Shown piece by piece: positions 1 to 64,000 of a DNA stretch of 64,000 nucleotides. The first letter of the stretch is position 1; each line of letters opens with the position of its first letter. The stretch spans positions 1,984,001-2,048,000 of the forward strand of contig NZ_CP034562.1 of assembly GCF_003970675.1 (NCBI RefSeq), given 5' to 3'. A program made the translations under genes and the position numbers. Source of the DNA: Flammeovirga pectinis (GTDB lineage Bacteria; Bacteroidota; Bacteroidia; Cytophagales; Flammeovirgaceae). The notes beneath the pieces were generated by a model, which ran no database searches, had not been told where the DNA came from, and saw only the letters and a list, made by a program, of their open reading frames with translations.

Positions 1-203
1 GCAATCAAAGGTGTGATTACAATACACACTCCTTTTCTTGCAATACCCGGAACTTGGAAACAAATAGATTTCCCTCCACCAGTTGGCAACAAAGCGAGTG
101 TATCTTTACCCACAAAAGCACTTTCAATTATTTCCTCTTGTAGCGGTCTAAACTGATCATACCCCCAAAATTTCTTTAAAATTTGTAAGAATCCTTCTCT
201 CAT
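1..203 (-). CDS. recQ: RecQ-type ATP-dependent DNA helicase, N-terminal fragment
   Basis: Translating the minus strand from the ATG at 201-203 gives 67 codons that stay open to the window edge, so only the N-terminus is present. It shows a GYDQFRPLQ segment at about residues 14-22, which is the RecQ Q-motif, and a Walker A LLPTGGGKS at about 38-46, followed by CIVITPLI as in motif Ia. RecQ is a 3'-5' superfamily 2 helicase used in recombination and fork repair. It is transcribed divergently from pyrE, and a -7-like box on its strand (278-285) lies about 75 bases upstream of the start. The family call is firm; the paralogue type cannot be decided without the rest of the gene. Confidence 0.88.
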   Translation of the reverse strand, partial: MREGFLQILKKFWGYDQFRPLQEEIIESAFVGKDTLALLPTGGGKSICFQVPGIARKGVCIVITPLI

Positions 204-269
204 ATCAAGTATTGACAAATATTTTTTCAGAAATCAAATATCAGAAATTTATTTTATCAATTTCTGTCT

Positions 270-311
270 TATTTTTGCAAAAATAAATAGAACAGTGATT
301 TTACTGTTTTA
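270..311. promoter_or_regulatory. Divergent recQ/pyrE promoter region with inverted repeat
   Basis: Two TATTTTTG boxes, the Bacteroidota -7 form TAnnTTTG, lie back to back: 270-277 on the plus strand facing pyrE and 278-285 on the minus strand facing recQ. Together they form a 16-base palindrome. A second inverted repeat, AACAGT (291-296) and ACTGTT (303-308) with a 6-base spacer, lies in what would be the pyrE leader. No TTTG -33 element is clear for either direction. The boxes are visible; their promoter role and the operator idea are inferred. Confidence 0.5.
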
Positions 312-338
312 ACTATACTTACAACATCAGCAATAACA

Positions 339-974
339 ATGGAAAATACAATTGCAAAGAAGGTAGCTTCACTTTTATTGGAAATCAATGCCATCAAAAT
401 TCGTCCAAACGATCCTTTTACTTGGGCATCGGGATGGAAGTCTCCAATCTACTGTGACAACAGATTGTCGTTATCACACCCTCAAGCAAGAACGTATATC
501 AAACATGCATTATGCGCAAAAATTCAAGAACAATTTGAAGGCGTAGAAGCAATTGTTGGTGTAGCAACTGCGGGTATTCCTCAAGGAGCATTAATTGCAG
601 ATGCTTTAGGTATTCCTTTTGCCTATGTTCGTTCTAAGCCAAAAGGACATGGAATGACAAATATGATTGAAGGTGAACTAAAATCAGGAGCTAAAGTTGT
701 TGTGGTAGAAGATTTAATTTCTACTGGCGGAAGTTCTCTTAAAGCTGCAGAAGCATTAAAAGAAGCTGGTATTGAGGTAATGGGTATGTTAGCGATTTTT
801 ACTTACGGATTTGATTTATCTGTAAATAATTTCACAGAAGCTGGTATTCCACTTGTTACTTTATCTAACTACAATGCAATGTTAGAATTAGCATTAGAAA
901 AAGATTACATACAAGCAAATGATTTAGAATCTCTAAAATCATGGCGTACTTCTCCATCTGAGTGGGGAAAATAA
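339..974 (+). CDS. pyrE: Orotate phosphoribosyltransferase
   Basis: The 211-residue protein catalyses orotate plus PRPP to orotidine monophosphate, the fifth step of de novo pyrimidine synthesis, in the cytosol. The type I phosphoribosyltransferase PRPP loop is clear: VVVVEDLISTGGSS at about residues 120-133. A VGVATAGIPQG segment near 73-83 and a KPKGHG loop near 101-106 also fit OPRT. The length matches the usual 200-215 residues. The start is the first ATG after the -7 box at 270-277, and a strong terminator follows at 996-1026, so the gene appears to be transcribed alone. Confidence 0.96.
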   Translation: MENTIAKKVASLLLEINAIKIRPNDPFTWASGWKSPIYCDNRLSLSHPQARTYIKHALCAKIQEQFEGVEAIVGVATAGIPQGALIADALGIPFAYVRSKPKGHGMTNMIEGELKSGAKVVVVEDLISTGGSSLKAAEALKEAGIEVMGMLAIFTYGFDLSVNNFTEAGIPLVTLSNYNAMLELALEKDYIQANDLESLKSWRTSPSEWGK

Positions 975-995
975 TACATTACAAAATTATGTAAT

Positions 996-1026
996 AAAAA
1001 AGGTGATTTAAACGATCACCTTTTTT
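996..1026 (+). terminator. Intrinsic terminator after pyrE
   Basis: A 12-base stem (996-1007 with 1015-1026) around a 7-base loop begins with an A-run and ends in a T-run, 22 bases after the pyrE stop. It looks functional in both directions but serves pyrE. Confidence 0.85.
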
Positions 1027-1080
1027 ATTACTTTTTTTTAGCGGGAACATTTTCTGTGTTTTTTCAGTTTAATTCTTACA

Positions 1081-2448
1081 ATGTATTATGATTTAGCTTT
1101 TGGTGTAATTTCTCCGAACGATGAAAATTTAGCACCACAAAAAATTGATGAGCTTTTAGCCAAGGGATATTTTAGACATGCCCAAAATATGGCATCATAC
1201 GAAATGATGTTCTTTGAAGAGAAAATGCAAGGTGTTCTCCCTCTTCGTTGTGCACTTTCTCCTGAAATGTTTACTAAATCTCAACGTAAAAAAATTAAAC
1301 AATCTGAAAAGAAGTTTACAGTTGAAATTTGCCCTCTAAAAATAACAAAAGCCCATAAAAAATTATTCACAGAATACAGAAAAAAACGCTTTAATGAAGA
1401 CGATAAAGTACTTATTGAGTACTTTGGCGTTGAATCTCACCAAGACTTAGATAGTTTACCTTACAACACTTGGCAAATTAGTTTTTGGGATGATGATCAA
1501 CTTGCTGCTGTGTCTTATTTTGATGTTGGAGAAAATTCCATTTCAAGTTTAATGGCTATTTATGATGAGCAGTATAAAAATGATGGATTAGGCTTTATTT
1601 CTATGCTTATAGAGATGAAATGGGCACAATCTAATGGCATGAATTATTACTATCCAGGGTATACATTAGACCAACCATCGTGCTTCGATTATAAATTAAG
1701 ATTACCAAATGTTGAATATTTTGATTGGCAAGGCAAATGGAAATTTTGGGATTCAATAGACTTAAAGAGTACAAAAAGATCAATTACCTTACATAAGTTA
1801 CAAGAGGGAGTTAAAGCAATTAATAATAAAGCTGTAGTTGTTGGCTATGTAAAAGAAGAAGAAAATTTCTTTAGTAGTTTATGGCACAATATGTTTGATT
1901 ATACTCAAGCTGTAGAAGCACCTATATATATATCCTACCCAATTGGACAATTTCATCAAATGACTGTTATCTATTTACCCGATGAAGATCAGTATTTAGT
2001 TAAGCCTCATCTTTTTAAATTGAAAAATGGGATGACTGATGTATTGAAAAGCAATAATCCTATTGAAATAGCCAACTTTATAAATGCTTATTTTGGTCAA
2101 GTTCAGCTTGTCGAAACTAGATTAAACCATATTATTCAAGAAATAAAAGACGTAATAAATAATTCTAATATTGAATTTGATACTATTGACGAAATGGGTA
2201 ATGCTTCTAGATATCCCAATTCTAAATGGCTTTCTTGTAAAAAAAATGGTTCGGAATGGATGATTATGCCTTTTTGGGATGATGAAAAACAAAAATTCTA
2301 TTTCCACCCACTAACTTTTAGGTATAATCAGAACAGATGGGTATCTCCTTTTGGATTATGTACGCCTGAAATGGCCATATTAAAAATCAGTGATTATATT
2401 TGTCGCAAAGAAGAAGATTGGCATGAGTTGATGTCAGAAGACAAATAA
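1081..2448 (+). CDS. Arginyl-tRNA--protein transferase-like protein
   Basis: The 455-residue product resembles the Ate1/Bpt aminoacyl-tRNA-protein transferases in its first ~215 residues. It has a GYFRHAQNM segment, then a VLPLRCALSPEMFTKSQRK stretch that matches the Bpt 'LPLR...SQRK' region, and near 190-212 a YYYPGYTL...FDYKLRLPN block matching the conserved 'GYY...YK...P' of the C-terminal GNAT-like fold. The N-terminal Cys cluster of classical Ate1 is absent. The last ~240 residues are an extension for which I recognise no domain. Such enzymes attach an amino acid to protein N-termini for N-degron turnover, but activity here is inferred. It is followed after 14 bases by a 191-residue gene, probably co-transcribed. 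Confidence 0.62.
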   Translation: MYYDLAFGVISPNDENLAPQKIDELLAKGYFRHAQNMASYEMMFFEEKMQGVLPLRCALSPEMFTKSQRKKIKQSEKKFTVEICPLKITKAHKKLFTEYRKKRFNEDDKVLIEYFGVESHQDLDSLPYNTWQISFWDDDQLAAVSYFDVGENSISSLMAIYDEQYKNDGLGFISMLIEMKWAQSNGMNYYYPGYTLDQPSCFDYKLRLPNVEYFDWQGKWKFWDSIDLKSTKRSITLHKLQEGVKAINNKAVVVGYVKEEENFFSSLWHNMFDYTQAVEAPIYISYPIGQFHQMTVIYLPDEDQYLVKPHLFKLKNGMTDVLKSNNPIEIANFINAYFGQVQLVETRLNHIIQEIKDVINNSNIEFDTIDEMGNASRYPNSKWLSCKKNGSEWMIMPFWDDEKQKFYFHPLTFRYNQNRWVSPFGLCTPEMAILKISDYICRKEEDWHELMSEDK

Positions 2449-2462
2449 GCACTAGGTTAAAT

Positions 2463-3038
2463 ATGAGTATAGCCGACAACTATAAATTTCTAGAACATGT
2501 TGCAGAACGAAATTCTACTGCAAAATCATTTGATAACTGGCAACAGATAAACTCTCATACCATAATTACTATGGCAAGAAAGTTCTTGGTAGAGAATAAT
2601 ATTTCCGTTAGAAAAGTCCCTTTAAAAACAATTCATGCTTTTATTACTGATAGTGCTTTAGAAAGCCTTAAAAAGCAACAACAACGATGGGCTATTTTAC
2701 TAGCCAATGCTGTTACTTATCAAAACCCATGCAAACAACACCTTACATTAGTTAAAATACTACGTGATGCATCACTTGAAGAAGTTGAATTACTACATTA
2801 CTTAAAAAAACATTCTTTTATTGAGTATGAAACGTCTAGAGTTTGGATAAAACTTAAAGCGGTAGAACAATGGGCTTTAGAAATTCTTAATTGTTCTGGG
2901 ATAGATATAGAGATAATTATTGAAAATCTTTATATGAAAAGGCTTATTGAAGTTGATGAATCAGAAGAAGAAATAAGAATTGCTCCCTTAGGAATGCACT
3001 TTATTGTTGAATGTGAAACTCCTTTTGGTATTAAATAA
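2463..3038 (+). CDS. Hypothetical protein, DUF4393-like features
   Basis: This 191-residue soluble protein starts at an ATG 14 bases after the transferase-like gene, so the two probably share a transcript. Residues 65-110 (SLKKQQQRWAILLANAV, then LTLVKILRDASLEEVELLHYL) recall the pattern 'LQ..WA.LLANA...F..IL..LSP.EA.LL..L' of DUF4393/Abi-alpha-type proteins. That resemblance is from memory and weak. There is no signal peptide or membrane helix. The C-terminal part, with a long amphipathic helix and an RIAPLGMHFI segment, could be a winged-helix-like end. Function is unknown; the neighbour gives no firm clue. Confidence 0.5.
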   Translation: MSIADNYKFLEHVAERNSTAKSFDNWQQINSHTIITMARKFLVENNISVRKVPLKTIHAFITDSALESLKKQQQRWAILLANAVTYQNPCKQHLTLVKILRDASLEEVELLHYLKKHSFIEYETSRVWIKLKAVEQWALEILNCSGIDIEIIIENLYMKRLIEVDESEEEIRIAPLGMHFIVECETPFGIK

Positions 3039-3117
3039 ATACAATTTTATTTAACCCGCGTTTGTAAAGAAGTAGCACTGCTACATCCTTAACCACATTA
3101 CTAATTAAAAGAATAAA

Positions 3118-3165
3118 TTAAACAATTATGAGTTTAGCTATAAAACTAAACTCATAATTGTTTAA
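3118..3165. terminator. Long hairpin between converging genes
   Basis: A perfect 20-base stem (3118-3137 with 3146-3165) with an 8-base loop lies between a rightward gene ending at 3038 and a leftward gene ending at 3168. T-runs are weak on both sides. It most likely ends transcription from both directions. Confidence 0.7.
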
Positions 3166-3167
3166 AA

Positions 3168-3863
3168 CTAAATATCGCCTAATTGTGGTCTTACAATTAT
3201 ATCCTCAACCACAGCACTGTTTGATAAATTATATGCAGAGAAAACTAAATCTGCAATATCCTGCGATTTAATAAATCGATCTTCAGGAAGGTCTATTCCT
3301 GCCCAACTGTTTGTGTATGTAGCTCCAGGCATAACAGAAGTTACTTTTATGTTATATGGCTTCATCTCTTCTCTTAGAGACCGTGAAAAGCCTAACATAG
3401 CATGTTTAGAGATAGCATATGAACCACCATTTGCATAAGCTACAAAAGAGGCTACAGAAGCAATATTAAAGATATATCCTTCTTTCTTTTCAATCATTTT
3501 ATTTATTAGACCTCTAGTGATATAGTAGGTAGAATACATATTGGTTTGCATCATCATTTCAAATGCTCCTTCCTCTTCATTATGAATAGAACCTGGAACA
3601 AAAACACCTGCGTTATTCACTAGTATCTCAACGTCTTCATCTAAATCATTTACATATTTAATAAAACCAAGACATTCTTCTTTATTAGAAACATCAGCTT
3701 TAAAAACATGAACGGTTACATTGTAAACTTCCTCTACTTCAGTTTTTAAAATTTCTAAATCTGCTAAATTTCTAGCACAAACAACAACGTTTTTACCGAT
3801 GCCTGCAAACTTATTAATTATAGCTCTTCCAATACCTTTTGAGCCGCCTGTTACTACTATCAT
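3168..3863 (-). CDS. SDR-family NAD(P)-dependent oxidoreductase
   Basis: A classical short-chain dehydrogenase of 231 residues. The N-terminal nucleotide-binding motif is VTGGSKGIGRAI (residues 4-15, TGxxxGxG), NNAGV lies near 85-89, and the catalytic YAISK (YxxxK) follows the Ser of NIASVASF. PGATYT after the catalytic region is also typical. The length is slightly shorter than the usual 240-260. The Rossmann fold and catalytic triad are visible, but the substrate cannot be read from sequence. It stands alone, converging on the gene that ends at 3038 and diverging from a rightward gene at 4034. Confidence 0.9.
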   Translation of the reverse strand: MIVVTGGSKGIGRAIINKFAGIGKNVVVCARNLADLEILKTEVEEVYNVTVHVFKADVSNKEECLGFIKYVNDLDEDVEILVNNAGVFVPGSIHNEEEGAFEMMMQTNMYSTYYITRGLINKMIEKKEGYIFNIASVASFVAYANGGSYAISKHAMLGFSRSLREEMKPYNIKVTSVMPGATYTNSWAGIDLPEDRFIKSQDIADLVFSAYNLSNSAVVEDIIVRPQLGDI

Positions 3864-3980
3864 TTTTGAAATTAATTTATATTTAAACTATTTAATGACC
3901 TTGATTACCTAATTGTTTAAATTAAAGTAAAAGAATATAAATAAGTTAGAACTCAATGTAAATTTAACATTCTAATTTAT

Positions 3981-3988
3981 TATTTTTG
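3981..3988 (+). promoter_or_regulatory. -7 promoter box for the 4034 gene
   Basis: TATTTTTG matches TAnnTTTG and lies 45 bases upstream of the ATG at 4034. No clear -33 TTTG is seen. Confidence 0.45.
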
Positions 3989-4033
3989 AAGTATTGAAAC
4001 TAGAAAACAAAATTCTATTGACGAACCTACATC

Positions 4034-4444
4034 ATGAAACGCCTAATATTAATTTCATTATTTGCCTTTTTAGGAATGCAAACACAAGCTCAGTCACATA
4101 CTGTGCTAATTTCTAATTCTTTTGCTCAATTAAAAGCATCGGCAACTCAACATATTGCTGGGTTAATTGCTAATTCTGGTCTTGAAGAATCACAGAAATT
4201 AGGTCACCTTTCTACGAACAGAGAAATGTTTATAGAAAAGCCTGAGTTTGGTGATATCAATTGCTTGGTATCTGAAATTCAGAACCTAATGCAACACAAC
4301 GATGGAGTAGAATTTAAAAGTATTCAATTGCAAACTGTACAAACAAGTTATTCAGAAGGAAAAGAAACTATACAATACATTCCTGGTGCAAGAATTTCTA
4401 TCAAGAATTTCGTATCTAATTGCTTAAAAAATTATTATAAGTAA
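4034..4444 (+). CDS. Hypothetical exported protein
   Basis: The product is 136 residues. It has a clear signal peptide (MKRLILISLFAFLGMQTQAQ, cleavage probably after the QAQ near residue 20), so it is probably periplasmic. The mature part has no membrane helix and no motif I recognise. It has two cysteines: one in the mid segment (INCLVSEIQNLMQ) and one near the C-terminus (FVSNCLKNYYK). The gene has its own -7 box at 3981 and its own terminator at 4471, so it is a single-gene unit. No family is assigned. Confidence 0.75.
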   Translation: MKRLILISLFAFLGMQTQAQSHTVLISNSFAQLKASATQHIAGLIANSGLEESQKLGHLSTNREMFIEKPEFGDINCLVSEIQNLMQHNDGVEFKSIQLQTVQTSYSEGKETIQYIPGARISIKNFVSNCLKNYYK

Positions 4445-4470
4445 ATTGTAAAAGTACAAAGTACCAATGT

Positions 4471-4501
4471 AAGCAGATCTGTTATAGGTCTGCTTATTTT
4501 T
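4471..4501 (+). terminator. Intrinsic terminator after the 4034 gene
   Basis: A 7-base stem AAGCAGA (4471-4477) with TCTGCTT (4489-4495) is followed by a T-rich run, 27 bases after the stop. Confidence 0.75.
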
Positions 4502-4605
4502 TGTCTTTACTTTAAATTGTTAATTTATGTTACTGATTGATAGGCATTATCTAATATTTATAATTAGATACGCTTACTTTGAAGTATAATCAAATTTGAA
4601 CAAAA

Positions 4606-5007
4606 ATGTTTTTCTTTAAAAGATGGTCAAGAAAAGCCTATTCGGTATTTAATTCTCTTAGTAAAGAGATTAAAATCTGTATGCTTGATATTGACTTACA
4701 TTTTAGTGCACCTACATTAGTTCATGAGGTTCAATCTTTTAATTCTAATGGTAATGCCGTAGATGAAGATGATTTAGAAGAGTTTAATCTCCTAAATGAA
4801 CCATTGGAAGTACTAATAGGTGCAAAATTTTTAGATGAAGATGTCTTTGGAGTGTTTTTAGCAAAAAATCATTGTTATAATCAGCTGCTTAGATACTACT
4901 TCTCAAAACTTCTTTCAACAAATTTACTTCTCCATTTTTTATGTTTTACCAGTATCGATAATAATCGATCTAGTACTTCTATGCCTTATCTTTATTATGA
5001 AAAATAA
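4606..5007 (+). CDS. Small ORF overlapping the TonB-dependent receptor start
   Basis: A 133-residue ORF whose first ~25 residues (FFKRWSRKAYSVFNSLSKEI) match a motif I know from the extreme N-terminus of some Bacteroidota TonB-dependent receptors of the vitamin-B12-like type (roughly RWxRKxYxVFxSLxKxVKI). Here the motif sits in its own reading frame. The ORF ends at 5007, 11 bases past the receptor ATG at 4997, so the genes overlap and may be translationally coupled. The rest is acidic in the middle and then hydrophobic and aromatic (LLRYYFSKLLSTNLLLHFLCF). It may be a leader peptide controlling receptor translation, a separate partner, or the remnant of a frameshifted N-terminus. Confidence 0.55.
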   Translation: MFFFKRWSRKAYSVFNSLSKEIKICMLDIDLHFSAPTLVHEVQSFNSNGNAVDEDDLEEFNLLNEPLEVLIGAKFLDEDVFGVFLAKNHCYNQLLRYYFSKLLSTNLLLHFLCFTSIDNNRSSTSMPYLYYEK

Positions 5008-6982
5008 TCTACTACAAAAGAGACAATTTATTACAGTTGTACTCCTCTTACTTACACACTCTATTTTCGGACAAACAAAAGTAGAAATTGACACAGCTAA
5101 GATTACGGAATATTATTTAGAAGAAATTTCTGTGAATTCAGGTCGTGTACCACAACTTTATTCTGAACAAGCTAGAATTGTTACTTACATTGATAGTGAG
5201 AAACTACATGAAATGCCTGTACAAAGTCTAGATCAAGTTTTAGGCTATGTTGCCGGTGTTGATATGAGATCAAGAGGTCCTTTAGGGGTTCAAGGCGATC
5301 TTAATATCCGTGGAGGTTCTTTTGACCAATCTCTAGTTATGCTGAACGGAGTGAATATGAATAATCCTCAAACTGGGCACCTTAACCTTTTCCTTCCTGT
5401 TGATATGGAAGCTGCTTATGGTGTTGAAGTCTTGGAGGGACCTGCTTCTAGAGTGTTTGGAGCAAATGCATTTACAGGTGCTGTAAACATTCAGACAAAG
5501 CCGTTAGATCAGAATAATATTTATGCACACGCTATGTATGGCGATTATAACCTACAAAAATATACAGGTAGAGTAAATTTAGCTTCAGATAAAACGAGAC
5601 ACCTTATTACAACATCCTATAAAAAGAGTGATGGATATACAGATAATACTGATTTTGAAGATGTAACTGCTTATTACCATGGTAGCTATGATGTGGAAGG
5701 TGGTACATTTGATCTTACAGCAGGTTATTCTGATAAAGGTTTTGGTGCTAACTCTTTTTACACACCAGCTTACCCTAATCAATACGAAAGAAATCAATTG
5801 TACCATGGCTCTTTGCGTTTCACAAACAATGGTAAGATTAAAATTACGCCAATGATCTATTGGAATAGAACGTATGATAGGTTCGAGTTATTCAGAGAAA
5901 ACCCTGCTTCATGGTATCAAAACCACAATTACCATAGAATGGATGCTGCTGGTGCTAATGTAAATGCTGTAATCCCTTCTAAGTTTGGAAAAACAGCTAT
6001 TGGTTTAGATGCTAGATATGAAGGTATTATTAGTAATGTTTTAGGTACTCCTCTAGATAATCCAATTGCAATTGATGGTGTAGAAAACACTGCCTATACA
6101 AATGGAAAAGAAAGATATAATTATAGCTTGTTTTTAGAACACAATGTGATTCTTGGAAAGTTTACGGCCTCTGTAGGCTTGATGTTTAATTACAACACAG
6201 AATTAGAAGAAAATGGAAAAGGCTTTGACATTTTTCCTGGAGCTGATGTATCTTATGCCTTATCAAAATCTTGGAGATTGTTTACTACTGTAAACACTGC
6301 AATGCGTATTCCTACATATACAGATCTATATTATGACGGACCTACAAACGTTGGTAATGATTCACTTAAAGAAGAAAGAGCAGTAACTTTAGAATTGGGC
6401 ACTAAATACGATAAAAATGGTATTTCCGGAAGTGCATCTGTTTTTAGACGTTGGGGTTCGAATATTATTGATTGGGTAAAAGAACATCCAGATAGTTTAT
6501 GGCAGGCTCAAAACTTAACAGAGTTAACCACTACAGGAGTTACATTAAATGCAGGGTTCGATTTAACGCAGATGCTTCATAAAGAAGTATTCTTAAAAAA
6601 CATTCGTTTCTCTTATTTGTACTTAACTGCTGATAAGGGTTCTAGTGAATATATATCTAATTATGTACTCGATTACTTAAACCATAAAGCTACTTTAGGA
6701 ATAGCACATGGCTTATTTCTAAAAAATCTAAAAGCAGATTGGCAAATAGTTTATCAAGATAGAAACGGTTCTTTCACAGCATATGATCCTAACGGTAACG
6801 GGCAAGAAGTAGATTATGATCCTTTTACTACCGTTGATCTTAGAATTAGCTATACTTGGAAAAATTTGTATTTCTACGGAGAAGGAAGCAATATTTTTGA
6901 TGTCAAATATTACGACATTGGTAATATTCAACAACCTGGTAGATGGTTGAGAGCAGGTATTAAAATGAACTTAGACTTCTAA
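4997..6982 (+). CDS. TonB-dependent outer membrane receptor, BtuB-like
   Basis: The 661-residue protein has a signal peptide ending near FGQ (residue ~26), then LEEISVNSGR, a TonB-box-proximal segment. A plug domain at about 60-165 carries DLNIRGGSFDQSLVMLNGV and VEVLEGPASRVFGANAFTGAVNI, followed by a ~480-residue beta-barrel ending in an aromatic residue (LRAGIKMNLDF), as outer membrane proteins do. It imports a scarce ligand using TonB energy. The short barrel and plug look like the BtuB subfamily, but no cobalamin riboswitch is visible upstream and no substrate-binding gene is adjacent, so the ligand is not assigned. It overlaps the small ORF ending at 5007. Confidence 0.9.
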   Translation: MKNNLLQKRQFITVVLLLLTHSIFGQTKVEIDTAKITEYYLEEISVNSGRVPQLYSEQARIVTYIDSEKLHEMPVQSLDQVLGYVAGVDMRSRGPLGVQGDLNIRGGSFDQSLVMLNGVNMNNPQTGHLNLFLPVDMEAAYGVEVLEGPASRVFGANAFTGAVNIQTKPLDQNNIYAHAMYGDYNLQKYTGRVNLASDKTRHLITTSYKKSDGYTDNTDFEDVTAYYHGSYDVEGGTFDLTAGYSDKGFGANSFYTPAYPNQYERNQLYHGSLRFTNNGKIKITPMIYWNRTYDRFELFRENPASWYQNHNYHRMDAAGANVNAVIPSKFGKTAIGLDARYEGIISNVLGTPLDNPIAIDGVENTAYTNGKERYNYSLFLEHNVILGKFTASVGLMFNYNTELEENGKGFDIFPGADVSYALSKSWRLFTTVNTAMRIPTYTDLYYDGPTNVGNDSLKEERAVTLELGTKYDKNGISGSASVFRRWGSNIIDWVKEHPDSLWQAQNLTELTTTGVTLNAGFDLTQMLHKEVFLKNIRFSYLYLTADKGSSEYISNYVLDYLNHKATLGIAHGLFLKNLKADWQIVYQDRNGSFTAYDPNGNGQEVDYDPFTTVDLRISYTWKNLYFYGEGSNIFDVKYYDIGNIQQPGRWLRAGIKMNLDF

Positions 6983-6989
6983 GAAAATC

Positions 6990-7028
6990 AAAAAGGGCTT
7001 AATTTCATTATAAAATTAAGCCCTTTTT
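6990..7028. terminator. Bidirectional terminator
   Basis: A perfect 16-base stem (6990-7005 with 7013-7028) with a 7-base loop has an A-run on one side and a T-run on the other. It lies between the receptor (ends 6982) and the leftward WD40 gene (ends 7042). Confidence 0.9.
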
Positions 7029-7041
7029 ATCTTTTTTTGTC

Positions 7042-7953
7042 TTAGAGACCTGTAACTTTCCAAGCCGCAGCAGAGTGATCATCAGAAACAGATACAATAG
7101 TATTTTCGCCAATCCAAGCTAACCTATTAATAGACGTCCCATGTCCTGCATGTCGAGCCTTATCAATTACTTTTAATAATCTAAAATCTTCGGTTCTCCA
7201 TACTTTCAAAGATTTATCTTTACTACAAGTCACAAAATATTTTCCATCTGCTCTAAATACTATATCATTAATAGTATACATATGAGCAACAATATCTTTC
7301 TGAGTTTCAATAAATCCGTCCAGATTCCAAATTCTTATATGCGCATCTCTACCTCCACTCACTAAATACTGAGCATTTGGTGTAACAGTTAAAGCAAATA
7401 CAGAATTCTCATGCCCAATTAACTCCCTTACTTCAGAAAGAGTAGCGATAGAATATCCTTTTATTAAATGATCGCTACTTCCTGTCCAAACAATTTCTCT
7501 CGTTGGATCGATAGCAACAGACCTTACAGATTTATCAGATACTTTTACTTTTTTTGTAACTATCCACTCTTCAATGGCTACAACAATTAACCAACCATCT
7601 CCTGTACCAATAAAAAGCTCATTTTTAAATCTCTTTATAGAAAATACAGCTTGGTCTGTTAGTTTTAATGATTTAATTTCTTTCCCAGAAGTTAAATCTA
7701 GTAAATGAATTCCATCTGTATTTTGCCCAACCACCAATTGATTTTCTTCAATTAATGGACACAAAGCATAAACAGTATTTGGTACTTTAGCTACTAATCT
7801 ACCTTGATCTGCTTGTGTAATATTCCATTCTACTACAAGACCATCTGCCCCTGCAGTATAAAACTTTCCTTTATCGTTAAAGTGAACCACACTATATAAA
7901 CCATCAGTATGACCTCCAAAATTGGAAATTTTCTCTACTTCTAGTCTTTGCAT
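7042..7953 (-). CDS. WD40 repeat protein
   Basis: The protein has 303 residues made almost entirely of WD40 blades. Several blades end in WD-like dipeptides or their variants: VVEWN, IRIWN, LKVWR and AAWKV. GH-type starts appear as GGHTDGLYSV, GHENSVFALTV and AHMYTINDIV. About seven blades are expected for this length, giving one closed propeller. There is no signal peptide and no fused enzyme domain, so it is probably a cytoplasmic scaffold or binding protein. Its partner is not indicated by the neighbours. Confidence 0.9.
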   Translation of the reverse strand: MQRLEVEKISNFGGHTDGLYSVVHFNDKGKFYTAGADGLVVEWNITQADQGRLVAKVPNTVYALCPLIEENQLVVGQNTDGIHLLDLTSGKEIKSLKLTDQAVFSIKRFKNELFIGTGDGWLIVVAIEEWIVTKKVKVSDKSVRSVAIDPTREIVWTGSSDHLIKGYSIATLSEVRELIGHENSVFALTVTPNAQYLVSGGRDAHIRIWNLDGFIETQKDIVAHMYTINDIVFRADGKYFVTCSKDKSLKVWRTEDFRLLKVIDKARHAGHGTSINRLAWIGENTIVSVSDDHSAAAWKVTGL

Positions 7954-8088
7954 AATTTTAGTTTTAATAATTTTGATGATTAACCAATACTAATTTTAAA
8001 CTTGCACCTCAAAATTTTTCGAAATATACCAACTAACTTTTACAAAATTGCTTTGATAGCTGTAAACTTGAAATTACTATCTTTGTTT

Positions 8089-8721
8089 ATGCCTTTATTA
8101 AAAATTGAATACTGTACAGATACCCTAATTTGGTGTCTTTGGGAAATTACCGAAGAGGAAGATGAATTATATGCGCTTTCAAATGAGACAAAAGATAGCT
8201 TTAAACATATAAGTAATGAGAAAGTTAGGAAACAAAGTATTGCTGGCAGAGTTGCATTAAAACATCTTATTGATAAGCTAGATATAGAATATCATGGTAT
8301 CAAAAAGGAAGAAAATGGAAAACCTTTTTTGATAAATCAGCCCTATCCCATTTCTATTTCTCATTCAAAAAATATTGCTGCGGCTATTATTAATTTAGAA
8401 TTGAATGATGTGGGAATAGATATTGAAGGTATTCAACCAAAGGTTTTAAAACTTCTACCTCGTTTTGCAAATGCTGAAGAATTGGCTTTCGCATTAAGTA
8501 AAAAAGAAGACCCTACAAATTCTACCATTATTTGGACGCTTAAAGAAGCTGTCTATAAAGCTTTTGGAAAACTAAATATTGAATTCAAATCGCAAATTGA
8601 AACACAGTTTTTAAATAATGAGGTTACAGGAATTAGAATCAAAGAGTTAGAAAGTAATTTTAGAAATTTTCAAAGTAAATCAGTTCAGGTCGGTTCTTTT
8701 ATCGTATCTATAACGTATTAA
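8089..8721 (+). CDS. 4'-phosphopantetheinyl transferase superfamily protein
   Basis: It transfers the phosphopantetheine arm of CoA to a carrier-protein serine. The signature is present in two blocks: DVGIDIEGIQ and, further on, WTLKEAVYKAFGK (the WxxKEAxxK motif with the Mg-binding Glu), preceded by PISISHSKN. The frame is open back to a TTG at 8002, but that extension (MHLKIFRN...) is unlike the family, so I place the start at the ATG at 8089, giving 210 residues, the usual Sfp-type length. The 3' end overlaps the converging gene by 14 bases. No polyketide or nonribosomal synthetase lies in the window, so the target is unknown; it may be a fatty acid, polyene or peptide carrier elsewhere. 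Confidence 0.85.
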   Translation: MPLLKIEYCTDTLIWCLWEITEEEDELYALSNETKDSFKHISNEKVRKQSIAGRVALKHLIDKLDIEYHGIKKEENGKPFLINQPYPISISHSKNIAAAIINLELNDVGIDIEGIQPKVLKLLPRFANAEELAFALSKKEDPTNSTIIWTLKEAVYKAFGKLNIEFKSQIETQFLNNEVTGIRIKELESNFRNFQSKSVQVGSFIVSITY

Positions 8722-9742
8722 TTTTTTCAAATTGCCTTTTAAAAAAAGCTTGATAGATTCTTCTTTCAATTCTAATTGCTTCTTTTGGATCATGGAAAAC
8801 AAAGAAAGGCACTTTAATTTCTTTAAGTGATTCCTTAACCATTTTCATCGCATCGTCTCTTTTTCCTTTAGAAACATCTCTAATCATTATACCACAAATA
8901 TTATCAGGGTATTTTTCTGCAATTGCTTGATAAGTATATGGATCTCGTTGTCCACTATCTCCTATTAAAAGGAATTGTTTTGTTTTAAATTTATCTATTA
9001 GATATGATATTCTATCAATTTTATGCTGTGATTTCCCCAAACCTATTCCTTGATCAGAATTTGTAGGCAAGAAGTCTTTCCAATTTTTATGATAGCGTAA
9101 ATAAATTGGTCCTTTTGGAAACTTCCTTGTTTCAATAAAGTGCTTGATAACCCAAAAAAGATTCATTTCACTATTTGATACATAAAAGAATCTAGCACCT
9201 TGAATATACATTTCATGGTAAAACTTACTCATCAGTTTTACCTCTTTTCTTTTAAAGGCGTGTTTTACTATAGTTTGAGGAATCCTTTTTAAAAATGAAG
9301 TAGCATGCGTAATTAATATAGTATCATCAACATCAGAAATAACCATAAATTTAGCATCAGGAGAAACGTTAACTATCCCATTTTTTGATATATCAGGTAA
9401 CTTAATTTCATCCTTTAATTCTTTATCATGATAAAATCGAAGTTTCTTATTTAGTTCTTTATCAGTAAAATCTTTCGATAACTGAAACTCTCCTCTAAAA
9501 TATCCTTTTGAATCTAAAGCAATCGGAAAAGTCTGATTATCGATGTTCGCATAAATCACTTTCTCATCACTATGATTATGATTATATAATTTCCATAATC
9601 TTGATACATGCCTTCTAAATCCTTCCGCTTTTCTTGAAAGATCTAAAAGCCCTGTTTTAAAAGTCAACAACTGCCCTTCTATTGATAATATATTATTACT
9701 TTCAAAACCTATTAGCGGTAATAAGATGGTCGATTTACTCAA
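8708..9742 (-). CDS. App1-family (DUF2183) phosphatase domain protein
   Basis: The 344-residue protein carries a HAD-like motif I VISDVDDTIL near residue 135 and a FFYVSNSEMNLFWVIKHF segment. Near 260 it has FLLIGDSGQRDPYTYQAIAEKYP, which is the GDSGQxDxxxY signature of the App1 family. In yeast App1 is a Mg-dependent phosphatidate phosphatase; the substrate of bacterial homologues is mostly inferred. An N-terminal ~120-residue region with beta strands precedes the catalytic part. There is no signal peptide or membrane helix. Upstream on the same strand is a terminator-ended candidate RNA or leader (9809-10019), which might regulate this gene. Confidence 0.85.
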   Translation of the reverse strand: MSKSTILLPLIGFESNNILSIEGQLLTFKTGLLDLSRKAEGFRRHVSRLWKLYNHNHSDEKVIYANIDNQTFPIALDSKGYFRGEFQLSKDFTDKELNKKLRFYHDKELKDEIKLPDISKNGIVNVSPDAKFMVISDVDDTILITHATSFLKRIPQTIVKHAFKRKEVKLMSKFYHEMYIQGARFFYVSNSEMNLFWVIKHFIETRKFPKGPIYLRYHKNWKDFLPTNSDQGIGLGKSQHKIDRISYLIDKFKTKQFLLIGDSGQRDPYTYQAIAEKYPDNICGIMIRDVSKGKRDDAMKMVKESLKEIKVPFFVFHDPKEAIRIERRIYQAFFKRQFEKINTL

Positions 9743-9808
9743 AATTTATCTACTGATTAAGTATTCAAAAAGGAATTATAGAATTTAAGTTAACGGAAAA
9801 TTAGAGAT

Positions 9809-9842
9809 AAAAAAAGATCAATACTTAAAAGTATCGATCTTT
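9809..9842 (-). terminator. Leftward terminator
   Basis: A 14-base stem (9813-9826 with 9829-9842) is followed, on the minus strand, by T7. One pair is A-C on the plus strand but G-U on the minus strand, so the hairpin is better formed in the leftward transcript. No rightward gene precedes it. Confidence 0.75.
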
Positions 9843-10019
9843 ATGATTAGTTGAAAGTTTGTATTTGTAACTAGATTATTAATCTTATTAGTTTGATCAG
9901 TAAAGTCTAATTTCAAATTTCTTTAGTCGGAAGCTTGATTTAGCTTAGTATATATATTCGATATCAGATGTCTGTATTGATATGACTAGTTTCATTCTAG
10001 TGAAAAGAACCTTTCGTCA
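9809..10019 (-). ncRNA. Candidate small RNA or 5' leader ending in a terminator
   Basis: A TAAATTTG box (plus coordinates 10025-10032, minus strand) is followed by about 210 bases with no convincing ORF. The stretch ends in a strong hairpin and T-run at 9809-9842. Local pairing is visible on the minus strand: an ACTAG/CTAGT stem in the first 40 bases and an ATATCA/TGATAT stem just after. It ends 66 bases before the App1-family gene. It could be a free sRNA (a 6S-like RNA is possible but not shown) or an attenuating leader of that gene. The promoter box and terminator are visible; transcription is inferred. Confidence 0.4.
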
Positions 10020-10190
10020 TGACTCAAATTTACGAAAAAAATTTAGTAAATTTTATATAATTATAAATCTTATTAAAATAATACCATTAATATTGCACTT
10101 AACACATTGATTTCTAGAATTTTCATAGAATTATTATACTTCATTTGAAAAGAAATATGCTCGAATCATTTCAAACGTGCTAAGATTTTT

Positions 10191-10198
10191 TAACTTTG
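10191..10198 (+). promoter_or_regulatory. -7 promoter box for dnaX
   Basis: TAACTTTG matches TAnnTTTG, 33 bases upstream of the dnaX ATG. A -33 TTTG is not clear. The rest of 10033-10190 is AT-rich with nothing else recognised. Confidence 0.5.
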
Positions 10199-10230
10199 TT
10201 GAAGTATATATCAAACTGTAAATAGATTTT

Positions 10231-11367
10231 ATGGAGAATTTTGTTGTTTCGGCGCGTAAATACCGTCCGAATACATTCCAATCCGTTGTTGGTCAAGAAC
10301 ATATCACAAATACATTAAAGAATGCTGTAATGAGTAATCATTTAGCACAGGCTTTTTTATTTTGTGGACCAAGAGGTGTTGGTAAAACAACAAACGCACG
10401 TATTTTGGCTAAAACCATTAATTGCGACACTCCAACTGAAGACGGTAACCCTTGTAATACTTGTAATTCTTGTACAAGTTTTAACAATAATGCTTCTTTG
10501 AACATTGTTGAACTAGATGCCGCTTCTAATAATTCTGTAGAAGATATTAGAAACCTTATCGAACAAGTACGTTATGCCCCTCAACCAGGCAAAAAGAAAG
10601 TTTATATTATTGATGAGGTGCACATGCTTTCTACTGCAGCTTTTAATGCTTTCTTAAAAACATTAGAAGAACCACCTGCCTATGCTATTTTTATTCTAGC
10701 AACTACAGAAAAACATAAAATTCTACCTACAATTCTTTCTAGATGTCAAATCTTTGATTTTAATAGAATCACAGTTAAAGATATTGTAAAGCAATTAAAA
10801 GACATTGCTGATCAAGAAGGAATTCAAACAGATGACGATGCTTTACACCTTATTGCTCAAAAAGCAGATGGTGGTATGCGTGATGCCTTATCTATGTTTG
10901 ATATGATAGGTACATTTTCGAATAATAAATCAATCGATTATCAGACAACTGTTGATAATCTTCATATTCTTGATTACGATTATTACTTTAAACTCACAGA
11001 TTTTATTAATAAAGGCAATGCCTCTCAAGCTTTACTTCTTTTTGATGAAATTCTGAGAAAAGGTTTTGATGGCCATAATTTCATTATTGGTCTATCAGAA
11101 CATTTTAGAAATATTTTAGTTTGTAAAGACGCAGTTACTTTAGATTTACTTGATGTATCTGAAACTGTAAAACAGCGTTATAATCAGCAAGCTAAAGAAG
11201 TTCCTCAATCTTTTATTATGACTGCCCTAAACTTAGGGAGTGAATGTGATTTAAGGTTTAAGGAGAGCAAAAACCAACGTTTGCATGTTGAACTGACATT
11301 AATGAAAATGTCTCATATCAATAAAGCAATTCGCCTTGCTCAGATAGAAATAAAAAAAAAAGATTAG
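10231..11367 (+). CDS. dnaX: DnaX short form (gamma-like, zero-frame product)
   Basis: Reading straight through the A10 tract gives 378 residues ending ...IEIKKKD before a TAG at 11365-11367. It contains the complete ATPase and lid domains plus most of the collar domain III, but lacks the tau C-terminal regions that contact helicase and polymerase. This mirrors the E. coli gamma product, which also ends just after a slippery A-rich site. Whether the short form accumulates here is inferred from the layout alone. Confidence 0.6.
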   Translation: MENFVVSARKYRPNTFQSVVGQEHITNTLKNAVMSNHLAQAFLFCGPRGVGKTTNARILAKTINCDTPTEDGNPCNTCNSCTSFNNNASLNIVELDAASNNSVEDIRNLIEQVRYAPQPGKKKVYIIDEVHMLSTAAFNAFLKTLEEPPAYAIFILATTEKHKILPTILSRCQIFDFNRITVKDIVKQLKDIADQEGIQTDDDALHLIAQKADGGMRDALSMFDMIGTFSNNKSIDYQTTVDNLHILDYDYYFKLTDFINKGNASQALLLFDEILRKGFDGHNFIIGLSEHFRNILVCKDAVTLDLLDVSETVKQRYNQQAKEVPQSFIMTALNLGSECDLRFKESKNQRLHVELTLMKMSHINKAIRLAQIEIKKKD

Positions 11368-12080
11368 CTGAACTAAAAGCTAAACAAAAGGCATTAGAGG
11401 TTAAGACTTCTCCAAATACGGATAAAGACACATCTACAGAAAGTACTTCATCTCCTATTTCTGTTTTAGAAGAACTACAGGCAGAAGCTAATAAAATTCA
11501 AATCCAGCCTACAACTAAAATATCTGGCAACCTAGAACAGCTTAAAAGTGGCCTTTCTAGAAAAGCTAAAGATATTAAGGCAAATGAATCTAAAGTAAAC
11601 ACTGCGGTTACAAACCAAAATTCTTCTGTTTCTAATATGCCTCCACCTCCCCCTAATAATTTTGGTGGTACTTCAAAAAAGAAAGTTTCTAAATCTGTCG
11701 GGCAATCTTTTACTTTAGAATCAGCTCAAAAAGTATGGAAATCATTTGCTGATCATTATAGCTCAAATGGTAAAAGTAAATTTGCGAGTATTCTATTAGA
11801 TGAGGCAACAATTTCTTTAGATTCTCAGCTGAATGTAATTGTAGATATTACAAACTCTATTCAGAATGATCATTTAGCAATAGTTCGCTCAGATTTATTA
11901 AGACAATTACGTTCAGATTTAAAAAATGAAACGATAGAAATTTCTACACGAATTGTTCAATTAGAAAATTCTAATGAGCCTAAGAAAATGTATTCTGCTC
12001 AGGATAAATTTAAATTTTTACAAGACAAATATCCTGCATTAAAAACTTTAAGACAAAAGCTTGGGTTAGACTTTGATTAA
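10231..12080 (+). CDS. dnaX: DNA polymerase III subunits gamma/tau (full tau by -1 frame change)
   Basis: This is the clamp-loader ATPase of the replicative polymerase. In the first frame Walker A is GPRGVGKTT near residue 46, a Cys cluster (CDTP...CNTCNSC) forms the zinc module, Walker B is VYIIDEVHML, and GGMRDALSMFD marks sensor 2. That frame stops at 11367 right after an A10 tract. The -1 frame is open from the tract to 12080 and ends YSAQDKFKFLQDKYPALKTL-RQKLGLDFD, as DnaX proteins of this phylum do. Shifting back one base at 11361 joins them into a 616-residue tau, a normal length. Both halves look intact, so this is not a decayed gene. The alternative to recoding is one missing A in the assembled tract. 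Confidence 0.88.
11352..11383 (+). promoter_or_regulatory. dnaX slippery A10 tract with adjacent stem-loop
   Basis: Ten A's (11352-11361) are read as AUA AAA AAA AAA in the zero frame and contain several A-AAA-AAA heptamers, the best-known kind of -1 slippery site. The zero-frame stop TAG is at 11365. A 6-base stem TTAGCT (11364-11369) with AGCTAA (11378-11383) starts two bases after the tract. E. coli dnaX uses ribosomal frameshifting at A-AAA-AAG before a hairpin; Thermus dnaX uses transcript slippage on A9. The sequence alone cannot tell which operates here. Confidence 0.7.
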
Positions 12081-13149
12081 TTTTGACAACTTAGTTAACC
12101 AGTTTTTAATTATTAGTATATTCTTCCATTTAGGAATTACTACTAGTTTTTGTCAGACTTCGACAGTAAAATTAGATTACGATACTACCTTTTATACTTC
12201 CTATAATGACGACCTCCATATTCGTCTTTACACTGTATACAAATTCAACGATCTATTAATTCAAGATCGAAATGACCGTTCCAATAACATCATTTACTCT
12301 CCTAACGGTAATTTAAATGTTGGGTTTGGATTTACCTATAGAGGTCTAGGTATTAATATAGGCCTAAATCTACCTTCTATTAATGATGACGATGATATTT
12401 ATGGCAAAACCACTAAACTGGATATGCGTTCTTACATGTATGGACGTAAATATGCAATTGATTTTGGTTTGCAGTTTTATCAAGGTTTCTATTTGAAAAA
12501 CACCATTAATAGAGTTCCACCTTTTCCTGACATAGGCCCTCCACAAGAAATTAGGGGTGACATGCAGGTAAATACAATAGGCTTTACAGCTTTTAAGATT
12601 CACAATTACGAAAAATTCTCTTTTAGAGCTGCTTTTTCGCAAACTGAAGTACAAAAAAAGACTGCAGGATCTCCAATTTATGGTCCTTATTTAAATATAC
12701 TCCACTTCTCTGCAGATTCTGCCTTAATACAAGATGGGGACCATGGCTTAATTTCTAATGTTAAAGATGGCTGGTATACTAGTACTGGTTTTGCAGGTGG
12801 ATATGCTTTTTCTCTTGTGCTTTTCAAACAATTTTTCATTACAGGGTCTGCTGCATTAGGTTATGGATTGGCTATCGGGAATTCTACTTTAGAAAACATT
12901 AATGGCAATACTACTGAATTTACAATTGGTGGTGGAATTAAAGTTAACGCACGCAGTGCAATTGGCTATAATAACGATAAAACTTATGTTGGTTTATCTA
13001 TTGTTTTTGAAAGCTACAACGTTAATACCCCCGATGATTATTTAAAACTATACATGATGGGACAATTTAGGTTTAATATTGTGCGAAGGTTTGACTGGAA
13101 AGTTGGGCCCTTAGATTGGATTATGGATAGAACTCCCGGATTTAAGTAA
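12073..13149 (+). CDS. DUF4421 outer-membrane-type protein, copy 1
   Basis: The 358-residue exported protein has a hydrophobic N-terminus (FLIISIFFHLGI) and then beta-rich repeats ending in a membrane-barrel-like C-terminus (FRFNIVRRFDWKVGPLDW). The pattern 'RLYTVYKFN ... YSPNGNLNVGFGFTYRGLGINIG' fits DUF4421, a Bacteroidota family of presumed outer membrane barrels of unknown role. There is no ATG near the start; a stop at 12067 limits the frame, so TTG at 12073 is the likely start. It overlaps the dnaX end by 8 bases and is probably read from the same transcript. A close paralogue follows at 13263. Confidence 0.8.
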   Translation: MINFDNLVNQFLIISIFFHLGITTSFCQTSTVKLDYDTTFYTSYNDDLHIRLYTVYKFNDLLIQDRNDRSNNIIYSPNGNLNVGFGFTYRGLGINIGLNLPSINDDDDIYGKTTKLDMRSYMYGRKYAIDFGLQFYQGFYLKNTINRVPPFPDIGPPQEIRGDMQVNTIGFTAFKIHNYEKFSFRAAFSQTEVQKKTAGSPIYGPYLNILHFSADSALIQDGDHGLISNVKDGWYTSTGFAGGYAFSLVLFKQFFITGSAALGYGLAIGNSTLENINGNTTEFTIGGGIKVNARSAIGYNNDKTYVGLSIVFESYNVNTPDDYLKLYMMGQFRFNIVRRFDWKVGPLDWIMDRTPGFK

Positions 13150-13262
13150 TTAAATCAAAATTTTGTTAAATATAAAATCTCTTTCATTTTGAGGTCAAAG
13201 CTGATTGGTTTAAATTTGTAAACAATTTTAGAATCATCTGTTCATCATGACTCCAATTTCTA

Positions 13263-14372
13263 TTGAAGAATATATTTGTATTAACTTTACTTTCTAGTTT
13301 CCTTTTGATTTTAGGAATGACCAATTCATCTTTGGCTCAAGAATTCCATGATAATCATCCATCAGATCATGATACAACGTATTATATTTCTTACAATGAA
13401 CAACTTCATTTAAGGCTATATACTGTATATAAATACAATAATTTAATAGTAAATGCTGATGAGCAAGGAAATGACAACCTCACTTATACACCAAATGGCA
13501 ATTTAAATGTAGGTTTTGGTTTTAACTACAAAGGTCTAGGTATTAATATAGGTCTTAATTTACCTGCAATTAATAATGACGATGATAAATTTGGAGAAAC
13601 TCAAAAACTAGATATGAGATCTTATGTCTACGGTAGAAAATACGCTTTTGATCTAGGCTTACAATTTTATAAAGGCTTCTATATAAGTGAACTTAATAGA
13701 GATACCCCTCCTGATAATACCGACCCAATTGAATTAAGAGGAGATATGAAAATCCATACAGTTGGAGTTTCGGTTTTGAAAATTCACAATCATGAAAAAT
13801 TCTCTTTTAGGGCGGCATTTGCGCAAACAGAGGTACAAAAAAAGACTGCAGGCTCTATAATTTATGGTCCTTATATTAACTTTGTTAGAATTAAAGCAGA
13901 TTCTTCTTTAATCCCAGAATACATAAGAAATGAATATCTCTTATCTTCTAATATTGTAGAAGGCTGGTATGGTAGCATGGGTATTGCTGGAGGTTATGCA
14001 CAATCTTTAATTCTTTTTAAACGCTTTTTTATTACTGCTGCTGCTGCTATAGGCTATGGTGCTACTTTTGGACATTCTTATTATGAAACTCAAAAAGGTA
14101 ATGTAAACGATACAGCATGGAAAGGTGGTGTGAAAATAAATTCTAGAGTTGCGTTAGGGTATAATACCGAAAGAACGTACGTAGGTGGCTCATTTGTCTT
14201 AGAATCTTATAATATAACAACAAGTGAAGAAAATATGAGTCTCTATTGGATGGGACAATTTAGATTTAATGTTGTTAGAAGGTTTAATTGGAAAGTTGGT
14301 CCATTAGATTGGGCCTTTGATAAAAAAGATAAGTTATTGAAGTCAGGGCCATACAAAAAACAAAAGAATTAA
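13263..14372 (+). CDS. DUF4421 outer-membrane-type protein, copy 2
   Basis: This is a 369-residue paralogue of the preceding gene. Long stretches are shared (GNLNVGFGF-Y-GLGINIG, KLDMRSY-YGRKYA, KFSFRAAF-QTEVQKKTAGS, GQFRFNVVRRF), pointing to tandem duplication. A TTG start gives a textbook signal peptide (MKNIFVLTLLSSFLLILGMTNSSLAQ); the nearby ATG at 13247 is in another frame. The two copies diverge mainly in the loop regions between the conserved strands. Function is unknown. A terminator follows at 14451. Confidence 0.8.
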   Translation: MKNIFVLTLLSSFLLILGMTNSSLAQEFHDNHPSDHDTTYYISYNEQLHLRLYTVYKYNNLIVNADEQGNDNLTYTPNGNLNVGFGFNYKGLGINIGLNLPAINNDDDKFGETQKLDMRSYVYGRKYAFDLGLQFYKGFYISELNRDTPPDNTDPIELRGDMKIHTVGVSVLKIHNHEKFSFRAAFAQTEVQKKTAGSIIYGPYINFVRIKADSSLIPEYIRNEYLLSSNIVEGWYGSMGIAGGYAQSLILFKRFFITAAAAIGYGATFGHSYYETQKGNVNDTAWKGGVKINSRVALGYNTERTYVGGSFVLESYNITTSEENMSLYWMGQFRFNVVRRFNWKVGPLDWAFDKKDKLLKSGPYKKQKN

Positions 14373-14450
14373 TTAAAATCTGATAAACATAAAAAGCTAA
14401 AAATAAATTTAGTAGAAGGCTACTATTTATTAGTAATATATAGTCAAAAC

Positions 14451-14489
14451 AAAAGAGGCTATCTCATTTAAATTGAGATAGCCTCTTTT
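14451..14489. terminator. Bidirectional terminator
   Basis: An almost perfect hairpin of AAAAGAGGCTATCTCA with its complement (14451-14489) ends in a T-run. It lies between the DUF4421 gene and the converging phosphatase gene. Confidence 0.88.
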
Positions 14490-14510
14490 AGTATATTCAA
14501 ACCAATAATT

Positions 14511-17195
14511 TTAGACTTTCAATCCAATTATTGTAATATCATCCCTTTGCTCAACGCCACCAATTTGATGTTGTTCTAATTCAGCTTCTAATACTTCTTT
14601 CTGCTGATCCATAGTAGATATTGCATTCTGCTCTAATAACGCCTTCAACCTTAAAGTACCGATTTTCTCTCGGTTCTGGTTATTCTGATCTACGTAACCA
14701 TCACTACATAAGTAGACAATATCACCTTTAAATAGTTTAATGTCTTGAGAGTTAAATTCTTTCTTCTTACGGTTAGTGTAACCAACAGATTTAGATGCTC
14801 CAGCAACAACTTCAAGAGTAGATGTTTCATTTCTAAATATATATAGAGGACGCTTAGCTCCTGAAAACTGAATTAGTTTTTCACTTTCATTGGCTCCATC
14901 TTCAATACAGATTAAAGCGATATCCATTCCATCGTCATTTAAAGAATTTTCTTGTTGTAGAGATTCTTTTACGCCTTCATTTAAAGCATTTAAAATATCT
15001 ACTGTATCAGATACTCCCTTAACGTTAACAATATCATTTAATAAAGCATTACCAATCATAGACATAAATGCACCAGGAACACCATGACCTGTGCAATCTA
15101 CAACGGCTACAAATTTCTTCACTACACCATTAATCTCTGTTCTTTTAAACCAATAGAAATCACCTGAAACAATTTCTTTTGAACGGTATAATAAGAAGTG
15201 ATCTTCAAAATTATCTTTCAGTAATGAATTAGATGGAAGAATTGCACTCTGGATTGTTTTTGCATAGCGCATACTATCCGTAATACTCTTATTTTTTTCC
15301 TTTAATTCTTTATATGCAATGTAGTTTGATACTGCAATAGATGCGTAAGACGCTAAAGATTTGAGGATTGAAATATTTATATCTTTATATTTATCAACCT
15401 CTTTAGTTTGCATTGTAATAATACCTACTACTTTACCTTCCACTATTAGTGGCATATAAATCAGAGATTTATTTACTGATAATGATTTCTCTTTTGTCTG
15501 TGGTATATATAAGGTATTCTCTTTGTCATAATCATTAATTATTAACTCTACCTCATTATTAAAACACCAAGCAGCTAAACTATATGCGTTATCAATTGAT
15601 TCAGAAAAATAAGTATCTAACCCAGAATCAGAAATTTGATTTCTAAATTCCAATCTTCTTTCCAATGTATTATAGACTCCTATTCCAAAAGTATCTGCAG
15701 GTAGTAATTCGGAAACACTTTCCTGTAAATCCAACATATGGGTTTCAAAATCTAAAGTAGCTGTAAACTTCTGCCCGATATCTTTTACAGATAACATTTC
15801 TTCATGAGATTTAACTACATCATCTTTAGCCTGTTCTAAACGTTCAGTAATCTCTTGAAGATCATCTCTTTGCTCTTTTAATTTTTGCGAGTTTTTATAG
15901 AAGATAAAAATCAAGAATAATGAGATTGTTGCAATAATAAAATACAACATTCTTTCTGTCTCAACTTCTTCCTTTTCTTCTTCAATCTGCTCAATTGCAG
16001 TTTCTTGCTGATCAATTTGAGTTCTCATTCGAGACATCATTTGATTCGTTTTATACTGAGCATCTTCGTAAGCAAGTTCATTTTCAATTAAAGAAGTAGT
16101 CAATCTCTCTAAATAAGATTCTAATGCTTTCTTGTTCTTGGCGTTGGCATCTTTATCTAGCTTTTCTGAAATTTTCTGAATTTCTTTTCTTAACGAAACT
16201 CCAGTTTCTTGAAGAATCTGTTTTTCTGCTTCTAAAGTATTAAATACTGTTTGGAAGTTCTCTGTGTACTCAATGTTTGCTCCTTTATTTCTTTGTTCCT
16301 CGTTACCGTTACTGATATAAACGAACATATAATTATCTTGATAATCATATTTTGTTTTAATGATTTTATAATCATCAATAATAAAACTTGTCGCATCTAT
16401 AGAGTCAGCATATACTTCAAATTCTCCATTAGTATCTGTCAAGAAATGTTTTTCATTAATAGTTACATCTAAACTATCGGCAGGAGAAATATCATCATCA
16501 TATACAACAACAACCAATATTGGGTCAATTGTGATTTCATCCTCCTCAACTATTTGTGCTGGCTGAATAGTCTTTGTCTTTGAACTAGTACTTGTCGATT
16601 TTGTTGTTCCTTTCTTAGCAACTATTTCCTTTTTTGTAGGTATAGGACCAGGAATATTGATTACAACAATACTTGCTGACTTATTATAATTATAATATTG
16701 CGATTTTACAGGATCTCCATCTACAAGAAAAACTGTATTGGCTTTCACTTTAAAGTTTCTATCAACTTTTAATTGAAATTTACCTTTTGAGTTTGTTTTT
16801 GCAGCCTGAAACTTTTGTCCGCTAATTTTTATATAAGTATTTCTAATTGGCTTACCTCCTTTTAAGGCAGTACCACTAATAAATACTGGAGCATAAGAAA
16901 GTAACACCTTTATAGAGTTTTTACCATCCTTTGCCCAAGTTTGCATCTTGTATCCCCTTTTTATAACATTGAGGTTACGTAAACTTGAAATTTCAACATT
17001 TTCAACTATAAAAATTCCATCATAGTTTGTTGTAGTCTTCTTTATTCCATCTATGTACACATCGGCTAAAGATATTGGTTGTTGATCTTCATCAACTACC
17101 ATACCTTTTACATTCTCTTGAGCTTGTAGTCCAAATGAGATAAGAAGTAAGGATAATGTAAGTAGTTTATTAAAAAAATTTCTTTTACTGATCAT
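14511..17195 (-). CDS. Membrane SpoIIE-family Ser/Thr phosphatase with GAF domain
   Basis: The protein has 894 residues. In order: a signal peptide ending QAQ (~26); a carboxypeptidase-regulatory-like beta fold (VKGMVVDEDQQPISLADVYI, ~30-100); further beta domains up to ~290; a coiled coil (~305-410); one membrane helix (~413-433); a second coiled coil; a GAF domain (~470-615); and a PP2C-like SpoIIE domain (~660-894). The last has SGDFYWF, VVDCTGHGVPGAFMSMIG, DDGMDIALICI and QRDDITIIGLKV, the metal-binding Asp motifs. It probably senses an envelope signal and dephosphorylates a regulator in the cytoplasm. A SiaC-type protein, the known kind of substrate for such phosphatases, is encoded at 39375, but not next to it. 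Confidence 0.88.
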   Translation of the reverse strand: MISKRNFFNKLLTLSLLLISFGLQAQENVKGMVVDEDQQPISLADVYIDGIKKTTTNYDGIFIVENVEISSLRNLNVIKRGYKMQTWAKDGKNSIKVLLSYAPVFISGTALKGGKPIRNTYIKISGQKFQAAKTNSKGKFQLKVDRNFKVKANTVFLVDGDPVKSQYYNYNKSASIVVINIPGPIPTKKEIVAKKGTTKSTSTSSKTKTIQPAQIVEEDEITIDPILVVVVYDDDISPADSLDVTINEKHFLTDTNGEFEVYADSIDATSFIIDDYKIIKTKYDYQDNYMFVYISNGNEEQRNKGANIEYTENFQTVFNTLEAEKQILQETGVSLRKEIQKISEKLDKDANAKNKKALESYLERLTTSLIENELAYEDAQYKTNQMMSRMRTQIDQQETAIEQIEEEKEEVETERMLYFIIATISLFLIFIFYKNSQKLKEQRDDLQEITERLEQAKDDVVKSHEEMLSVKDIGQKFTATLDFETHMLDLQESVSELLPADTFGIGVYNTLERRLEFRNQISDSGLDTYFSESIDNAYSLAAWCFNNEVELIINDYDKENTLYIPQTKEKSLSVNKSLIYMPLIVEGKVVGIITMQTKEVDKYKDINISILKSLASYASIAVSNYIAYKELKEKNKSITDSMRYAKTIQSAILPSNSLLKDNFEDHFLLYRSKEIVSGDFYWFKRTEINGVVKKFVAVVDCTGHGVPGAFMSMIGNALLNDIVNVKGVSDTVDILNALNEGVKESLQQENSLNDDGMDIALICIEDGANESEKLIQFSGAKRPLYIFRNETSTLEVVAGASKSVGYTNRKKKEFNSQDIKLFKGDIVYLCSDGYVDQNNQNREKIGTLRLKALLEQNAISTMDQQKEVLEAELEQHQIGGVEQRDDITIIGLKV

Positions 17196-17269
17196 TATAA
17201 TAGTAAATGATTAAAAAGTTTAGAGTTTATCTATCAGAAAAATACACGATAAAATTCAAATATCACAAT

Positions 17270-18322
17270 TTATTGCGTATATAGTTTAAGAATCATCTTA
17301 AAAACGTCGAGACCATCCATTTCACACCTAACATTTGTGTTTAAATAAGAAATATCCCATACTAAGTAGTTACTATCTTTATCTATTGTTAGATATAAAT
17401 TATAATCTGGTGTATCCGATTTAACACATCCCTCTGATAAGAATTTCTTATCAATCCAAGAGATTCTTAATCTTGTTTCTTCACTTAAATTAACGGTAGA
17501 ATCAATTGAAATAGTATAAGAAAACAAAGTTTTATCAGCACAATAATTAAAAGTACCTTGTTTGGTATCAAAACCAATATTTTTATTGCTGAAAACACGA
17601 GCTATATCACCTCTAGAAACAATAGCATCTGGCGTACCAACAACACATTTTCCATTTTCAAGAATCCACATCTTATCAGCTATTTGAAGAGACATTTCTA
17701 CCTCATGCGTTGATAAAAGAATTGATTTATGACGTTTTCTTGCAATTCTTTTTAATAATTGAAATATTTCAATTCTATTAATTAGATCAAGATGAGCGGT
17801 GGGTTCATCAAGTAAGATCAAAGATGTATCTTGAGCTATTGCTCTTGCAATCATTACTTTTTGTCGTTCACCGTCACTTAATTCAGTGATTTTTCTTTCA
17901 ATTAAATGTATAGCTCCTACATCTTCAAGTGCTTGTATTACTAAAGCATCATCTTTTTCAGATAATTTACCCCACCAATTCACATAAGGATAACGTCCCA
18001 TCATTACAGTTTCCCTTACTGATAAATTGCCCACAATCTGAACATTAGAAAATACAAAACTCAATACCTTAGATTTTTCAATATTAGAATAATCTAAAAT
18101 ATTTCTCTCTTCTATCTTAATATCACCACTTATAGGAACAAGCTCTCCAGAAAGTGTTTTTAATAAAGTTGATTTCCCTACTCCATTAGGTCCAAGTAAG
18201 GCAATAAAATCTCCTTTCTCTAAAGTTAAATTAGAGAAGTCTCCAATTACAGTTTTCACTTTATTTTTCTCGTAATAACCTGTCTGTAAACTTGTGCTTT
18301 TAAGAACAATATCATTCTGCAT
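17270..18322 (-). CDS. Iron/cobalamin-type ABC transporter ATP-binding protein
   Basis: The 350-residue ATPase shows Walker A GPNGVGKST (~44-52), signature LSDGERQ (~148), Walker B LILLDEPTAHLD (~168) and the H-loop STHEVE. This is the FecE/BtuD/HmuV group, which energises uptake of siderophores, heme or cobalamin. Family members are usually ~250-270 residues; about 90 extra C-terminal residues (from ~260) match no domain I recognise. The ATG overlaps the permease stop by one base (TAATG), so translation is coupled. No substrate-binding protein gene lies beside it. Confidence 0.92.
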   Translation of the reverse strand: MQNDIVLKSTSLQTGYYEKNKVKTVIGDFSNLTLEKGDFIALLGPNGVGKSTLLKTLSGELVPISGDIKIEERNILDYSNIEKSKVLSFVFSNVQIVGNLSVRETVMMGRYPYVNWWGKLSEKDDALVIQALEDVGAIHLIERKITELSDGERQKVMIARAIAQDTSLILLDEPTAHLDLINRIEIFQLLKRIARKRHKSILLSTHEVEMSLQIADKMWILENGKCVVGTPDAIVSRGDIARVFSNKNIGFDTKQGTFNYCADKTLFSYTISIDSTVNLSEETRLRISWIDKKFLSEGCVKSDTPDYNLYLTIDKDSNYLVWDISYLNTNVRCEMDGLDVFKMILKLYTQ

Positions 18323-19356
18323 TATTTCCGTCCTTTTAACATGGCTAATATAACAATTGGTGCTCCTATTAAAGAGGTAATTGAATTAATTGGCAATACA
18401 ACTCCTGAGCTATTTACATGAGAAATGATATCGCATATTAATAAACCACCTGCACCAACAACTGCACTTAATGGAAGTAATTTGAAATGATCGGATGATT
18501 TAGAAATCACTCTAGCAATGTGTGGAGCAGCTATTCCTACAAAACCAATTGGTCCACAAAAACCTGTAATACTTCCCGCCAAAATACTTGCCGAAAATAT
18601 TGTCAACAATCTAAATTTTGACACCGACAAACCCATACTTTTGGCATATTGTTCGCCTAAGAGCATTAAATTCATCGATTTACAAAGATAAACGCTAACT
18701 AGCACACCTAATAAAGTTAGTAGTGACAAGATCAAAATTTGATCATATACTATCCCTCCAAGGCTGCCAAACGTCCATAATATATATTCTTGTAATTGAT
18801 CTGGGTGACTAAAATATTGGGCAATCCCAACTAATGACGAAGCAAGTGCTCCCACCATTATCCCAACGATTAAAAGAGCTACATTATCTTTAATTTTATG
18901 AGCAACAATTAATATTAAAAACATAACCAAACCTGCTCCTACAGAAGAAGCAATTACTGTTAACCATGCTCCTAAATTTTGTAAATATGCTATGGAATTT
19001 ACACCTAATCCTATTCCAGATGAAAGTGAGATAAGTGCTACTCCTAAAGATGCTCCAGAGTTTATCCCAAGAACAGAAGGTCCTGCCATAGGATTTCTAA
19101 ATAATGCTTGCATTAATAATCCACTAACTGCTAAACCTACCCCAGCTAATATTGACACCAAAGCTTTTGGAATTCTGATTAACCAAAGAATATTATAAAC
19201 TCCTTCATCTATCATTTCTGAATGAAATAAAGCTCCAAATATATCAGAAATTGAAATTTGTGTAGAGCCAACGCTTACATTGAGAATAAACAATGGAATT
19301 ATGGCAACCCATAAGAGTAGAATCTTTACTTTTAGATCAATTACTTTCAAATTCAT
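18322..19356 (-). CDS. FecCD-family ABC transporter permease
   Basis: The 344-residue integral membrane protein has about nine to ten helices. Family hallmarks are visible: RIPKALVSILAGVGLAVSGLLMQALFRNPMAGPSVLGINSGASLGV near residues 60-105, and FCGPIGFVGIAAPHIARVI near 265-285, the cytoplasmic loop that contacts the ATPase. It forms the inner membrane channel with the downstream ATPase. It starts 50 bases from a divergent HAD-hydrolase gene, so the promoter must lie in that short gap. The TonB receptor at 4997 could feed such a system but is 12 kb away. Confidence 0.93.
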   Translation of the reverse strand: MNLKVIDLKVKILLLWVAIIPLFILNVSVGSTQISISDIFGALFHSEMIDEGVYNILWLIRIPKALVSILAGVGLAVSGLLMQALFRNPMAGPSVLGINSGASLGVALISLSSGIGLGVNSIAYLQNLGAWLTVIASSVGAGLVMFLILIVAHKIKDNVALLIVGIMVGALASSLVGIAQYFSHPDQLQEYILWTFGSLGGIVYDQILILSLLTLLGVLVSVYLCKSMNLMLLGEQYAKSMGLSVSKFRLLTIFSASILAGSITGFCGPIGFVGIAAPHIARVISKSSDHFKLLPLSAVVGAGGLLICDIISHVNSSGVVLPINSITSLIGAPIVILAMLKGRK

Positions 19357-19405
19357 AGCACGAACTTACATATTTGATTAAAATAAATACATAAGATTTA
19401 TCATA

Positions 19406-20047
19406 ATGAAAAAAAATATCACTTTACTCTTTGATTTTGATGGTACTATAGTCGATTCAATACAGGTTGTAAAGTCTATAATAGAAGATCTAGCGCCTCT
19501 CTATCATTTAAAAATTGATAAATCCTCTTTAGACGATTTAAAAGAAAAAGGAGCAAAAGATATTATCAAACTGATTGATTTAAAATGGTGGAAACTTCCT
19601 TTTTTTGTGTTTCATGTTAAAAGGAAAATGACAAAAAGAATTGATGAAATACTCTTATTCGATAATATAAAAAATGAATTAATTAGCTTAAATAATGAAG
19701 GCTATAGAATTGAGATTTTAAGTAGTAATGATCCTAAAACTATTAAAAGATTTTTACTCAAAAATAATATGACTTCTCTTGTTGCTCATATATATAAAGC
19801 AAGTGCATTGTTTAAAAAACACACCCTCTTAAATAAGATAAAAGAAACCACCTCTAATCAGATACTATATATTGGTGATGAAGTTAGAGATATCGATGCT
19901 TGTAAAAAAAGTAATGTTCCAATTGTTGCTGTAACATGGGGTTATAACTCATCTAAAATATTAAATAAAAGTAAGCCAGAATACATTATAGAAAAACCTA
20001 ATCAGTTATCTAAAGTAATTAATGATTTTAGTACTAGTAACAACTAA
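19406..20047 (+). CDS. HAD-superfamily hydrolase
   Basis: A 213-residue cytosolic protein. Motif I is LLFDFDGTIVDS (residues 8-19, the DxD nucleophile), motif II is the Ser in EILSSNDPK, motif III a Lys in the following helix, and motif IV is ILYIGDEVRDIDACKKSNVP. A helical cap (~20-85) makes it subclass I, like phosphoglycolate phosphatases. The substrate cannot be assigned. It is followed by a -7 box at 20054, so the next gene has its own promoter. Confidence 0.88.
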   Translation: MKKNITLLFDFDGTIVDSIQVVKSIIEDLAPLYHLKIDKSSLDDLKEKGAKDIIKLIDLKWWKLPFFVFHVKRKMTKRIDEILLFDNIKNELISLNNEGYRIEILSSNDPKTIKRFLLKNNMTSLVAHIYKASALFKKHTLLNKIKETTSNQILYIGDEVRDIDACKKSNVPIVAVTWGYNSSKILNKSKPEYIIEKPNQLSKVINDFSTSNN

Positions 20048-20053
20048 AATATG

Positions 20054-20061
20054 TATTTTTG
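20054..20061 (+). promoter_or_regulatory. -7 promoter box for the penicillin acylase-family gene
   Basis: TATTTTTG fits TAnnTTTG and begins seven bases after the HAD stop, 33 bases before the ATG at 20094. Confidence 0.45.
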
Positions 20062-20093
20062 TAAGACTAAATTTAAAATAACAAATACAGTTC

Positions 20094-22544
20094 ATGAGAT
20101 CCTCAATAGCAGGTATTATTTCAGCTTTTACATTTTTTTGTATTGTTGCCCTCGACTCAAATATTAAGAGTTTACCTCCATTAGGTAGATTTTTAGATCC
20201 ATTTCAAGGTTTTTGGCAGAACGAAGTCCGTGATGAAAAGCTACCTGAAACACTTACTTTGCCTACAATGATTTCGGATGGTACAGTATTTTACGATTCA
20301 ATTCTTGTACCTCATGTGTATGCTGAAAATGATCATGATTTATACCTTCTTCAAGGATATATAACTGCTAGACACAGACTTTGGCAAATGGATTTCATAT
20401 CTAAAGTTGCTTCAGGTCGTTTATCTGAAATTCTTGGAGATAAATTTGTGAATTTTGATAAAGGAATGAGGAGACAAGGTCTGCAATTTGGTGCTGAACA
20501 ATTTGTAGAAACTATAAAGAATGATAAGAAAATGATCTCTTTGATTAATGCTTATTGTTCTGGGGTAAATGCTTACATCGATGAATTAAATTACTCTGAC
20601 TACCCTGTTGAGTATAAATTCTTTAATTACAAACCAGAACATTGGACTCCCTTAAAAGTAGCATTAGTTTTTAAATATATACAGTATAGTCTAAGTGGGC
20701 CGGATAATGACTTTGAAAACTCTAATTCGTTTCAACTATTAGGTAAAAAGAATTTTGACTTACTCTTCCCTGAGATTTTACCTTTTCAAGAAACTATTGC
20801 ACATAACGATTCTGTTTGGGCGAATATCCAACCGTTAAAAGTTAAAGTTCCTACTGACTACAAAATGTTATCTGGTTTAAGAAAACATGCCATAGAAAAA
20901 GAAGATCCTGATAACGGAAGTAATAACTGGGCTATAAGTGGTGCTAAGACATTAAATGGCAATCCCATTCTTTGTAATGACCCACACCTAACATTATCTC
21001 TCCCTTCTATTTGGTTTTCAATTCAATTAACCTCTCAAGAATCCAATACTTTAGGCATGTCAATTCCTGGTGTACCTTGTATAATTACAGGGGCAAACCA
21101 AGATATTGCTTGGGGAGTTACAAGTGCAAGAAGAGATGATAGAGATTGGTATAAAATATTATTTCAAGATAAAAGCCAAACACATTACCTCATAGATAAT
21201 TACTGGGACAAAGCAGAGTTACGCATCGAAGAAATTAAAATAAGGGAAAAAGATCCTGTAATGGATACCGTTAGATATACTAAATGGGGGCCTGTTATTT
21301 ATGATAAATCTTTTGGTCAAACAAACCAGAAACAAGGATATGCATTAAGATGGAGTGGTCATGACCCATCTAAAGAACTAAAAGCAATTTATAAAATAAA
21401 CAAAGCAAAAGATTATACTGAATTCAACGATGCTTTAAAGTACTTTTTTGGTCCTGCTTTAAATTTTGCATTCATATCAAATACAAATACTATTGCTATG
21501 AATATCCAAGCACGTTTTCCAAATAGATGGAAAGAACAGGGGAAATTTGTACTAGATGGAACTCGTTCAGATACTAAATGGCAAAGTTATATACCACAAG
21601 AGCATAATATTTCTGTTGTTGACCCTAAAATTGGTTACGTTAGTTCTGCAAATGAGCATCCCGCAGGAGAAAATTACCCTTACTATACCTATGGGCAATA
21701 TTATGAATATTACAGAAATAGAAGAATCCATGATTTGTTAGACAGTGCACAAGAGTTAACTGTTAGTGATTTAGGGAATATGATGAATGACAATTACAGT
21801 CTATTTGCAGAAGAAAACCTTCAGTTCTTGTTAAAACATATAAATCTTAATAACCTAAGTGATGAAGAACAAAGTGTTTTTAATCTTCTAAGAAACTGGG
21901 ATTACAAATATTCTCCGGGAGAAATTCATTCTATATATTTTGAAGAATGGGCGAAAAGCATAATGCAATTAGTTTGGGACGAATTCCATGAACATCCAAC
22001 AAAATCGTATGCAATTCCATCAAGAGCAAATACATTTTATTTATTAAAGAATAACCCTAATTTCTCCTTTTTTGATGAATTAGAAACTTCAAAATCAGAA
22101 TCTATTGATGATTTGATAAATGAAAGTTTCTCTCTTTCTATTAAGAAAGTAAACAAATGGAAAGAAGAAAATTCTGAAGAAGATTTAAACTGGTCGAACT
22201 ATAAACACACTACTATTCAGCATTTAGGAAGACTACCCGGCTTTGAAATTGATAAACTAAAAAGCGGTGGCTACAAAGGAATTATTAATGCCATGAAAGA
22301 AAAACATGGACCAAGTTATAGAATGCTAGTTGAGATGACGAAAAATGGACCCGTTTGTTACCAAGCAATCCCTGGTGGACAATCCGGAAATCCAGGAAGT
22401 CCTTATTACGACAATATGGTACCTTATTTTGAAGAAGGTAAATTGTTTAAGGTCAATTTCTATAAAGCAGAAGATTTTAAAAATAGTGATAATCCCCCTA
22501 CTTCATTATTGAAAGTAGAAGAAATAAAGAAATTAAATGAATAA
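20094..22544 (+). CDS. Penicillin acylase family protein (Ntn amidohydrolase)
   Basis: The precursor has 816 residues and an N-terminal hydrophobic segment (IAGIISAFTFFCIVALD). The family signature ITARHRLWQMDF is near residue 90. The autocleavage site DPDNG|SNNWAISGAKT places the N-terminal nucleophile at about Ser276, so maturation would give alpha (before) and beta (after) chains with a spacer removed. NDPHL and the oxyanion-region Asn follow. Homologues act on penicillins, N-acyl homoserine lactones or other acyl amides; the substrate here is unknown. Location is probably periplasmic or membrane-anchored. The 3' end overlaps the next gene by 8 bases, implying co-translation. Confidence 0.9.
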   Translation: MRSSIAGIISAFTFFCIVALDSNIKSLPPLGRFLDPFQGFWQNEVRDEKLPETLTLPTMISDGTVFYDSILVPHVYAENDHDLYLLQGYITARHRLWQMDFISKVASGRLSEILGDKFVNFDKGMRRQGLQFGAEQFVETIKNDKKMISLINAYCSGVNAYIDELNYSDYPVEYKFFNYKPEHWTPLKVALVFKYIQYSLSGPDNDFENSNSFQLLGKKNFDLLFPEILPFQETIAHNDSVWANIQPLKVKVPTDYKMLSGLRKHAIEKEDPDNGSNNWAISGAKTLNGNPILCNDPHLTLSLPSIWFSIQLTSQESNTLGMSIPGVPCIITGANQDIAWGVTSARRDDRDWYKILFQDKSQTHYLIDNYWDKAELRIEEIKIREKDPVMDTVRYTKWGPVIYDKSFGQTNQKQGYALRWSGHDPSKELKAIYKINKAKDYTEFNDALKYFFGPALNFAFISNTNTIAMNIQARFPNRWKEQGKFVLDGTRSDTKWQSYIPQEHNISVVDPKIGYVSSANEHPAGENYPYYTYGQYYEYYRNRRIHDLLDSAQELTVSDLGNMMNDNYSLFAEENLQFLLKHINLNNLSDEEQSVFNLLRNWDYKYSPGEIHSIYFEEWAKSIMQLVWDEFHEHPTKSYAIPSRANTFYLLKNNPNFSFFDELETSKSESIDDLINESFSLSIKKVNKWKEENSEEDLNWSNYKHTTIQHLGRLPGFEIDKLKSGGYKGIINAMKEKHGPSYRMLVEMTKNGPVCYQAIPGGQSGNPGSPYYDNMVPYFEEGKLFKVNFYKAEDFKNSDNPPTSLLKVEEIKKLNE

Positions 22545-22935
22545 AAATATCATAGTAAATGGTACAGCAATATTAATTACTGCTAGTTTACTTCAAGTAA
22601 TGTTTCCATGGTGGATTATTACAGTTCCTTGCTTTATATTTGGTGCATTTAGAGATACAAATAAATTTCTAAATAGCTTTTTAACTGGCTTTGTAAGTAT
22701 TGCACTTCTTTGGGGTACTTATGCTGCATTAATTCAACTGTATACTGGTTCCGAACTTAGTAGTCGTATTTCTATTATGTTCCATTTGCCAAGTAATGAT
22801 TTTGTCGGTATCGTAAGTGCTTTAATTGGTGGTTTTGTAGGTGGTTTATCTGCTCTTTGTGGTGATTTGATAAATTGGTCTTCTACTGATCTTACTCCTA
22901 GTAAAGCCAACAAAGTAGAAGAAGAAAGTTTATAA
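22537..22935 (+). CDS. Small integral membrane protein
   Basis: The 132-residue protein has about four hydrophobic segments (IIVNGTAILITASLL, WWIITVPCFIFGAF, FLTGFVSIALLWGTYAALI, FVGIVSALIGGFVGGLSALCG) and a charged C-terminal tail. It overlaps the end of the acylase gene and is probably translated with it. The Gly-rich last helix is a common packing feature. No family is recognised with confidence and no function is claimed. Confidence 0.7.
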   Translation: MNKNIIVNGTAILITASLLQVMFPWWIITVPCFIFGAFRDTNKFLNSFLTGFVSIALLWGTYAALIQLYTGSELSSRISIMFHLPSNDFVGIVSALIGGFVGGLSALCGDLINWSSTDLTPSKANKVEEESL

Positions 22936-22983
22936 ATCTTAAAATCGAATTCGATATTTTCACATACTATCTTACTATTTATT

Positions 22984-23013
22984 TTTGTTTAGATAATCAG
23001 CACATTATATTTG
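22984..23013 (+). promoter_or_regulatory. purB promoter
   Basis: TTTG at 22984-22987, an 18-base spacer, then TATATTTG at 23006-23013. This is the most complete -33/-7 pair noticed in the window, 42 bases before the purB ATG. Confidence 0.65.
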
Positions 23014-23054
23014 CCACTTGATCAGTTTTTCACTTAAAAATTCCAATTATAAAA

Positions 23055-24398
23055 ATGGAACTAAACGAACTCACAGCAGTATCACCAATTGATGGCAGGT
23101 ACAGAAGTAAAACTTCATCATTATCTAACTATTTTTCAGAATTTGCTCTGATAAGATATCGTGTTTGGGTTGAAATCGAATACTTTATCGCTTTATGTGA
23201 GTCACCACTCCCTCAACTAAAAGACTTTGATAAGTCACTTTATCCATCTATTCGTAAAATCTATCAAGAATTTACAAACGAAGATGCAGTTAAAGTAAAA
23301 GACTTTGAACGTGTCACTAACCATGATGTTAAGTCAGTTGAGTATTTTATTAAAGAAAAATTTGATCAATTAGGGATTAAAGAACAAAAAGAATTCGTTC
23401 ATTTTGGTCTTACTTCTCAAGATGTAAACAACACTGCAATTCCTTTGTCACTTAAAAATGCAAATGTTGAAGTTGTTCTACCAATGTTAGAAGAAATCAT
23501 TGGTTTGGTTGATTCTTTAGCTAACGATTGGGCTGAATACCCAATTTTAGCATTAACACATGGTCAACCTGCATCTCCATCTAGATTAGGTAAAGAATTC
23601 AAAGTATTTAGCTACAGAGCTACAAAACAATTAAATGCATTAAAGCAGATTCCTTATTCTGCTAAATTTGGTGGTGCTACAGGTAATTTCAATGCTCATC
23701 ACGTTGCTTACCCAACTATTGAATGGGTTGATTTTGGTAACGAATTTGTAAACAATACGTTAGGATTAGATCGTTCTCAATTTACAACTCAAATTGAAAA
23801 CTATGATAACCTTGCTGCATTGTTTGATGCATTTAAAAGAGTAAATACAATTTTGATAGATATGTCTAGAGATATCTGGCAATATGTATCAATGCGCTAC
23901 TTCAAGCAAAAAATTAATAAGAATGAAGTTGGTTCATCTGCCATGCCTCATAAAGTAAATCCTATTGATTTTGAAAATGCGGAAGGTAACTTGGGTATTG
24001 CAAATGCTTTATTAGAGCATTTATCAGCAAAATTACCAATTTCAAGATTACAAAGAGACTTAACGGACTCTACTGTATTAAGAAATATTGGTGTACCATT
24101 AGGACATATATTAATTGCTTTGCAATCGTTGAAAAAAGGTCTAAACAAATTAGAACTTAATGACGCACAATTAAAAGCTGATTTAGAAGATAACTGGGCA
24201 GTTGTTGCAGAAGCAATCCAAACAGTTCTTCGTAGAGAAGGTATTCCTAACCCTTATGAAATGCTTAAAGATCTTACTCGTAAAAACGAAAAAATTACAG
24301 AGTCAAGTATCCAAGTATTTATTGATGGTTTAGCTGTTTCTGATGCAATTAAAGCTGAATTGAAAGTAATTACTCCTTACAACTATACAGGTTTATAA
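23055..24398 (+). CDS. purB: Adenylosuccinate lyase
   Basis: The 447-residue enzyme cleaves SAICAR and adenylosuccinate, releasing fumarate, in purine synthesis. It opens with ELNELTAVSPIDGRYRSKTSSLSNYFSE, the N-terminus of the longer E. coli-type PurB. It has the catalytic His region LALTHGQPASPSRLGKE (~170) and the superfamily signature GSSAMPHKVNP (~293-303). The ~450 length agrees. It works as a cytosolic tetramer. It is flanked by its own promoter (22984) and terminator (24420), a single-gene unit. Confidence 0.96.
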   Translation: MELNELTAVSPIDGRYRSKTSSLSNYFSEFALIRYRVWVEIEYFIALCESPLPQLKDFDKSLYPSIRKIYQEFTNEDAVKVKDFERVTNHDVKSVEYFIKEKFDQLGIKEQKEFVHFGLTSQDVNNTAIPLSLKNANVEVVLPMLEEIIGLVDSLANDWAEYPILALTHGQPASPSRLGKEFKVFSYRATKQLNALKQIPYSAKFGGATGNFNAHHVAYPTIEWVDFGNEFVNNTLGLDRSQFTTQIENYDNLAALFDAFKRVNTILIDMSRDIWQYVSMRYFKQKINKNEVGSSAMPHKVNPIDFENAEGNLGIANALLEHLSAKLPISRLQRDLTDSTVLRNIGVPLGHILIALQSLKKGLNKLELNDAQLKADLEDNWAVVAEAIQTVLRREGIPNPYEMLKDLTRKNEKITESSIQVFIDGLAVSDAIKAELKVITPYNYTGL

Positions 24399-24419
24399 GC
24401 ATCTATCTTATATAAATTA

Positions 24420-24453
24420 GGGTGATATACTTCTTGGTATATCACCCTTTTTT
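24420..24453. terminator. Terminator between purB and the sensor kinase
   Basis: An 11-base stem (24420-24430 with 24437-24447), a 6-base loop and a T-run follow purB; the leftward kinase gene ends at 24456. Confidence 0.88.
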
Positions 24454-24455
24454 AA

Positions 24456-27400
24456 TTATTCCATTTCAGTCATTAAGAATTCTACAAAGAAAGAAGATCC
24501 TTCTAGTTCTTTTGTTTCGAACCAGATACTACCTCCCATCTGCTCAACTCCTCTTTTGGCTACAGCCAACCCAATCCCTGAACCAGTCTCCTTAGTAGTA
24601 AAGTTAGGTACAAAAACTTTTGTTTGAACATCTTCCGGTATTCCCATTCCGTTATCAATAATTGTTACGATAGCCTTTTCGCCATTCTCGTATAAATCAA
24701 CTATAATTTTAGAAGGAATATCTTCTTTAGCCGCTTGAATGCCGTTTAACATCAGGTTATTTAAAATTCTTGCTGTTAATTTCTCATCTCCTTCAACCAT
24801 CACATCATGCCCAATTTGCGTATCAGAAAAGTGAATATCTGACTTACTAGAAAGCAACATTATATTTTCTCTAATCACTTTCGAGATATTAAATGTTTCT
24901 CTTTTAGGAACAGGCATTGTAGCAAAAGAAGAGAATGATGTTACAATACCACTCAACGTATCTACTTGATTGATAAGCATTTTTGTAGCTTTCATTAGTT
25001 TCGGGTTTTCATCCGATTTCGCTACTCTTTCTAATTGCTGCAAATAAAGTTTCATTGGTGTAAGAGGATTTTTAATTTCATGAGCAACCTGTTTTGCTAC
25101 ATCTCTCCAAGCACTTTCTCTCTGTGATCTATCAAGCTCTTTTTTAGATTCTTCTAATTTTGCAAGCATTTTATTGTACTCACCTACTAACTGACCAAAT
25201 TCGTCGTTTGCTGTATATGATATTGGTTCATTCTTTTTACTTAATGTTATCCTATTCAACTCAGGAATAATCAATTTTATAGGGTTTAATAATGATAGAG
25301 CAGCATAATGTACAATTGGTAATAAGGTCAAGAATAAGATAGAAAAGATCATCATAATAGTAGTAATCACTTCTATAGACCTATCATCAAATCTATTTAA
25401 TGATTTAAAGAAAGGTATACTTACTACACCCATAACTTTACCAGTATTAAATGCCTTTATACCAATATATGAAGTGTTATATTCTAGATTACCTATGCGT
25501 TCTTTTAAGACTAACCTTGTCTGTTTATTTTGCATTATTGCAATATAAGCCTTAGGATTAATCTCTTTACTTAGTAAGTTTTCATCAAATATTTCAATAT
25601 CTGAAGCTGCCTTTAATTTTCCTCTTCTATTATAAAACCTAATATCTGCTTGCATCACATTAGACAACTCATCAATTAGAACATCTAATTTTAAATTATC
25701 ATCATTAGAATACAGTTTATTGATCTCGTTATTTTGAAATAAATTACTAGCTACTGTTTGTCCCTTTTCTAAATATTGTCTTTGAACATCATTTTTAGTG
25801 GAGTTAACCATTACAGAACCCATTACAAAGGCTAATATTAAGAGTGGTAAAAAGATTGCCGCATTTAAATATAGTTGCACTTTTGTAGAAAATGATCGTC
25901 GATATTCATTTGGATTCCTAAAATAATTCACCAAATTAAAAATTGTAAAAATTAATATTATAAGTACAGTAAAATAAGCAGAGAAACTCTTAAAGTAATC
26001 TATAAATGCAAATCGTTTAGATGAGATCACCACTATCCTATTATTAGAGCCAGGTAGCATTAAATGTTCATAGCCTTTATACTCTACACTACTTACTAAA
26101 TTTTCTCTATCTCGTGAATAAGTTTCCTTTAGAAAACTGTTTGAATAATTATAATCTCCTGAACTGAAAATTAATTCTTGTCTATAGAAAATTGCATATG
26201 AGTATTCTTCTTGTCTAAAGTTAACATCAAAGTCTTCGTCTAGAATAGTTGATTTAAATGATTTACCGGTCAAAGATTTTGGGTATAATGCTATTAAACA
26301 GAACCCTAATGTGTCCGTTTTTTCAAATCTGTCTACAATTGGTATATCACATAAATAACTAAAAGTACCTTGCTGCAAGTTCATTTTAGAGTTTAACCCG
26401 TATTTTGGCTTCTGCTTCTCGTAGAAATTCTCCTTTAATTGCTGATAAGAACTTTCGTTATTTAACGTTTGACCATTATCAAATGAAATATTTATTTTGA
26501 CATCAAAACGATTACCAAACCATTCTGTTAAATCATTCTTTATTGATTTTGTAGCAACAGTTGCTCTACCTTTATTCAAAAAGGCCATGGCATCAATTAT
26601 CTGATTATCATTTTTAACACCATTTATTGTTTCTTGTAAATATGCCCTCAAAAGTGCATCGTTTTCAGTAAGTTTTGATGCAAATTTTTGTTTAAAAACT
26701 TCGTCGTTTCTAATCTGTAGATTCTCCGTAATAAAGGCTCCAAGAAGGGAAAAGAAAACAATTAAAGACATTAAATACATTACTGCCGGGAATTTACCGA
26801 TCGATAGATATTTAGGAGTATCTAATAATAGTGTAATGCCTATAAAAATTGCAATAATGTTAATCAATAAAATATTAAAGGTATCGTAGCCTAATTGGAA
26901 TGCAAATACGATTACAATCGAGATTAACATTGCTAATGATTTGCTATAAAAATCTAATCCCCAGCAGATTAATTTAAAAAATAAATGTGCTATAAGCCCC
27001 ATTAATATGAAACCCGAAATTATTATTACTTGAGCAAATATCTCTGGGACAGTAATATCTAAAAGACTAAATTTCAAAGATAAATCCCCTGCTTTTGCAG
27101 ATACATGGATAAATATTTCTTCAAATCCGGCTACAATAAAGAAAAAACTAACGATTAAAATGACGCTAATTGTAATCTTAAATTTCTTCTCTAATAAATA
27201 AATAGATTTAATTGAAAATAAACTCGTGAAATTGGTACTTAACCATCTAAATATTATTATCGCAAATAGGATATCGAGGAAAATAATACCTAATGAATCC
27301 CATTGTTCTAATACGGAATCGTCTATTTTACTTAAAATATTATATTCGTACTTAATTATATTACTTGATAAAACATCTGCTACAATTGCATGTAAAGAAA

Positions 27401-28181
27401 TTACCCCTAATACAAATATTGTTAGCATTGGAAATATAGAGTAACCCCTATTAATATAATTGGTTACAAATGTACTCAATGCCGACAATAAGAATAATAC
27501 ACCAACTATTATAGACATTACAAAATAACTCCAAGGAATTAACTCCACAGATCTATTTTGAGAGACATCTATTGCAAATAAAAACTTATTTAATTTTGTA
27601 TAAATTGACTTATAATTGGTTGTAATATTGAATTTAGCTAGTCTTGGCATTTCCTTAGTACCAAAGACAAATTCATTGACAAAATTAGGGATCAAAGAAG
27701 TTACATTATCCCTTTCGATGATAAGAGGAATGATTACAAAAATCTCATAATCTTGGTTATACACCATGATATTTGATTTTCTCACATAAAAAAAAGAGTC
27801 ATCTTTCTGAATTACATCTTCAACAAAGTAGCTATATAATTTATCTTCAAGATATTTAAGCTTTAAGTTATTATCTGACCAAAAGCTTAATACTCCCTTT
27901 TTATAAATATAAACTGGGTAAATACTTTCATTCAATAAAGCCTGAAAATCTAGTATATTTTCATTATCAGATTTGATATTCGCTTTAATTTCAAATATTA
28001 CATCATCTGCATTTTTAGAAACCTGTTCAATTCTATCTTGAACAAAAGAATCATACTCATCAGATGAGTAGTAACCTGCGTTAATTAAAAAAATTGAGAT
28101 TGTTAAAAAGGTAAAGAAAAGCCCTATAAGTGCTTTATTTTTACTCTTTCTTACTTCTAAAAAAATATATTTTACTTTCAT
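24456..28181 (-). CDS. Large NtrY-like sensor histidine kinase
   Basis: The frame opens at a TTG at 28208, but I place the start at the ATG at 28181 (1241 residues). About ten or more membrane helices in two groups occupy the first ~900 residues with extracytoplasmic loops between them. Then come a helix pair, a HAMP-like linker with the NtrY-type segment ANDEFGQLVGEYNKMLAKL, and ESAWRDVAKQVAHEIKNPLTPMKL, whose His (~residue 1033) is the phosphorylation site. An HATPase with DNGMGIP and GSGIGLAVAKRGVEQ ends the protein. NtrY kinases are often nitrogen or redox sensors, usually with an adjacent NtrX regulator; none lies here. The signal is unknown. A terminator separates it from the upstream oxidase genes. 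Confidence 0.88.
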   Translation of the reverse strand: MKVKYIFLEVRKSKNKALIGLFFTFLTISIFLINAGYYSSDEYDSFVQDRIEQVSKNADDVIFEIKANIKSDNENILDFQALLNESIYPVYIYKKGVLSFWSDNNLKLKYLEDKLYSYFVEDVIQKDDSFFYVRKSNIMVYNQDYEIFVIIPLIIERDNVTSLIPNFVNEFVFGTKEMPRLAKFNITTNYKSIYTKLNKFLFAIDVSQNRSVELIPWSYFVMSIIVGVLFLLSALSTFVTNYINRGYSIFPMLTIFVLGVISLHAIVADVLSSNIIKYEYNILSKIDDSVLEQWDSLGIIFLDILFAIIIFRWLSTNFTSLFSIKSIYLLEKKFKITISVILIVSFFFIVAGFEEIFIHVSAKAGDLSLKFSLLDITVPEIFAQVIIISGFILMGLIAHLFFKLICWGLDFYSKSLAMLISIVIVFAFQLGYDTFNILLINIIAIFIGITLLLDTPKYLSIGKFPAVMYLMSLIVFFSLLGAFITENLQIRNDEVFKQKFASKLTENDALLRAYLQETINGVKNDNQIIDAMAFLNKGRATVATKSIKNDLTEWFGNRFDVKINISFDNGQTLNNESSYQQLKENFYEKQKPKYGLNSKMNLQQGTFSYLCDIPIVDRFEKTDTLGFCLIALYPKSLTGKSFKSTILDEDFDVNFRQEEYSYAIFYRQELIFSSGDYNYSNSFLKETYSRDRENLVSSVEYKGYEHLMLPGSNNRIVVISSKRFAFIDYFKSFSAYFTVLIILIFTIFNLVNYFRNPNEYRRSFSTKVQLYLNAAIFLPLLILAFVMGSVMVNSTKNDVQRQYLEKGQTVASNLFQNNEINKLYSNDDNLKLDVLIDELSNVMQADIRFYNRRGKLKAASDIEIFDENLLSKEINPKAYIAIMQNKQTRLVLKERIGNLEYNTSYIGIKAFNTGKVMGVVSIPFFKSLNRFDDRSIEVITTIMMIFSILFLTLLPIVHYAALSLLNPIKLIIPELNRITLSKKNEPISYTANDEFGQLVGEYNKMLAKLEESKKELDRSQRESAWRDVAKQVAHEIKNPLTPMKLYLQQLERVAKSDENPKLMKATKMLINQVDTLSGIVTSFSSFATMPVPKRETFNISKVIRENIMLLSSKSDIHFSDTQIGHDVMVEGDEKLTARILNNLMLNGIQAAKEDIPSKIIVDLYENGEKAIVTIIDNGMGIPEDVQTKVFVPNFTTKETGSGIGLAVAKRGVEQMGGSIWFETKELEGSSFFVEFLMTEME

Positions 28182-28216
28182 AAAAAAAGAGGAAGTTGTA
28201 GAACTCAAAAATTACA

Positions 28217-28254
28217 AAAAAACTCCAACAAGAAATACCTTATTGGAGTTTTTT
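28217..28254 (-). terminator. Terminator of the cytochrome oxidase cluster
   Basis: A 12-base stem (28217-28228 with 28243-28254) runs into a T-run on the minus strand, just downstream of the small CxxC gene. Confidence 0.8.
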
Positions 28255-28261
28255 ATACCTT

Positions 28262-28501
28262 TTAAGCTAAAGAAGCTTTTTCTTTTTGTGTCTTTCGATA
28301 CCAGAGATAAACTATTGCTGCAATTAATATGTACGGCATAGTCATTAAATAAATTATTCCGGTATTTAAACCCGCTCCTACACTACTTGCTCCAGAGCTT
28401 ATATTATTTTCTACCGTTGCCCTACACATTGCACATTGTGCATATAAACCTTGAACTGACAGTAGAAATGAGAGTGACAGGAATACTATTTTCTTATACA
28501 T
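28262..28501 (-). CDS. Small CxxC membrane protein of the oxidase cluster
   Basis: The 79-residue protein has a signal-like N-terminus ending YAQ, then CAMCRATVENN, a CxxC motif just outside the membrane, a short Gly/Ser-rich stretch, and a C-terminal helix (IIYLMTMPYILIAAIVYLWY) with a basic tail. It is the last gene of the leftward oxidase cluster, four bases after the DUF420 gene. I recall similar small CxxC proteins at this place in other Bacteroidota oxidase clusters. CxxC plus location suggests copper or thiol handling during oxidase assembly, as inference only. Confidence 0.72.
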   Translation of the reverse strand: MYKKIVFLSLSFLLSVQGLYAQCAMCRATVENNISSGASSVGAGLNTGIIYLMTMPYILIAAIVYLWYRKTQKEKASLA

Positions 28502-28505
28502 AATA

Positions 28506-29093
28506 TTAGATATAATATGGACTAATCATTAAGTAAACAATTACACCTGTTATTGCTACATATAACCAAACAGGGTAAGTAAATTTAACTATTCTCTTAT
28601 GTTTCTGTATTTGATCTGTTACCGCAAAATAGATGGCCAATAAAACTAATGGCACTACCCCTGCAGATAATAAAATATGTGAAAGTAAAATAACCAAATA
28701 TAAAGTTCTTACTATTCCCAAATTCACTTTTTCATCATCAGATAATACACCATCATGGTTTATATCACCAAATACTGTATGCCCTCCTTGAAAATGATAA
28801 ATAACATAAGAAACTAAAAATATACCACCTAACACAAATGCAACAGCCATCATTAACTTGTGCATATCTATCTGTTTTTTCTTAACAAAGTAATAGCCAA
28901 GTAGTAAGGCGATTGCAGATGAAAAGTTAATAACAGCATTTAAACGTGGTAAAAAAGAAACATCTAAATCTCCTAATTTTCCTGTCTGTGGTATAAATAA
29001 TAAGAGTGCTACAACGATTGGAATTAAAATAGAAACAATACCTATTACAACTAAAGGTAATTTATCATTTCGTTTTTTGTCTGTAGTTTCCAT
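28506..29093 (-). CDS. DUF420 membrane protein
   Basis: A 195-residue protein with about five membrane helices. Conserved DUF420 features include the helix around LVILLSHILLSAGVVPLVLLAIY, with a His, and KHKRIVKFTYPVWLYVAITGVIVYLM, with a Lys-His-Lys-Arg loop. DUF420 proteins (CtaM type in some phyla) are linked to heme-copper oxidase maturation. A loop with DINHDGVLSDDEK resembles an EF-hand-like acidic loop and sits between helices. It lies 14 bases after the SCO gene in the same operon. Confidence 0.85.
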   Translation of the reverse strand: METTDKKRNDKLPLVVIGIVSILIPIVVALLLFIPQTGKLGDLDVSFLPRLNAVINFSSAIALLLGYYFVKKKQIDMHKLMMAVAFVLGGIFLVSYVIYHFQGGHTVFGDINHDGVLSDDEKVNLGIVRTLYLVILLSHILLSAGVVPLVLLAIYFAVTDQIQKHKRIVKFTYPVWLYVAITGVIVYLMISPYYI

Positions 29094-29107
29094 AAAGATA
29101 TAATCCG

Positions 29108-29779
29108 TTATTCTTTTAATAATAGAGAGATTTCAGTAAGCAGGCGTTTAACATCTTCCTGATCTGTACCACTATAAAAACCTCTAATTCTATTCTCTGT
29201 ATCAACGAGTATTAATTTATCACTATGTGATAGAGATGTATCTTGACCTAAGGCTTCTTCTTTTGCAGTTATATAAAACCCACATTGCCCAAGGTTCATT
29301 ATTGTTTTTTGATCTCCGGTAAGTAAAGTCCATTGCTTCGTATTAATTTTATGTTTCTCTACATAATTTGATAATACTGAAGGTGTATCATATGTTGGAT
29401 CAATACTAAAAGAAACCAATTTCAATCTATCTTCTTTTTTGAATCTTTCTTGTACTCTTAATAAAGAAGATGTCATTGCTTTACAGATATCAGGACACGA
29501 TGTAAAAAAGAAATCTGCTACATATATCTTTCCTTTTAAATCTTGATTAGAAAAGTGAACACTATCTTGATTTAAGAAATCAAAATCTGGAATTCTATGT
29601 ACACCATCAATTTCATTTGGAGTACAATTCACAGATTTCAAACTATAAACTTGAAGTTCTTCGGCTTTTTCAAGCTGATATTCATTCGTTCCAAAGTTTT
29701 TCAGGAAGAAAAAAATTACTAAAGGTATTCCAATTAAAGTAAATAAGAATACCCATTTTTTAAGATTAGGTTTGTTCAT
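29108..29779 (-). CDS. SCO1/SenC family copper chaperone
   Basis: A 223-residue protein with one N-terminal membrane anchor (VFLFTLIGIPLVIFFFLKNF) and a thioredoxin-like domain. The copper ligands are visible: FFTSCPDICKAM near residue 94-98 (CxxxC) and a His in SLSHSDKLI near 183. SCO proteins deliver copper to the CuA centre of cytochrome c oxidase subunit II and act on its cysteines, on the outer face of the inner membrane. Subunit II itself is not in this window. A hairpin upstream (29796-29839) may set a separate expression level for the SCO-DUF420-CxxC part. Confidence 0.92.
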   Translation of the reverse strand: MNKPNLKKWVFLFTLIGIPLVIFFFLKNFGTNEYQLEKAEELQVYSLKSVNCTPNEIDGVHRIPDFDFLNQDSVHFSNQDLKGKIYVADFFFTSCPDICKAMTSSLLRVQERFKKEDRLKLVSFSIDPTYDTPSVLSNYVEKHKINTKQWTLLTGDQKTIMNLGQCGFYITAKEEALGQDTSLSHSDKLILVDTENRIRGFYSGTDQEDVKRLLTEISLLLKE

Positions 29780-29795
29780 TCTTTCTATAAAAGTA

Positions 29796-29839
29796 AATAT
29801 GGTTTGATCGCTACAAAAATGAAGAAATCAAACCATATT
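29796..29839 (-). terminator. Hairpin between subunit IV and SCO genes
   Basis: A perfect 13-base stem (29796-29808 with 29827-29839), on the minus strand followed by a T-rich stretch. It could partly end transcription after the subunit genes or stabilise the upstream mRNA. Confidence 0.55.
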
Positions 29840-29866
29840 ATTGTTATTTATTTCAATAAATTGATG

Positions 29867-30205
29867 CTACCAATTCTGAATTGCATCAAGTATTGCTCCA
29901 CCCTCTTGGAATAAAGCTACAAGTAGCCAAACCAAAAATAACATTGGGAATAAGATCACAAATTTTAATGCGCCTACCTCATGGCCTAAGTGCATAAATT
30001 CCATGATAATATATCCTGCTTTAAGCAAAGTCATACCCACAAATAATATGTTAAGGATAAAACGACTTGAACCGTCAGGCCATGCAAAGGCGAAGATAAA
30101 TTCTATAATTGTAACTGCTGCTAAGATCGCTGTAACCTTAATTACAGTTTTCATTTTTGCTTTCTTAATCTCCTCTGGAGAAAGTGTTGCATCGTGATTT
30201 GCCAT
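29867..30205 (-). CDS. Cytochrome c oxidase subunit IV-type membrane protein
   Basis: The 112-residue protein has three helices (TVIKVTAILAAVTIIEFIFAFA, FILNILFVGMTLLKAGYIIMEFMHLG, FVILFPMLFLVWLLVALF), the layout of the prokaryotic subunit IV (CoxD/CtaF) family. The MEFMHLGHE loop with its two His residues is characteristic. It lies directly downstream of a subunit III gene. The role is structural, stabilising the oxidase in the inner membrane. Confidence 0.88.
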   Translation of the reverse strand: MANHDATLSPEEIKKAKMKTVIKVTAILAAVTIIEFIFAFAWPDGSSRFILNILFVGMTLLKAGYIIMEFMHLGHEVGALKFVILFPMLFLVWLLVALFQEGGAILDAIQNW

Positions 30206-30244
30206 CTTACTAATTTTAGTAGTTAGTGAAATTAAAAAGTAGAG

Positions 30245-31000
30245 TTAGACTAAGTAGAAGAATGTAAATACAAATACCCATACTAAATCGACAAAGTGCC
30301 AGTATAAACCGCCTTTCTCAATCATTTCATAAGTACCTCTTTCTTCATACGTACCCATTACAACATTGTAAAAAATCACAATATTAATAATAACACCACT
30401 TGTAACGTGAACACCGTGGAAACCTGTAATAAAGAAGAAGAAATCTGCGAACAACTGAGGTCCGTATTGATTTTCATGTAAGTTTGCTCCAAAAACCTGA
30501 ACACCATCTCTAATAACTCCACCTTCTGTACCGTGGATAAAGTGAGACCATTCCCATGCTTGACAGCCTAAGAAAGTAATACCACCTACGATTGTCCATA
30601 GCATCCATTTTTCTACTTCTGCTTTAGATTTTCTTTGTCCAGCTTCAACAGCAAATACCATTGTTACAGAAGAAAGAATTAAAATAAATGTCATTAAACC
30701 AACAAACATTAAAGGAGCATCTACTCCATGTAATCCTGGAAAAGCATTAAATACTTTTTCTGGTATTGGCCAATAAAAATTATCCGAGCTAGTAGCGAAT
30801 TCGAATTTAGAATATGCTCCTTCGTATGCAGGATGCATAAAACGAACTACTCCGTATGCTATTAATAAAGACGCAAATGTAAAAGCATCTGAAACAAGGA
30901 AAAACCACATCATTAGCTTTCCATAGGTTGCTTTCATTGGTCTTTGTCCACCATCCCACTCAGAGAGTTTAGGATTTGTCAAAGTTGTAGTTGATGACAT
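30245..31000 (-). CDS. Cytochrome c oxidase subunit III, long form
   Basis: The 251-residue protein has about six to seven helices. Family features include KLMMWFFLVSDAFTFASLLIAYG near residue 28 and FFFITGFHGVHVTSGVIINI near 190, with the HxxH-type pattern of subunit III; the end, GGLYWHFVDLVWVFVFTFFYLV, is a family hallmark. Together with the shorter subunit III gene upstream it forms the two-gene pattern common in this phylum. Its start is 126 bases after the preceding gene, a gap that holds a palindrome (31110-31123), so it may have its own promoter. Confidence 0.93.
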   Translation of the reverse strand: MSSTTTLTNPKLSEWDGGQRPMKATYGKLMMWFFLVSDAFTFASLLIAYGVVRFMHPAYEGAYSKFEFATSSDNFYWPIPEKVFNAFPGLHGVDAPLMFVGLMTFILILSSVTMVFAVEAGQRKSKAEVEKWMLWTIVGGITFLGCQAWEWSHFIHGTEGGVIRDGVQVFGANLHENQYGPQLFADFFFFITGFHGVHVTSGVIINIVIFYNVVMGTYEERGTYEMIEKGGLYWHFVDLVWVFVFTFFYLV

Positions 31001-31109
31001 AAAAGATTGGATGTTATTTTTTTAGTGTCTTTTGAATTTTATTTCTCCACAAATAAATAGTTGAATCTTAACAAATACAACTATTTGGTGATATTTGTGT
31101 TATTTTTTT

Positions 31110-31123
31110 ATGACGATTGTCAT
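31110..31123. promoter_or_regulatory. Palindrome ATGAC-N4-GTCAT upstream of subunit III
   Basis: ATGAC (31110-31114), four bases, GTCAT (31119-31123). It overlaps nothing coding and lies about 110 bases before the subunit III ATG. The right half extends to GTCATGTT, identical to the half-site of the copy at 33717-33736. The nearest -7-like box on this strand, TGTATTTG (31072-31079), has one mismatch. The shape and spacing resemble Crp/Fnr-family sites, but the regulator is not identified. Confidence 0.5.
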
Positions 31124-31125
31124 GT

Positions 31126-31695
31126 TTAACGATTCATCAGCATGAAAATGAACAGATAAATCCATAATGCTCCTAAAAAGTGCCAAAAGTTAGCACACAT
31201 CTCAATTCTTACAATTGTACCAGAATTTATCTGATTTTTAAAAGCTGCATATAGCATAATGAATAAATACAAAATACCACTAACAATATGAAGCCCGTGT
31301 AAACCTGTTATTACATATACAAATGAACCGGATGGATTACCCACAAAGAAAACATTCATTGCAACAAGGTCTTCCCATCCAATAAACTGAAGGATTAGAA
31401 AAATAACTCCTAAAACTGATGTTATTGTAAGTGCATTTTTCAATTGAGACATATCGTCTTTCTTTGCCCCTAGATAAGCCCAATGCATACTTGCACTACT
31501 TAATAGTATTACAATTGTGCTATAATACATAATTGATGGCAACTCGAATGCTGCCCAATTACCTTCGGCTTGTCTTACAATATAAGCACTTGTCAATGCA
31601 GCAAATATCATTACCACACTTACAATAAATAACCACATCGCAAATTTCTTAGGATGCATCCCTACGGGTCTTTTCGGAGTTTCTGCTATTGACAT
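31126..31695 (-). CDS. Cytochrome c oxidase subunit III, short form
   Basis: The 189-residue protein has five helices, the shorter subunit III/CyoC-like type. It shows KFAMWLFIVSVVMIFAALTSAYIVRQAEGNW near the N-terminus, VYVITGLHGLHIVSGILYLFIML near 130 and a C-terminal NFWHFLGALWIYLFIFMLM, all family hallmarks. It starts nine bases after the heme O synthase gene, in the same operon. It helps shape the oxygen path and stabilise the catalytic subunit, which is not encoded in the window. Confidence 0.92.
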   Translation of the reverse strand: MSIAETPKRPVGMHPKKFAMWLFIVSVVMIFAALTSAYIVRQAEGNWAAFELPSIMYYSTIVILLSSASMHWAYLGAKKDDMSQLKNALTITSVLGVIFLILQFIGWEDLVAMNVFFVGNPSGSFVYVITGLHGLHIVSGILYLFIMLYAAFKNQINSGTIVRIEMCANFWHFLGALWIYLFIFMLMNR

Positions 31696-31704
31696 AATAA
31701 TAAA

Positions 31705-32604
31705 TTAGATCTTGTCGATTAAGTATACAATTTGAACAATTGGTAAATAAATAAAAGAGGTAAACATTATTTTTAATGCTGCTTTATCCGTCTTTTCCTT
31801 AATCAATCCAAATGTTTGATATAAAAAAGCTGCACCTGCTAAAGATGCAATGATACCAGAGGTAATACCTGTCATTCCAAATTGTGTTGGTAAAAACCCA
31901 ATAGGAATTAAAAACATAGTATAAATTGATATTTGAACTGCTGTATTTACATTTTTATCACCATTAAAAGGCAACATTTTAAAACCAGCATTTTTATAAT
32001 CTTTATCAGCAACCCATGCAATTGCCCAAAAATGAGGGAATTGCCACATAAATTGCAAAGCGAATAATATTAACCCTTCCATGCCCACAAAACCCGTAGC
32101 TGCTACCCAACCAATCATTGGAGGAAAACCTCCTGGGAAAGCACCAACCAACACTGAAAGTGGTGTAATTCTTTTTAATGGAGTATATACAAAGCCATAC
32201 AACACTAGAGAAGCTAAAGATAATAACGTGGCAAATACATTTAAGAAATACAACATTATCACAGTACCTAACACTGCAAGAACTAATGCATATATACCCG
32301 CCTCCTTTCGAGAAATAATTCCTAAAGGAATAGGTCTATTCATTGTTCTCTTCATCAATTTATCGTGTTCTTTCTCGATAATTTGATTTATTGTATTTGC
32401 GGACCCTGTTATTAAGAAACTACCTACTGCTAATGCAATCATTGCAGTAATTGATATTTCTGTTGTTCCTAATAAGTAACCAAAAATTCCAGAAAAAACG
32501 ACAACGCCAGTTAAACGAACCTTTAGTAGGTCATAAAAATCTCTGACTCTGCTTTTTCTTTGAGGCACTTCTGAAATTATATCTTTAGATTCTGCTACTA
32601 CCAT
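31705..32604 (-). CDS. ctaB: Protoheme IX farnesyltransferase (heme O synthase)
   Basis: A 299-residue UbiA-fold membrane prenyltransferase that adds a farnesyl group to heme B. The Asp-rich prenyl-diphosphate site is visible as NTINQIIEKEHDKLMKRTMNRPIP (~residues 67-90, NxxxDxxxD-type), and the second conserved region is IGAFPG-type, here VLVGAFPGGFPPMIGWVAATG (~150-170). FALQFMWQFPHFWAIAW with its His is a CyoE/CtaB hallmark. It is preceded by ctaA with a one-base gap and followed by subunit III, so heme A supply and oxidase subunits are co-expressed. Confidence 0.95.
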   Translation of the reverse strand: MVVAESKDIISEVPQRKSRVRDFYDLLKVRLTGVVVFSGIFGYLLGTTEISITAMIALAVGSFLITGSANTINQIIEKEHDKLMKRTMNRPIPLGIISRKEAGIYALVLAVLGTVIMLYFLNVFATLLSLASLVLYGFVYTPLKRITPLSVLVGAFPGGFPPMIGWVAATGFVGMEGLILFALQFMWQFPHFWAIAWVADKDYKNAGFKMLPFNGDKNVNTAVQISIYTMFLIPIGFLPTQFGMTGITSGIIASLAGAAFLYQTFGLIKEKTDKAALKIMFTSFIYLPIVQIVYLIDKI

Positions 32605-32605
32605 A

Positions 32606-33628
32606 TTAAGTTGTTGCTTGATGTTGGTATTTTAAAGTACTGTTAGAATTACTTCCAAGCACTCTAGAATGATTAACTAAAAGTGCAATATAAAATTGGC
32701 ATCCAACAATTAACGAACCTAACAATAAGTGTACAGGTTGTAAAACAGCTGGAATTCCAAAATGCCCCATAATTGCTCCTGATAGTACCACAATACCAAT
32801 TAATGCAAGCATTACTTTGGACCATAATCTAGCAGGGTGTTTAGGAGCTGTATTTTTTATAACTCGTTGTACAAACATGATGTTTAAAATGCCAACGACT
32901 ATTGAAAATGATCTATGAAAATAGAATGTCATTCCTAATTCATCTATCCATAAATTTCTTTGTTCTTCGCCTAATGTTTTTGCAATTATATCAATAGCTT
33001 CTCGTACTTGAGTACCCATGATAATTTGTAAAAATGATAGTGAAAGGATTATTGCAATCCATTTATTAAGCTGATTTAGATTTGTTGGATCTTGATAGGT
33101 TAAATCCTTTTTATGCGATCTTGCTACTGCGTATATAAGTACACCAACAATAATTAGTGCAACTAACATATGTACAGTTATTAGAACGGGATGTAAATCG
33201 GTACTAACAACTTTACTACCTAACCATCCTTCAAACCCAACTAATACAAACGCTAAAAAAGAAAATGATGTAACTGTAGGGTCTGTTTTTCTAAAGGGTA
33301 AAGAAAAAAGTAAGGTTAAAAAAATTAGAAAACCTATTAAAACACCTACAAGTCTATTTGTATATTCAACCCAAGTTTTGAATACTGAAAAATCAGCAAT
33401 TTCTCTACCTTGAACTGCAAATATAGTTTTATAATCAGCTGGTAGCTGACTCACATCTGTTGGAGGAACCCAAGTTCCAAAGCATTTAGGCCAATCTGGG
33501 CATCCCATTCCGGCTCCTGTACTTCGTACTATACCACCAACTAAAATTAGGAAGAAAACCGCAATAATTGTAATTATTCCGAATTTTCGATATAAGTTTC
33601 CGTTGTTTGTCGTCTTCTCTTTTTTCAT
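32606..33628 (-). CDS. ctaA: Heme A synthase (COX15/CtaA)
   Basis: A 340-residue protein with eight helices in two four-helix halves. It oxidises the methyl group of heme O to give heme A. The N-terminal GGIVRSTGAGMGCPDWPKCFG segment (near residue 25-45, with both cysteines) and EYTNRLVGVLIG identify the COX15 family; conserved His residues occur in HMLVALIIV, YFHRSFSIVVG and QPVHLLLG. It is the first gene of the leftward oxidase cluster, behind a -7 box and palindrome at 33693-33736. Confidence 0.94.
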   Translation of the reverse strand: MKKEKTTNNGNLYRKFGIITIIAVFFLILVGGIVRSTGAGMGCPDWPKCFGTWVPPTDVSQLPADYKTIFAVQGREIADFSVFKTWVEYTNRLVGVLIGFLIFLTLLFSLPFRKTDPTVTSFSFLAFVLVGFEGWLGSKVVSTDLHPVLITVHMLVALIIVGVLIYAVARSHKKDLTYQDPTNLNQLNKWIAIILSLSFLQIIMGTQVREAIDIIAKTLGEEQRNLWIDELGMTFYFHRSFSIVVGILNIMFVQRVIKNTAPKHPARLWSKVMLALIGIVVLSGAIMGHFGIPAVLQPVHLLLGSLIVGCQFYIALLVNHSRVLGSNSNSTLKYQHQATT

Positions 33629-33692
33629 AGAAATTTGCTTGTTGAATTTACCTTATCTAACAGGTGTAAATATCAACCAAGGTTAATAACCA

Positions 33693-33736
33693 CAAAAATA
33701 CAAAAAACATCTAAATAACATGACATTCGTCATGTT
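33693..33736 (-). promoter_or_regulatory. ctaA promoter with overlapping palindromic operator
   Basis: TATTTTTG on the minus strand (33693-33700) matches the -7 consensus. Upstream is a perfect inverted repeat, AACATGAC (33717-33724) and GTCATGTT (33729-33736) with a 4-base spacer. Its inner half covers the expected -33 region and its centre lies about 38-41 bases before the probable start site, the place where Crp/Fnr-type activators bind at class II promoters. No TTTG -33 box is present, consistent with activator dependence. The geometry is seen; regulation is inferred. Confidence 0.6.
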
Positions 33737-33756
33737 TTATTTATGATAAAATTCAA

Positions 33757-34278
33757 CTAAAAAGGCATAAACGCCCTTCCTAAATCAAAAAAGCCGAAAG
33801 ATTCCTTATAAGCTCTAAATAAATGTGCCGTAAACCTATCATAAATCTCCGCCATACTCGACATCATCTTCGCTTGAATCTTAATATCGTCTTCAAAAAT
33901 ATCATGAATCACAGCACTCGGAATTACATATACATCAGCATGGTCTGAAAAACATACAGCATTATAAGGTCTACTGGTGCCTTCAAGAATTGCATTATCT
34001 CCAAATGTATCCGTCGCTTTTAAATGTACTAAATCTTCAAATTTGTCTTCAATATCAATATTGAGTGTAATTATCCCACTGTTAATTAAATAAAGTGCCT
34101 GACTAGGATCGTCTCTAAAAAAAATCACTTCACCCTTAGTATAATGCCTTAAGTGTAAATGAGGAGTAAACTTTGACATTTCCTCATCATTTAATTTTGA
34201 AAACAGCACACCCCTTCTCATAAAATTAAAAAGGGTTCTCTCTTCGTTATTATATGTTTTCTTAAATATGTTTAGCAT
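33757..34278 (-). CDS. Cyclic nucleotide-binding domain protein without DNA-binding domain
   Basis: The 173-residue protein is one cNMP-binding fold. HYTKGEVIFFRDDPSQALYLINSGIITLNI (residues ~47-76) is the family core, and FGDNAILEGTSRPYNAVC (~90-107) is the phosphate-binding cassette, with the Arg kept. The C-terminal helix (~125-173) has no helix-turn-helix, so it is not a Crp-type transcription factor. It could bind a nucleotide or have lost ligand binding, and act by protein contacts. It lies 15 bases downstream of tilS on the same strand and just upstream of the ctaA operator. Confidence 0.85.
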   Translation of the reverse strand: MLNIFKKTYNNEERTLFNFMRRGVLFSKLNDEEMSKFTPHLHLRHYTKGEVIFFRDDPSQALYLINSGIITLNIDIEDKFEDLVHLKATDTFGDNAILEGTSRPYNAVCFSDHADVYVIPSAVIHDIFEDDIKIQAKMMSSMAEIYDRFTAHLFRAYKESFGFFDLGRAFMPF

Positions 34279-34293
34279 ACTCTTCTTTAGGTG

Positions 34294-35643
34294 TTAAAAA
34301 CAAATCTTCATCAAAGTAACAGGAAATTTCCCAATTCTTAACTCTTCTGAGTTTCTAATTCCAATTGCACTTAGAATTTCCTTATTACAAGATACTATAA
34401 CTAATGTTTTTTTTCGAAGATAACTCGGTACATTTTCGTCTTGAAGTAAGTCAAAAACCTTTTTTCTACCACTTTTCATCCCGAAAGGACGAATTTTATC
34501 GCCTTTAAGAACTTCTCTTACAGTTATAGGGAAATATTTTTCAGAAATGTAAGTGGCATTATTATCAATCGAAGATACAGCATCAATTGTTACTATAGAC
34601 GTTTGAAAAGAATTGGTACCAATGGAATAAAAACCTTCTTTAAAATCAATCTCTATATTCTGACTGTTTTTTATTTCATTCTCATTATTATTTTCTAACA
34701 CCAATATATTATTGTGTGTATAGATTACGTAGTCTTTATTTACTGAAAAAAACTTTAATCCATTCGTTTTAAAAGATTGAATAATGTTAAGTGCAGTATC
34801 AAAATCAAAACTATATTTTTTTAATTGATAAAAGAGAATAATATCGATATCATCTAAATGATTGTACTTCTGAAAATCAATTAAAATGACATCCTTTTCT
34901 TTTTTCCAATGCTTTAATGAAATATCATTTATAAAAGAAAAGAACACGTTCTCTATCTTAGATAATTTATTTGATGTTACATCAATACTTTTTTCGACTG
35001 CAGGGTTTATCTCTCTCATTAATGGAATAATTTTATTCCGTATTAAATTACGAGCATACTTATTGACCTTATTAGATTTGTCTTCTCTCCACTTCTGCTG
35101 TTTATTTTCAACATAACTTCTGATTTCACTTTTAGAGGCAAATAATAATGGTCTTAAAATAGTGTTCCTTAAATATTGTATACCATGTAATCCTTCAATA
35201 CCTGTCCCTTTAATTAAATTAAACAAGACAGTTTCTACACTATCAGATCGATGATGAGCAGTTAGGATATAATTAAAATCAAATTCTTCTTTTAAACTAT
35301 TAAACCAATCATACCTTAGTTCTCTAGCAACCATCTGTGTTGATTTCCCAGATTGTTCAACCTCAACTTGAGTATCAACTTTTTTGATATGACATATTAT
35401 ATCATTCTTTTTACAAAAATCACTTACAAATTGTTCATCACCTTCACTATCTTCTCCTCTTAATTGAAAATTCATGTGGGCAATTTCAAAATTGATCTCG
35501 AATTTCAATAACAATAAAGCTAACCCTACAGAGTCAACACCTCCACTGAAGGCTAACAAAAGTTTAATATTATTAATATCGAGACTTTTTGATTTAAGAT
35601 AAGTTAAAAATTGGTCCTCTAAGGCCAATGGATTGTCATTCAT
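34294..35643 (-). CDS. tilS: tRNA(Ile)-lysidine synthetase
   Basis: TilS converts C34 of the CAU anticodon of a tRNA-Ile to lysidine with ATP and lysine, which lets the tRNA read AUA. The PP-loop LLAFSGGVDSVGLALLL (residues ~29-45) is present, followed by AHMNFQLRGEDSEGDE and LTAHHRSDSVETVLFNL. The C-terminal substrate-binding part has the typical LKGDKIRPFGMKSGRKKVFDLL. The frame opens at a GTG at 35667; the ATG at 35643 gives 449 residues and is preferred. AUA is used in this window (for example in dnaX), so the enzyme is needed. Confidence 0.93.
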   Translation of the reverse strand: MNDNPLALEDQFLTYLKSKSLDINNIKLLLAFSGGVDSVGLALLLLKFEINFEIAHMNFQLRGEDSEGDEQFVSDFCKKNDIICHIKKVDTQVEVEQSGKSTQMVARELRYDWFNSLKEEFDFNYILTAHHRSDSVETVLFNLIKGTGIEGLHGIQYLRNTILRPLLFASKSEIRSYVENKQQKWREDKSNKVNKYARNLIRNKIIPLMREINPAVEKSIDVTSNKLSKIENVFFSFINDISLKHWKKEKDVILIDFQKYNHLDDIDIILFYQLKKYSFDFDTALNIIQSFKTNGLKFFSVNKDYVIYTHNNILVLENNNENEIKNSQNIEIDFKEGFYSIGTNSFQTSIVTIDAVSSIDNNATYISEKYFPITVREVLKGDKIRPFGMKSGRKKVFDLLQDENVPSYLRKKTLVIVSCNKEILSAIGIRNSEELRIGKFPVTLMKICF

Positions 35644-35809
35644 ATGTGAGATTGTTATTAAAACCACAAAATTTTTAGCTGAAAATCAATTTAATCCTTT
35701 ATAATATGTTATTAATAACACTAAAAGCAAGGATTTTACGATCTACTAAGATAAATTTGCAAGCTTGCAACAATAAAAATTGCTAACTCTATTAAGTAGT
35801 AAAAGTACA

Positions 35810-37486
35810 ATGAAGAAAAATATTTTTTTAATCATTTTGTTAATAATTTCACTTTGTGGTCGTTTAACCTCTTTTGGACAAACGGAAGACAAAGTTAGAA
35901 TCAGTGCCGCACGTTCTAAAGGTATTTCTGGTTATAGGGTATTCTATAGCAGTCCGCAGAAACGTGTTATTCTAAAGCAAAAAACTACAACAATTTATTG
36001 TGATGAAGCACGTCAAAATATAAAAACAGAAGATGTGACTGCTACAGGTAATGTAATTGTAATTGATAAAAAAACAAAGATTACAGGTAGTAAACTACTC
36101 TACAAGAAAAATCAAGGAGAAGTAATTATTACAGGTAGAATTGTAAAATTAATTGATGAGGACATTACTTTAGTCACAGATAAATTATACTATTATACTT
36201 CTACTAAAGAAGCAAAATATCTAACAGGAGGTACAGTAAACCAAGAAACAATGGTCCTCACTTCTGTAGAAGGCTACTTAAAAAACAAAGAACTTATTTT
36301 TATAAAAGATGTTGTTATGGATGATTCTGTAAAAACACAACATTTAGTAACAGAGAAATTAATATACGATAGAGAGACTAAAATCTCTACGTTTAATACA
36401 AGAACAGTTATAAACTCTAAAGATGGTGATGTAACTGCAAATGCAGGTACTTATAACACTGATAATGGTAAAGTACATTTTGAAGGTTCTGCTATTGTAG
36501 AAAATGATAAATATATTTTGGTTGGAGATAAAATTGACACAAATAAGAACACAGGTAACAGTAAAGCCGTAGGTAATGTAATTTTCTTTAGTAAAGAGGA
36601 TACAGCTATAATTTATGCAGATGTTGTTGTGCGCTTCGATAGTTCTACTTTTGCTTATGGGAATGCTCTAATGAGTAAGCCTATTAAGGGCAACTGGATG
36701 GATATGTACTATTTAGCAGCAGATACACTTCATTCTATTAATGATACCACTACACAAGAGAATACTTTATATGCTTATCATAATGTAGCGATGTGGTCTA
36801 AGGATATGAAATCTAGATGTGACTCTTTGGTTTATTATTACAATGACTCAATGATTTATTTCTATCAAGATCCACGAATTTGGGCACAAAAATCTCAGAT
36901 GACGGGTGAAGTTATACGAACAGATATTACATCTAAAGGTGTGGAGCGTTTATACCTGAATAGAAATGGCTTTATTATTTCAGAGGATACAATACAAAAT
37001 TATAATCAAGTAAAAGGTAAAAAGATTATTGCTCATTTTGAAAATAATAGTCTTTTTAAAGTTGATGTAAAGGGTAATGGAATGACAAGGTTTTTTCAAT
37101 TAACTGATGACAAGAGAAATATATATGCATTAAATAAATCATCTTGTCCTGCTATGACTTTATTCTTTGAAGAAAATAATGAGGTAAAAAACATTGAGTA
37201 TAATAAGAAACATGATTCAAATATACTCCCTCCTAGTAAAATCCAGAAGCCTGATATGTTTTTACCTGGTTTTAAAAATAGGTTTGATGAAATACCTCCA
37301 AAAGACGAATTACTTGAAAGGGTTCGTTTAAGAGAAGATCTACCTGATGATATGCCTAGGGACCCTACAAAGCAAGCTGATCAAATAAAGATACTATTTG
37401 ATGGTAAGCAAATTTTAAATAAAAACTACCAAGGCCAACCCTTATGGATGCATAGACCTCAGAAAAAAGTAGAAGCAGGCAACTAA
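35810..37486 (+). CDS. OstA-like protein (LptA/LptD-type transport domain)
   Basis: The product is a 558-residue exported protein with a signal peptide (KNIFLIILLIISLCGRLTSFGQ) if started at the ATG at 35810; the frame extends upstream to a TTG at 35780, which is less likely. Most of it is repeating beta strands: TTTIYCDEARQNIKTEDVTATGNVIVIDKKTKITGSKLLY and many later 'A.GNV....' units fit the OstA/LptA jellyroll that carries lipopolysaccharide across the periplasm. Unlike LptD there is no barrel. It ends in a Pro- and acidic-rich tail. A terminator follows at 37485. The LPS role is inferred from the fold. Confidence 0.88.
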   Translation: MKKNIFLIILLIISLCGRLTSFGQTEDKVRISAARSKGISGYRVFYSSPQKRVILKQKTTTIYCDEARQNIKTEDVTATGNVIVIDKKTKITGSKLLYKKNQGEVIITGRIVKLIDEDITLVTDKLYYYTSTKEAKYLTGGTVNQETMVLTSVEGYLKNKELIFIKDVVMDDSVKTQHLVTEKLIYDRETKISTFNTRTVINSKDGDVTANAGTYNTDNGKVHFEGSAIVENDKYILVGDKIDTNKNTGNSKAVGNVIFFSKEDTAIIYADVVVRFDSSTFAYGNALMSKPIKGNWMDMYYLAADTLHSINDTTTQENTLYAYHNVAMWSKDMKSRCDSLVYYYNDSMIYFYQDPRIWAQKSQMTGEVIRTDITSKGVERLYLNRNGFIISEDTIQNYNQVKGKKIIAHFENNSLFKVDVKGNGMTRFFQLTDDKRNIYALNKSSCPAMTLFFEENNEVKNIEYNKKHDSNILPPSKIQKPDMFLPGFKNRFDEIPPKDELLERVRLREDLPDDMPRDPTKQADQIKILFDGKQILNKNYQGQPLWMHRPQKKVEAGN

Positions 37487-37529
37487 AAAAACACCCCTTG
37501 AAAGACAAAACTTCAAGGGGTGTTTTTTT
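37485..37529. terminator. Bidirectional terminator
   Basis: A 19-base stem (37485-37503 with 37511-37529), with a 7-base loop and A/T runs at both ends, lies between the OstA-like gene and converging menA. Confidence 0.9.
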
Positions 37530-37551
37530 ATCTGAGATAACTTTAATGTAT

Positions 37552-38463
37552 TTAGATTTTCACGAACAAATCTAAAATTTGTCCCAACCCAAATGTTACA
37601 GAAAAAAGCAATGAACTTAAAGCCATTTGTTTTAAATATGGGTCAAGATCTTGAGGTTCTGTTAATTTAGTAATTGCATTTCCATTTCGTCGCAATAACG
37701 GGAAAGTTAATACAAACAACCATTGAAAAGGTGAACTATAAGTAAAGAATACATAAACTGAAGCACAAATTAATGCTCCAAATAAAAGCATCCAATGGTA
37801 TAATATAGCCCATTTTCGTCCTATTCTAACAGGAACAGACTTCTTACCCGCACTAATATCAGATTTTATATCTCGTATATTATTTACATTCAATACTGCT
37901 ACAGCTAATAAACCACAAGCTGCTGCTGGTAAAAATAACATTACATCAAAAGACTTAACTTGTAAGTAATAACTTCCAATAACTCCTACCAATCCAAAAA
38001 ATATAAAAACGCTAATATCTCCCAAACCAGCATAACCATAAGGCTTTTTTCCTGCTGTGTAAGTTATTGCAGCAATAATTGAGAGTACTCCTAAACCTAA
38101 GAAATACATAAATTCAGTCCAAGAAGTAAGACTGATATATAGCAAATATAAACCCGAGAACAACGACAAGGCACTGAAAATAATAATTGCCGTTTTCATA
38201 GCACTCAATGAAATCTTTCCGGATTGTACTGCTCTTGATGGACCTTCTCTATCCTCATGATCTGCTCCATGAACAGAATCACCATAATCATTAGCAAGGT
38301 TTGATAATACTTGTAAAAAAATTGTTGTTAAAACACACAACCCTACAATTTTCCAACTAAAGAAAGTTGGTTCATCTCCGTATGCTAAAAAACTTCCAAG
38401 TATAATACTAGACAAAGCCAATGGCAATGTTCTTAGTCTAAAGGCCTGTATCCAAGCTTTCAT
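37552..38463 (-). CDS. menA: 1,4-dihydroxy-2-naphthoate polyprenyltransferase
   Basis: The 303-residue UbiA-family membrane enzyme attaches a polyprenyl tail to DHNA, the penultimate menaquinone step. The first Asp-rich motif is NLANDYGDSVHGADHEDREGPSRA (~residues 57-80) and the second is NNIRDIKSDISAGKKSVPVRIG (~195-216); both are typical of MenA. About eight to nine helices. It fits a respiratory chain using menaquinone, upstream of the heme-copper oxidase encoded at 28-33 kb. It is divergent from the sirtuin gene, with a 97-base shared promoter gap. Confidence 0.94.
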   Translation of the reverse strand: MKAWIQAFRLRTLPLALSSIILGSFLAYGDEPTFFSWKIVGLCVLTTIFLQVLSNLANDYGDSVHGADHEDREGPSRAVQSGKISLSAMKTAIIIFSALSLFSGLYLLYISLTSWTEFMYFLGLGVLSIIAAITYTAGKKPYGYAGLGDISVFIFFGLVGVIGSYYLQVKSFDVMLFLPAAACGLLAVAVLNVNNIRDIKSDISAGKKSVPVRIGRKWAILYHWMLLFGALICASVYVFFTYSSPFQWLFVLTFPLLRRNGNAITKLTEPQDLDPYLKQMALSSLLFSVTFGLGQILDLFVKI

Positions 38464-38560
38464 TATTAAATTAATTGTTTAATGTTTTTATTTTTGACAA
38501 TATTACTGTCTTTAATTGACAATTACACATCTATTTTGTTTCGTTTGAATTAGAAAGTCT

Positions 38561-39265
38561 ATGCAAAAGCAAAAAATTGTTGTTTTAACTGGTGCTGGAA
38601 TCAGTGCAGAAAGTGGAATCCCGACTTTTAGAGGTGGAGATGGTTTATGGGAAGGACACGATATTATGGATGTTGCCTCTCCAATTGGATGGAAAAAAGA
38701 CAGAAATTTAGTTCTTGAATTTTATAATGAAAGACGTAAAGTCGCAAAAAGAGCAGAGCCTAATAAAGGACATATTGTTTTAGCTGAGTTGGAAAAACAT
38801 TTTGATATTACTATTATAACTCAGAATGTAGATAATTTACACGAAAAAGCAGGATCCACAAATGTCGTTCATTTACATGGTCAATTATTTGAATCAAGAA
38901 GTACTTTAGACGACACTTTGATCTACCCTATTAAAGGTGATTTTTTAAACGAAGGGGATAAATGTGAAAAAGGAAGCCAATTAAGACCAAATATTGTTTG
39001 GTTTGGAGAAGATGTTCCATTAATGCAAGAAGCTGCGGAAATAACATCCGAAGCAGATTATTTTATTATTGTTGGTACTTCATTACAGGTATACCCAGCA
39101 GCAAACTTAATAGATTACACTCCTTCTAACTGTAAATCATTTATTATAGACCCCTCAATCCCATCAAATTCTAATATATCTGGCATTAAAACAATTAAAG
39201 AAAAAGGTTCAATAGGATTACCAATCATAATGGACTATTTAATGAAATTGGACAAAAACATATAA
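38561..39265 (+). CDS. cobB: SIR2-family NAD-dependent protein deacylase, zinc-site-less
   Basis: The 234-residue sirtuin removes acyl groups from lysines with NAD. The NAD motif GAGISAESGIPTFRGGDGLW (8-27), ITQNVDNLHEKAG and the catalytic His of VHLHGQL are all present. The YNER residues in EFYNERRKV match the Tyr-x-x-Arg pair of class III sirtuins, which prefer succinyl or malonyl lysine. The four zinc cysteines are not kept: the first pair is absent and only one Cys remains in KCEKGSQLRPNIVWFGE. I recall this form from other Bacteroidota sirtuins, so it may be a natural family variant. Confidence 0.92.
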   Translation: MQKQKIVVLTGAGISAESGIPTFRGGDGLWEGHDIMDVASPIGWKKDRNLVLEFYNERRKVAKRAEPNKGHIVLAELEKHFDITIITQNVDNLHEKAGSTNVVHLHGQLFESRSTLDDTLIYPIKGDFLNEGDKCEKGSQLRPNIVWFGEDVPLMQEAAEITSEADYFIIVGTSLQVYPAANLIDYTPSNCKSFIIDPSIPSNSNISGIKTIKEKGSIGLPIIMDYLMKLDKNI

Positions 39266-39374
39266 TTATTTGTTGTTTTTATTGTATAAGTGTTCGATTA
39301 ACGTTAATATTGGATTAAGCATTAAAGTAAATGTTTGTGTATTACGGTTGTAACAGAACTAACTCCACTATCTG

Positions 39375-39779
39375 ATGGAAAAATTATCAATTAACAAAGA
39401 CGGGATGAACACCCAAATTCCTGTTGTTTTTATGGACAGTGAAAACAGCAAGGGCAACATTCTAGGAGAATCTTATCATGATGGTGTCAGTCAAATATAT
39501 TCTGACATTGTTGATTGGATTAATGACTACTTCAAAGAAAATGACACATTCTCTTTAAATTTTGGATTGGGATATTTTAATACTCCTTCTTCAAAAGGAA
39601 TTTATAACATTCTAAAGTGTTTAAAAGAATGGACCGACCAAAACAAGTTGGTTTCTATATTTTGGTATGTTTCGGAAAATGATGATGACTTACTAGAAGA
39701 TATAGAAGATTTATCAGATGATGTAGACATTCACATTTCTACAATTATGACAGATAAAAAGAGTCAAATTGCTAGTTAA
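39375..39779 (+). CDS. DUF1987/SiaC-type regulatory phosphoprotein
   Basis: A 134-residue protein with the SiaC core: PVVFMDSENSKGNILGES near the N-terminus and FGLGYFNTPSSKGIYNIL (~60-80), in which the Thr of FNT is the residue phosphorylated in Pseudomonas SiaC. There, the phosphatase SiaA (PP2C-like) and kinase SiaB set its phosphorylation and so control a diguanylate cyclase. Here neither partner is adjacent, but a SpoIIE-domain phosphatase is encoded at 14511. It is followed by a terminator and preceded by the sirtuin gene with a 109-base gap. Confidence 0.85.
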   Translation: MEKLSINKDGMNTQIPVVFMDSENSKGNILGESYHDGVSQIYSDIVDWINDYFKENDTFSLNFGLGYFNTPSSKGIYNILKCLKEWTDQNKLVSIFWYVSENDDDLLEDIEDLSDDVDIHISTIMTDKKSQIAS

Positions 39780-39780
39780 A

Positions 39781-39820
39781 AAAAAGAGGCTGATTTAAAT
39801 TAATAAATCAGCCTCTTTTT
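39781..39820. terminator. Bidirectional terminator
   Basis: A 16-base stem (39781-39796 with 39805-39820) and T5 end the SiaC-type gene and serve the converging gene ending at 39836. Confidence 0.88.
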
Positions 39821-39835
39821 ATATATCGTCAAATA

Positions 39836-40276
39836 CTATTTTCTTACCGGAATAACCAAAACTCGAACTCCTGAGAGTGCCATTTGTGCACTTTCTATTT
39901 TATCACAATTGGCATAAAATACATTAGTACCATCAGATTGCATAAGGGGAGCACTTTCATTAACCATTTTCAAAACAGTTTTATTTCTACTAACGGTAAC
40001 AACTGGTGTAAAAAAGTCATCACTCTTAAGTTTATAACTTATCCCTTCATCATCAGAAACTTCAAATGTTTTATGAAAATATCTGTTGGATTGTTTTTCA
40101 ACTTCAATATCAATTAAAGATACAACAACAGATTCATTTTCATTAATCTGGGTATCATCTAATTCTGTGATAATATCTTTTGTTTCAGAACTTAAATATT
40201 CTTTTGTATCTATAGTTTGTGCTTGTGCAACATTAAAACTTATAAACGATAAAGTAATCAAAAGTAAATTTTTCAT
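39836..40276 (-). CDS. Hypothetical exported protein
   Basis: The 146-residue protein has a signal peptide (KNLLLITLSFISFNVAQAQ). The mature part is beta-rich and polar with one Cys near residue 128 (FYANCDKIE). The charged pattern near TQINENESVVVSLIDIEVEKQ and the strand-turn pattern suggest an immunoglobulin-like or lipocalin-like fold, but I recognise no family. It probably resides in the periplasm. It lies between the SiaC-type gene and the FKBP gene, facing the terminator at 39781. Confidence 0.72.
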   Translation of the reverse strand: MKNLLLITLSFISFNVAQAQTIDTKEYLSSETKDIITELDDTQINENESVVVSLIDIEVEKQSNRYFHKTFEVSDDEGISYKLKSDDFFTPVVTVSRNKTVLKMVNESAPLMQSDGTNVFYANCDKIESAQMALSGVRVLVIPVRK

Positions 40277-40384
40277 ATCGCAAGTAGTTATATTATAAAT
40301 GTATCTATAACACTATAACGCCAAACAACATAAAAAAGATTCTGAAACCTCTAAAAAAGTTTCTTTAATAACTATCGTTAACAA

Positions 40385-41059
40385 TTATTCTACTCCTATC
40401 ACCTCAATATCAAAGTATAAGGTTGAATTTGCAGGTATAGGACCAATAGATCTAGAACCGTAACCTAAATCAGAAGGAATTAGCAACATTGCTCTCGATC
40501 CAATCTCTAAATTTAGTACACCTTCATCCCATCCTTTAATAACTTGCCCTACGCCAGCCTTAAATTTAAATTCTTTGTTCCTATCTCTAGAACTATCGAA
40601 TTTAGAACCATCTTCTAGAAAGCCTTCATAATGAACAATCACCGATTGACCTTGTTTTGGAATATCTCCAGAACCTTGTTTAAGTATTTTAATTCCTAAA
40701 CCTGAAGGCAAAAATCTATAACCAATCTTTTTCTTTTCTACATTCCAAACTTCTACAGCAGATTGAATAAACAGTAATTCTACCGTAGAAATCTTTAATT
40801 TCTTATTCATTACCATAGATTTGAAAGATAAGATATCGTCAGATTTTTTAAAGTTAAAATCAATACGAATAGACTTCTTCTTACGGTCTAAGTAAAAATA
40901 AGACTTCCCTTCAATGAATTTAGCACATAGTCCTTCGAAGCGAACATCTGTATAACAATAATCAGTATCCTCAGTGGTAGGTAGACACTTTTCACATTGG
41001 GCAAAACTTGTTGATAAGGTTATCAAACCAATAAAAACGATTGATAGAAGTTGTTTCAT
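40385..41059 (-). CDS. FKBP-type peptidyl-prolyl isomerase, exported
   Basis: The 224-residue protein has a signal peptide ending SFAQ (~20). A Cys-bearing N-terminal domain follows (CEKCLPTTEDTDYCYTDVRFEGLC, a CxxC plus two more Cys within ~25 residues). The FKBP domain is at ~130-224: GQSVIVHYEGFLEDGSKFDSS, FKAGVGQVIKGWDEGVLNL and LGYGSR-IGPIPANSTLYFDIEVIGV contain the active-site aromatics. It catalyses proline isomerisation of exported proteins. The Cys-rich N-terminal part is unusual for a plain FKBP and may add redox or metal binding. Confidence 0.92.
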   Translation of the reverse strand: MKQLLSIVFIGLITLSTSFAQCEKCLPTTEDTDYCYTDVRFEGLCAKFIEGKSYFYLDRKKKSIRIDFNFKKSDDILSFKSMVMNKKLKISTVELLFIQSAVEVWNVEKKKIGYRFLPSGLGIKILKQGSGDIPKQGQSVIVHYEGFLEDGSKFDSSRDRNKEFKFKAGVGQVIKGWDEGVLNLEIGSRAMLLIPSDLGYGSRSIGPIPANSTLYFDIEVIGVE

Positions 41060-41353
41060 TAAATTTTATAAAGGTGTATTTATAATCAATTAAAGCAATC
41101 TCAAATGATTGATAGTATAAATATAATATAACATCTCTCATATTTCATGATTTAACTGTTCAAATTGTACATTTATGGACACAGACTTAAAAAAGAAACA
41201 AAAATACTTAAAATACAAAACACTTGTTAAAATACTGAATATCAATTAAATAAAACCATTTAAGGTTGATTATTAGAAACTTGTTATACATTCTTAAAAC
41301 GTTTGTTTATTATTAACATTACAATTATTGAATAAAAGCTACATACTTCCTGA

Positions 41354-43759
41354 ATGGTCATAAATAATATACATATAGGTAACAGTCATTTTAAAGCAAC
41401 TAATGAAGCATCTGCTATTGTAGAGCGCTATCGAAGTGCGTTAAATGATCACTTATCTAGTTTTAAAAATTCTTCATCTATAATTAGGGAATTGGAATAT
41501 AAATTGTCCGAAATCTTAATTCCATGCATAGAAGATGAATTTGACTATTTAACCGAAGATGATGTAATTAATGCAATTGAAATTGTTGGCACTCCTAACG
41601 GCTTTGATTTAAACCGTAACAGTAATACCCCACAACAACCTACTCATAAGAAAGAAAATTATGAAGACTTTATAAGTACACTAAGTGAAAAAGTAAAATC
41701 TTTATATAGAGATATTGATAGACAACAAATTGGTGGAGTTGCAGCAGGTATTGCAGATAAATTTAGTATTGACCCTCTATGGGTACGCTTTATATTTATT
41801 CTCCCTTTTCTTTTAATTACTACAACAAAATTTCCCGCAACAGTTGTATCAATACTCTACTTAAGTTTATGGTTATTTTTACCAGAAAAAAGAAACCTAT
41901 CAAGAGATACAAATACTCGACTATTTTTTAGAGATAGTGAGAAACAAGTACTCGGCGGTGTAGCAGGTGGATTAAGCAACTTTATTGGTATTGATGTAAA
42001 TATAATACGCCTATTTTTATTAATAGCACTTTATTTCTTCCATTCAGTTGGTATTTTATATATAGTATTATGGGTTTCTACTCCATTCTCTAGAACGTTA
42101 AAAGATAAATTTCAAAGTCAAGGTACTCCTTTTAATTTATCTGAAATTGAAAAATACCTAAGTTCTACTTTTGATAAGAAGAACTTTAATACAGAAAAGC
42201 TTCAAAAAGTATACGATAAACTTAATAACATTGATATCCCACATATTAATGCTAGCCCATTATTTAAAGATTTATTGAGAATATTATCTTTTGTAGTTGG
42301 TTTATTTCTGTTTATAGGGACTATTATTACCATCTTCTTAGGTGTTCCTGTATTAGGTATTAGCCTAAAAATCATTCATCTAACAGAAGTATTAAGTTAT
42401 CTATCTAATGATCTTACTAATGAAGTGCTTAATAAATATGATGCTAATTTATTAAGTACAATTCAGTATTCTATTCCTAACACAACGGCAACTATAGGTG
42501 CCTTACACTTTGTAGTAACCTCTACTCTACTTTTAATTATTAGTTCATCAATGATGACTTTTCAAAAATTAATAAGTAATGGTAAAATTTTTGGTCTAAT
42601 TGGTATTGATGTAATTTTATCTCTATTATTAGTTACAGCACTAAATATGTCTGTACATAGTTTCGATAATCAAGCCATTCACAAAGAAGAAGTATTATTA
42701 CCTTTAAATAATGACATTTTAGAAATTACTTTAGATGATATTGGAAAACTCCCTTTAAATAGTGCCTCTTTTAGTATTGAAGGACATTCTGGTAAAGATT
42801 TAAAATTGATTTTTAGTCAAGAGGCATTAGGTAAAACTAGAGAAAGAGCTATTAATAATGCTAAGGCAATTGATTACACCTCTAATATTTCTGATAATAA
42901 ATTACTTTTATCATCTCATTTTTCATTCCCTAGAGGAGTTAAATACAGAATGCAAAAATTAAATGTTGCAATAAAAGTACCGTTCAACAAGCATTTTGTT
43001 ATAGACAACAAACTAAAATCTCATATTAACTTAGAACAATTAAATACAATTGAAGATGGCGATGTATTAATTTTTGACAGCAATAATTTAATTCAAAGGT
43101 TCAATGAGACACCTAAAAATAATTATTCTTCTAGTTTTACTTCTTCTAACAATTCTAAGTTTATTGACGAGAAAACCTATGAATTCCCTTTAGATTCAAT
43201 TGTATTATTTGGAAATCTAAATATTGAAATAATAATAGATTCTACATCTTCTAAATCATCTTTAGTCTTATATGGTGAAGAGAAAAAAGAAGATAATTTT
43301 AAAGCATCATATATAAATAACACCCTTAAAATCTACAGATTAAGTCCTACTGAATCACCATCAAAAGTCTTGATTAAGTCACCTAGTTTAGCCTTAATTA
43401 AATTTAAAGGAGAAGGGAGTCTTATAATTGATAAGTTTAAAGCAAAAAACTTTGAATGTAAAATTGATGGAAATATTAAGGCAGATGTAAATGTAAAAAC
43501 AGATAAGTTTAAAGGTTCTGCACTTGGAGCTTCATTTTTAATCTTAGAGGGCAATACAAATTCTGCTTTTATACTTAGTGACGGAGGTTCTAAAATTAAT
43601 GGAGAAGGTTTTGAAACATTAGAAGTTAAAGCAAAAGCAAAAGGCGTTTCAGAAGTAATCTTAAACGCCCGCAATAATGCTACTATATTTCAATCTCCTC
43701 TAAGTAAAGTGACCGTTTTAGGTAACCCAGTACATTTAGAAAAACATACTCAAAGATAG
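41354..43759 (+). CDS. PspC-domain membrane protein with C-terminal GIN-like domain
   Basis: The 801-residue protein starts with a helical region (~1-110), then two PspC domains: QQIGGVAAGIADKFSIDPLWVRFIFIL (~125-185) and QVLGGVAGGLSNFIGIDVNIIRLFLLIALYF (~195-250). These are followed by about three to four more membrane helices to ~440, then a large beta-rich region (~620-800) like the DUF2807/GIN head domain: repeating 'I.I....L.G.G' strands such as SLIIDKFKAKNFECKIDGN. This combination is recurrent in Bacteroidota. PspC domains sense inner-membrane stress. No PspA lies here. Confidence 0.88.
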   Translation: MVINNIHIGNSHFKATNEASAIVERYRSALNDHLSSFKNSSSIIRELEYKLSEILIPCIEDEFDYLTEDDVINAIEIVGTPNGFDLNRNSNTPQQPTHKKENYEDFISTLSEKVKSLYRDIDRQQIGGVAAGIADKFSIDPLWVRFIFILPFLLITTTKFPATVVSILYLSLWLFLPEKRNLSRDTNTRLFFRDSEKQVLGGVAGGLSNFIGIDVNIIRLFLLIALYFFHSVGILYIVLWVSTPFSRTLKDKFQSQGTPFNLSEIEKYLSSTFDKKNFNTEKLQKVYDKLNNIDIPHINASPLFKDLLRILSFVVGLFLFIGTIITIFLGVPVLGISLKIIHLTEVLSYLSNDLTNEVLNKYDANLLSTIQYSIPNTTATIGALHFVVTSTLLLIISSSMMTFQKLISNGKIFGLIGIDVILSLLLVTALNMSVHSFDNQAIHKEEVLLPLNNDILEITLDDIGKLPLNSASFSIEGHSGKDLKLIFSQEALGKTRERAINNAKAIDYTSNISDNKLLLSSHFSFPRGVKYRMQKLNVAIKVPFNKHFVIDNKLKSHINLEQLNTIEDGDVLIFDSNNLIQRFNETPKNNYSSSFTSSNNSKFIDEKTYEFPLDSIVLFGNLNIEIIIDSTSSKSSLVLYGEEKKEDNFKASYINNTLKIYRLSPTESPSKVLIKSPSLALIKFKGEGSLIIDKFKAKNFECKIDGNIKADVNVKTDKFKGSALGASFLILEGNTNSAFILSDGGSKINGEGFETLEVKAKAKGVSEVILNARNNATIFQSPLSKVTVLGNPVHLEKHTQR

Positions 43760-43764
43760 ATAAT

Positions 43765-45447
43765 CTATCTTCTAGTTACCATTGCTTTTCTGCTTACTCT
43801 CCAAGCATTTAATCCTCTCACCTTTTTAGCTTCTCCGTATAAAGACAACTCTAAGCTAGAACCTTTCGTTCCGTTATCTGACATATACTCATCAAACATC
43901 ATCGCAAGGTTCATATTTAATGTTCTTTTTGAATCTGCTTCATCAACGAACTCAAAGTCTGCTGTAACATCATCAATAACATTTACTTTATAAACATGTT
44001 TGTATGTTATCTTCTTCGTAGATAGATTTGTTAAAAATCCATTACCATCAGGCTCAGCATAAAAAGATTCTATATAGGTAGATGATGGAGAAACATAAGA
44101 TGCCTTTTCTACATCAATTGTTTTAGGAGCTTTAGTTTCAACTACTTCAGAAAAAGTAAATTCTTCGTTTTTAGTTCTGTTTATTAACTTATTTACACTC
44201 TCCCAAAGTTCTTGTTGTCTTTCTTGTGTTTCACCTAAAGATGCTGCTATACCTTCAATTACTTTATCTAAATGAGCTTTATCATCTACATTTTTATCTT
44301 GTAGTACAGATTGAAGTTCTTGTTGACGTCGAGTCATTTCATCACTTATGTTATGAATATTCTCTAGTTCATCAGTAAGTGATTTACTTAATGTTTCTAA
44401 TTTATTAGATAGGTTTTCTTCAAGAATAGACATACTATCTCTTAACTCATGACGTTCCCCTTTTATCTTTGTAAACCTTAAATCAACTTTCTTTAGTTCA
44501 TTTCCATGCTCATCAGAGATATGATTGATCGACTTATTTAAAATGTCTAATTGTTTTGAAAAAGACTGAATAGCCTCATCCTTTACATATTCAGATTTGA
44601 CATCAACTATTTGCCTTTCTAGTTGATCTAAACGAACAATAAATTCTCGTACTGATTCTTTATTAAAACTTTCCTCATTAATACTATTAATTTTATCAAC
44701 TAATGATTCAAATTTTTGTTCTACGTTTATTGATATTTCCTGAAGAGCTGTTTTTCTTGCTTTATGAACAAGTTCAAATTGTTCCTCAAGATTATCTATT
44801 TGTTTTTGGGTATTCTCTAAATCATCAACTCTGTGGAAATAATCATTTTCACGAGTTTCTAACCTTTTATTCTCTCTTTCAAGTTGAATAATTCTATCTT
44901 CTAATAATTGAAATCTTTCTAAAATTTCAATGTTAAATCCTTTATCAAATTCTTTGTTAGGTGCAATTTGCTGAGAAGCATTATCAGACACCATTTCTGT
45001 ATTTATATTTCCTAGCTTTTTATCACTTAAAGCAGTCTCATAGAAATGGCTCAAAAATACATATACAAAACTAGCAGTTCTTGAATCGCTTATATATAGT
45101 TCAAGATCATTTATAGAAGAACATTCTAAAATATTAGAAAGGTTATCTACAATTTCATTTTTATAAGCAAAAAGTCTATCTATGTCCCATTTTGGTGTTT
45201 TCTCAGAAACTACCCATAATTCCATGCAAATCTCATCAAAAAGCAATTCATCTAAATCATTATACTCTAAAAATTCTTTTTTAGAATACAGATTTACACC
45301 TCTACCTTTTAATTTAAAGCATTGTTTACCTTCCCCGATATTCCCTTTTCCTTCTTTAATTAATGTGTAAAATCTATACACAGAAAACTCTACAATTTGG
45401 AAAAAGGATATTTTTTTATCAGGTTGAATCATTGATGAAATTGTCAT
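43765..45447 (-). CDS. Coiled-coil protein of unknown function
   Basis: The 560-residue soluble protein has an N-terminal ~150-residue globular part, a long coiled coil (~170-440) with heptad-like Leu/Ile and Glu/Lys (RLETRENDYFHRVDDLENTQKQIDNLEEQFELV and several later blocks), and a C-terminal ~110-residue globular domain (SFYAEPDGNGFLTNLSTKK ... LSLYGEAKKVRGLNAWRVSRKAMVTRR). No signal peptide or membrane helix. The length and domain order suggest a cytoplasmic structural or scaffold protein. I recognise no named family. It converges on the PspC gene, with only five bases between the stops. Confidence 0.78.
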   Translation of the reverse strand: MTISSMIQPDKKISFFQIVEFSVYRFYTLIKEGKGNIGEGKQCFKLKGRGVNLYSKKEFLEYNDLDELLFDEICMELWVVSEKTPKWDIDRLFAYKNEIVDNLSNILECSSINDLELYISDSRTASFVYVFLSHFYETALSDKKLGNINTEMVSDNASQQIAPNKEFDKGFNIEILERFQLLEDRIIQLERENKRLETRENDYFHRVDDLENTQKQIDNLEEQFELVHKARKTALQEISINVEQKFESLVDKINSINEESFNKESVREFIVRLDQLERQIVDVKSEYVKDEAIQSFSKQLDILNKSINHISDEHGNELKKVDLRFTKIKGERHELRDSMSILEENLSNKLETLSKSLTDELENIHNISDEMTRRQQELQSVLQDKNVDDKAHLDKVIEGIAASLGETQERQQELWESVNKLINRTKNEEFTFSEVVETKAPKTIDVEKASYVSPSSTYIESFYAEPDGNGFLTNLSTKKITYKHVYKVNVIDDVTADFEFVDEADSKRTLNMNLAMMFDEYMSDNGTKGSSLELSLYGEAKKVRGLNAWRVSRKAMVTRR

Positions 45448-45730
45448 AAGTTACAAAGAAAACGCAGGGTTATTAACAGAAAATTTAGTACACAAATGTA
45501 GTATTATAACAAGTCACATTAGCGACTAATAACTATTATTAACAATAATTTAGATTATTAAAATTATTATATCTGCAAAAGACGACAATTAACTAGGCAA
45601 AACAAAAATCTTTATGATATTATTTTAATAAAGTCGACTAGTTTGAAATATTATTAACGTAGTGTCTCAAAATTATTTTTTTAGAACTATTATTGTAAGT
45701 AGTATTTCTTTAACAAATCAATTTTTTAAA

Positions 45731-46201
45731 ATGAGATTAAAATCTATCGCACAATATATAGTATACTTTATTGTACTAATAACATTTACATCTTGCGGCC
45801 CTGAAGCTCCAGAATTTTATGATGTGAAAAATATTGAAATGTTCACATTAGAAGATGGTAATTTTGTTGTTAGAGCAGAAGCAGTCCTTTATAATCCGAA
45901 TGGAGTATCTATTACTGTAGATCAAATACATGTAGATGTATTAATAAATGGAAATGTAATTGGTAATGTAGATCAAAATCTTTCTTCTGAAGCCAAAAAG
46001 AAATCTGAATTTACTCTTCCTCTTGAAGTACAATTTCCTCCAAAAGCACTATTTTCCAATATTTTAGGTGGACTTATTAATATGGCAACTGGAGAAGACT
46101 TTGAGGTAAGATATACTGGTTTTGTAAGAACTAAAGTACTAGGAGTCAGCTTTAAAGTACCTTTTGATCAGGTAGAAACAGTTGGTTTAAATTTAAAATA
46201 A
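45731..46201 (+). CDS. LEA14-like lipoprotein
   Basis: The protein has 156 residues from the ATG at 45731; the frame extends to a GTG at 45662 but that part is not signal-like. It has a lipoprotein signal: a hydrophobic stretch IVYFIVLITFTSC with the lipid-anchored Cys. The mature domain (EFYDVKNIEMFTLEDGNFVVRAEAVLYNPNGVSITVDQIHVDVLINGN) matches the LEA type 2/WHy fold, one beta-sandwich. Such proteins may protect membranes or proteins against desiccation or stress. The leading -7/-33 boxes are not clear. A terminator follows. Confidence 0.85.
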   Translation: MRLKSIAQYIVYFIVLITFTSCGPEAPEFYDVKNIEMFTLEDGNFVVRAEAVLYNPNGVSITVDQIHVDVLINGNVIGNVDQNLSSEAKKKSEFTLPLEVQFPPKALFSNILGGLINMATGEDFEVRYTGFVRTKVLGVSFKVPFDQVETVGLNLK

Positions 46202-46205
46202 AAAA

Positions 46206-46243
46206 AGAGCGTCATCTACTATTTAAAAGGTGACGCTTTTTTT
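46206..46243. terminator. Hairpin after the LEA14-like gene
   Basis: GAGCGTCA with TGACGC followed by T8, immediately after the stop. The stem is imperfect, with a wobble and bulge, but the T-run is strong; the converging gene ends at 46243. Confidence 0.7.
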
Positions 46244-49200
46244 TATACATATGATAACTTTTGTAAGTTGATGGATGTTCTAAATGACTTACGAACATTG
46301 TTCATAATAATTTCTACCATGTGCATGTCTGTTGCTAATAATAAGAAGAATGTCTCTTCGTCAATTTCATACACATAAGTATTTTTTATTGCATATAAAT
46401 TTCCCACCCAAACTTCTGATTTAGGAGAAATGTACGTTCCAATTACATTTCTTTTTTTATACAAAATTGTATGAACATCACCTTCCCCAACTGCTAATTC
46501 TCCATCCTTAATTATATAAAGGCCTTTTTCTTTTAATACTTCTGCTGAGGTTATAATTTGTCCTTGTTCATAATAATTTAAGATTGATATTTCAGCTAAT
46601 TCCGCTAATTCGTCTCCATTAAGACCATGAAATTCTGATAAATTAGAAAAGAACAATGCCTTTGAAAAAATGAACTTAGAAGTCTCAGTAAAATCCATAG
46701 ATTCAACTCCTCTCAAAAGGTCTCTAAGTTCTGCTTCTTTATCTTGTTCCAACCTTCCGTATGCATTTTCAAGTTTTTCTGGAAAATGAACTTTTAAAAT
46801 CCATGCAGCTAACTCACATAATAATTTTTCACCATCAAAAAGATAACCTACTAAAATATCTGGATTACAATTTTCTGGATGGTCAGATAGAGCATACAAA
46901 GCAGCCGCACGTGCCCAAGCTGATAGCCAATTGGGATCTCTAGTGACTAACCTTTGCAATACATATTCACTAGAATATGTTTCTCTATAAAATAATTCTC
47001 TTAACTTTTTTACTCGTTCTTCTGGTAAGATATCTTCGAAGAGTGGTAGAACGTAACTTTTCACATCTTCATCAATTAAAACATCCAAGAGTTCTACAGC
47101 ATAGCCAATACTATCTGCAGTCCCTAACTCGTGGTTTTTACGAATAAGTTGTAGTGAACCCCTATCGTAAAGCATATCTAAGAGCAAAAACATTTGATCA
47201 TAATTATGAATAATTTCAGTCTGTAAAGCGCGTTGAACTAAAACTGTAAATTTATTATCATCAATTTCTAACGAAGCTGCTATGTTCCAATAGCAATTGT
47301 TTGCTTCTCTTTTTAATGCTTCTTTTAAGAACAAGATTGAGTACTCTTCTTCTGCATTCCAACCTAAAGAACTTAACAATGACAAGGCCTCGTAAGATAT
47401 TCTTCTCTCAGGGTATGTAATTTTATCGGCTAATAGTTGAACAGATTCTTCACTACCAATTTTAGCATATGCTTGTAAAATCAGTCTTTTTGTTTTCTGT
47501 ACTTGACCATTTTTGTGAAAAGCTGTTTCCAAGATTTTAGCACCAGACTCTCCTATTGCAACAATTGCAGAAAGTGCAACTCTTTCATCTCCTTTAATAG
47601 CTAAACGTTCTACTAAAGCAGGAATTAATATTGAAATTTTATGAAAACCTACTAATGCCATTGCCTCAATTCTAACTTCAAAATTATAGTCACGAATTAG
47701 CTTTGAAATGGTATTCTCAAGATTATCATTGTAATGATTAAACATTAATCTTGCAGACATTATTCTATCAGCAGGCACAGACGAACTAGCTAATTCTATA
47801 ATGTTATTGTCATTTGCTTCTAAAACAACTTCTGCTTTTAGTTCTTCAGACAACGCAGAGGCTACCATCACTAAATTATCATCTTCAAAAGATCCTTTAG
47901 AAAACTGATCTAACGCATGTGTGCTCTCATAAATTCTGTAATCTTTAATTTTAGCTAGGGCTATTCTTTTATTCACAAACCTAAAAAGATTATCTTCTTG
48001 TGAAAGGATTTCTCTAAATAAGAATACATCAAGTCTTTCTATCAATTTAAATAATAATGGTGATAGTTTTGTAGAGACACTATTCCATCTTGTTTGTAAT
48101 AAGTTTTGAATTTTATTATTCTTAAATCTTGCTCCTATCCCTTCATCATATTCACTTTCTGTAGAATTTGCAGATAATAAATTTTTAAGAGATATTCTAT
48201 ATTCATGGTACATCTTAAAGGTTACAAAAACCCAAACTCCTACAATTGCAAAAATCATGAAGTTGTTGTAAAGAATATTATATCCGTTAATTTTTGATAT
48301 GCCTATCATTAATATACCTGCACATAAAGTAGAAAATTGTGCAACAGTACCTTCTACTAAAGTTTGTGCTTCGTAACGAATACTTGCCGGCAAGGGAAAA
48401 AAGAAGATTTTAACGGTAGGATTTTCCAAGGAATCTCTCAATGCGTCTGTAACTAACTTTGACATTGAAATTATAAGAAAAAACATTAGAAATGCATCCG
48501 ATGATTTATCGTGACCGAATAATGATCCAATTACTAGATCTATTATACTAAAAAATACCAATATACCTGGTAGTAACATCAAAGAATATTGCAACCCATA
48601 GACTTCTAAAATTTTATCATTTAAAAATGTCTGAACTAAGAATGATACAATGATTACAAAAGCTTCAAAAAAGGCAATAAAGTTTGCTAGTTCATTTTCT
48701 TGCTGAAAATATTTTGGTGTTACAGTAACAAAAGAATAATCTACAAAGGCAGCAGAAAAGGTTGAGCACATTACAAAAATACTAATCATAAAAAAGTATT
48801 TTTTATAATCTCTAAGTTTCACTCTACCCTCTTTCTTACTAGTTTCTTTATCTACAGTTACAGCTTCTGCTGCATGCATTTTAAACTTTCTTAGAATATA
48901 TACTATAGATATGAAACATCCCAAATAGGCAACAGTACCCACCATTGCTAAATATGATAGTGATGGTAACACTTGCTGAATAAAAGGAACTGAAAAGAAT
49001 GCTAGAATGGTCGCTACAGCTTGTCCGGTATCTATACCTCCAGATAATCGTTTACTTTGCGTAAAGTTAAATAGACGACCGAATGCTCCCCAAAAAATTA
49101 AAAGTGAAATTGAAACTATCGGTCCTAACGTTGCAAAACCTATAAATACAACCCAAGGGTGATTCTCTTTGGCTATTAAAAAAAAGGTTATTACTCCAAT

Positions 49201-49485
49201 CATTAATAAGATTATGATTGATGTATAATAGGTCAACTTTCGGAAACCAATAATATTTTGTAATCTCGAAAAGACTATTGTAAAAAGAATACCTAGAATA
49301 CCTTGAGTAATTAATGCCAACGGGAAATCTGATTCATTTCCAAACTTTGAAATAAATAAAGTATTTATTGCAACACTATAGCTTGCCATAAATATACCTG
49401 TAAAGAACCCTAGTGTTAATAAAGCAGCAATTCTAGACCATTCAGAGGATAATCCCCCTACCATATTGAGTAATAGCCTTTTCAT
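46243..49485 (-). CDS. Transporter-like protein with HEAT repeats and cNMP-binding domain
   Basis: The 1080-residue protein is a three-part fusion. Residues ~1-430 hold about twelve membrane helices resembling MFS/NTP-transporter-type folds (SSEWSRIAALLTLGFFTGIFMASYSVAINTLFISKFG is the start). Residues ~500-900 are helical repeats of the HEAT/armadillo type (ALVERLAIKGDERVALSAIVAIGESG is one unit). Residues ~930-1070 are a cNMP-binding-like fold (YEQGQIITSAEVLKEKGLYIIKDGELAVGEGD) whose ligand Arg is not obvious. I recall such fusions in other Bacteroidota. The transported solute is unknown. The cNMP part may sense a nucleotide or only mediate contacts. Confidence 0.85.
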   Translation of the reverse strand: MKRLLLNMVGGLSSEWSRIAALLTLGFFTGIFMASYSVAINTLFISKFGNESDFPLALITQGILGILFTIVFSRLQNIIGFRKLTYYTSIIILLMIGVITFFLIAKENHPWVVFIGFATLGPIVSISLLIFWGAFGRLFNFTQSKRLSGGIDTGQAVATILAFFSVPFIQQVLPSLSYLAMVGTVAYLGCFISIVYILRKFKMHAAEAVTVDKETSKKEGRVKLRDYKKYFFMISIFVMCSTFSAAFVDYSFVTVTPKYFQQENELANFIAFFEAFVIIVSFLVQTFLNDKILEVYGLQYSLMLLPGILVFFSIIDLVIGSLFGHDKSSDAFLMFFLIISMSKLVTDALRDSLENPTVKIFFFPLPASIRYEAQTLVEGTVAQFSTLCAGILMIGISKINGYNILYNNFMIFAIVGVWVFVTFKMYHEYRISLKNLLSANSTESEYDEGIGARFKNNKIQNLLQTRWNSVSTKLSPLLFKLIERLDVFLFREILSQEDNLFRFVNKRIALAKIKDYRIYESTHALDQFSKGSFEDDNLVMVASALSEELKAEVVLEANDNNIIELASSSVPADRIMSARLMFNHYNDNLENTISKLIRDYNFEVRIEAMALVGFHKISILIPALVERLAIKGDERVALSAIVAIGESGAKILETAFHKNGQVQKTKRLILQAYAKIGSEESVQLLADKITYPERRISYEALSLLSSLGWNAEEEYSILFLKEALKREANNCYWNIAASLEIDDNKFTVLVQRALQTEIIHNYDQMFLLLDMLYDRGSLQLIRKNHELGTADSIGYAVELLDVLIDEDVKSYVLPLFEDILPEERVKKLRELFYRETYSSEYVLQRLVTRDPNWLSAWARAAALYALSDHPENCNPDILVGYLFDGEKLLCELAAWILKVHFPEKLENAYGRLEQDKEAELRDLLRGVESMDFTETSKFIFSKALFFSNLSEFHGLNGDELAELAEISILNYYEQGQIITSAEVLKEKGLYIIKDGELAVGEGDVHTILYKKRNVIGTYISPKSEVWVGNLYAIKNTYVYEIDEETFFLLLATDMHMVEIIMNNVRKSFRTSINLQKLSYV

Positions 49486-49770
49486 GAATATGAAGTTCTA
49501 TTTAAATGTGAAAATAGTTTATTTTAAGTTATTTGAATATAACTAAAAATCATACCTAATCTATTTCTTACCCACAAAATATCTATAAGAACCAATTATT
49601 AAGAATAATGAACTGGGTTTTCCGAACTTTTTAAAGCATATGAAAATGTAAAATTATCACTATCAAATTCTACTCTTCCTTCAGAGATTTTAAAATTAGT
49701 TAGTCAAAGATTCTAGTTAATGAAAAAGTAATTATTAAATCATTTACTTCTAATTCCATTAAAAAAGCAA
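49486..49770. other. Intergenic stretch, no gene seen
   Basis: AT-rich spacer upstream of the leftward transporter-HEAT gene. It must hold that gene's promoter, but I could not pick a convincing -7/-33 pair. No ORF, RNA structure or repeat stands out. Confidence 0.5.
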
Positions 49771-49802
49771 AAAGTCCTTCATCGTAAATGATGAAGGACT
49801 TT
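49771..49802 (-). terminator. Terminator of malQ
   Basis: A perfect 13-base stem (49771-49783 with 49790-49802) and flanking A/T runs lie 20 bases past the malQ stop on the minus strand. Confidence 0.85.
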
Positions 49803-49821
49803 CTATTTATATCAATACTAC

Positions 49822-52560
49822 TTAGTAAGAAGAATTTCTTCCAGAAGCAGTAATTAATCCATTTAACTTCGAATTAAAGCTTTTCAACTTCATCAATTCT
49901 TCACAAGATAAATGCATTCTGTATCTCCAATAATGGTGTTTGATTGCAGGAATATTGATACGCTCATCTTCTGCACTTTCTCTACGAACTTCTCCATCAA
50001 TTGCTAATAAATCTTGAAGCGGGAAGATTGTCCACATAGAATCTGCATATAAATGCTGCTGTAAGATCTGCTCTGCAATCCAAGGCTCACAATCTTGAGG
50101 TGCTTCACCCCAATTACCGAGAATTTCATTATAGAAACGTTGTGTTTCTTCACGATCTTCAGTCCACCAACCTCTAACAGTCGACATATCATGAGAAGAA
50201 GGAGACGCAACAGATTCGTAAGGATAATTACCTGGGTGGCCAAATGAAATTGTTGGATCTTTTGGCATTCTTTGAATTTCTAAACTTAGAATTTCCAATT
50301 CTGTCATTATTCCTGGTACACAATCTGGGACCATTCCTAAATCTTCACCACAGATTAGCATATTTGTTGCTTCTTTAATTGCAGGAAGTTTTTCCATAGC
50401 CTGTGCAGACCATAAATCTTCTTGACGTTTAAAGAAATAATCTACATATAATTCCCAGAAGTGGTATTTAGCACCAGCATCAAGTTCATTAAATGTTCTT
50501 GATTTGTCCATTGTTACTCTAGGAGCATAATGCAAACCATCTGTATACCCTAAAGCAGGAATTAATAATACTTCATTATGAAGACTATATAAGCTCTCTC
50601 TTATTGCCTCAAGTCTAGCAACATCAGCATCTTTTTTAGCTAAAAGCTTTGCAAAGTGTGCTTGAATTTTTACTTGAGAATCAAATTTCTTTTTGAAGTT
50701 ATATGCTCCATCCCATTTTTGATCAAAATACTCGTGCTTTACAGCATCTGTATCATCACCAAACATTTGACCTAAGAAATGCTCTCTAATATAAGGTTTA
50801 CAGAATCTATCAAAATCAAATCCGACACCTCTATTTTCTAATTCAGAAACGTGTAATGGTAAAGCAGGTCTAAATTGACCTAATAAACCTTGAACAGAAT
50901 CGATAGGAATCTCCCAAATTCTAAAGAATCCTAAGATATGGTCAATTCTAAATGTTTGGAAGTATTGTGAAAGATGAGTCATACGGCTTTTCCACCATCC
51001 ATAATCATCCTTTTTCATTGTCTCCCAATCGTATGTAGGGAAACCCCAGTTTTGTCCATTTACCGCAAAATCATCTGGAGGAGCACCTGCCTGACCATTC
51101 ATATTGTATAAATGAGGAGCAGTCCATGCATCTGCAGAGAATCTGTAAATACCAATTGGAATATCACCTTTTAAAACAACATTTTGAGATTGTGCATATT
51201 CAGATGCTTCTAATAACTGAGCATGTAAATGATATTGTACAAATACATAGAAGTTAACATCATCTTTTACTTTAGAAGCTGCAGCAAATAATTTATTTAC
51301 TTTCCTAGCATCATAAGTAGCAAAATCTTCAAATTTTGTAAAATCTGGCGTCTTATATTTATCTCTTAAATAACAAAAAGCAGCATATGGTAATAACCAA
51401 TCATTTTGCTCTTTAAGAAATGCTTTAACTTTAGCACCTTTTAAGAATGAGGCTTTTTTCTCAGACCAAATCTCTTTTAGGTAGTCCATTTTTGCATTCA
51501 TTACTGCTTCATAATCCACAGTATCAAGTGCATTCAACTTCTGCTTAAGCGTATTAAGCTTTGTCATCTTCTTTTTATCTTTCAACGATCCTACCGCTTC
51601 AAGATTAATGTAAAGAGGATGTAAAGCATATACAGATACAGAAGCATATGGGTAAGAATCTACCCAAGTATAAGTTGCCATTGTATCGTTAACTGGAAGA
51701 ATTTGAACAAGTCGCATTCCTGTTTCTTTAGACCAATCTACAAGTCCCTTAATATCAAGAAACTCTCCTACGCCTAACCCTTGTTCCGATCTTAAAGAGA
51801 ATACAGGTAATGCAACACCCATACCTCTCCAGTTTTGTTTATTATATTCAAATCTATGATCCGAGAATTTCACCAATAAAGTTGGGTCATTTTCTTGAAT
51901 ATCATACATATGATCAAAACCACCTTCTAGTTCTACTAAACTTTTATCTTTTGTAGATACTAAAACGTATTTATATTTTAATTTATGATGGCTCTTTTTA
52001 ATTGAAGTAGTCACACTCCATAAGTCATTTTCTTCATCATATGCCATTGGAAGAGCTGCATTAATATCCCACTCTCCTAATTCTTTAGTAGAACCAACAA
52101 CCTTAACTACATAGTCTGGGTTAATTCTAGGCACATTTACATTGAATGAAAAATCTCCATCCTTTGCTGATAATTTTGGTGCTTTAACTTTTGGTGCTTT
52201 CGTCTGAAGAATAACATCAAAAGCAGCAGTATCAAATGCATTTTCAGTTTCATGGAAAGGATTCCATGCATCTTGAAATGCTAATTTTTTATATTTTTTT
52301 GAATCTAAAGAAACTACTCTCGGAGCTCCAGCTTCTTTATACTTAATACCGTTAGACTTATCTTTGAGTATATAATTATAGGTAAATGATTTTGCTCTAG
52401 TTTTACTTAAATCTACCTCAGCAATCCATATACCTCCTCCAAGGTAAGCCATCTCAACCGCTTCATTATCGTTTCCTTTACCTAATGCAGGTAATGAACC
52501 AACAATACAAAGTTGTTGACCAAATTGAGTATCATAATGTATTTTGAAAGTCGCTTTCAT
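49822..52560 (-). CDS. malQ: 4-alpha-glucanotransferase with two N-terminal CBM20 modules
   Basis: The 912-residue enzyme (DPE2-like) transfers glucan chains between maltodextrins or to a glycan. Two starch-binding CBM20 domains come first (~1-105, with GSLPALGKGN and WIAEVDL; ~133-235, with VGSTKELGEWDINAALPM). The GH77 catalytic domain (~265-900) follows, with nucleophile region FRIDHILGFFRIWEIP (~537), acid/base LICGEDLGMVPDCV (~735) and SHDMSTVRGWW (~788). There is no signal peptide, so it acts in the cytosol on glycogen or maltodextrin. A LacI-type palindrome (52684-52697) is ~125 bases upstream of the start. It is a single-gene unit between terminators. Confidence 0.94.
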   Translation of the reverse strand: MKATFKIHYDTQFGQQLCIVGSLPALGKGNDNEAVEMAYLGGGIWIAEVDLSKTRAKSFTYNYILKDKSNGIKYKEAGAPRVVSLDSKKYKKLAFQDAWNPFHETENAFDTAAFDVILQTKAPKVKAPKLSAKDGDFSFNVNVPRINPDYVVKVVGSTKELGEWDINAALPMAYDEENDLWSVTTSIKKSHHKLKYKYVLVSTKDKSLVELEGGFDHMYDIQENDPTLLVKFSDHRFEYNKQNWRGMGVALPVFSLRSEQGLGVGEFLDIKGLVDWSKETGMRLVQILPVNDTMATYTWVDSYPYASVSVYALHPLYINLEAVGSLKDKKKMTKLNTLKQKLNALDTVDYEAVMNAKMDYLKEIWSEKKASFLKGAKVKAFLKEQNDWLLPYAAFCYLRDKYKTPDFTKFEDFATYDARKVNKLFAAASKVKDDVNFYVFVQYHLHAQLLEASEYAQSQNVVLKGDIPIGIYRFSADAWTAPHLYNMNGQAGAPPDDFAVNGQNWGFPTYDWETMKKDDYGWWKSRMTHLSQYFQTFRIDHILGFFRIWEIPIDSVQGLLGQFRPALPLHVSELENRGVGFDFDRFCKPYIREHFLGQMFGDDTDAVKHEYFDQKWDGAYNFKKKFDSQVKIQAHFAKLLAKKDADVARLEAIRESLYSLHNEVLLIPALGYTDGLHYAPRVTMDKSRTFNELDAGAKYHFWELYVDYFFKRQEDLWSAQAMEKLPAIKEATNMLICGEDLGMVPDCVPGIMTELEILSLEIQRMPKDPTISFGHPGNYPYESVASPSSHDMSTVRGWWTEDREETQRFYNEILGNWGEAPQDCEPWIAEQILQQHLYADSMWTIFPLQDLLAIDGEVRRESAEDERINIPAIKHHYWRYRMHLSCEELMKLKSFNSKLNGLITASGRNSSY

Positions 52561-52683
52561 TCAGACAATATTTTATATAATTCTTTAAATTTTTATCAAA
52601 GACTGTGATCTTCGAAATACTAAAATAGCATATTGTTTTAGGTATATAAAAGAGATTGCTTATCTATTTTAATTTTTTTTTTT

Positions 52684-52697
52684 CGCAACGGTTTGCG
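52684..52697. promoter_or_regulatory. LacI-type palindrome upstream of malQ
   Basis: CGCAA (52684-52688), four bases, TTGCG (52693-52697) in an otherwise AT-rich spacer. LacI-family regulators such as PurR, CcpA and MalR bind sites of the form CGCAA-N4-TTGCG. The site is about 125 bases from the malQ ATG and is the only GC-rich stretch in that spacer. The regulator is not in the window; the link to malQ is inferred. Confidence 0.5.
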
Positions 52698-52790
52698 TTA
52701 CGGGATGCATGATAAAAATCATTAAACTATTCATTAGAATAGTCTCATTATTAGCACTTTTCGTAATTTTAAAGAAAATTATTAAGCGTA

Positions 52791-52827
52791 AAAAAGCCAC
52801 TAAATATTTTATACTTAGTGGCTTTTT
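52791..52827 (-). terminator. Terminator of the first T9SS cargo gene
   Basis: A perfect 13-base stem (52791-52803 with 52815-52827) with A/T runs lies 17 bases past that gene's stop on the minus strand. Confidence 0.85.
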
Positions 52828-52843
52828 ATATTAAAAGATCTTT

Positions 52844-54523
52844 TTATTTCTTGATAATTTTAAAGGTCTTCTGATATTTCCCTACATTCACCTTTACAAT
52901 ATACAACCCTCCTTTTATTGAGTTTGGCATCATAAAAGATGTCAAGAAATTACCACTTGTAGATGTTATCAGGTACTCGTTTTTAATTTCTTTTCCTTTA
53001 ATATCAAATACTTGGTAAGTAATTTTTTGATCTTCAGAAATTCCTTCAAAATAGACTTTACTTAATTCTCCATTCTCTACAAAGGTAGGATACACTGAAA
53101 CATTCAATTCTCCTTCATTTAAAGATGTTACAATTCCGTAATAGGCTACCGTTCCATCAAAATCGTACTGAGCCAATCTATAATATTTACTTTGTGATAT
53201 ATCTAAATATTCATAATCTAATTTCACATCACTATTTCCAGCTGCAGCTAAAGAATTAATGACTTGCCAATTTCTTTTATCATCAGATACTTCTATATCA
53301 AACCTCTCACTATTTTGTTCTGAAGCGGTTGTCCACTCTAAAAGAAAACCGTTTAATGTTTTTGTTCCTGTGAAAGAGATTAAGTTTACTGGGAGGTCTG
53401 GGGTAACAGTTGGTGAATAAGTTTTATCTAATGGGTTATTAATTGCTTCGCAAGTACCATATGTAGCACACGTATTTAGAACGGGATCCCCACTATTTGC
53501 TTCACATCTATTACCTTCTCCTTCGTAATCAATTATAATACCTCCATCTGATCCATCAGGGATTTCTATAGTTATTGTCTTTGAACAAGGTACATCGATT
53601 CCTTCATGTACAACCATTGTACCATCTAAATACCAATTTCCTCCACTTCCATCGTTAGTCAAAGACGATACTTGTCCAATTACTTCAAGTAACCCATTAC
53701 TAACAATATTTATATCCAATACATCTGCTATTAAGTCACCTTCTAATTTTGCATTACCTGTTGAACTTATATTTAAAGTAGAACCTGACCCACCTTGATC
53801 AAAATCAGATTCACCCTTAACATATAAATCACCATCAAGATTAATTGTCCCTGCACCGAAATCTAAACCACCTAAAATATTTAATTCCCCAGTAGAATTA
53901 ATATCTAATGTGATGTTATTGTTTAAAAATGCTGATCCAGAAATATTAACACTCCCAGAAATATCAACCTCAGCAGAAGATGAAATTATTAAACTCTCTG
54001 CATTGAATATTCCATTTTCACAAACTGTTAAATCTAGTGCGTTACTTGCAGTTAAAGTAGCATTTAAATTTAATTCACCACAAATTGTTAAAGATGTTGA
54101 ATTAGTATTTATTGTTAAATCATCTTCAATTGTAACTTGTGCTCCTTCTTCTATTGTAATTGAACTCTTTGCATCTACAGAAAAATTTGTAACATTCACT
54201 ACCCCACCATTTGATATAGTAAGTATTGATATCTCATTATTTGAGTCAAAGCTTAAATTTGGGTATGAAGATGCTAAATCAAAACCTATTTCTATCGTAT
54301 AACCACCCCAACCATTGTCGGCATTACCGTATTCAATAGTCGAATTATCTGGAGGTACGTTGCCACCTTCCCAATTTGAAGGAGTTTCCCAATCAGCAAG
54401 TGTTGCAAAGATAATATTTCTTGAAGGTCTATATGTCTGACCAAAAGAACTTATTGAGTAAAAAATCAATCCTATACAGAGTATCCTCCATAAAGCATTT
54501 GTATTGATTGTTAGAGCCTTCAT
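52844..54523 (-). CDS. T9SS-exported beta-helix-like protein, copy A
   Basis: The 559-residue protein has a signal peptide (residues ~1-28, ending SSFGQ), then ~300 residues of short repeating beta strands (ILTISNGGVVNVTNFSVDAKSSITIEEGAQVTIEDDL and many similar units) suggesting a right-handed beta-helix. A fibronectin-like region follows (LISFTGTKTLNGFLLEWTTASEQNSERFDIEVSDD), and the C-terminal ~80 residues form a type A sorting domain (VSVYPTF... YQVFDIKGKEI ... GGLYIVKVNVGKYQKTFKIIKK). The tail directs secretion through the T9SS and attachment to the cell surface. The C-terminal ~190 residues are closely like those of the gene at 57314. Confidence 0.86.
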   Translation of the reverse strand: MKALTINTNALWRILCIGLIFYSISSFGQTYRPSRNIIFATLADWETPSNWEGGNVPPDNSTIEYGNADNGWGGYTIEIGFDLASSYPNLSFDSNNEISILTISNGGVVNVTNFSVDAKSSITIEEGAQVTIEDDLTINTNSTSLTICGELNLNATLTASNALDLTVCENGIFNAESLIISSSAEVDISGSVNISGSAFLNNNITLDINSTGELNILGGLDFGAGTINLDGDLYVKGESDFDQGGSGSTLNISSTGNAKLEGDLIADVLDINIVSNGLLEVIGQVSSLTNDGSGGNWYLDGTMVVHEGIDVPCSKTITIEIPDGSDGGIIIDYEGEGNRCEANSGDPVLNTCATYGTCEAINNPLDKTYSPTVTPDLPVNLISFTGTKTLNGFLLEWTTASEQNSERFDIEVSDDKRNWQVINSLAAAGNSDVKLDYEYLDISQSKYYRLAQYDFDGTVAYYGIVTSLNEGELNVSVYPTFVENGELSKVYFEGISEDQKITYQVFDIKGKEIKNEYLITSTSGNFLTSFMMPNSIKGGLYIVKVNVGKYQKTFKIIKK

Positions 54524-54606
54524 TTAATTATTTAGCTGATAATATTATTGCACTGAGATTATTTATTTTTGAAATATAAAAAGATTAGCAGCTTTTAACA
54601 ACAAAA

Positions 54607-54642
54607 AAACTCCCTAATAACCATTTGATTATTAGAGAGTTT
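54607..54642 (-). terminator. Terminator of copA
   Basis: A 14-base stem with one mismatch (54607-54620 with 54629-54642) runs into a T-run on the minus strand, 25 bases past the copA stop. Confidence 0.75.
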
Positions 54643-54666
54643 AATTTTGTATACATACAACACTAC

Positions 54667-57198
54667 TCACAAGACAACCCTCTTTAATCTCATTGCATTT
54701 GTTATTACAGATACCGAACTAAAACTCATTGCTAATGTGGCTAACATCGGTGATAATAGAATTCCAAAAAATGGAAATAAGATACCAGCTGCAATAGGAA
54801 CACCAAGCACATTATAAAAGAACGCAAAAACTAAATTTTCTTTAATGTTCTTCATCACTTTAGTACTAAGCGTAAATGCTTTTAATAAATTTGATAAATC
54901 ACCTTTTAATAAAGTAATTTCTGCACTTTCTATCGCAACGTCAGTGCCGTTACCCATTGCTATACCAATATCAGCTTTTGTTAAAGCAGGTGCGTCATTA
55001 ATGCCATCCCCTGCCATAGCCACTTTAAATCCTTTGGATTGATACTTTTCGACAAATTTCAATTTATCTTCTGGTAAACATTCGGCTTTAAAGGTAGTGA
55101 TACCTACTTGATCGGCTACATAAGTAGCTGTTTCTACATTATCTCCTGTTAGCATAATCACTTCAATGTTTTTCTTTTGAAGTGACTCTATAGCTTCTTT
55201 ACTTTCCTTTTTAATTTGATCTGCTAAGGCAATAGCACCAATAACTTTATTATTATTGCTGACATAAACAGTAGTTATATTTTTCTTAAACTCTTTCTGA
55301 ACTTTACTTTTGATAGTGAACACATCAGCTTCACCCTCCATCATTTTAAGATTTCCAATTTTAACATTTCGATCTTTAATCACTCCATTAGAACCTTTAC
55401 CAATTTCATAAGAAAAATTAGTAGATTCTAGTAAGCTCAAACCTTTATTCTTGGCTTCTAAAACTATGGCCTTTGCAATTGGATGATCACTATTTTTATC
55501 TAACGAGGCTGCTAAACACAAAACATCATTAACAGTATAATTACCTGAAGCAATAACCTGATAAACAGTTGGTTTCCCTTCTGTAATAGTACCCGTTTTA
55601 TCAATCATCAAAACATTTACATCCCCTAAACCTTGGAGGGCTTCTGCATTTTTAATTAATATACCATTCTGTGCACCTTTTCCTGTTCCTACCATAATTG
55701 ACATTGGAGTTGCCAATCCTAAAGCACAAGGACAAGCTATTAATAACACTGCAACTGCATTTACCAAAGCATAAGTTGCGGCATCTTCGCCATTATATAA
55801 AAATAGCCAAAGTAAAAATGTAATAATAGATACACTTACAACAATTGGTACAAAATATTTTGCTATTTGATCTGCTAATTTTTGTATTGGAGCTCTAGAT
55901 CGGCTAGCATCATTCACCATTTCAATAATTTTTGACAATAATGTCTCTTTACCTACTTTAGTTGCTAGCATCAGAAAACTTCCATTGGTATTAATTGTAC
56001 CACTAGTTACTTTGTCACCTTTTTTCACTTCAACTGGAATCGGTTCCCCAGTTATCATTGCTGTATCAATAGTACCATGCCCGTCTATTAAAACACCATC
56101 TACTACAACCTTTTCTCCTGGTTTAATTCTAATTACATCATCTACTTTTATATGCTCAGCTGCTACTATAATTTCTTTATTCTCTTTTACAATTGTAGCT
56201 GTAGATGGTGTCCAATTAAGTAATGCTTTTAATGCTGAATTTGTCTGAGAATGTGCTCTTAATTCCATTAGCTGTCCTACCATTACTAATAATAAGATTA
56301 CACAAGTTGCTTCAAAATAGACATCTACGGCACCATTTTGTTTAAATTGACCTGGAAATACATTGGGGAAGAATAAAGCAAAAGTACTAAAAACAAAAGC
56401 TACTGTTGTTCCTATCCCTATTAATGTCCACATATTAAAATTTCTTGATACAATTGATGACCAAGCTCTTTTAAGAAAAACCCACCCAGTATAGAAAACC
56501 ATTGGAATGGTTAATACAAACTCTATTGCATTCCATGATGTTTGAGACATTAACCCTAACATTTCATGATGTAAAGCAGGAAATAGATGTCCTGCCATTG
56601 CTATAAATGCAACTGGAATAGTAAAGAAAAGACTTAACTTAAAACGTTTTGTCATATCCGTTAAAGCCTCATTTTGTTCTTCTTTATCTTGTTCCGTTAT
56701 TATGGGTTCTAATGGCATTCCACAAATTGGGCAATCGCCAGGTGTATCATATTCAATATCTGGATGCATTGAACAGGCGTATTTAACTGGTGTTTTTGCC
56801 TCTGGAATTTTCTCTAGAGGCATACCACAAATAGAACAATCACCCATTTGATCGTGTAGCAAATCACCTTCACATTGCATTGGGCAATAGTACTTACCCG
56901 CATTATCGGCTGTTACTTCAGGTTTATCATATTCAATTTCAGGAATATCGTGTAGTATTTTATCGGCATAATCTTTAGCATCAACCTCCTTTGCAGAAAG
57001 TTGTTCTTTCACCAAATACCCTTTTTCACTAATAATTTTATTTATACATTTCTGGCAAGCCCCTTCGGTTACTACCCTCAGAATATGCCCATCTTTTATT
57101 TCCCAATCTATAACTCTTGGATCTGCATCCAATAAAGGTTGCACTTTAGCTTCACAAGCTTTGCAACCTAATGTTGTATCTAAAACTAATTCTTTCAT
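54667..57198 (-). CDS. copA: Copper-translocating P-type ATPase with metal-binding N-terminus
   Basis: The 843-residue P1B ATPase exports Cu(I) from the cytosol. It has an HMA-like N-terminus (~1-70, with CKAC and CQKC), then two small heavy-metal-binding modules, YYCPMQCEGD...CSICGMPLE (~108-132) and YACSMHPDIEYDTPGDCPICGMPLE (~140-165). Eight membrane helices follow with CPC in LIACPCALGLATPMS (~487) and the phosphorylation motif DKTGT (~536). SDHPIAKA, and GDGINDAPALTKADIGIAMG near the C-terminus, complete the core. Family members without the extra modules are ~740-750. It is separated from cusBCA by a T9SS gene, but function and metal modules link them. Confidence 0.95.
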   Translation of the reverse strand: MKELVLDTTLGCKACEAKVQPLLDADPRVIDWEIKDGHILRVVTEGACQKCINKIISEKGYLVKEQLSAKEVDAKDYADKILHDIPEIEYDKPEVTADNAGKYYCPMQCEGDLLHDQMGDCSICGMPLEKIPEAKTPVKYACSMHPDIEYDTPGDCPICGMPLEPIITEQDKEEQNEALTDMTKRFKLSLFFTIPVAFIAMAGHLFPALHHEMLGLMSQTSWNAIEFVLTIPMVFYTGWVFLKRAWSSIVSRNFNMWTLIGIGTTVAFVFSTFALFFPNVFPGQFKQNGAVDVYFEATCVILLLVMVGQLMELRAHSQTNSALKALLNWTPSTATIVKENKEIIVAAEHIKVDDVIRIKPGEKVVVDGVLIDGHGTIDTAMITGEPIPVEVKKGDKVTSGTINTNGSFLMLATKVGKETLLSKIIEMVNDASRSRAPIQKLADQIAKYFVPIVVSVSIITFLLWLFLYNGEDAATYALVNAVAVLLIACPCALGLATPMSIMVGTGKGAQNGILIKNAEALQGLGDVNVLMIDKTGTITEGKPTVYQVIASGNYTVNDVLCLAASLDKNSDHPIAKAIVLEAKNKGLSLLESTNFSYEIGKGSNGVIKDRNVKIGNLKMMEGEADVFTIKSKVQKEFKKNITTVYVSNNNKVIGAIALADQIKKESKEAIESLQKKNIEVIMLTGDNVETATYVADQVGITTFKAECLPEDKLKFVEKYQSKGFKVAMAGDGINDAPALTKADIGIAMGNGTDVAIESAEITLLKGDLSNLLKAFTLSTKVMKNIKENLVFAFFYNVLGVPIAAGILFPFFGILLSPMLATLAMSFSSVSVITNAMRLKRVVL

Positions 57199-57313
57199 AA
57201 TTCTATTGAATTGTTTGTTGATACAAATAACAACATTAAAGTTGGTTTTTAATGTATACTATTATAGTTGAAATGTATATTTTTATTGAATATATGGAAG
57301 TGGTATAGTCTTC

Positions 57314-58753
57314 TTATTTTATTACAAAACGCATTGTTTTCGCTTCCTTACCATATCTAATCGTAATAAAGTACAAACCAGTATTTAAATCATTTTTAAT
57401 ATGATAAGATTGTAAAGAGTTACCCAATGATAGATCAAGAAATTGATTTTCTTCTACTATTTCTCCTTTCAAATTAACAATTGAATAACTTGAACTAGTA
57501 CCAAATTCTATACCTTCAAAATTGATATATAAATACTCTCCTCTACCTACAAAAGTTGGATATACATTACTTTTAAAATCTGTTTTTTGATTAAAAGTGA
57601 GCACACCAAAATATTCAACTTTACCATCAAAATCATACTGAGCTAACCTGTAATAAGCACTAGGTTTATTTGTATCATCAAATTCATATTCAACAGTAGA
57701 ATTACTATTTCCTTGAGCAAGTACAGAACCTATAACTGTCCAATCTTTTTTATTTGAAGAAACTTGTATATCAAATCGTTCACTATTTTGTTCTGACGCG
57801 GTTACCCACTCTAATTTCACACCTTCTTTTTCTTCTGTAAGTATAAATGATATTAAGTTGACGGGTAGATCTTCTGGATTTTCTGAATTTCCTATTATCG
57901 CTTCACAAAATAATTCACTGTTACATGACTGCGGTAATTGATCATTATTTGGATCACATTTAAGTTCTACGTCTAGGTCTACATAAACACCTCCTGTTGT
58001 CGTGTTTATATAAATTTCATCCTCTTCTCCTTCTCCAACATCCAAATGTAAATAACAATCAACTTTGATTCCTCTATGCACAATTAAAAAACCATTAATA
58101 TCCCACTCTGTATGTTGGCTCTCGTAACCCATGATATATTGTCCTTCAATTTCAAGTATTGCATCTTCTTCCACAACTAACATTACACCAGTAGTATTAA
58201 AATCACCTTCAAATTTTACCACTGCATCAGAATAAATATTTAAATACTGTTCTTTTGTAAAATTTACATTATTTAAAACAGTAAAACTGCCGTAAATATC
58301 AAATGTTACAAATGCCCATTTAATAGTAAGCTCTTCTTTAACTGTTAATGAAGCATTTTCTTCTATTTTAAGGGTAAATCTTATTTCGTTGTCAAGAATA
58401 TTATTTATTTCCACAATTGCCCCATTATTAAAATTCAAAACACTGAGATAACCAAGTGGCTGAAAGTATAATGAAGTTGAAATATCATTTTTTTCAAAAT
58501 CAAAATCAATTGTTATGATATTTGCATCAGAACCAGAACCAAATTGAATGATATCTTTTTCATCTTCATCATTATCTTTACCAGGATAATCATCCACATT
58601 CTGATTGGATTCATTTAACCAAGTATTTGCGTCAGTCCAATTCTCAGCTGTCAAGGTAACACCTGAGTTAAGTCTAAATGTTGCCCCTTCAATTAAAAAG
58701 CAATTTGTGAAAAATAAAATGATAGTACACAGTAGAGATATGTTGCAGTTCAT
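57314..58753 (-). CDS. T9SS-exported protein, copy B
   Basis: The 479-residue protein has a signal peptide (LLCTIILFFTNCFLIEG), a beta-strand-rich region (~30-260), and the same C-terminal block as the gene at 52844: PVNLISFILTEEKEGVKLEWVTASEQNSERFDIQVSSNKKDWTVIG, then YRLAQYDFDGKVEYFGVLTFN and a type A sorting tail (NLKGEIVEENQFL ... TGLYFITIRYGKEAKTMRFVIK). It is a shorter relative, a likely gene duplication. It lies between cusB and copA on the same strand. Cell-surface location is expected; ligand and role are unknown. Confidence 0.84.
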   Translation of the reverse strand: MNCNISLLCTIILFFTNCFLIEGATFRLNSGVTLTAENWTDANTWLNESNQNVDDYPGKDNDEDEKDIIQFGSGSDANIITIDFDFEKNDISTSLYFQPLGYLSVLNFNNGAIVEINNILDNEIRFTLKIEENASLTVKEELTIKWAFVTFDIYGSFTVLNNVNFTKEQYLNIYSDAVVKFEGDFNTTGVMLVVEEDAILEIEGQYIMGYESQHTEWDINGFLIVHRGIKVDCYLHLDVGEGEEDEIYINTTTGGVYVDLDVELKCDPNNDQLPQSCNSELFCEAIIGNSENPEDLPVNLISFILTEEKEGVKLEWVTASEQNSERFDIQVSSNKKDWTVIGSVLAQGNSNSTVEYEFDDTNKPSAYYRLAQYDFDGKVEYFGVLTFNQKTDFKSNVYPTFVGRGEYLYINFEGIEFGTSSSYSIVNLKGEIVEENQFLDLSLGNSLQSYHIKNDLNTGLYFITIRYGKEAKTMRFVIK

Positions 58754-58911
58754 ATTAAGTAAAGTTTAAGTATTTACTCAACATTAAAATAATGATTACA
58801 ATTTCACCCTATTCCATCTCATACAATATTACTTTATTAATACGTCATTTTTACTTACACACAATACTACTATTTGACTATCAATACTTTAAAGTACAAT
58901 AAATTACATAA

Positions 58912-58945
58912 TAATGCCCTAGTTAATTTCATAACTAGGGCATTA
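58912..58945 (-). terminator. Terminator of the cus operon
   Basis: A perfect 14-base stem (58912-58925 with 58932-58945) lies just past the cusB stop on the minus strand; the T-run is short. Confidence 0.7.
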
Positions 58946-58951
58946 AATATG

Positions 58952-60670
58952 TTATATTTCTTTTTTAATTTCCCCACATTTCAGCATCATATCACCATAA
59001 TAAGGGTTAAGAACCTCCTTTGTATTTGACAACCAAGATGCACCCATGTCGTCATTAGCCATTGGACAATACATTAGATAAACCTTCTCATTTTTAGATA
59101 ATCCAAATCGTTGAATCATATCAGATAACTCTTTTGATACTTGAACAAAAAACCTTCTCCGTGTATCAATATTGTCTGCTTTTACCATCTCATTTAAATT
59201 CATTTTGAGATTGGGAGATGTCTTCATCCAAAACATATGTGCATCACCTTGTAACATATGCATAGAAATTGTATTTAAACTTTTTTGTAAAGTGATTGTG
59301 AATTCTTCAGCACGTTTATCATCACTAGCAACAAAAGCATCTTTTACAAGTAAATAATTTTGATATACCTTCTTAAAGGATGCTGCAAATTGAGCACTCA
59401 CTTCATAAGTAGAAGTTGGTTCTGTTTCAACTCCAATCTTTTGACTTATCATACTTGGTTTACCTTTCAATTGGGCAGCAGCGTCTACAGTGTATGTACC
59501 TTGAGTTACCACCCTATCTCCATCTTTTAAACCTTTTTTGATTATATAAGAATTGGTTAATTCTGCCCCAAGAACAACCTCTTTCATTTCAAATGTTGGT
59601 GTATCTACGTTAGGAACTTTAACATATACAACAGAGCGTGGACCAGTCCACATTACAGAAGACTTAGGGACTACAATCACTTCATTATTAACAGGTAGTT
59701 CTGCCTGAATTTTTCCATTTACAAACATTTCAGGCTTTAATTTATGCTCTCTATTTACTACATTTCCTCTTACAGAAGCAACTCTTGTTTTAGGGTTAAT
59801 AAACGGATCTATAAATGATACTTTTGTGGTGAATGTTTCGCCAGGATAAGATGTAACAGTAAATGAAATCTGATCGCCAACTTTAACCCAAGCCAGATCA
59901 CTTTCATACGCATCAAATTTGACCCAAAGTCTAGATAAATCTGCCACTTCATAAAGAATTTTGCCTTGCATTACATGGTCACCTTCTAACACATTTAGTT
60001 GTGTAATTACGCCACTAATATCTGCTCTTATATCAAAAACTGTTTTTACTTTTCCAGATTTGTCAATTTCTCGAATCTGCTTTTCAGATAACTTCCAAAG
60101 CCTTAATTTTTCGATTGCAGAACGCAGTAATTGAGGGTTAGAATCCTTTACTTTTTTAGCTTCAAAATACTCCCTTTGTGCAGTAACCAATTGTGGTGAA
60201 TAAAGAGTTGCTAACTTCTGACCTTTTTTTATTTTTTCTCCAATATAGTTCACATAGCTTTTTTCAATTCTACCTGCAATATGCGATGCTTGTGCATACG
60301 TTCTTCGTTCATCTACCGCTATTTTACCTTGCATTTGTAAAACTTTTTTAGGTGATGATTTCAAAACGCTAGTAGTTTGAATGTTCGCTAAAGCTGTAGC
60401 AGATTTCGATAAAGTAATATGATTTACATCTACACTCGTATCACCTGATTCTGGAATTAGCTTCATTCCACATAAAGGGCAATTTCCTGGATCCTTTTGA
60501 TGAATTTGAGGATGCATTGAACAGGTATAAAATGTACCTTCTGTATGTTCATGATGTGTTGAAGACATTTCTTCTGAAGTACTTTCACCTCCAAAAAACA
60601 ACCAACCCATAAAAACGCCTACTACAAATACGATAACTAATGTTCCGTATGATTTTATATATTTTTCCAT
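58952..60670 (-). CDS. cusB: Copper/silver efflux RND periplasmic adaptor
   Basis: The 572-residue adaptor links the inner membrane pump to the outer membrane channel. It has one N-terminal anchor (LVIVFVVGVFMGWLFFG), then a heavy-metal-binding module FYTCSMHPQIHQKDPGNCPLCGMKLIP (~47-73), a paired coiled coil and lipoyl-like region (SHIAGRIEKSYVNYIGEKIKKGQKLATLYSP), the beta-barrel and membrane-proximal domains, and a DUF3347-type C-terminal extension (~430-560). The CxxH...CPxCGM module recurs in CopA. It is the last gene of the leftward cusA-tolC-cusB operon, 12 bases after the TolC-like gene. Confidence 0.92.
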   Translation of the reverse strand: MEKYIKSYGTLVIVFVVGVFMGWLFFGGESTSEEMSSTHHEHTEGTFYTCSMHPQIHQKDPGNCPLCGMKLIPESGDTSVDVNHITLSKSATALANIQTTSVLKSSPKKVLQMQGKIAVDERRTYAQASHIAGRIEKSYVNYIGEKIKKGQKLATLYSPQLVTAQREYFEAKKVKDSNPQLLRSAIEKLRLWKLSEKQIREIDKSGKVKTVFDIRADISGVITQLNVLEGDHVMQGKILYEVADLSRLWVKFDAYESDLAWVKVGDQISFTVTSYPGETFTTKVSFIDPFINPKTRVASVRGNVVNREHKLKPEMFVNGKIQAELPVNNEVIVVPKSSVMWTGPRSVVYVKVPNVDTPTFEMKEVVLGAELTNSYIIKKGLKDGDRVVTQGTYTVDAAAQLKGKPSMISQKIGVETEPTSTYEVSAQFAASFKKVYQNYLLVKDAFVASDDKRAEEFTITLQKSLNTISMHMLQGDAHMFWMKTSPNLKMNLNEMVKADNIDTRRRFFVQVSKELSDMIQRFGLSKNEKVYLMYCPMANDDMGASWLSNTKEVLNPYYGDMMLKCGEIKKEI

Positions 60671-60682
60671 GATTATTTAATC

Positions 60683-61915
60683 TTATAATCCTGTGATGTA
60701 ATTTATTTTTGCCAAAGCTTCTAGTTCTGTTGCTTTGCTATTATGTTGTCTAAACTGAAAACCTAACTTTTGTAATTGCAAACGAAGTAATTCTACAAAA
60801 GCATTTCCCTGACTATTTGCAACTGAGTAGGCTTCTTGTTGAATCTGAATTGCCTGATCTATTTGAATCAATTGTTTTGAGATGAGTTCAAATTCTCTTT
60901 TAGCATCATCATACTGATTCTGTGCCGTTAAATATTCAATTTGTAATTGTTGTTTAGTGTCCTCCTTCCGTAATGCTACTTCTTGATTACTTAAACGAAG
61001 CTGTTCTTGTTTACCAGAATATTTTTTAGCGTTAAAAAGTGGGATGGAAAGACCAACCATAGGCATAATTGCATTCTTACCACTGTTGTCTGAAGAAACA
61101 CCTTGGACAGTACCCAAAATACTATAATCAACAGATAATTTAATTTGTGGAGCAGAAGACTTTTGAACCGCTTTAATCTCTTCCGAATACATATTCTGCA
61201 TCGCTTCTAAAGACTTCAACATTGGGTTTTCATCAATAGAGGCCTCTTCTTTAAAGAAACTGATACTATCCACTAATACTACAGATTCGATATCTTTATT
61301 AAGTAATAAATAAAAATTCTGATGTAAAAGGAGACTATCTTGCTGGAGTGTTTTTACTTTATTTTTGGCTTCTTCAATCTCCATCTGAACCCTTAAAATA
61401 TCTACCATAGAACCTTTTGAATTCTCATATTGAGTATATGCAACAGACTCAAAAGAATTTAAGATTGCCACATTTTCTGATGCAGACACCAAATCTTTTG
61501 AATTCTGAAGAAGCTTAAAATAAAGAGCTCGAACTTTGTATTTAACAACATTCTCTGTTCCTTTTTTGTCTGCTTCAGCAATGGCTACTTTCTGGTTGAC
61601 AACTTCATATTTTTGATTTCTTGTTCCAAACCAAGGAAACATCACTCCTGCAGATACTTTATGGTTAATAGGCCCATTTTTAGTCTCAATAGGCATTGCT
61701 CCATAACCATACATTACATCAAAACTAGAAATACCTTCTCCTTGTATTTCTTTTTTTCCTGCTGCTTGAACTTGTATATTTTGAGCCGCTGCTTGAACAC
61801 CAAAATGATTTTCTAAAGCAATTGAAATATATTGATCTAAATATGAATTTTGTGCTTGTGTAGTCATAATCGAAATCATGAATACTGCAATTGATATATA
61901 ATTTATTTTTTTCAT
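60683..61915 (-). CDS. TolC-family outer membrane efflux protein
   Basis: The 410-residue protein has a signal peptide (INYISIAVFMISIMTTQAQ) and the paired long helices of TolC/OprM: ENHFGVQAAAQNIQVQAAGKKE, a repeat later in the sequence (DTKQQLQIEYLTAQNQYDDAKREFELISKQ), and Pro/Gly turns between them. It forms the outer membrane exit duct for the CusBA pump, fitting its place between cusA and cusB. CusC-type proteins elsewhere carry a lipid anchor; here none is visible. Spacing to both neighbours is under 20 bases. Confidence 0.9.
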   Translation of the reverse strand: MKKINYISIAVFMISIMTTQAQNSYLDQYISIALENHFGVQAAAQNIQVQAAGKKEIQGEGISSFDVMYGYGAMPIETKNGPINHKVSAGVMFPWFGTRNQKYEVVNQKVAIAEADKKGTENVVKYKVRALYFKLLQNSKDLVSASENVAILNSFESVAYTQYENSKGSMVDILRVQMEIEEAKNKVKTLQQDSLLLHQNFYLLLNKDIESVVLVDSISFFKEEASIDENPMLKSLEAMQNMYSEEIKAVQKSSAPQIKLSVDYSILGTVQGVSSDNSGKNAIMPMVGLSIPLFNAKKYSGKQEQLRLSNQEVALRKEDTKQQLQIEYLTAQNQYDDAKREFELISKQLIQIDQAIQIQQEAYSVANSQGNAFVELLRLQLQKLGFQFRQHNSKATELEALAKINYITGL

Positions 61916-61931
61916 TTTACATCAATTTATA

Positions 61932-64000
61932 TTATGATTTTAACTGAGACTCCTTTACCGCACTATACAAAGTTGGCACAACAAAAAGCGTTAATAAGGC
62001 TACTGACATTCCCCCAAAACCAGGAATTGCCATTGGTTTCATTATATCTGCACCTCGTCCATTTGATGTTAGGATAGGTATAAAAGCCAGTAAAGTTGTA
62101 GCTGTAGTCATTAAACTTGGTCGGATTCTACGTTTCCCTCCTTCCAATACTGCAGCTCTAATTCCTTTAATTGAAGTGGGATTATTCTTAGAAAAAGATT
62201 GATCTAGGTATGTTGCAACTAAAACGCCATCGTCTGTAGCTATTCCAAATAATGCAATAAATCCAACCCAAACAGCCACACTTAAATTAACTGGGTGAAC
62301 ATTAAAAAGATCACGCATATTTCCTCCAAAAATAGTAAAATCTAAAAAGCCCGATTTACCATAAAGCCATAGCATTAAAAAACCGCCACTAAAGGCTACT
62401 GCTATCCCAGAAAAGACCATAAATGTGGTTTTAACCGATTTAAATTGTAGATATAAAATGAAGAAAATAAGAAGTAGACAAATTGGCATTACAATAGACA
62501 ATCTCTTCGATGCTCTCACTTGATTTTCATAATTTCCAGAAAATTTATAGCTAACTCCATTAGGAACAATGAGCTCTTTTGTATCAATTTTTGATTGAAT
62601 AAATTGAGAAGCCTCTTCTACCACTTGGATTTCAGAGAATTGAGGCAATTTATCTAAGAGTACATACCCTGTTAAAAAAGTATCTTCACTTTTTATAGAC
62701 TGAGGCCCTGCCACATAATTAATTGAGGCTAATTCTTCTAAAGGAACTTGGATACCCAATGGTACATTTACCATAAACTTTTTTAATACCTCTGGGTTAT
62801 CACGGTATTCTCTAGCATAACGCATCCTAACCGGATAACGCTCCCTTCCTTCTACAGTATAAGTTAATGGCATACCACCAATTACCATTTCTAAAAGCAT
62901 TTGCATGTCTTTAACACTCATGCCATACCTCCCTATTTTTTTTCTATCAATTTCAATTTCTAAATAAGGTTTCCCTACTATTCTATCAGCAAAAACGGCT
63001 TCTTTCTTTACAGAAGGCACTTGTTTTAATAGTTTTTCTAATTGAACACCAAAGTGCTCTATCGTTACTAAGTCTGGACCAAACACCTTTATTCCCATGG
63101 GTGCACGCATACCCGTTTGGGTCATAATCAATCGCGTTTGTATAGGTTGTAATTTTGGTGCAGATGTTAACCCCGGAAGTCGAGTAACTTTAATAATTTC
63201 TTTCCATATATCATCTGGAGATTTTATATTCTCTCTCCATTGTCTAAAATATTTACCGTCTGCATCTAAAATTAAATCCCCTTCACTATTTCTAAGGAAA
63301 TTACCTTGTTCATCAATTTTAAAACGAAGTCTTTCTCCATTTTCATCCGTTTTATATTCTGATTTATAATTAATGATATTTTCATACATAGATATTGGCG
63401 CAGGGTCTAATGGTGATAATGCTCTACCTGCTTTCCCTACAACTGAAGCTATTTCTGGAATATTCTTAACAGCCATATCCATGAGTTGTAAATTTCGTTT
63501 CACTTCAGAAATCCCTGCATTTGGCATTGCAGAAGGCATAAGTAAAAAACTCCCTTCTGATAATGACGGCATAAATTCTGAACCAATTCCAGAAAATATA
63601 CTGTTCATGTTTTTAAACGCCTTATTATCGGTAATATCAACTCCAAGTTTATTTGAAATTGAGGTTAACGGACTTATCAATTTAGAAAAACCTAACCAAG
63701 AAGATATTCCTGCAAAGACAATGAAAAATACAAATGATAGAAATGTCACTTTATTATCTAGGCACTTGGTAAGTACCTTAGGGTAAATCAAAATAAATAA
63801 TTGAAAGCCTCCAAGTATAAAACCAATGAGACCTGCAACAAAAACAAAGTTTTTAAAATCGCTTTCATCTGGTCCTAAAGGAAGCCATTCCATTGCCAAA
63901 GCATAAGCTATTATTGATGCCACAAAGAGGCTTCTTCCTCTAGAAAAATTTGAAGATGATTTTAAAAGAACAGTGAGTTTATCCTCTAATAGATTATAAA
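61932..64000 (-). CDS. cusA: Heavy-metal RND efflux pump (partial)
   Basis: The last 689 residues of the proton-driven CusA/CzcA family transporter. The frame is open to the window edge (no stop between 63923 and 64000), so the real start lies outside; a GTG at 63923 should not be taken as the start. Features: EFMPSLSEGSFLLMPSAMPNAG, a long periplasmic loop with LEIEIDRKKIGRYGM, GIATDDGVLVATYLDQSF, RRIRPSLMTTATTLLAFIPIL and the final helices ending VALLTLFVVPTLYSAV. Acidic residues for proton relay are in the central helices. It pumps Cu(I)/Ag(I) from periplasm to outside with CusB and the TolC-like protein. Confidence 0.93.
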   Translation of the reverse strand, partial: YNLLEDKLTVLLKSSSNFSRGRSLFVASIIAYALAMEWLPLGPDESDFKNFVFVAGLIGFILGGFQLFILIYPKVLTKCLDNKVTFLSFVFFIVFAGISSWLGFSKLISPLTSISNKLGVDITDNKAFKNMNSIFSGIGSEFMPSLSEGSFLLMPSAMPNAGISEVKRNLQLMDMAVKNIPEIASVVGKAGRALSPLDPAPISMYENIINYKSEYKTDENGERLRFKIDEQGNFLRNSEGDLILDADGKYFRQWRENIKSPDDIWKEIIKVTRLPGLTSAPKLQPIQTRLIMTQTGMRAPMGIKVFGPDLVTIEHFGVQLEKLLKQVPSVKKEAVFADRIVGKPYLEIEIDRKKIGRYGMSVKDMQMLLEMVIGGMPLTYTVEGRERYPVRMRYAREYRDNPEVLKKFMVNVPLGIQVPLEELASINYVAGPQSIKSEDTFLTGYVLLDKLPQFSEIQVVEEASQFIQSKIDTKELIVPNGVSYKFSGNYENQVRASKRLSIVMPICLLLIFFILYLQFKSVKTTFMVFSGIAVAFSGGFLMLWLYGKSGFLDFTIFGGNMRDLFNVHPVNLSVAVWVGFIALFGIATDDGVLVATYLDQSFSKNNPTSIKGIRAAVLEGGKRRIRPSLMTTATTLLAFIPILTSNGRGADIMKPMAIPGFGGMSVALLTLFVVPTLYSAVKESQLKS

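Follow-up and report, generated by a model that had tools for sequence, protein, structure and literature searches.

An A10 run in dnaX of Flammeovirga pectinis as a probable transcriptional-slippage site for tau and gamma, and a candidate UAG readthrough in other Bacteroidota

Escherichia coli obtains two proteins, tau and gamma, from its single dnaX gene, where the heptamer A_AAA_AAG, assisted by a Shine-Dalgarno-like element on its 5' side and a hairpin on its 3' side, yields gamma (PMC5009743, PMC3711429). In Thermus thermophilus, transcriptional slippage occurs at a dnaX homopolymer of nine A's, and tau is the unslipped product (PMC5009743, PMC1088944). Another arrangement was described by Antonov et al. 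in 2013, who reported 17 two-ORF dnaX genes from 12 genera, nine of them with ten A's; in these genes tau needs recoding, and transcriptional realignment was suggested as its source (PMC3711429). A 2016 review ascribes reversed dnaX cases to ribosomal frameshifting and relates that the need for gamma besides tau has long been disputed (PMC5009743).

The window analysed here is a stretch of 64,000 nucleotides from Flammeovirga pectinis (contig NZ_CP034562.1, positions 1,984,001 to 2,048,000), and its dnaX gene lies on the + strand. Frame 0 encodes the gamma form of DnaX, a protein of 378 amino acids (10231..11367), which matches positions 1-365 of the 614-position DnaX gamma/tau profile NF011531 with an E-value of 5.9e-212. 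Close to the end of this ORF lies a run of ten A's (11352..11361), the proposed slippage site; the junction reads ATA AAA AAA AAA GAT TAG in frame 0, and three bases separate the run from the TAG that closes gamma (11365..11367). The -1 frame opens at AGA (11361-11363) and continues for 239 codons to a TAA at 12078-12080, thus spanning 11361..12080 and matching profile positions 393-613 of 614 (E 5.7e-18) as the C-terminal part of tau. Since both parts match NF011531, they constitute one dnaX gene split at the A10 run, and direct reading together with the profile search confirms what a sequence-only reading of this DNA had described, namely ten A's, a near TAG and a 239-codon -1 frame with a DnaX C-terminus. 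The A_AAA_AAA heptamer noted in that reading is indeed found in frame 0, and a zero-frame A_AAA_AAG is absent from the site. A further stop, the TGA at 11369..11371, had gone unmentioned; it closes the +1 frame, and with the TAG and the TGA both non-tau frames of the gene are closed. No Shine-Dalgarno-like element was seen by eye in the approximately 30 bases upstream of the run. Directly 3' of dnaX, two similar-looking neighbouring ORFs on the + strand (12073-13149 and 13263-14372) are, judged by eye, probably tandem paralogues.

With gamma in frame 0, the tau C-terminus in frame -1 and a poly-A run at the junction, the gene is of the type reported by Antonov et al. and differs in nothing essential from their two-ORF dnaX genes, as these are described in the dnaX passages of that paper; the layout with A10 is already in print (PMC3711429). 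The poly-A junction is kept in relatives: all nine loci of the genus have A10, and 202 of the 260 phylum loci have at least nine A's. The idea of an independent case in Bacteroidota can thus not be upheld, since most of the Bacteroidota loci in the comparison share the run, and two-ORF dnaX genes have been on record since 2013 (PMC3711429). The gene resembles dnaX of T. thermophilus, which slips on A9, in having a homopolymer of at least nine A's and stops nearby in both non-tau frames; the roles are reversed, however, as tau is the unslipped product in Thermus and gamma in the window (PMC5009743, PMC1088944). The Thermus order is present in 108 of the 202 tract-bearing relatives. The E. coli system has in common with the window the gene itself, the two products, the -1 direction and an A-rich site (PMC5009743, PMC3711429), whereas the window is without a zero-frame A_AAA_AAG and without a conserved hairpin, and the product roles are again reversed.

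We consider the A10 run of the window to be a programmed transcriptional-slippage site, with a probability of roughly 0.8; the site itself is real and, judging by comparison, very probably functional. RNA polymerase would slip on the ten A's and copy them into transcripts of varying A number. Transcripts that are unslipped or fall into the third frame would soon meet a stop and give gamma (378 amino acids if unslipped), and those with one extra A (11, or likewise 8, 14 and so on) would join the two frames and give tau, which by count would comprise 616 amino acids. We infer that the polymerase slips and that both proteins are made, and at some ratio; the layout, its conservation, the selection on both coding frames and the closure of both non-tau frames are seen in the sequence. 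The earlier proposal of a probable programmed production of tau and gamma at the run is strongly supported by this comparison of sequences.

The comparison comprises 260 dnaX loci of distinct sequence, the window included, which are related and were drawn non-randomly, so that the counts are not independent. Eighty of these loci stem from named genome contigs and represent the best 80 of 594 candidates listed, i.e., the closest matches; the other 180 come from genomes of the genus, family, order, class and phylum, including the window's own, and were in part picked from listed matches. The 202 runs of at least nine A's at this place divide into 161 A10, 25 A9, 13 A11, two A12 and one A13, and runs of seven or eight A's occur in six further loci. 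Broken down by set, A9 or longer is found in 63 of the 80 named loci, in the window genome itself (1/1), in all eight others of the same genus, in 25 of 25 loci from a family of another class that was sampled on purpose (f36), in 96 of 106 further loci of the family, order and class, and in nine of 40 from other classes; L018 was scored as a miss, its A10 being located 271 nt beyond the aligned part. The background is low, with two other runs of A9 or longer in 289,059 bases from elsewhere in the N-terminal parts of the surveyed genes. In the 24 tract-bearing loci with more than 55% GC, the upstream lysine codons are AAA in 78 and AAG in 276 cases, yet the run is pure A. Among the tract loci the run occurs in three codon phases, and its presence requires 21 changes on the tree.

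The tau frame was taken as the frame open for at least 300 nt past the run, profile homology having been checked for the window only. By this definition tau lies in frame 0 in 108 of the 202 tract loci, in frame -1 in 89 and in frame +1 in three (L060, L149 and L178); in the remaining two the contig ends too soon for a call. Slippage puts transcripts in all three frames, and therefore both non-tau frames should be closed, whereas ribosomal -1 shifting puts ribosomes in the -1 frame only, which makes closure of the +1 frame needless. Loci with tau in frame 0 have a stop within 24 nt in the -1 frame in 105 of 108 cases and in the +1 frame in 94 of 108, and those with tau in frame -1 have one in frame 0 in 89 of 89 and in the +1 frame in 79 of 89. 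Closure thus reaches 87-100% in the two large classes, compared to 31-47% in nulls placed at random linker or N-terminal positions of the same genes. Both other frames are closed in the three tau +1 loci as well, which are too few to weigh (nulls 23-61%). Closure tracks the tau frame through its swaps, in loci that are related and hence as non-independent trials.

The rival that survives best is programmed -1 ribosomal frameshifting on A_AAA_AAA, whereby tau would arise from a faithful A10 mRNA in what would be the E. coli dnaX mechanism with inverted products; we regard it as unlikely. In its favour, frame 0 contains the heptamer, a -1 shift is what would join the frames, and the window has a weak hairpin downstream. 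Some bacteria seem to make tau in this way, Chlorobium phaeobacteroides being a candidate with E. coli-like stimulators (PMC5009743). A tRNA-Lys(UUU) is the only tRNA-Lys seen in the genome, where most of 89 tRNA matches were read and a few places were not, and a tRNA argument against ribosomal shifting was accordingly discarded as unusable. Ribosomal shifting does not call for the +1 closure seen in 79 of 89 tau -1 loci and in 94 of 108 tau 0 loci, however; moreover, the hairpin is not conserved, the phase of the tract varies and a zero-frame A_AAA_AAG is missing in 149 of the 202 loci, including the window. The sequence-only reading had admitted either mechanism, but the two are not equally likely: transcriptional slippage is favoured over -1 ribosomal frameshifting because both non-tau frames are closed, the tau frame changes among loci and the window has no zero-frame A_AAA_AAG. 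Ribosomal shifting could nevertheless add to slippage, given that A_AAA_AAA stands in the zero frame of all 202 tracts and A_AAA_AAG in that of 53.

The hairpin in question is a 6-bp inverted repeat with an 8-base loop (11364..11383, + strand), formed by TTAGCT at 11364-11369 and AGCTAA at 11378-11383. Its folding energy of -6.3 kcal/mol (z -2.29) is equalled in two of 200 shuffles. Among the nine loci of the genus, the full set of six pairs (G-U allowed) is limited to the window and its 99% relative, and in the other seven one or two of the six are broken without compensation. The 6-base stem-loop that had been pointed out beside the run is therefore present, whereas its role as a conserved stimulator is rejected on account of the broken pairs in seven of nine genus loci.

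The genus provides a close view of the two frames of the window gene. The genome search found eight other genomes of the same genus, which makes nine with the window. All eight carry A10 at the same codon and TAG at the same place, the +1 frame is closed at an equal distance in all nine loci, and the -1 frame of the eight relatives is open for 225 to 239 codons beyond the TAG. Over the 60 bases before and the 30 bases after the run, 64 to 80 of 90 positions are identical to the window, and the run itself is unchanged. Before the run, the codon differences are for the most part silent in frame 0 (ATT/ATC, CAA/CAG, ATA/ATT, GAA/GAG); after it they are synonymous in frame -1 (TTA/CTA, GAA/GAG, CTA/CTT/CTG/TTG), with RLAEL kept. 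Since synonymous variation switches frame at A10, the frame under selection appears to be 0 up to the run and -1 thereafter.

These substitutions speak against a truncated dnaX, in which gamma would be the sole product and the -1 frame either a remnant or a protein in its own right. The frames do form two distinct ORFs, and gamma alone carries the clamp-loader domains; such a truncation is nonetheless very improbable, because the changes in frame -1 are synonymous directly from the run onward, 108 relatives with a tract have the long frame uninterrupted, the A-run itself is retained, and the -1 frame has its earliest ATG, GTG or TTG at 11637. Least credible of all is a sequencing or assembly miscount of A11 (or A8) in a gene that is truly one ORF: homopolymers are prone to error and a one-base change would fuse both frames, but alignment of the run across relatives, as had been advised, yields exactly A10 and the same pair of ORFs in nine of nine separately assembled genus genomes, which renders a miscount very unlikely, and the same -1 change would be needed in 89 of 200 frame-callable tract loci throughout the phylum.

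Mapped on a tree built from the N-terminal proteins with FastTree, the tau frame requires at least 30 changes, compared to 50 shuffles that averaged 68.6 and never fell below 60. The nearest pair with opposite frames consists of L246 (A10, tau in frame 0) and L248 (A9, tau in frame -1), the proteins of which are 99.2% identical. A one-base difference of this kind could be an assembly error in single cases, but judging by the tree, assembly error is ruled out as the source of repeated swaps of the default product. A slip site that is kept through repeated reversals of the default product provides comparative evidence that both gamma and tau are wanted. Gene callers that are unaware of the site may label such dnaX genes as truncated or frameshifted. 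The phylum-wide frame swapping, along with the UAG clade described below, is what raises interest in the gene, and both are new as far as searched: no title on phylum-wide dnaX frame swapping, nor any on stop-codon readthrough in a dnaX context, was found among the open-access titles listed.

Three loci of the survey, L054 (Bacteroidetes) as well as L059 and L063 (Bacteroidales), have no A-run and carry an in-frame TAG after 366 or 367 dnaX codons. Past this TAG the same frame is open for a long distance, and its last part is similar to the tau terminus seen in other loci. The family of the genome harbouring L063 was surveyed in 190 genomes, which yielded 99 distinct loci after a duplicate (L296) and a contig-cut locus (L291) had been dropped. 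These comprise 73 loci of the TAG type (distinct loci among L264-L362, family of genome G349), four with tau in frame +1, two with an A-run and tau in frame -1 (L294 and L295), 19 in which the frame is continuous, and L263, which derives from another genome and has tau in frame +1. Since the final 40 loci were picked for an early end of frame 0, 73 is no rate. For L029 / L263, dnaX has no A-run, its frame 0 stops at codon 383 and the +1 frame is open for 250 codons.

The 73 loci of the TAG type share a distinct sequence context. The stop is TAG in every one of them and is followed by AT[T/A] GCN AG, with GCA in 68 loci and AGA or AGG as the third codon in 72; beyond it, tau is open for 172-259 codons. 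In 67 of 73 loci the TAG is followed by a hairpin containing three or more G-C pairs; five control positions taken downstream gave 20-28 of 73. Its arms include CGCC/GGCG, GCC/GGC and GTCC/GGGC, in loci that are related. In its strict form the motif is found in 38 of the 190 genomes, with a single copy in each; in 37 of them it directly follows a listed dnaX match, G511 being the remaining one. An Rfam search of the element in four loci returned five weak matches, all below gathering scores, and none was taken as relevant. In a quick tree with some long branches, the TAG and +1 loci form one clade (SH-aLRT 98) beside continuous relatives. The four loci with tau in frame +1 (L340, L357, L361 and L363) read AGG CYT AGC TAG in frame 0 and are candidates for a +1 shift or a further variant.

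The best reading of the device in this clade is a programmed UAG readthrough; reinitiation and loss of tau are the less favoured alternatives that still have to be reckoned with. Translational bypassing was set aside, as the codon preceding the UAG varies (13 different codons in 73 loci). Reassignment of TAG is disfavoured on three counts: tau itself ends with TAG in 18 of the 73 loci, prfA is present in six of six genomes checked, and no CUA anticodon was found in the 42 tRNA matches of G385, an incomplete list that is also without tRNA-Tyr. Taking the phylum as a whole, we lean towards the view that two DnaX products are under selection in Bacteroidota and that the device generating them is interchangeable. 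A10 would have persisted while the tau frame switched at least 30 times, and one clade (Bacteroidales/Bacteroidetes) would employ UAG readthrough (UAG AUW GCA AGR plus a short hairpin, 73 loci), with four members having tau in frame +1 behind AGG CYU AGC UAG. If true, UAG readthrough of a bacterial replication gene would be a new way to gamma and tau. The clade, if confirmed, would offer a further and unrelated device with the same outcome, and a clean system for bacterial programmed readthrough.

Long homopolymers are not confined to dnaX in the window genome, which contains 25 separate A/T runs of ten or more in 6.68 Mb. Twenty of the 23 runs outside the window were inspected along with the T11 run of the window and the dnaX run (22 in total, no gene calling), and several of these 22 sit within long open frames. 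The rarity of A10 was therefore rejected as an argument in its own right, since a run alone proves little in such a genome; what goes beyond chance, in the sequences compared, is the conservation of the run at this place of dnaX across the phylum. As several other runs lie within long frames, slippage on runs of this kind may also be weak or tolerated in this organism, and AT-rich organisms may have suppressed slippage (PMC1088944). The T11 run of the window (52673-52683) has no frame of at least 90 codons that spans it or ends within 80 nt. At two further sites of the genome, a T12 run (L364, G000:C1:178443-180453) and an A11 run (L382, G000:C2:931471-933481), one long frame stops and another continues, and these could possibly represent further slippage, phase-variable or broken genes.
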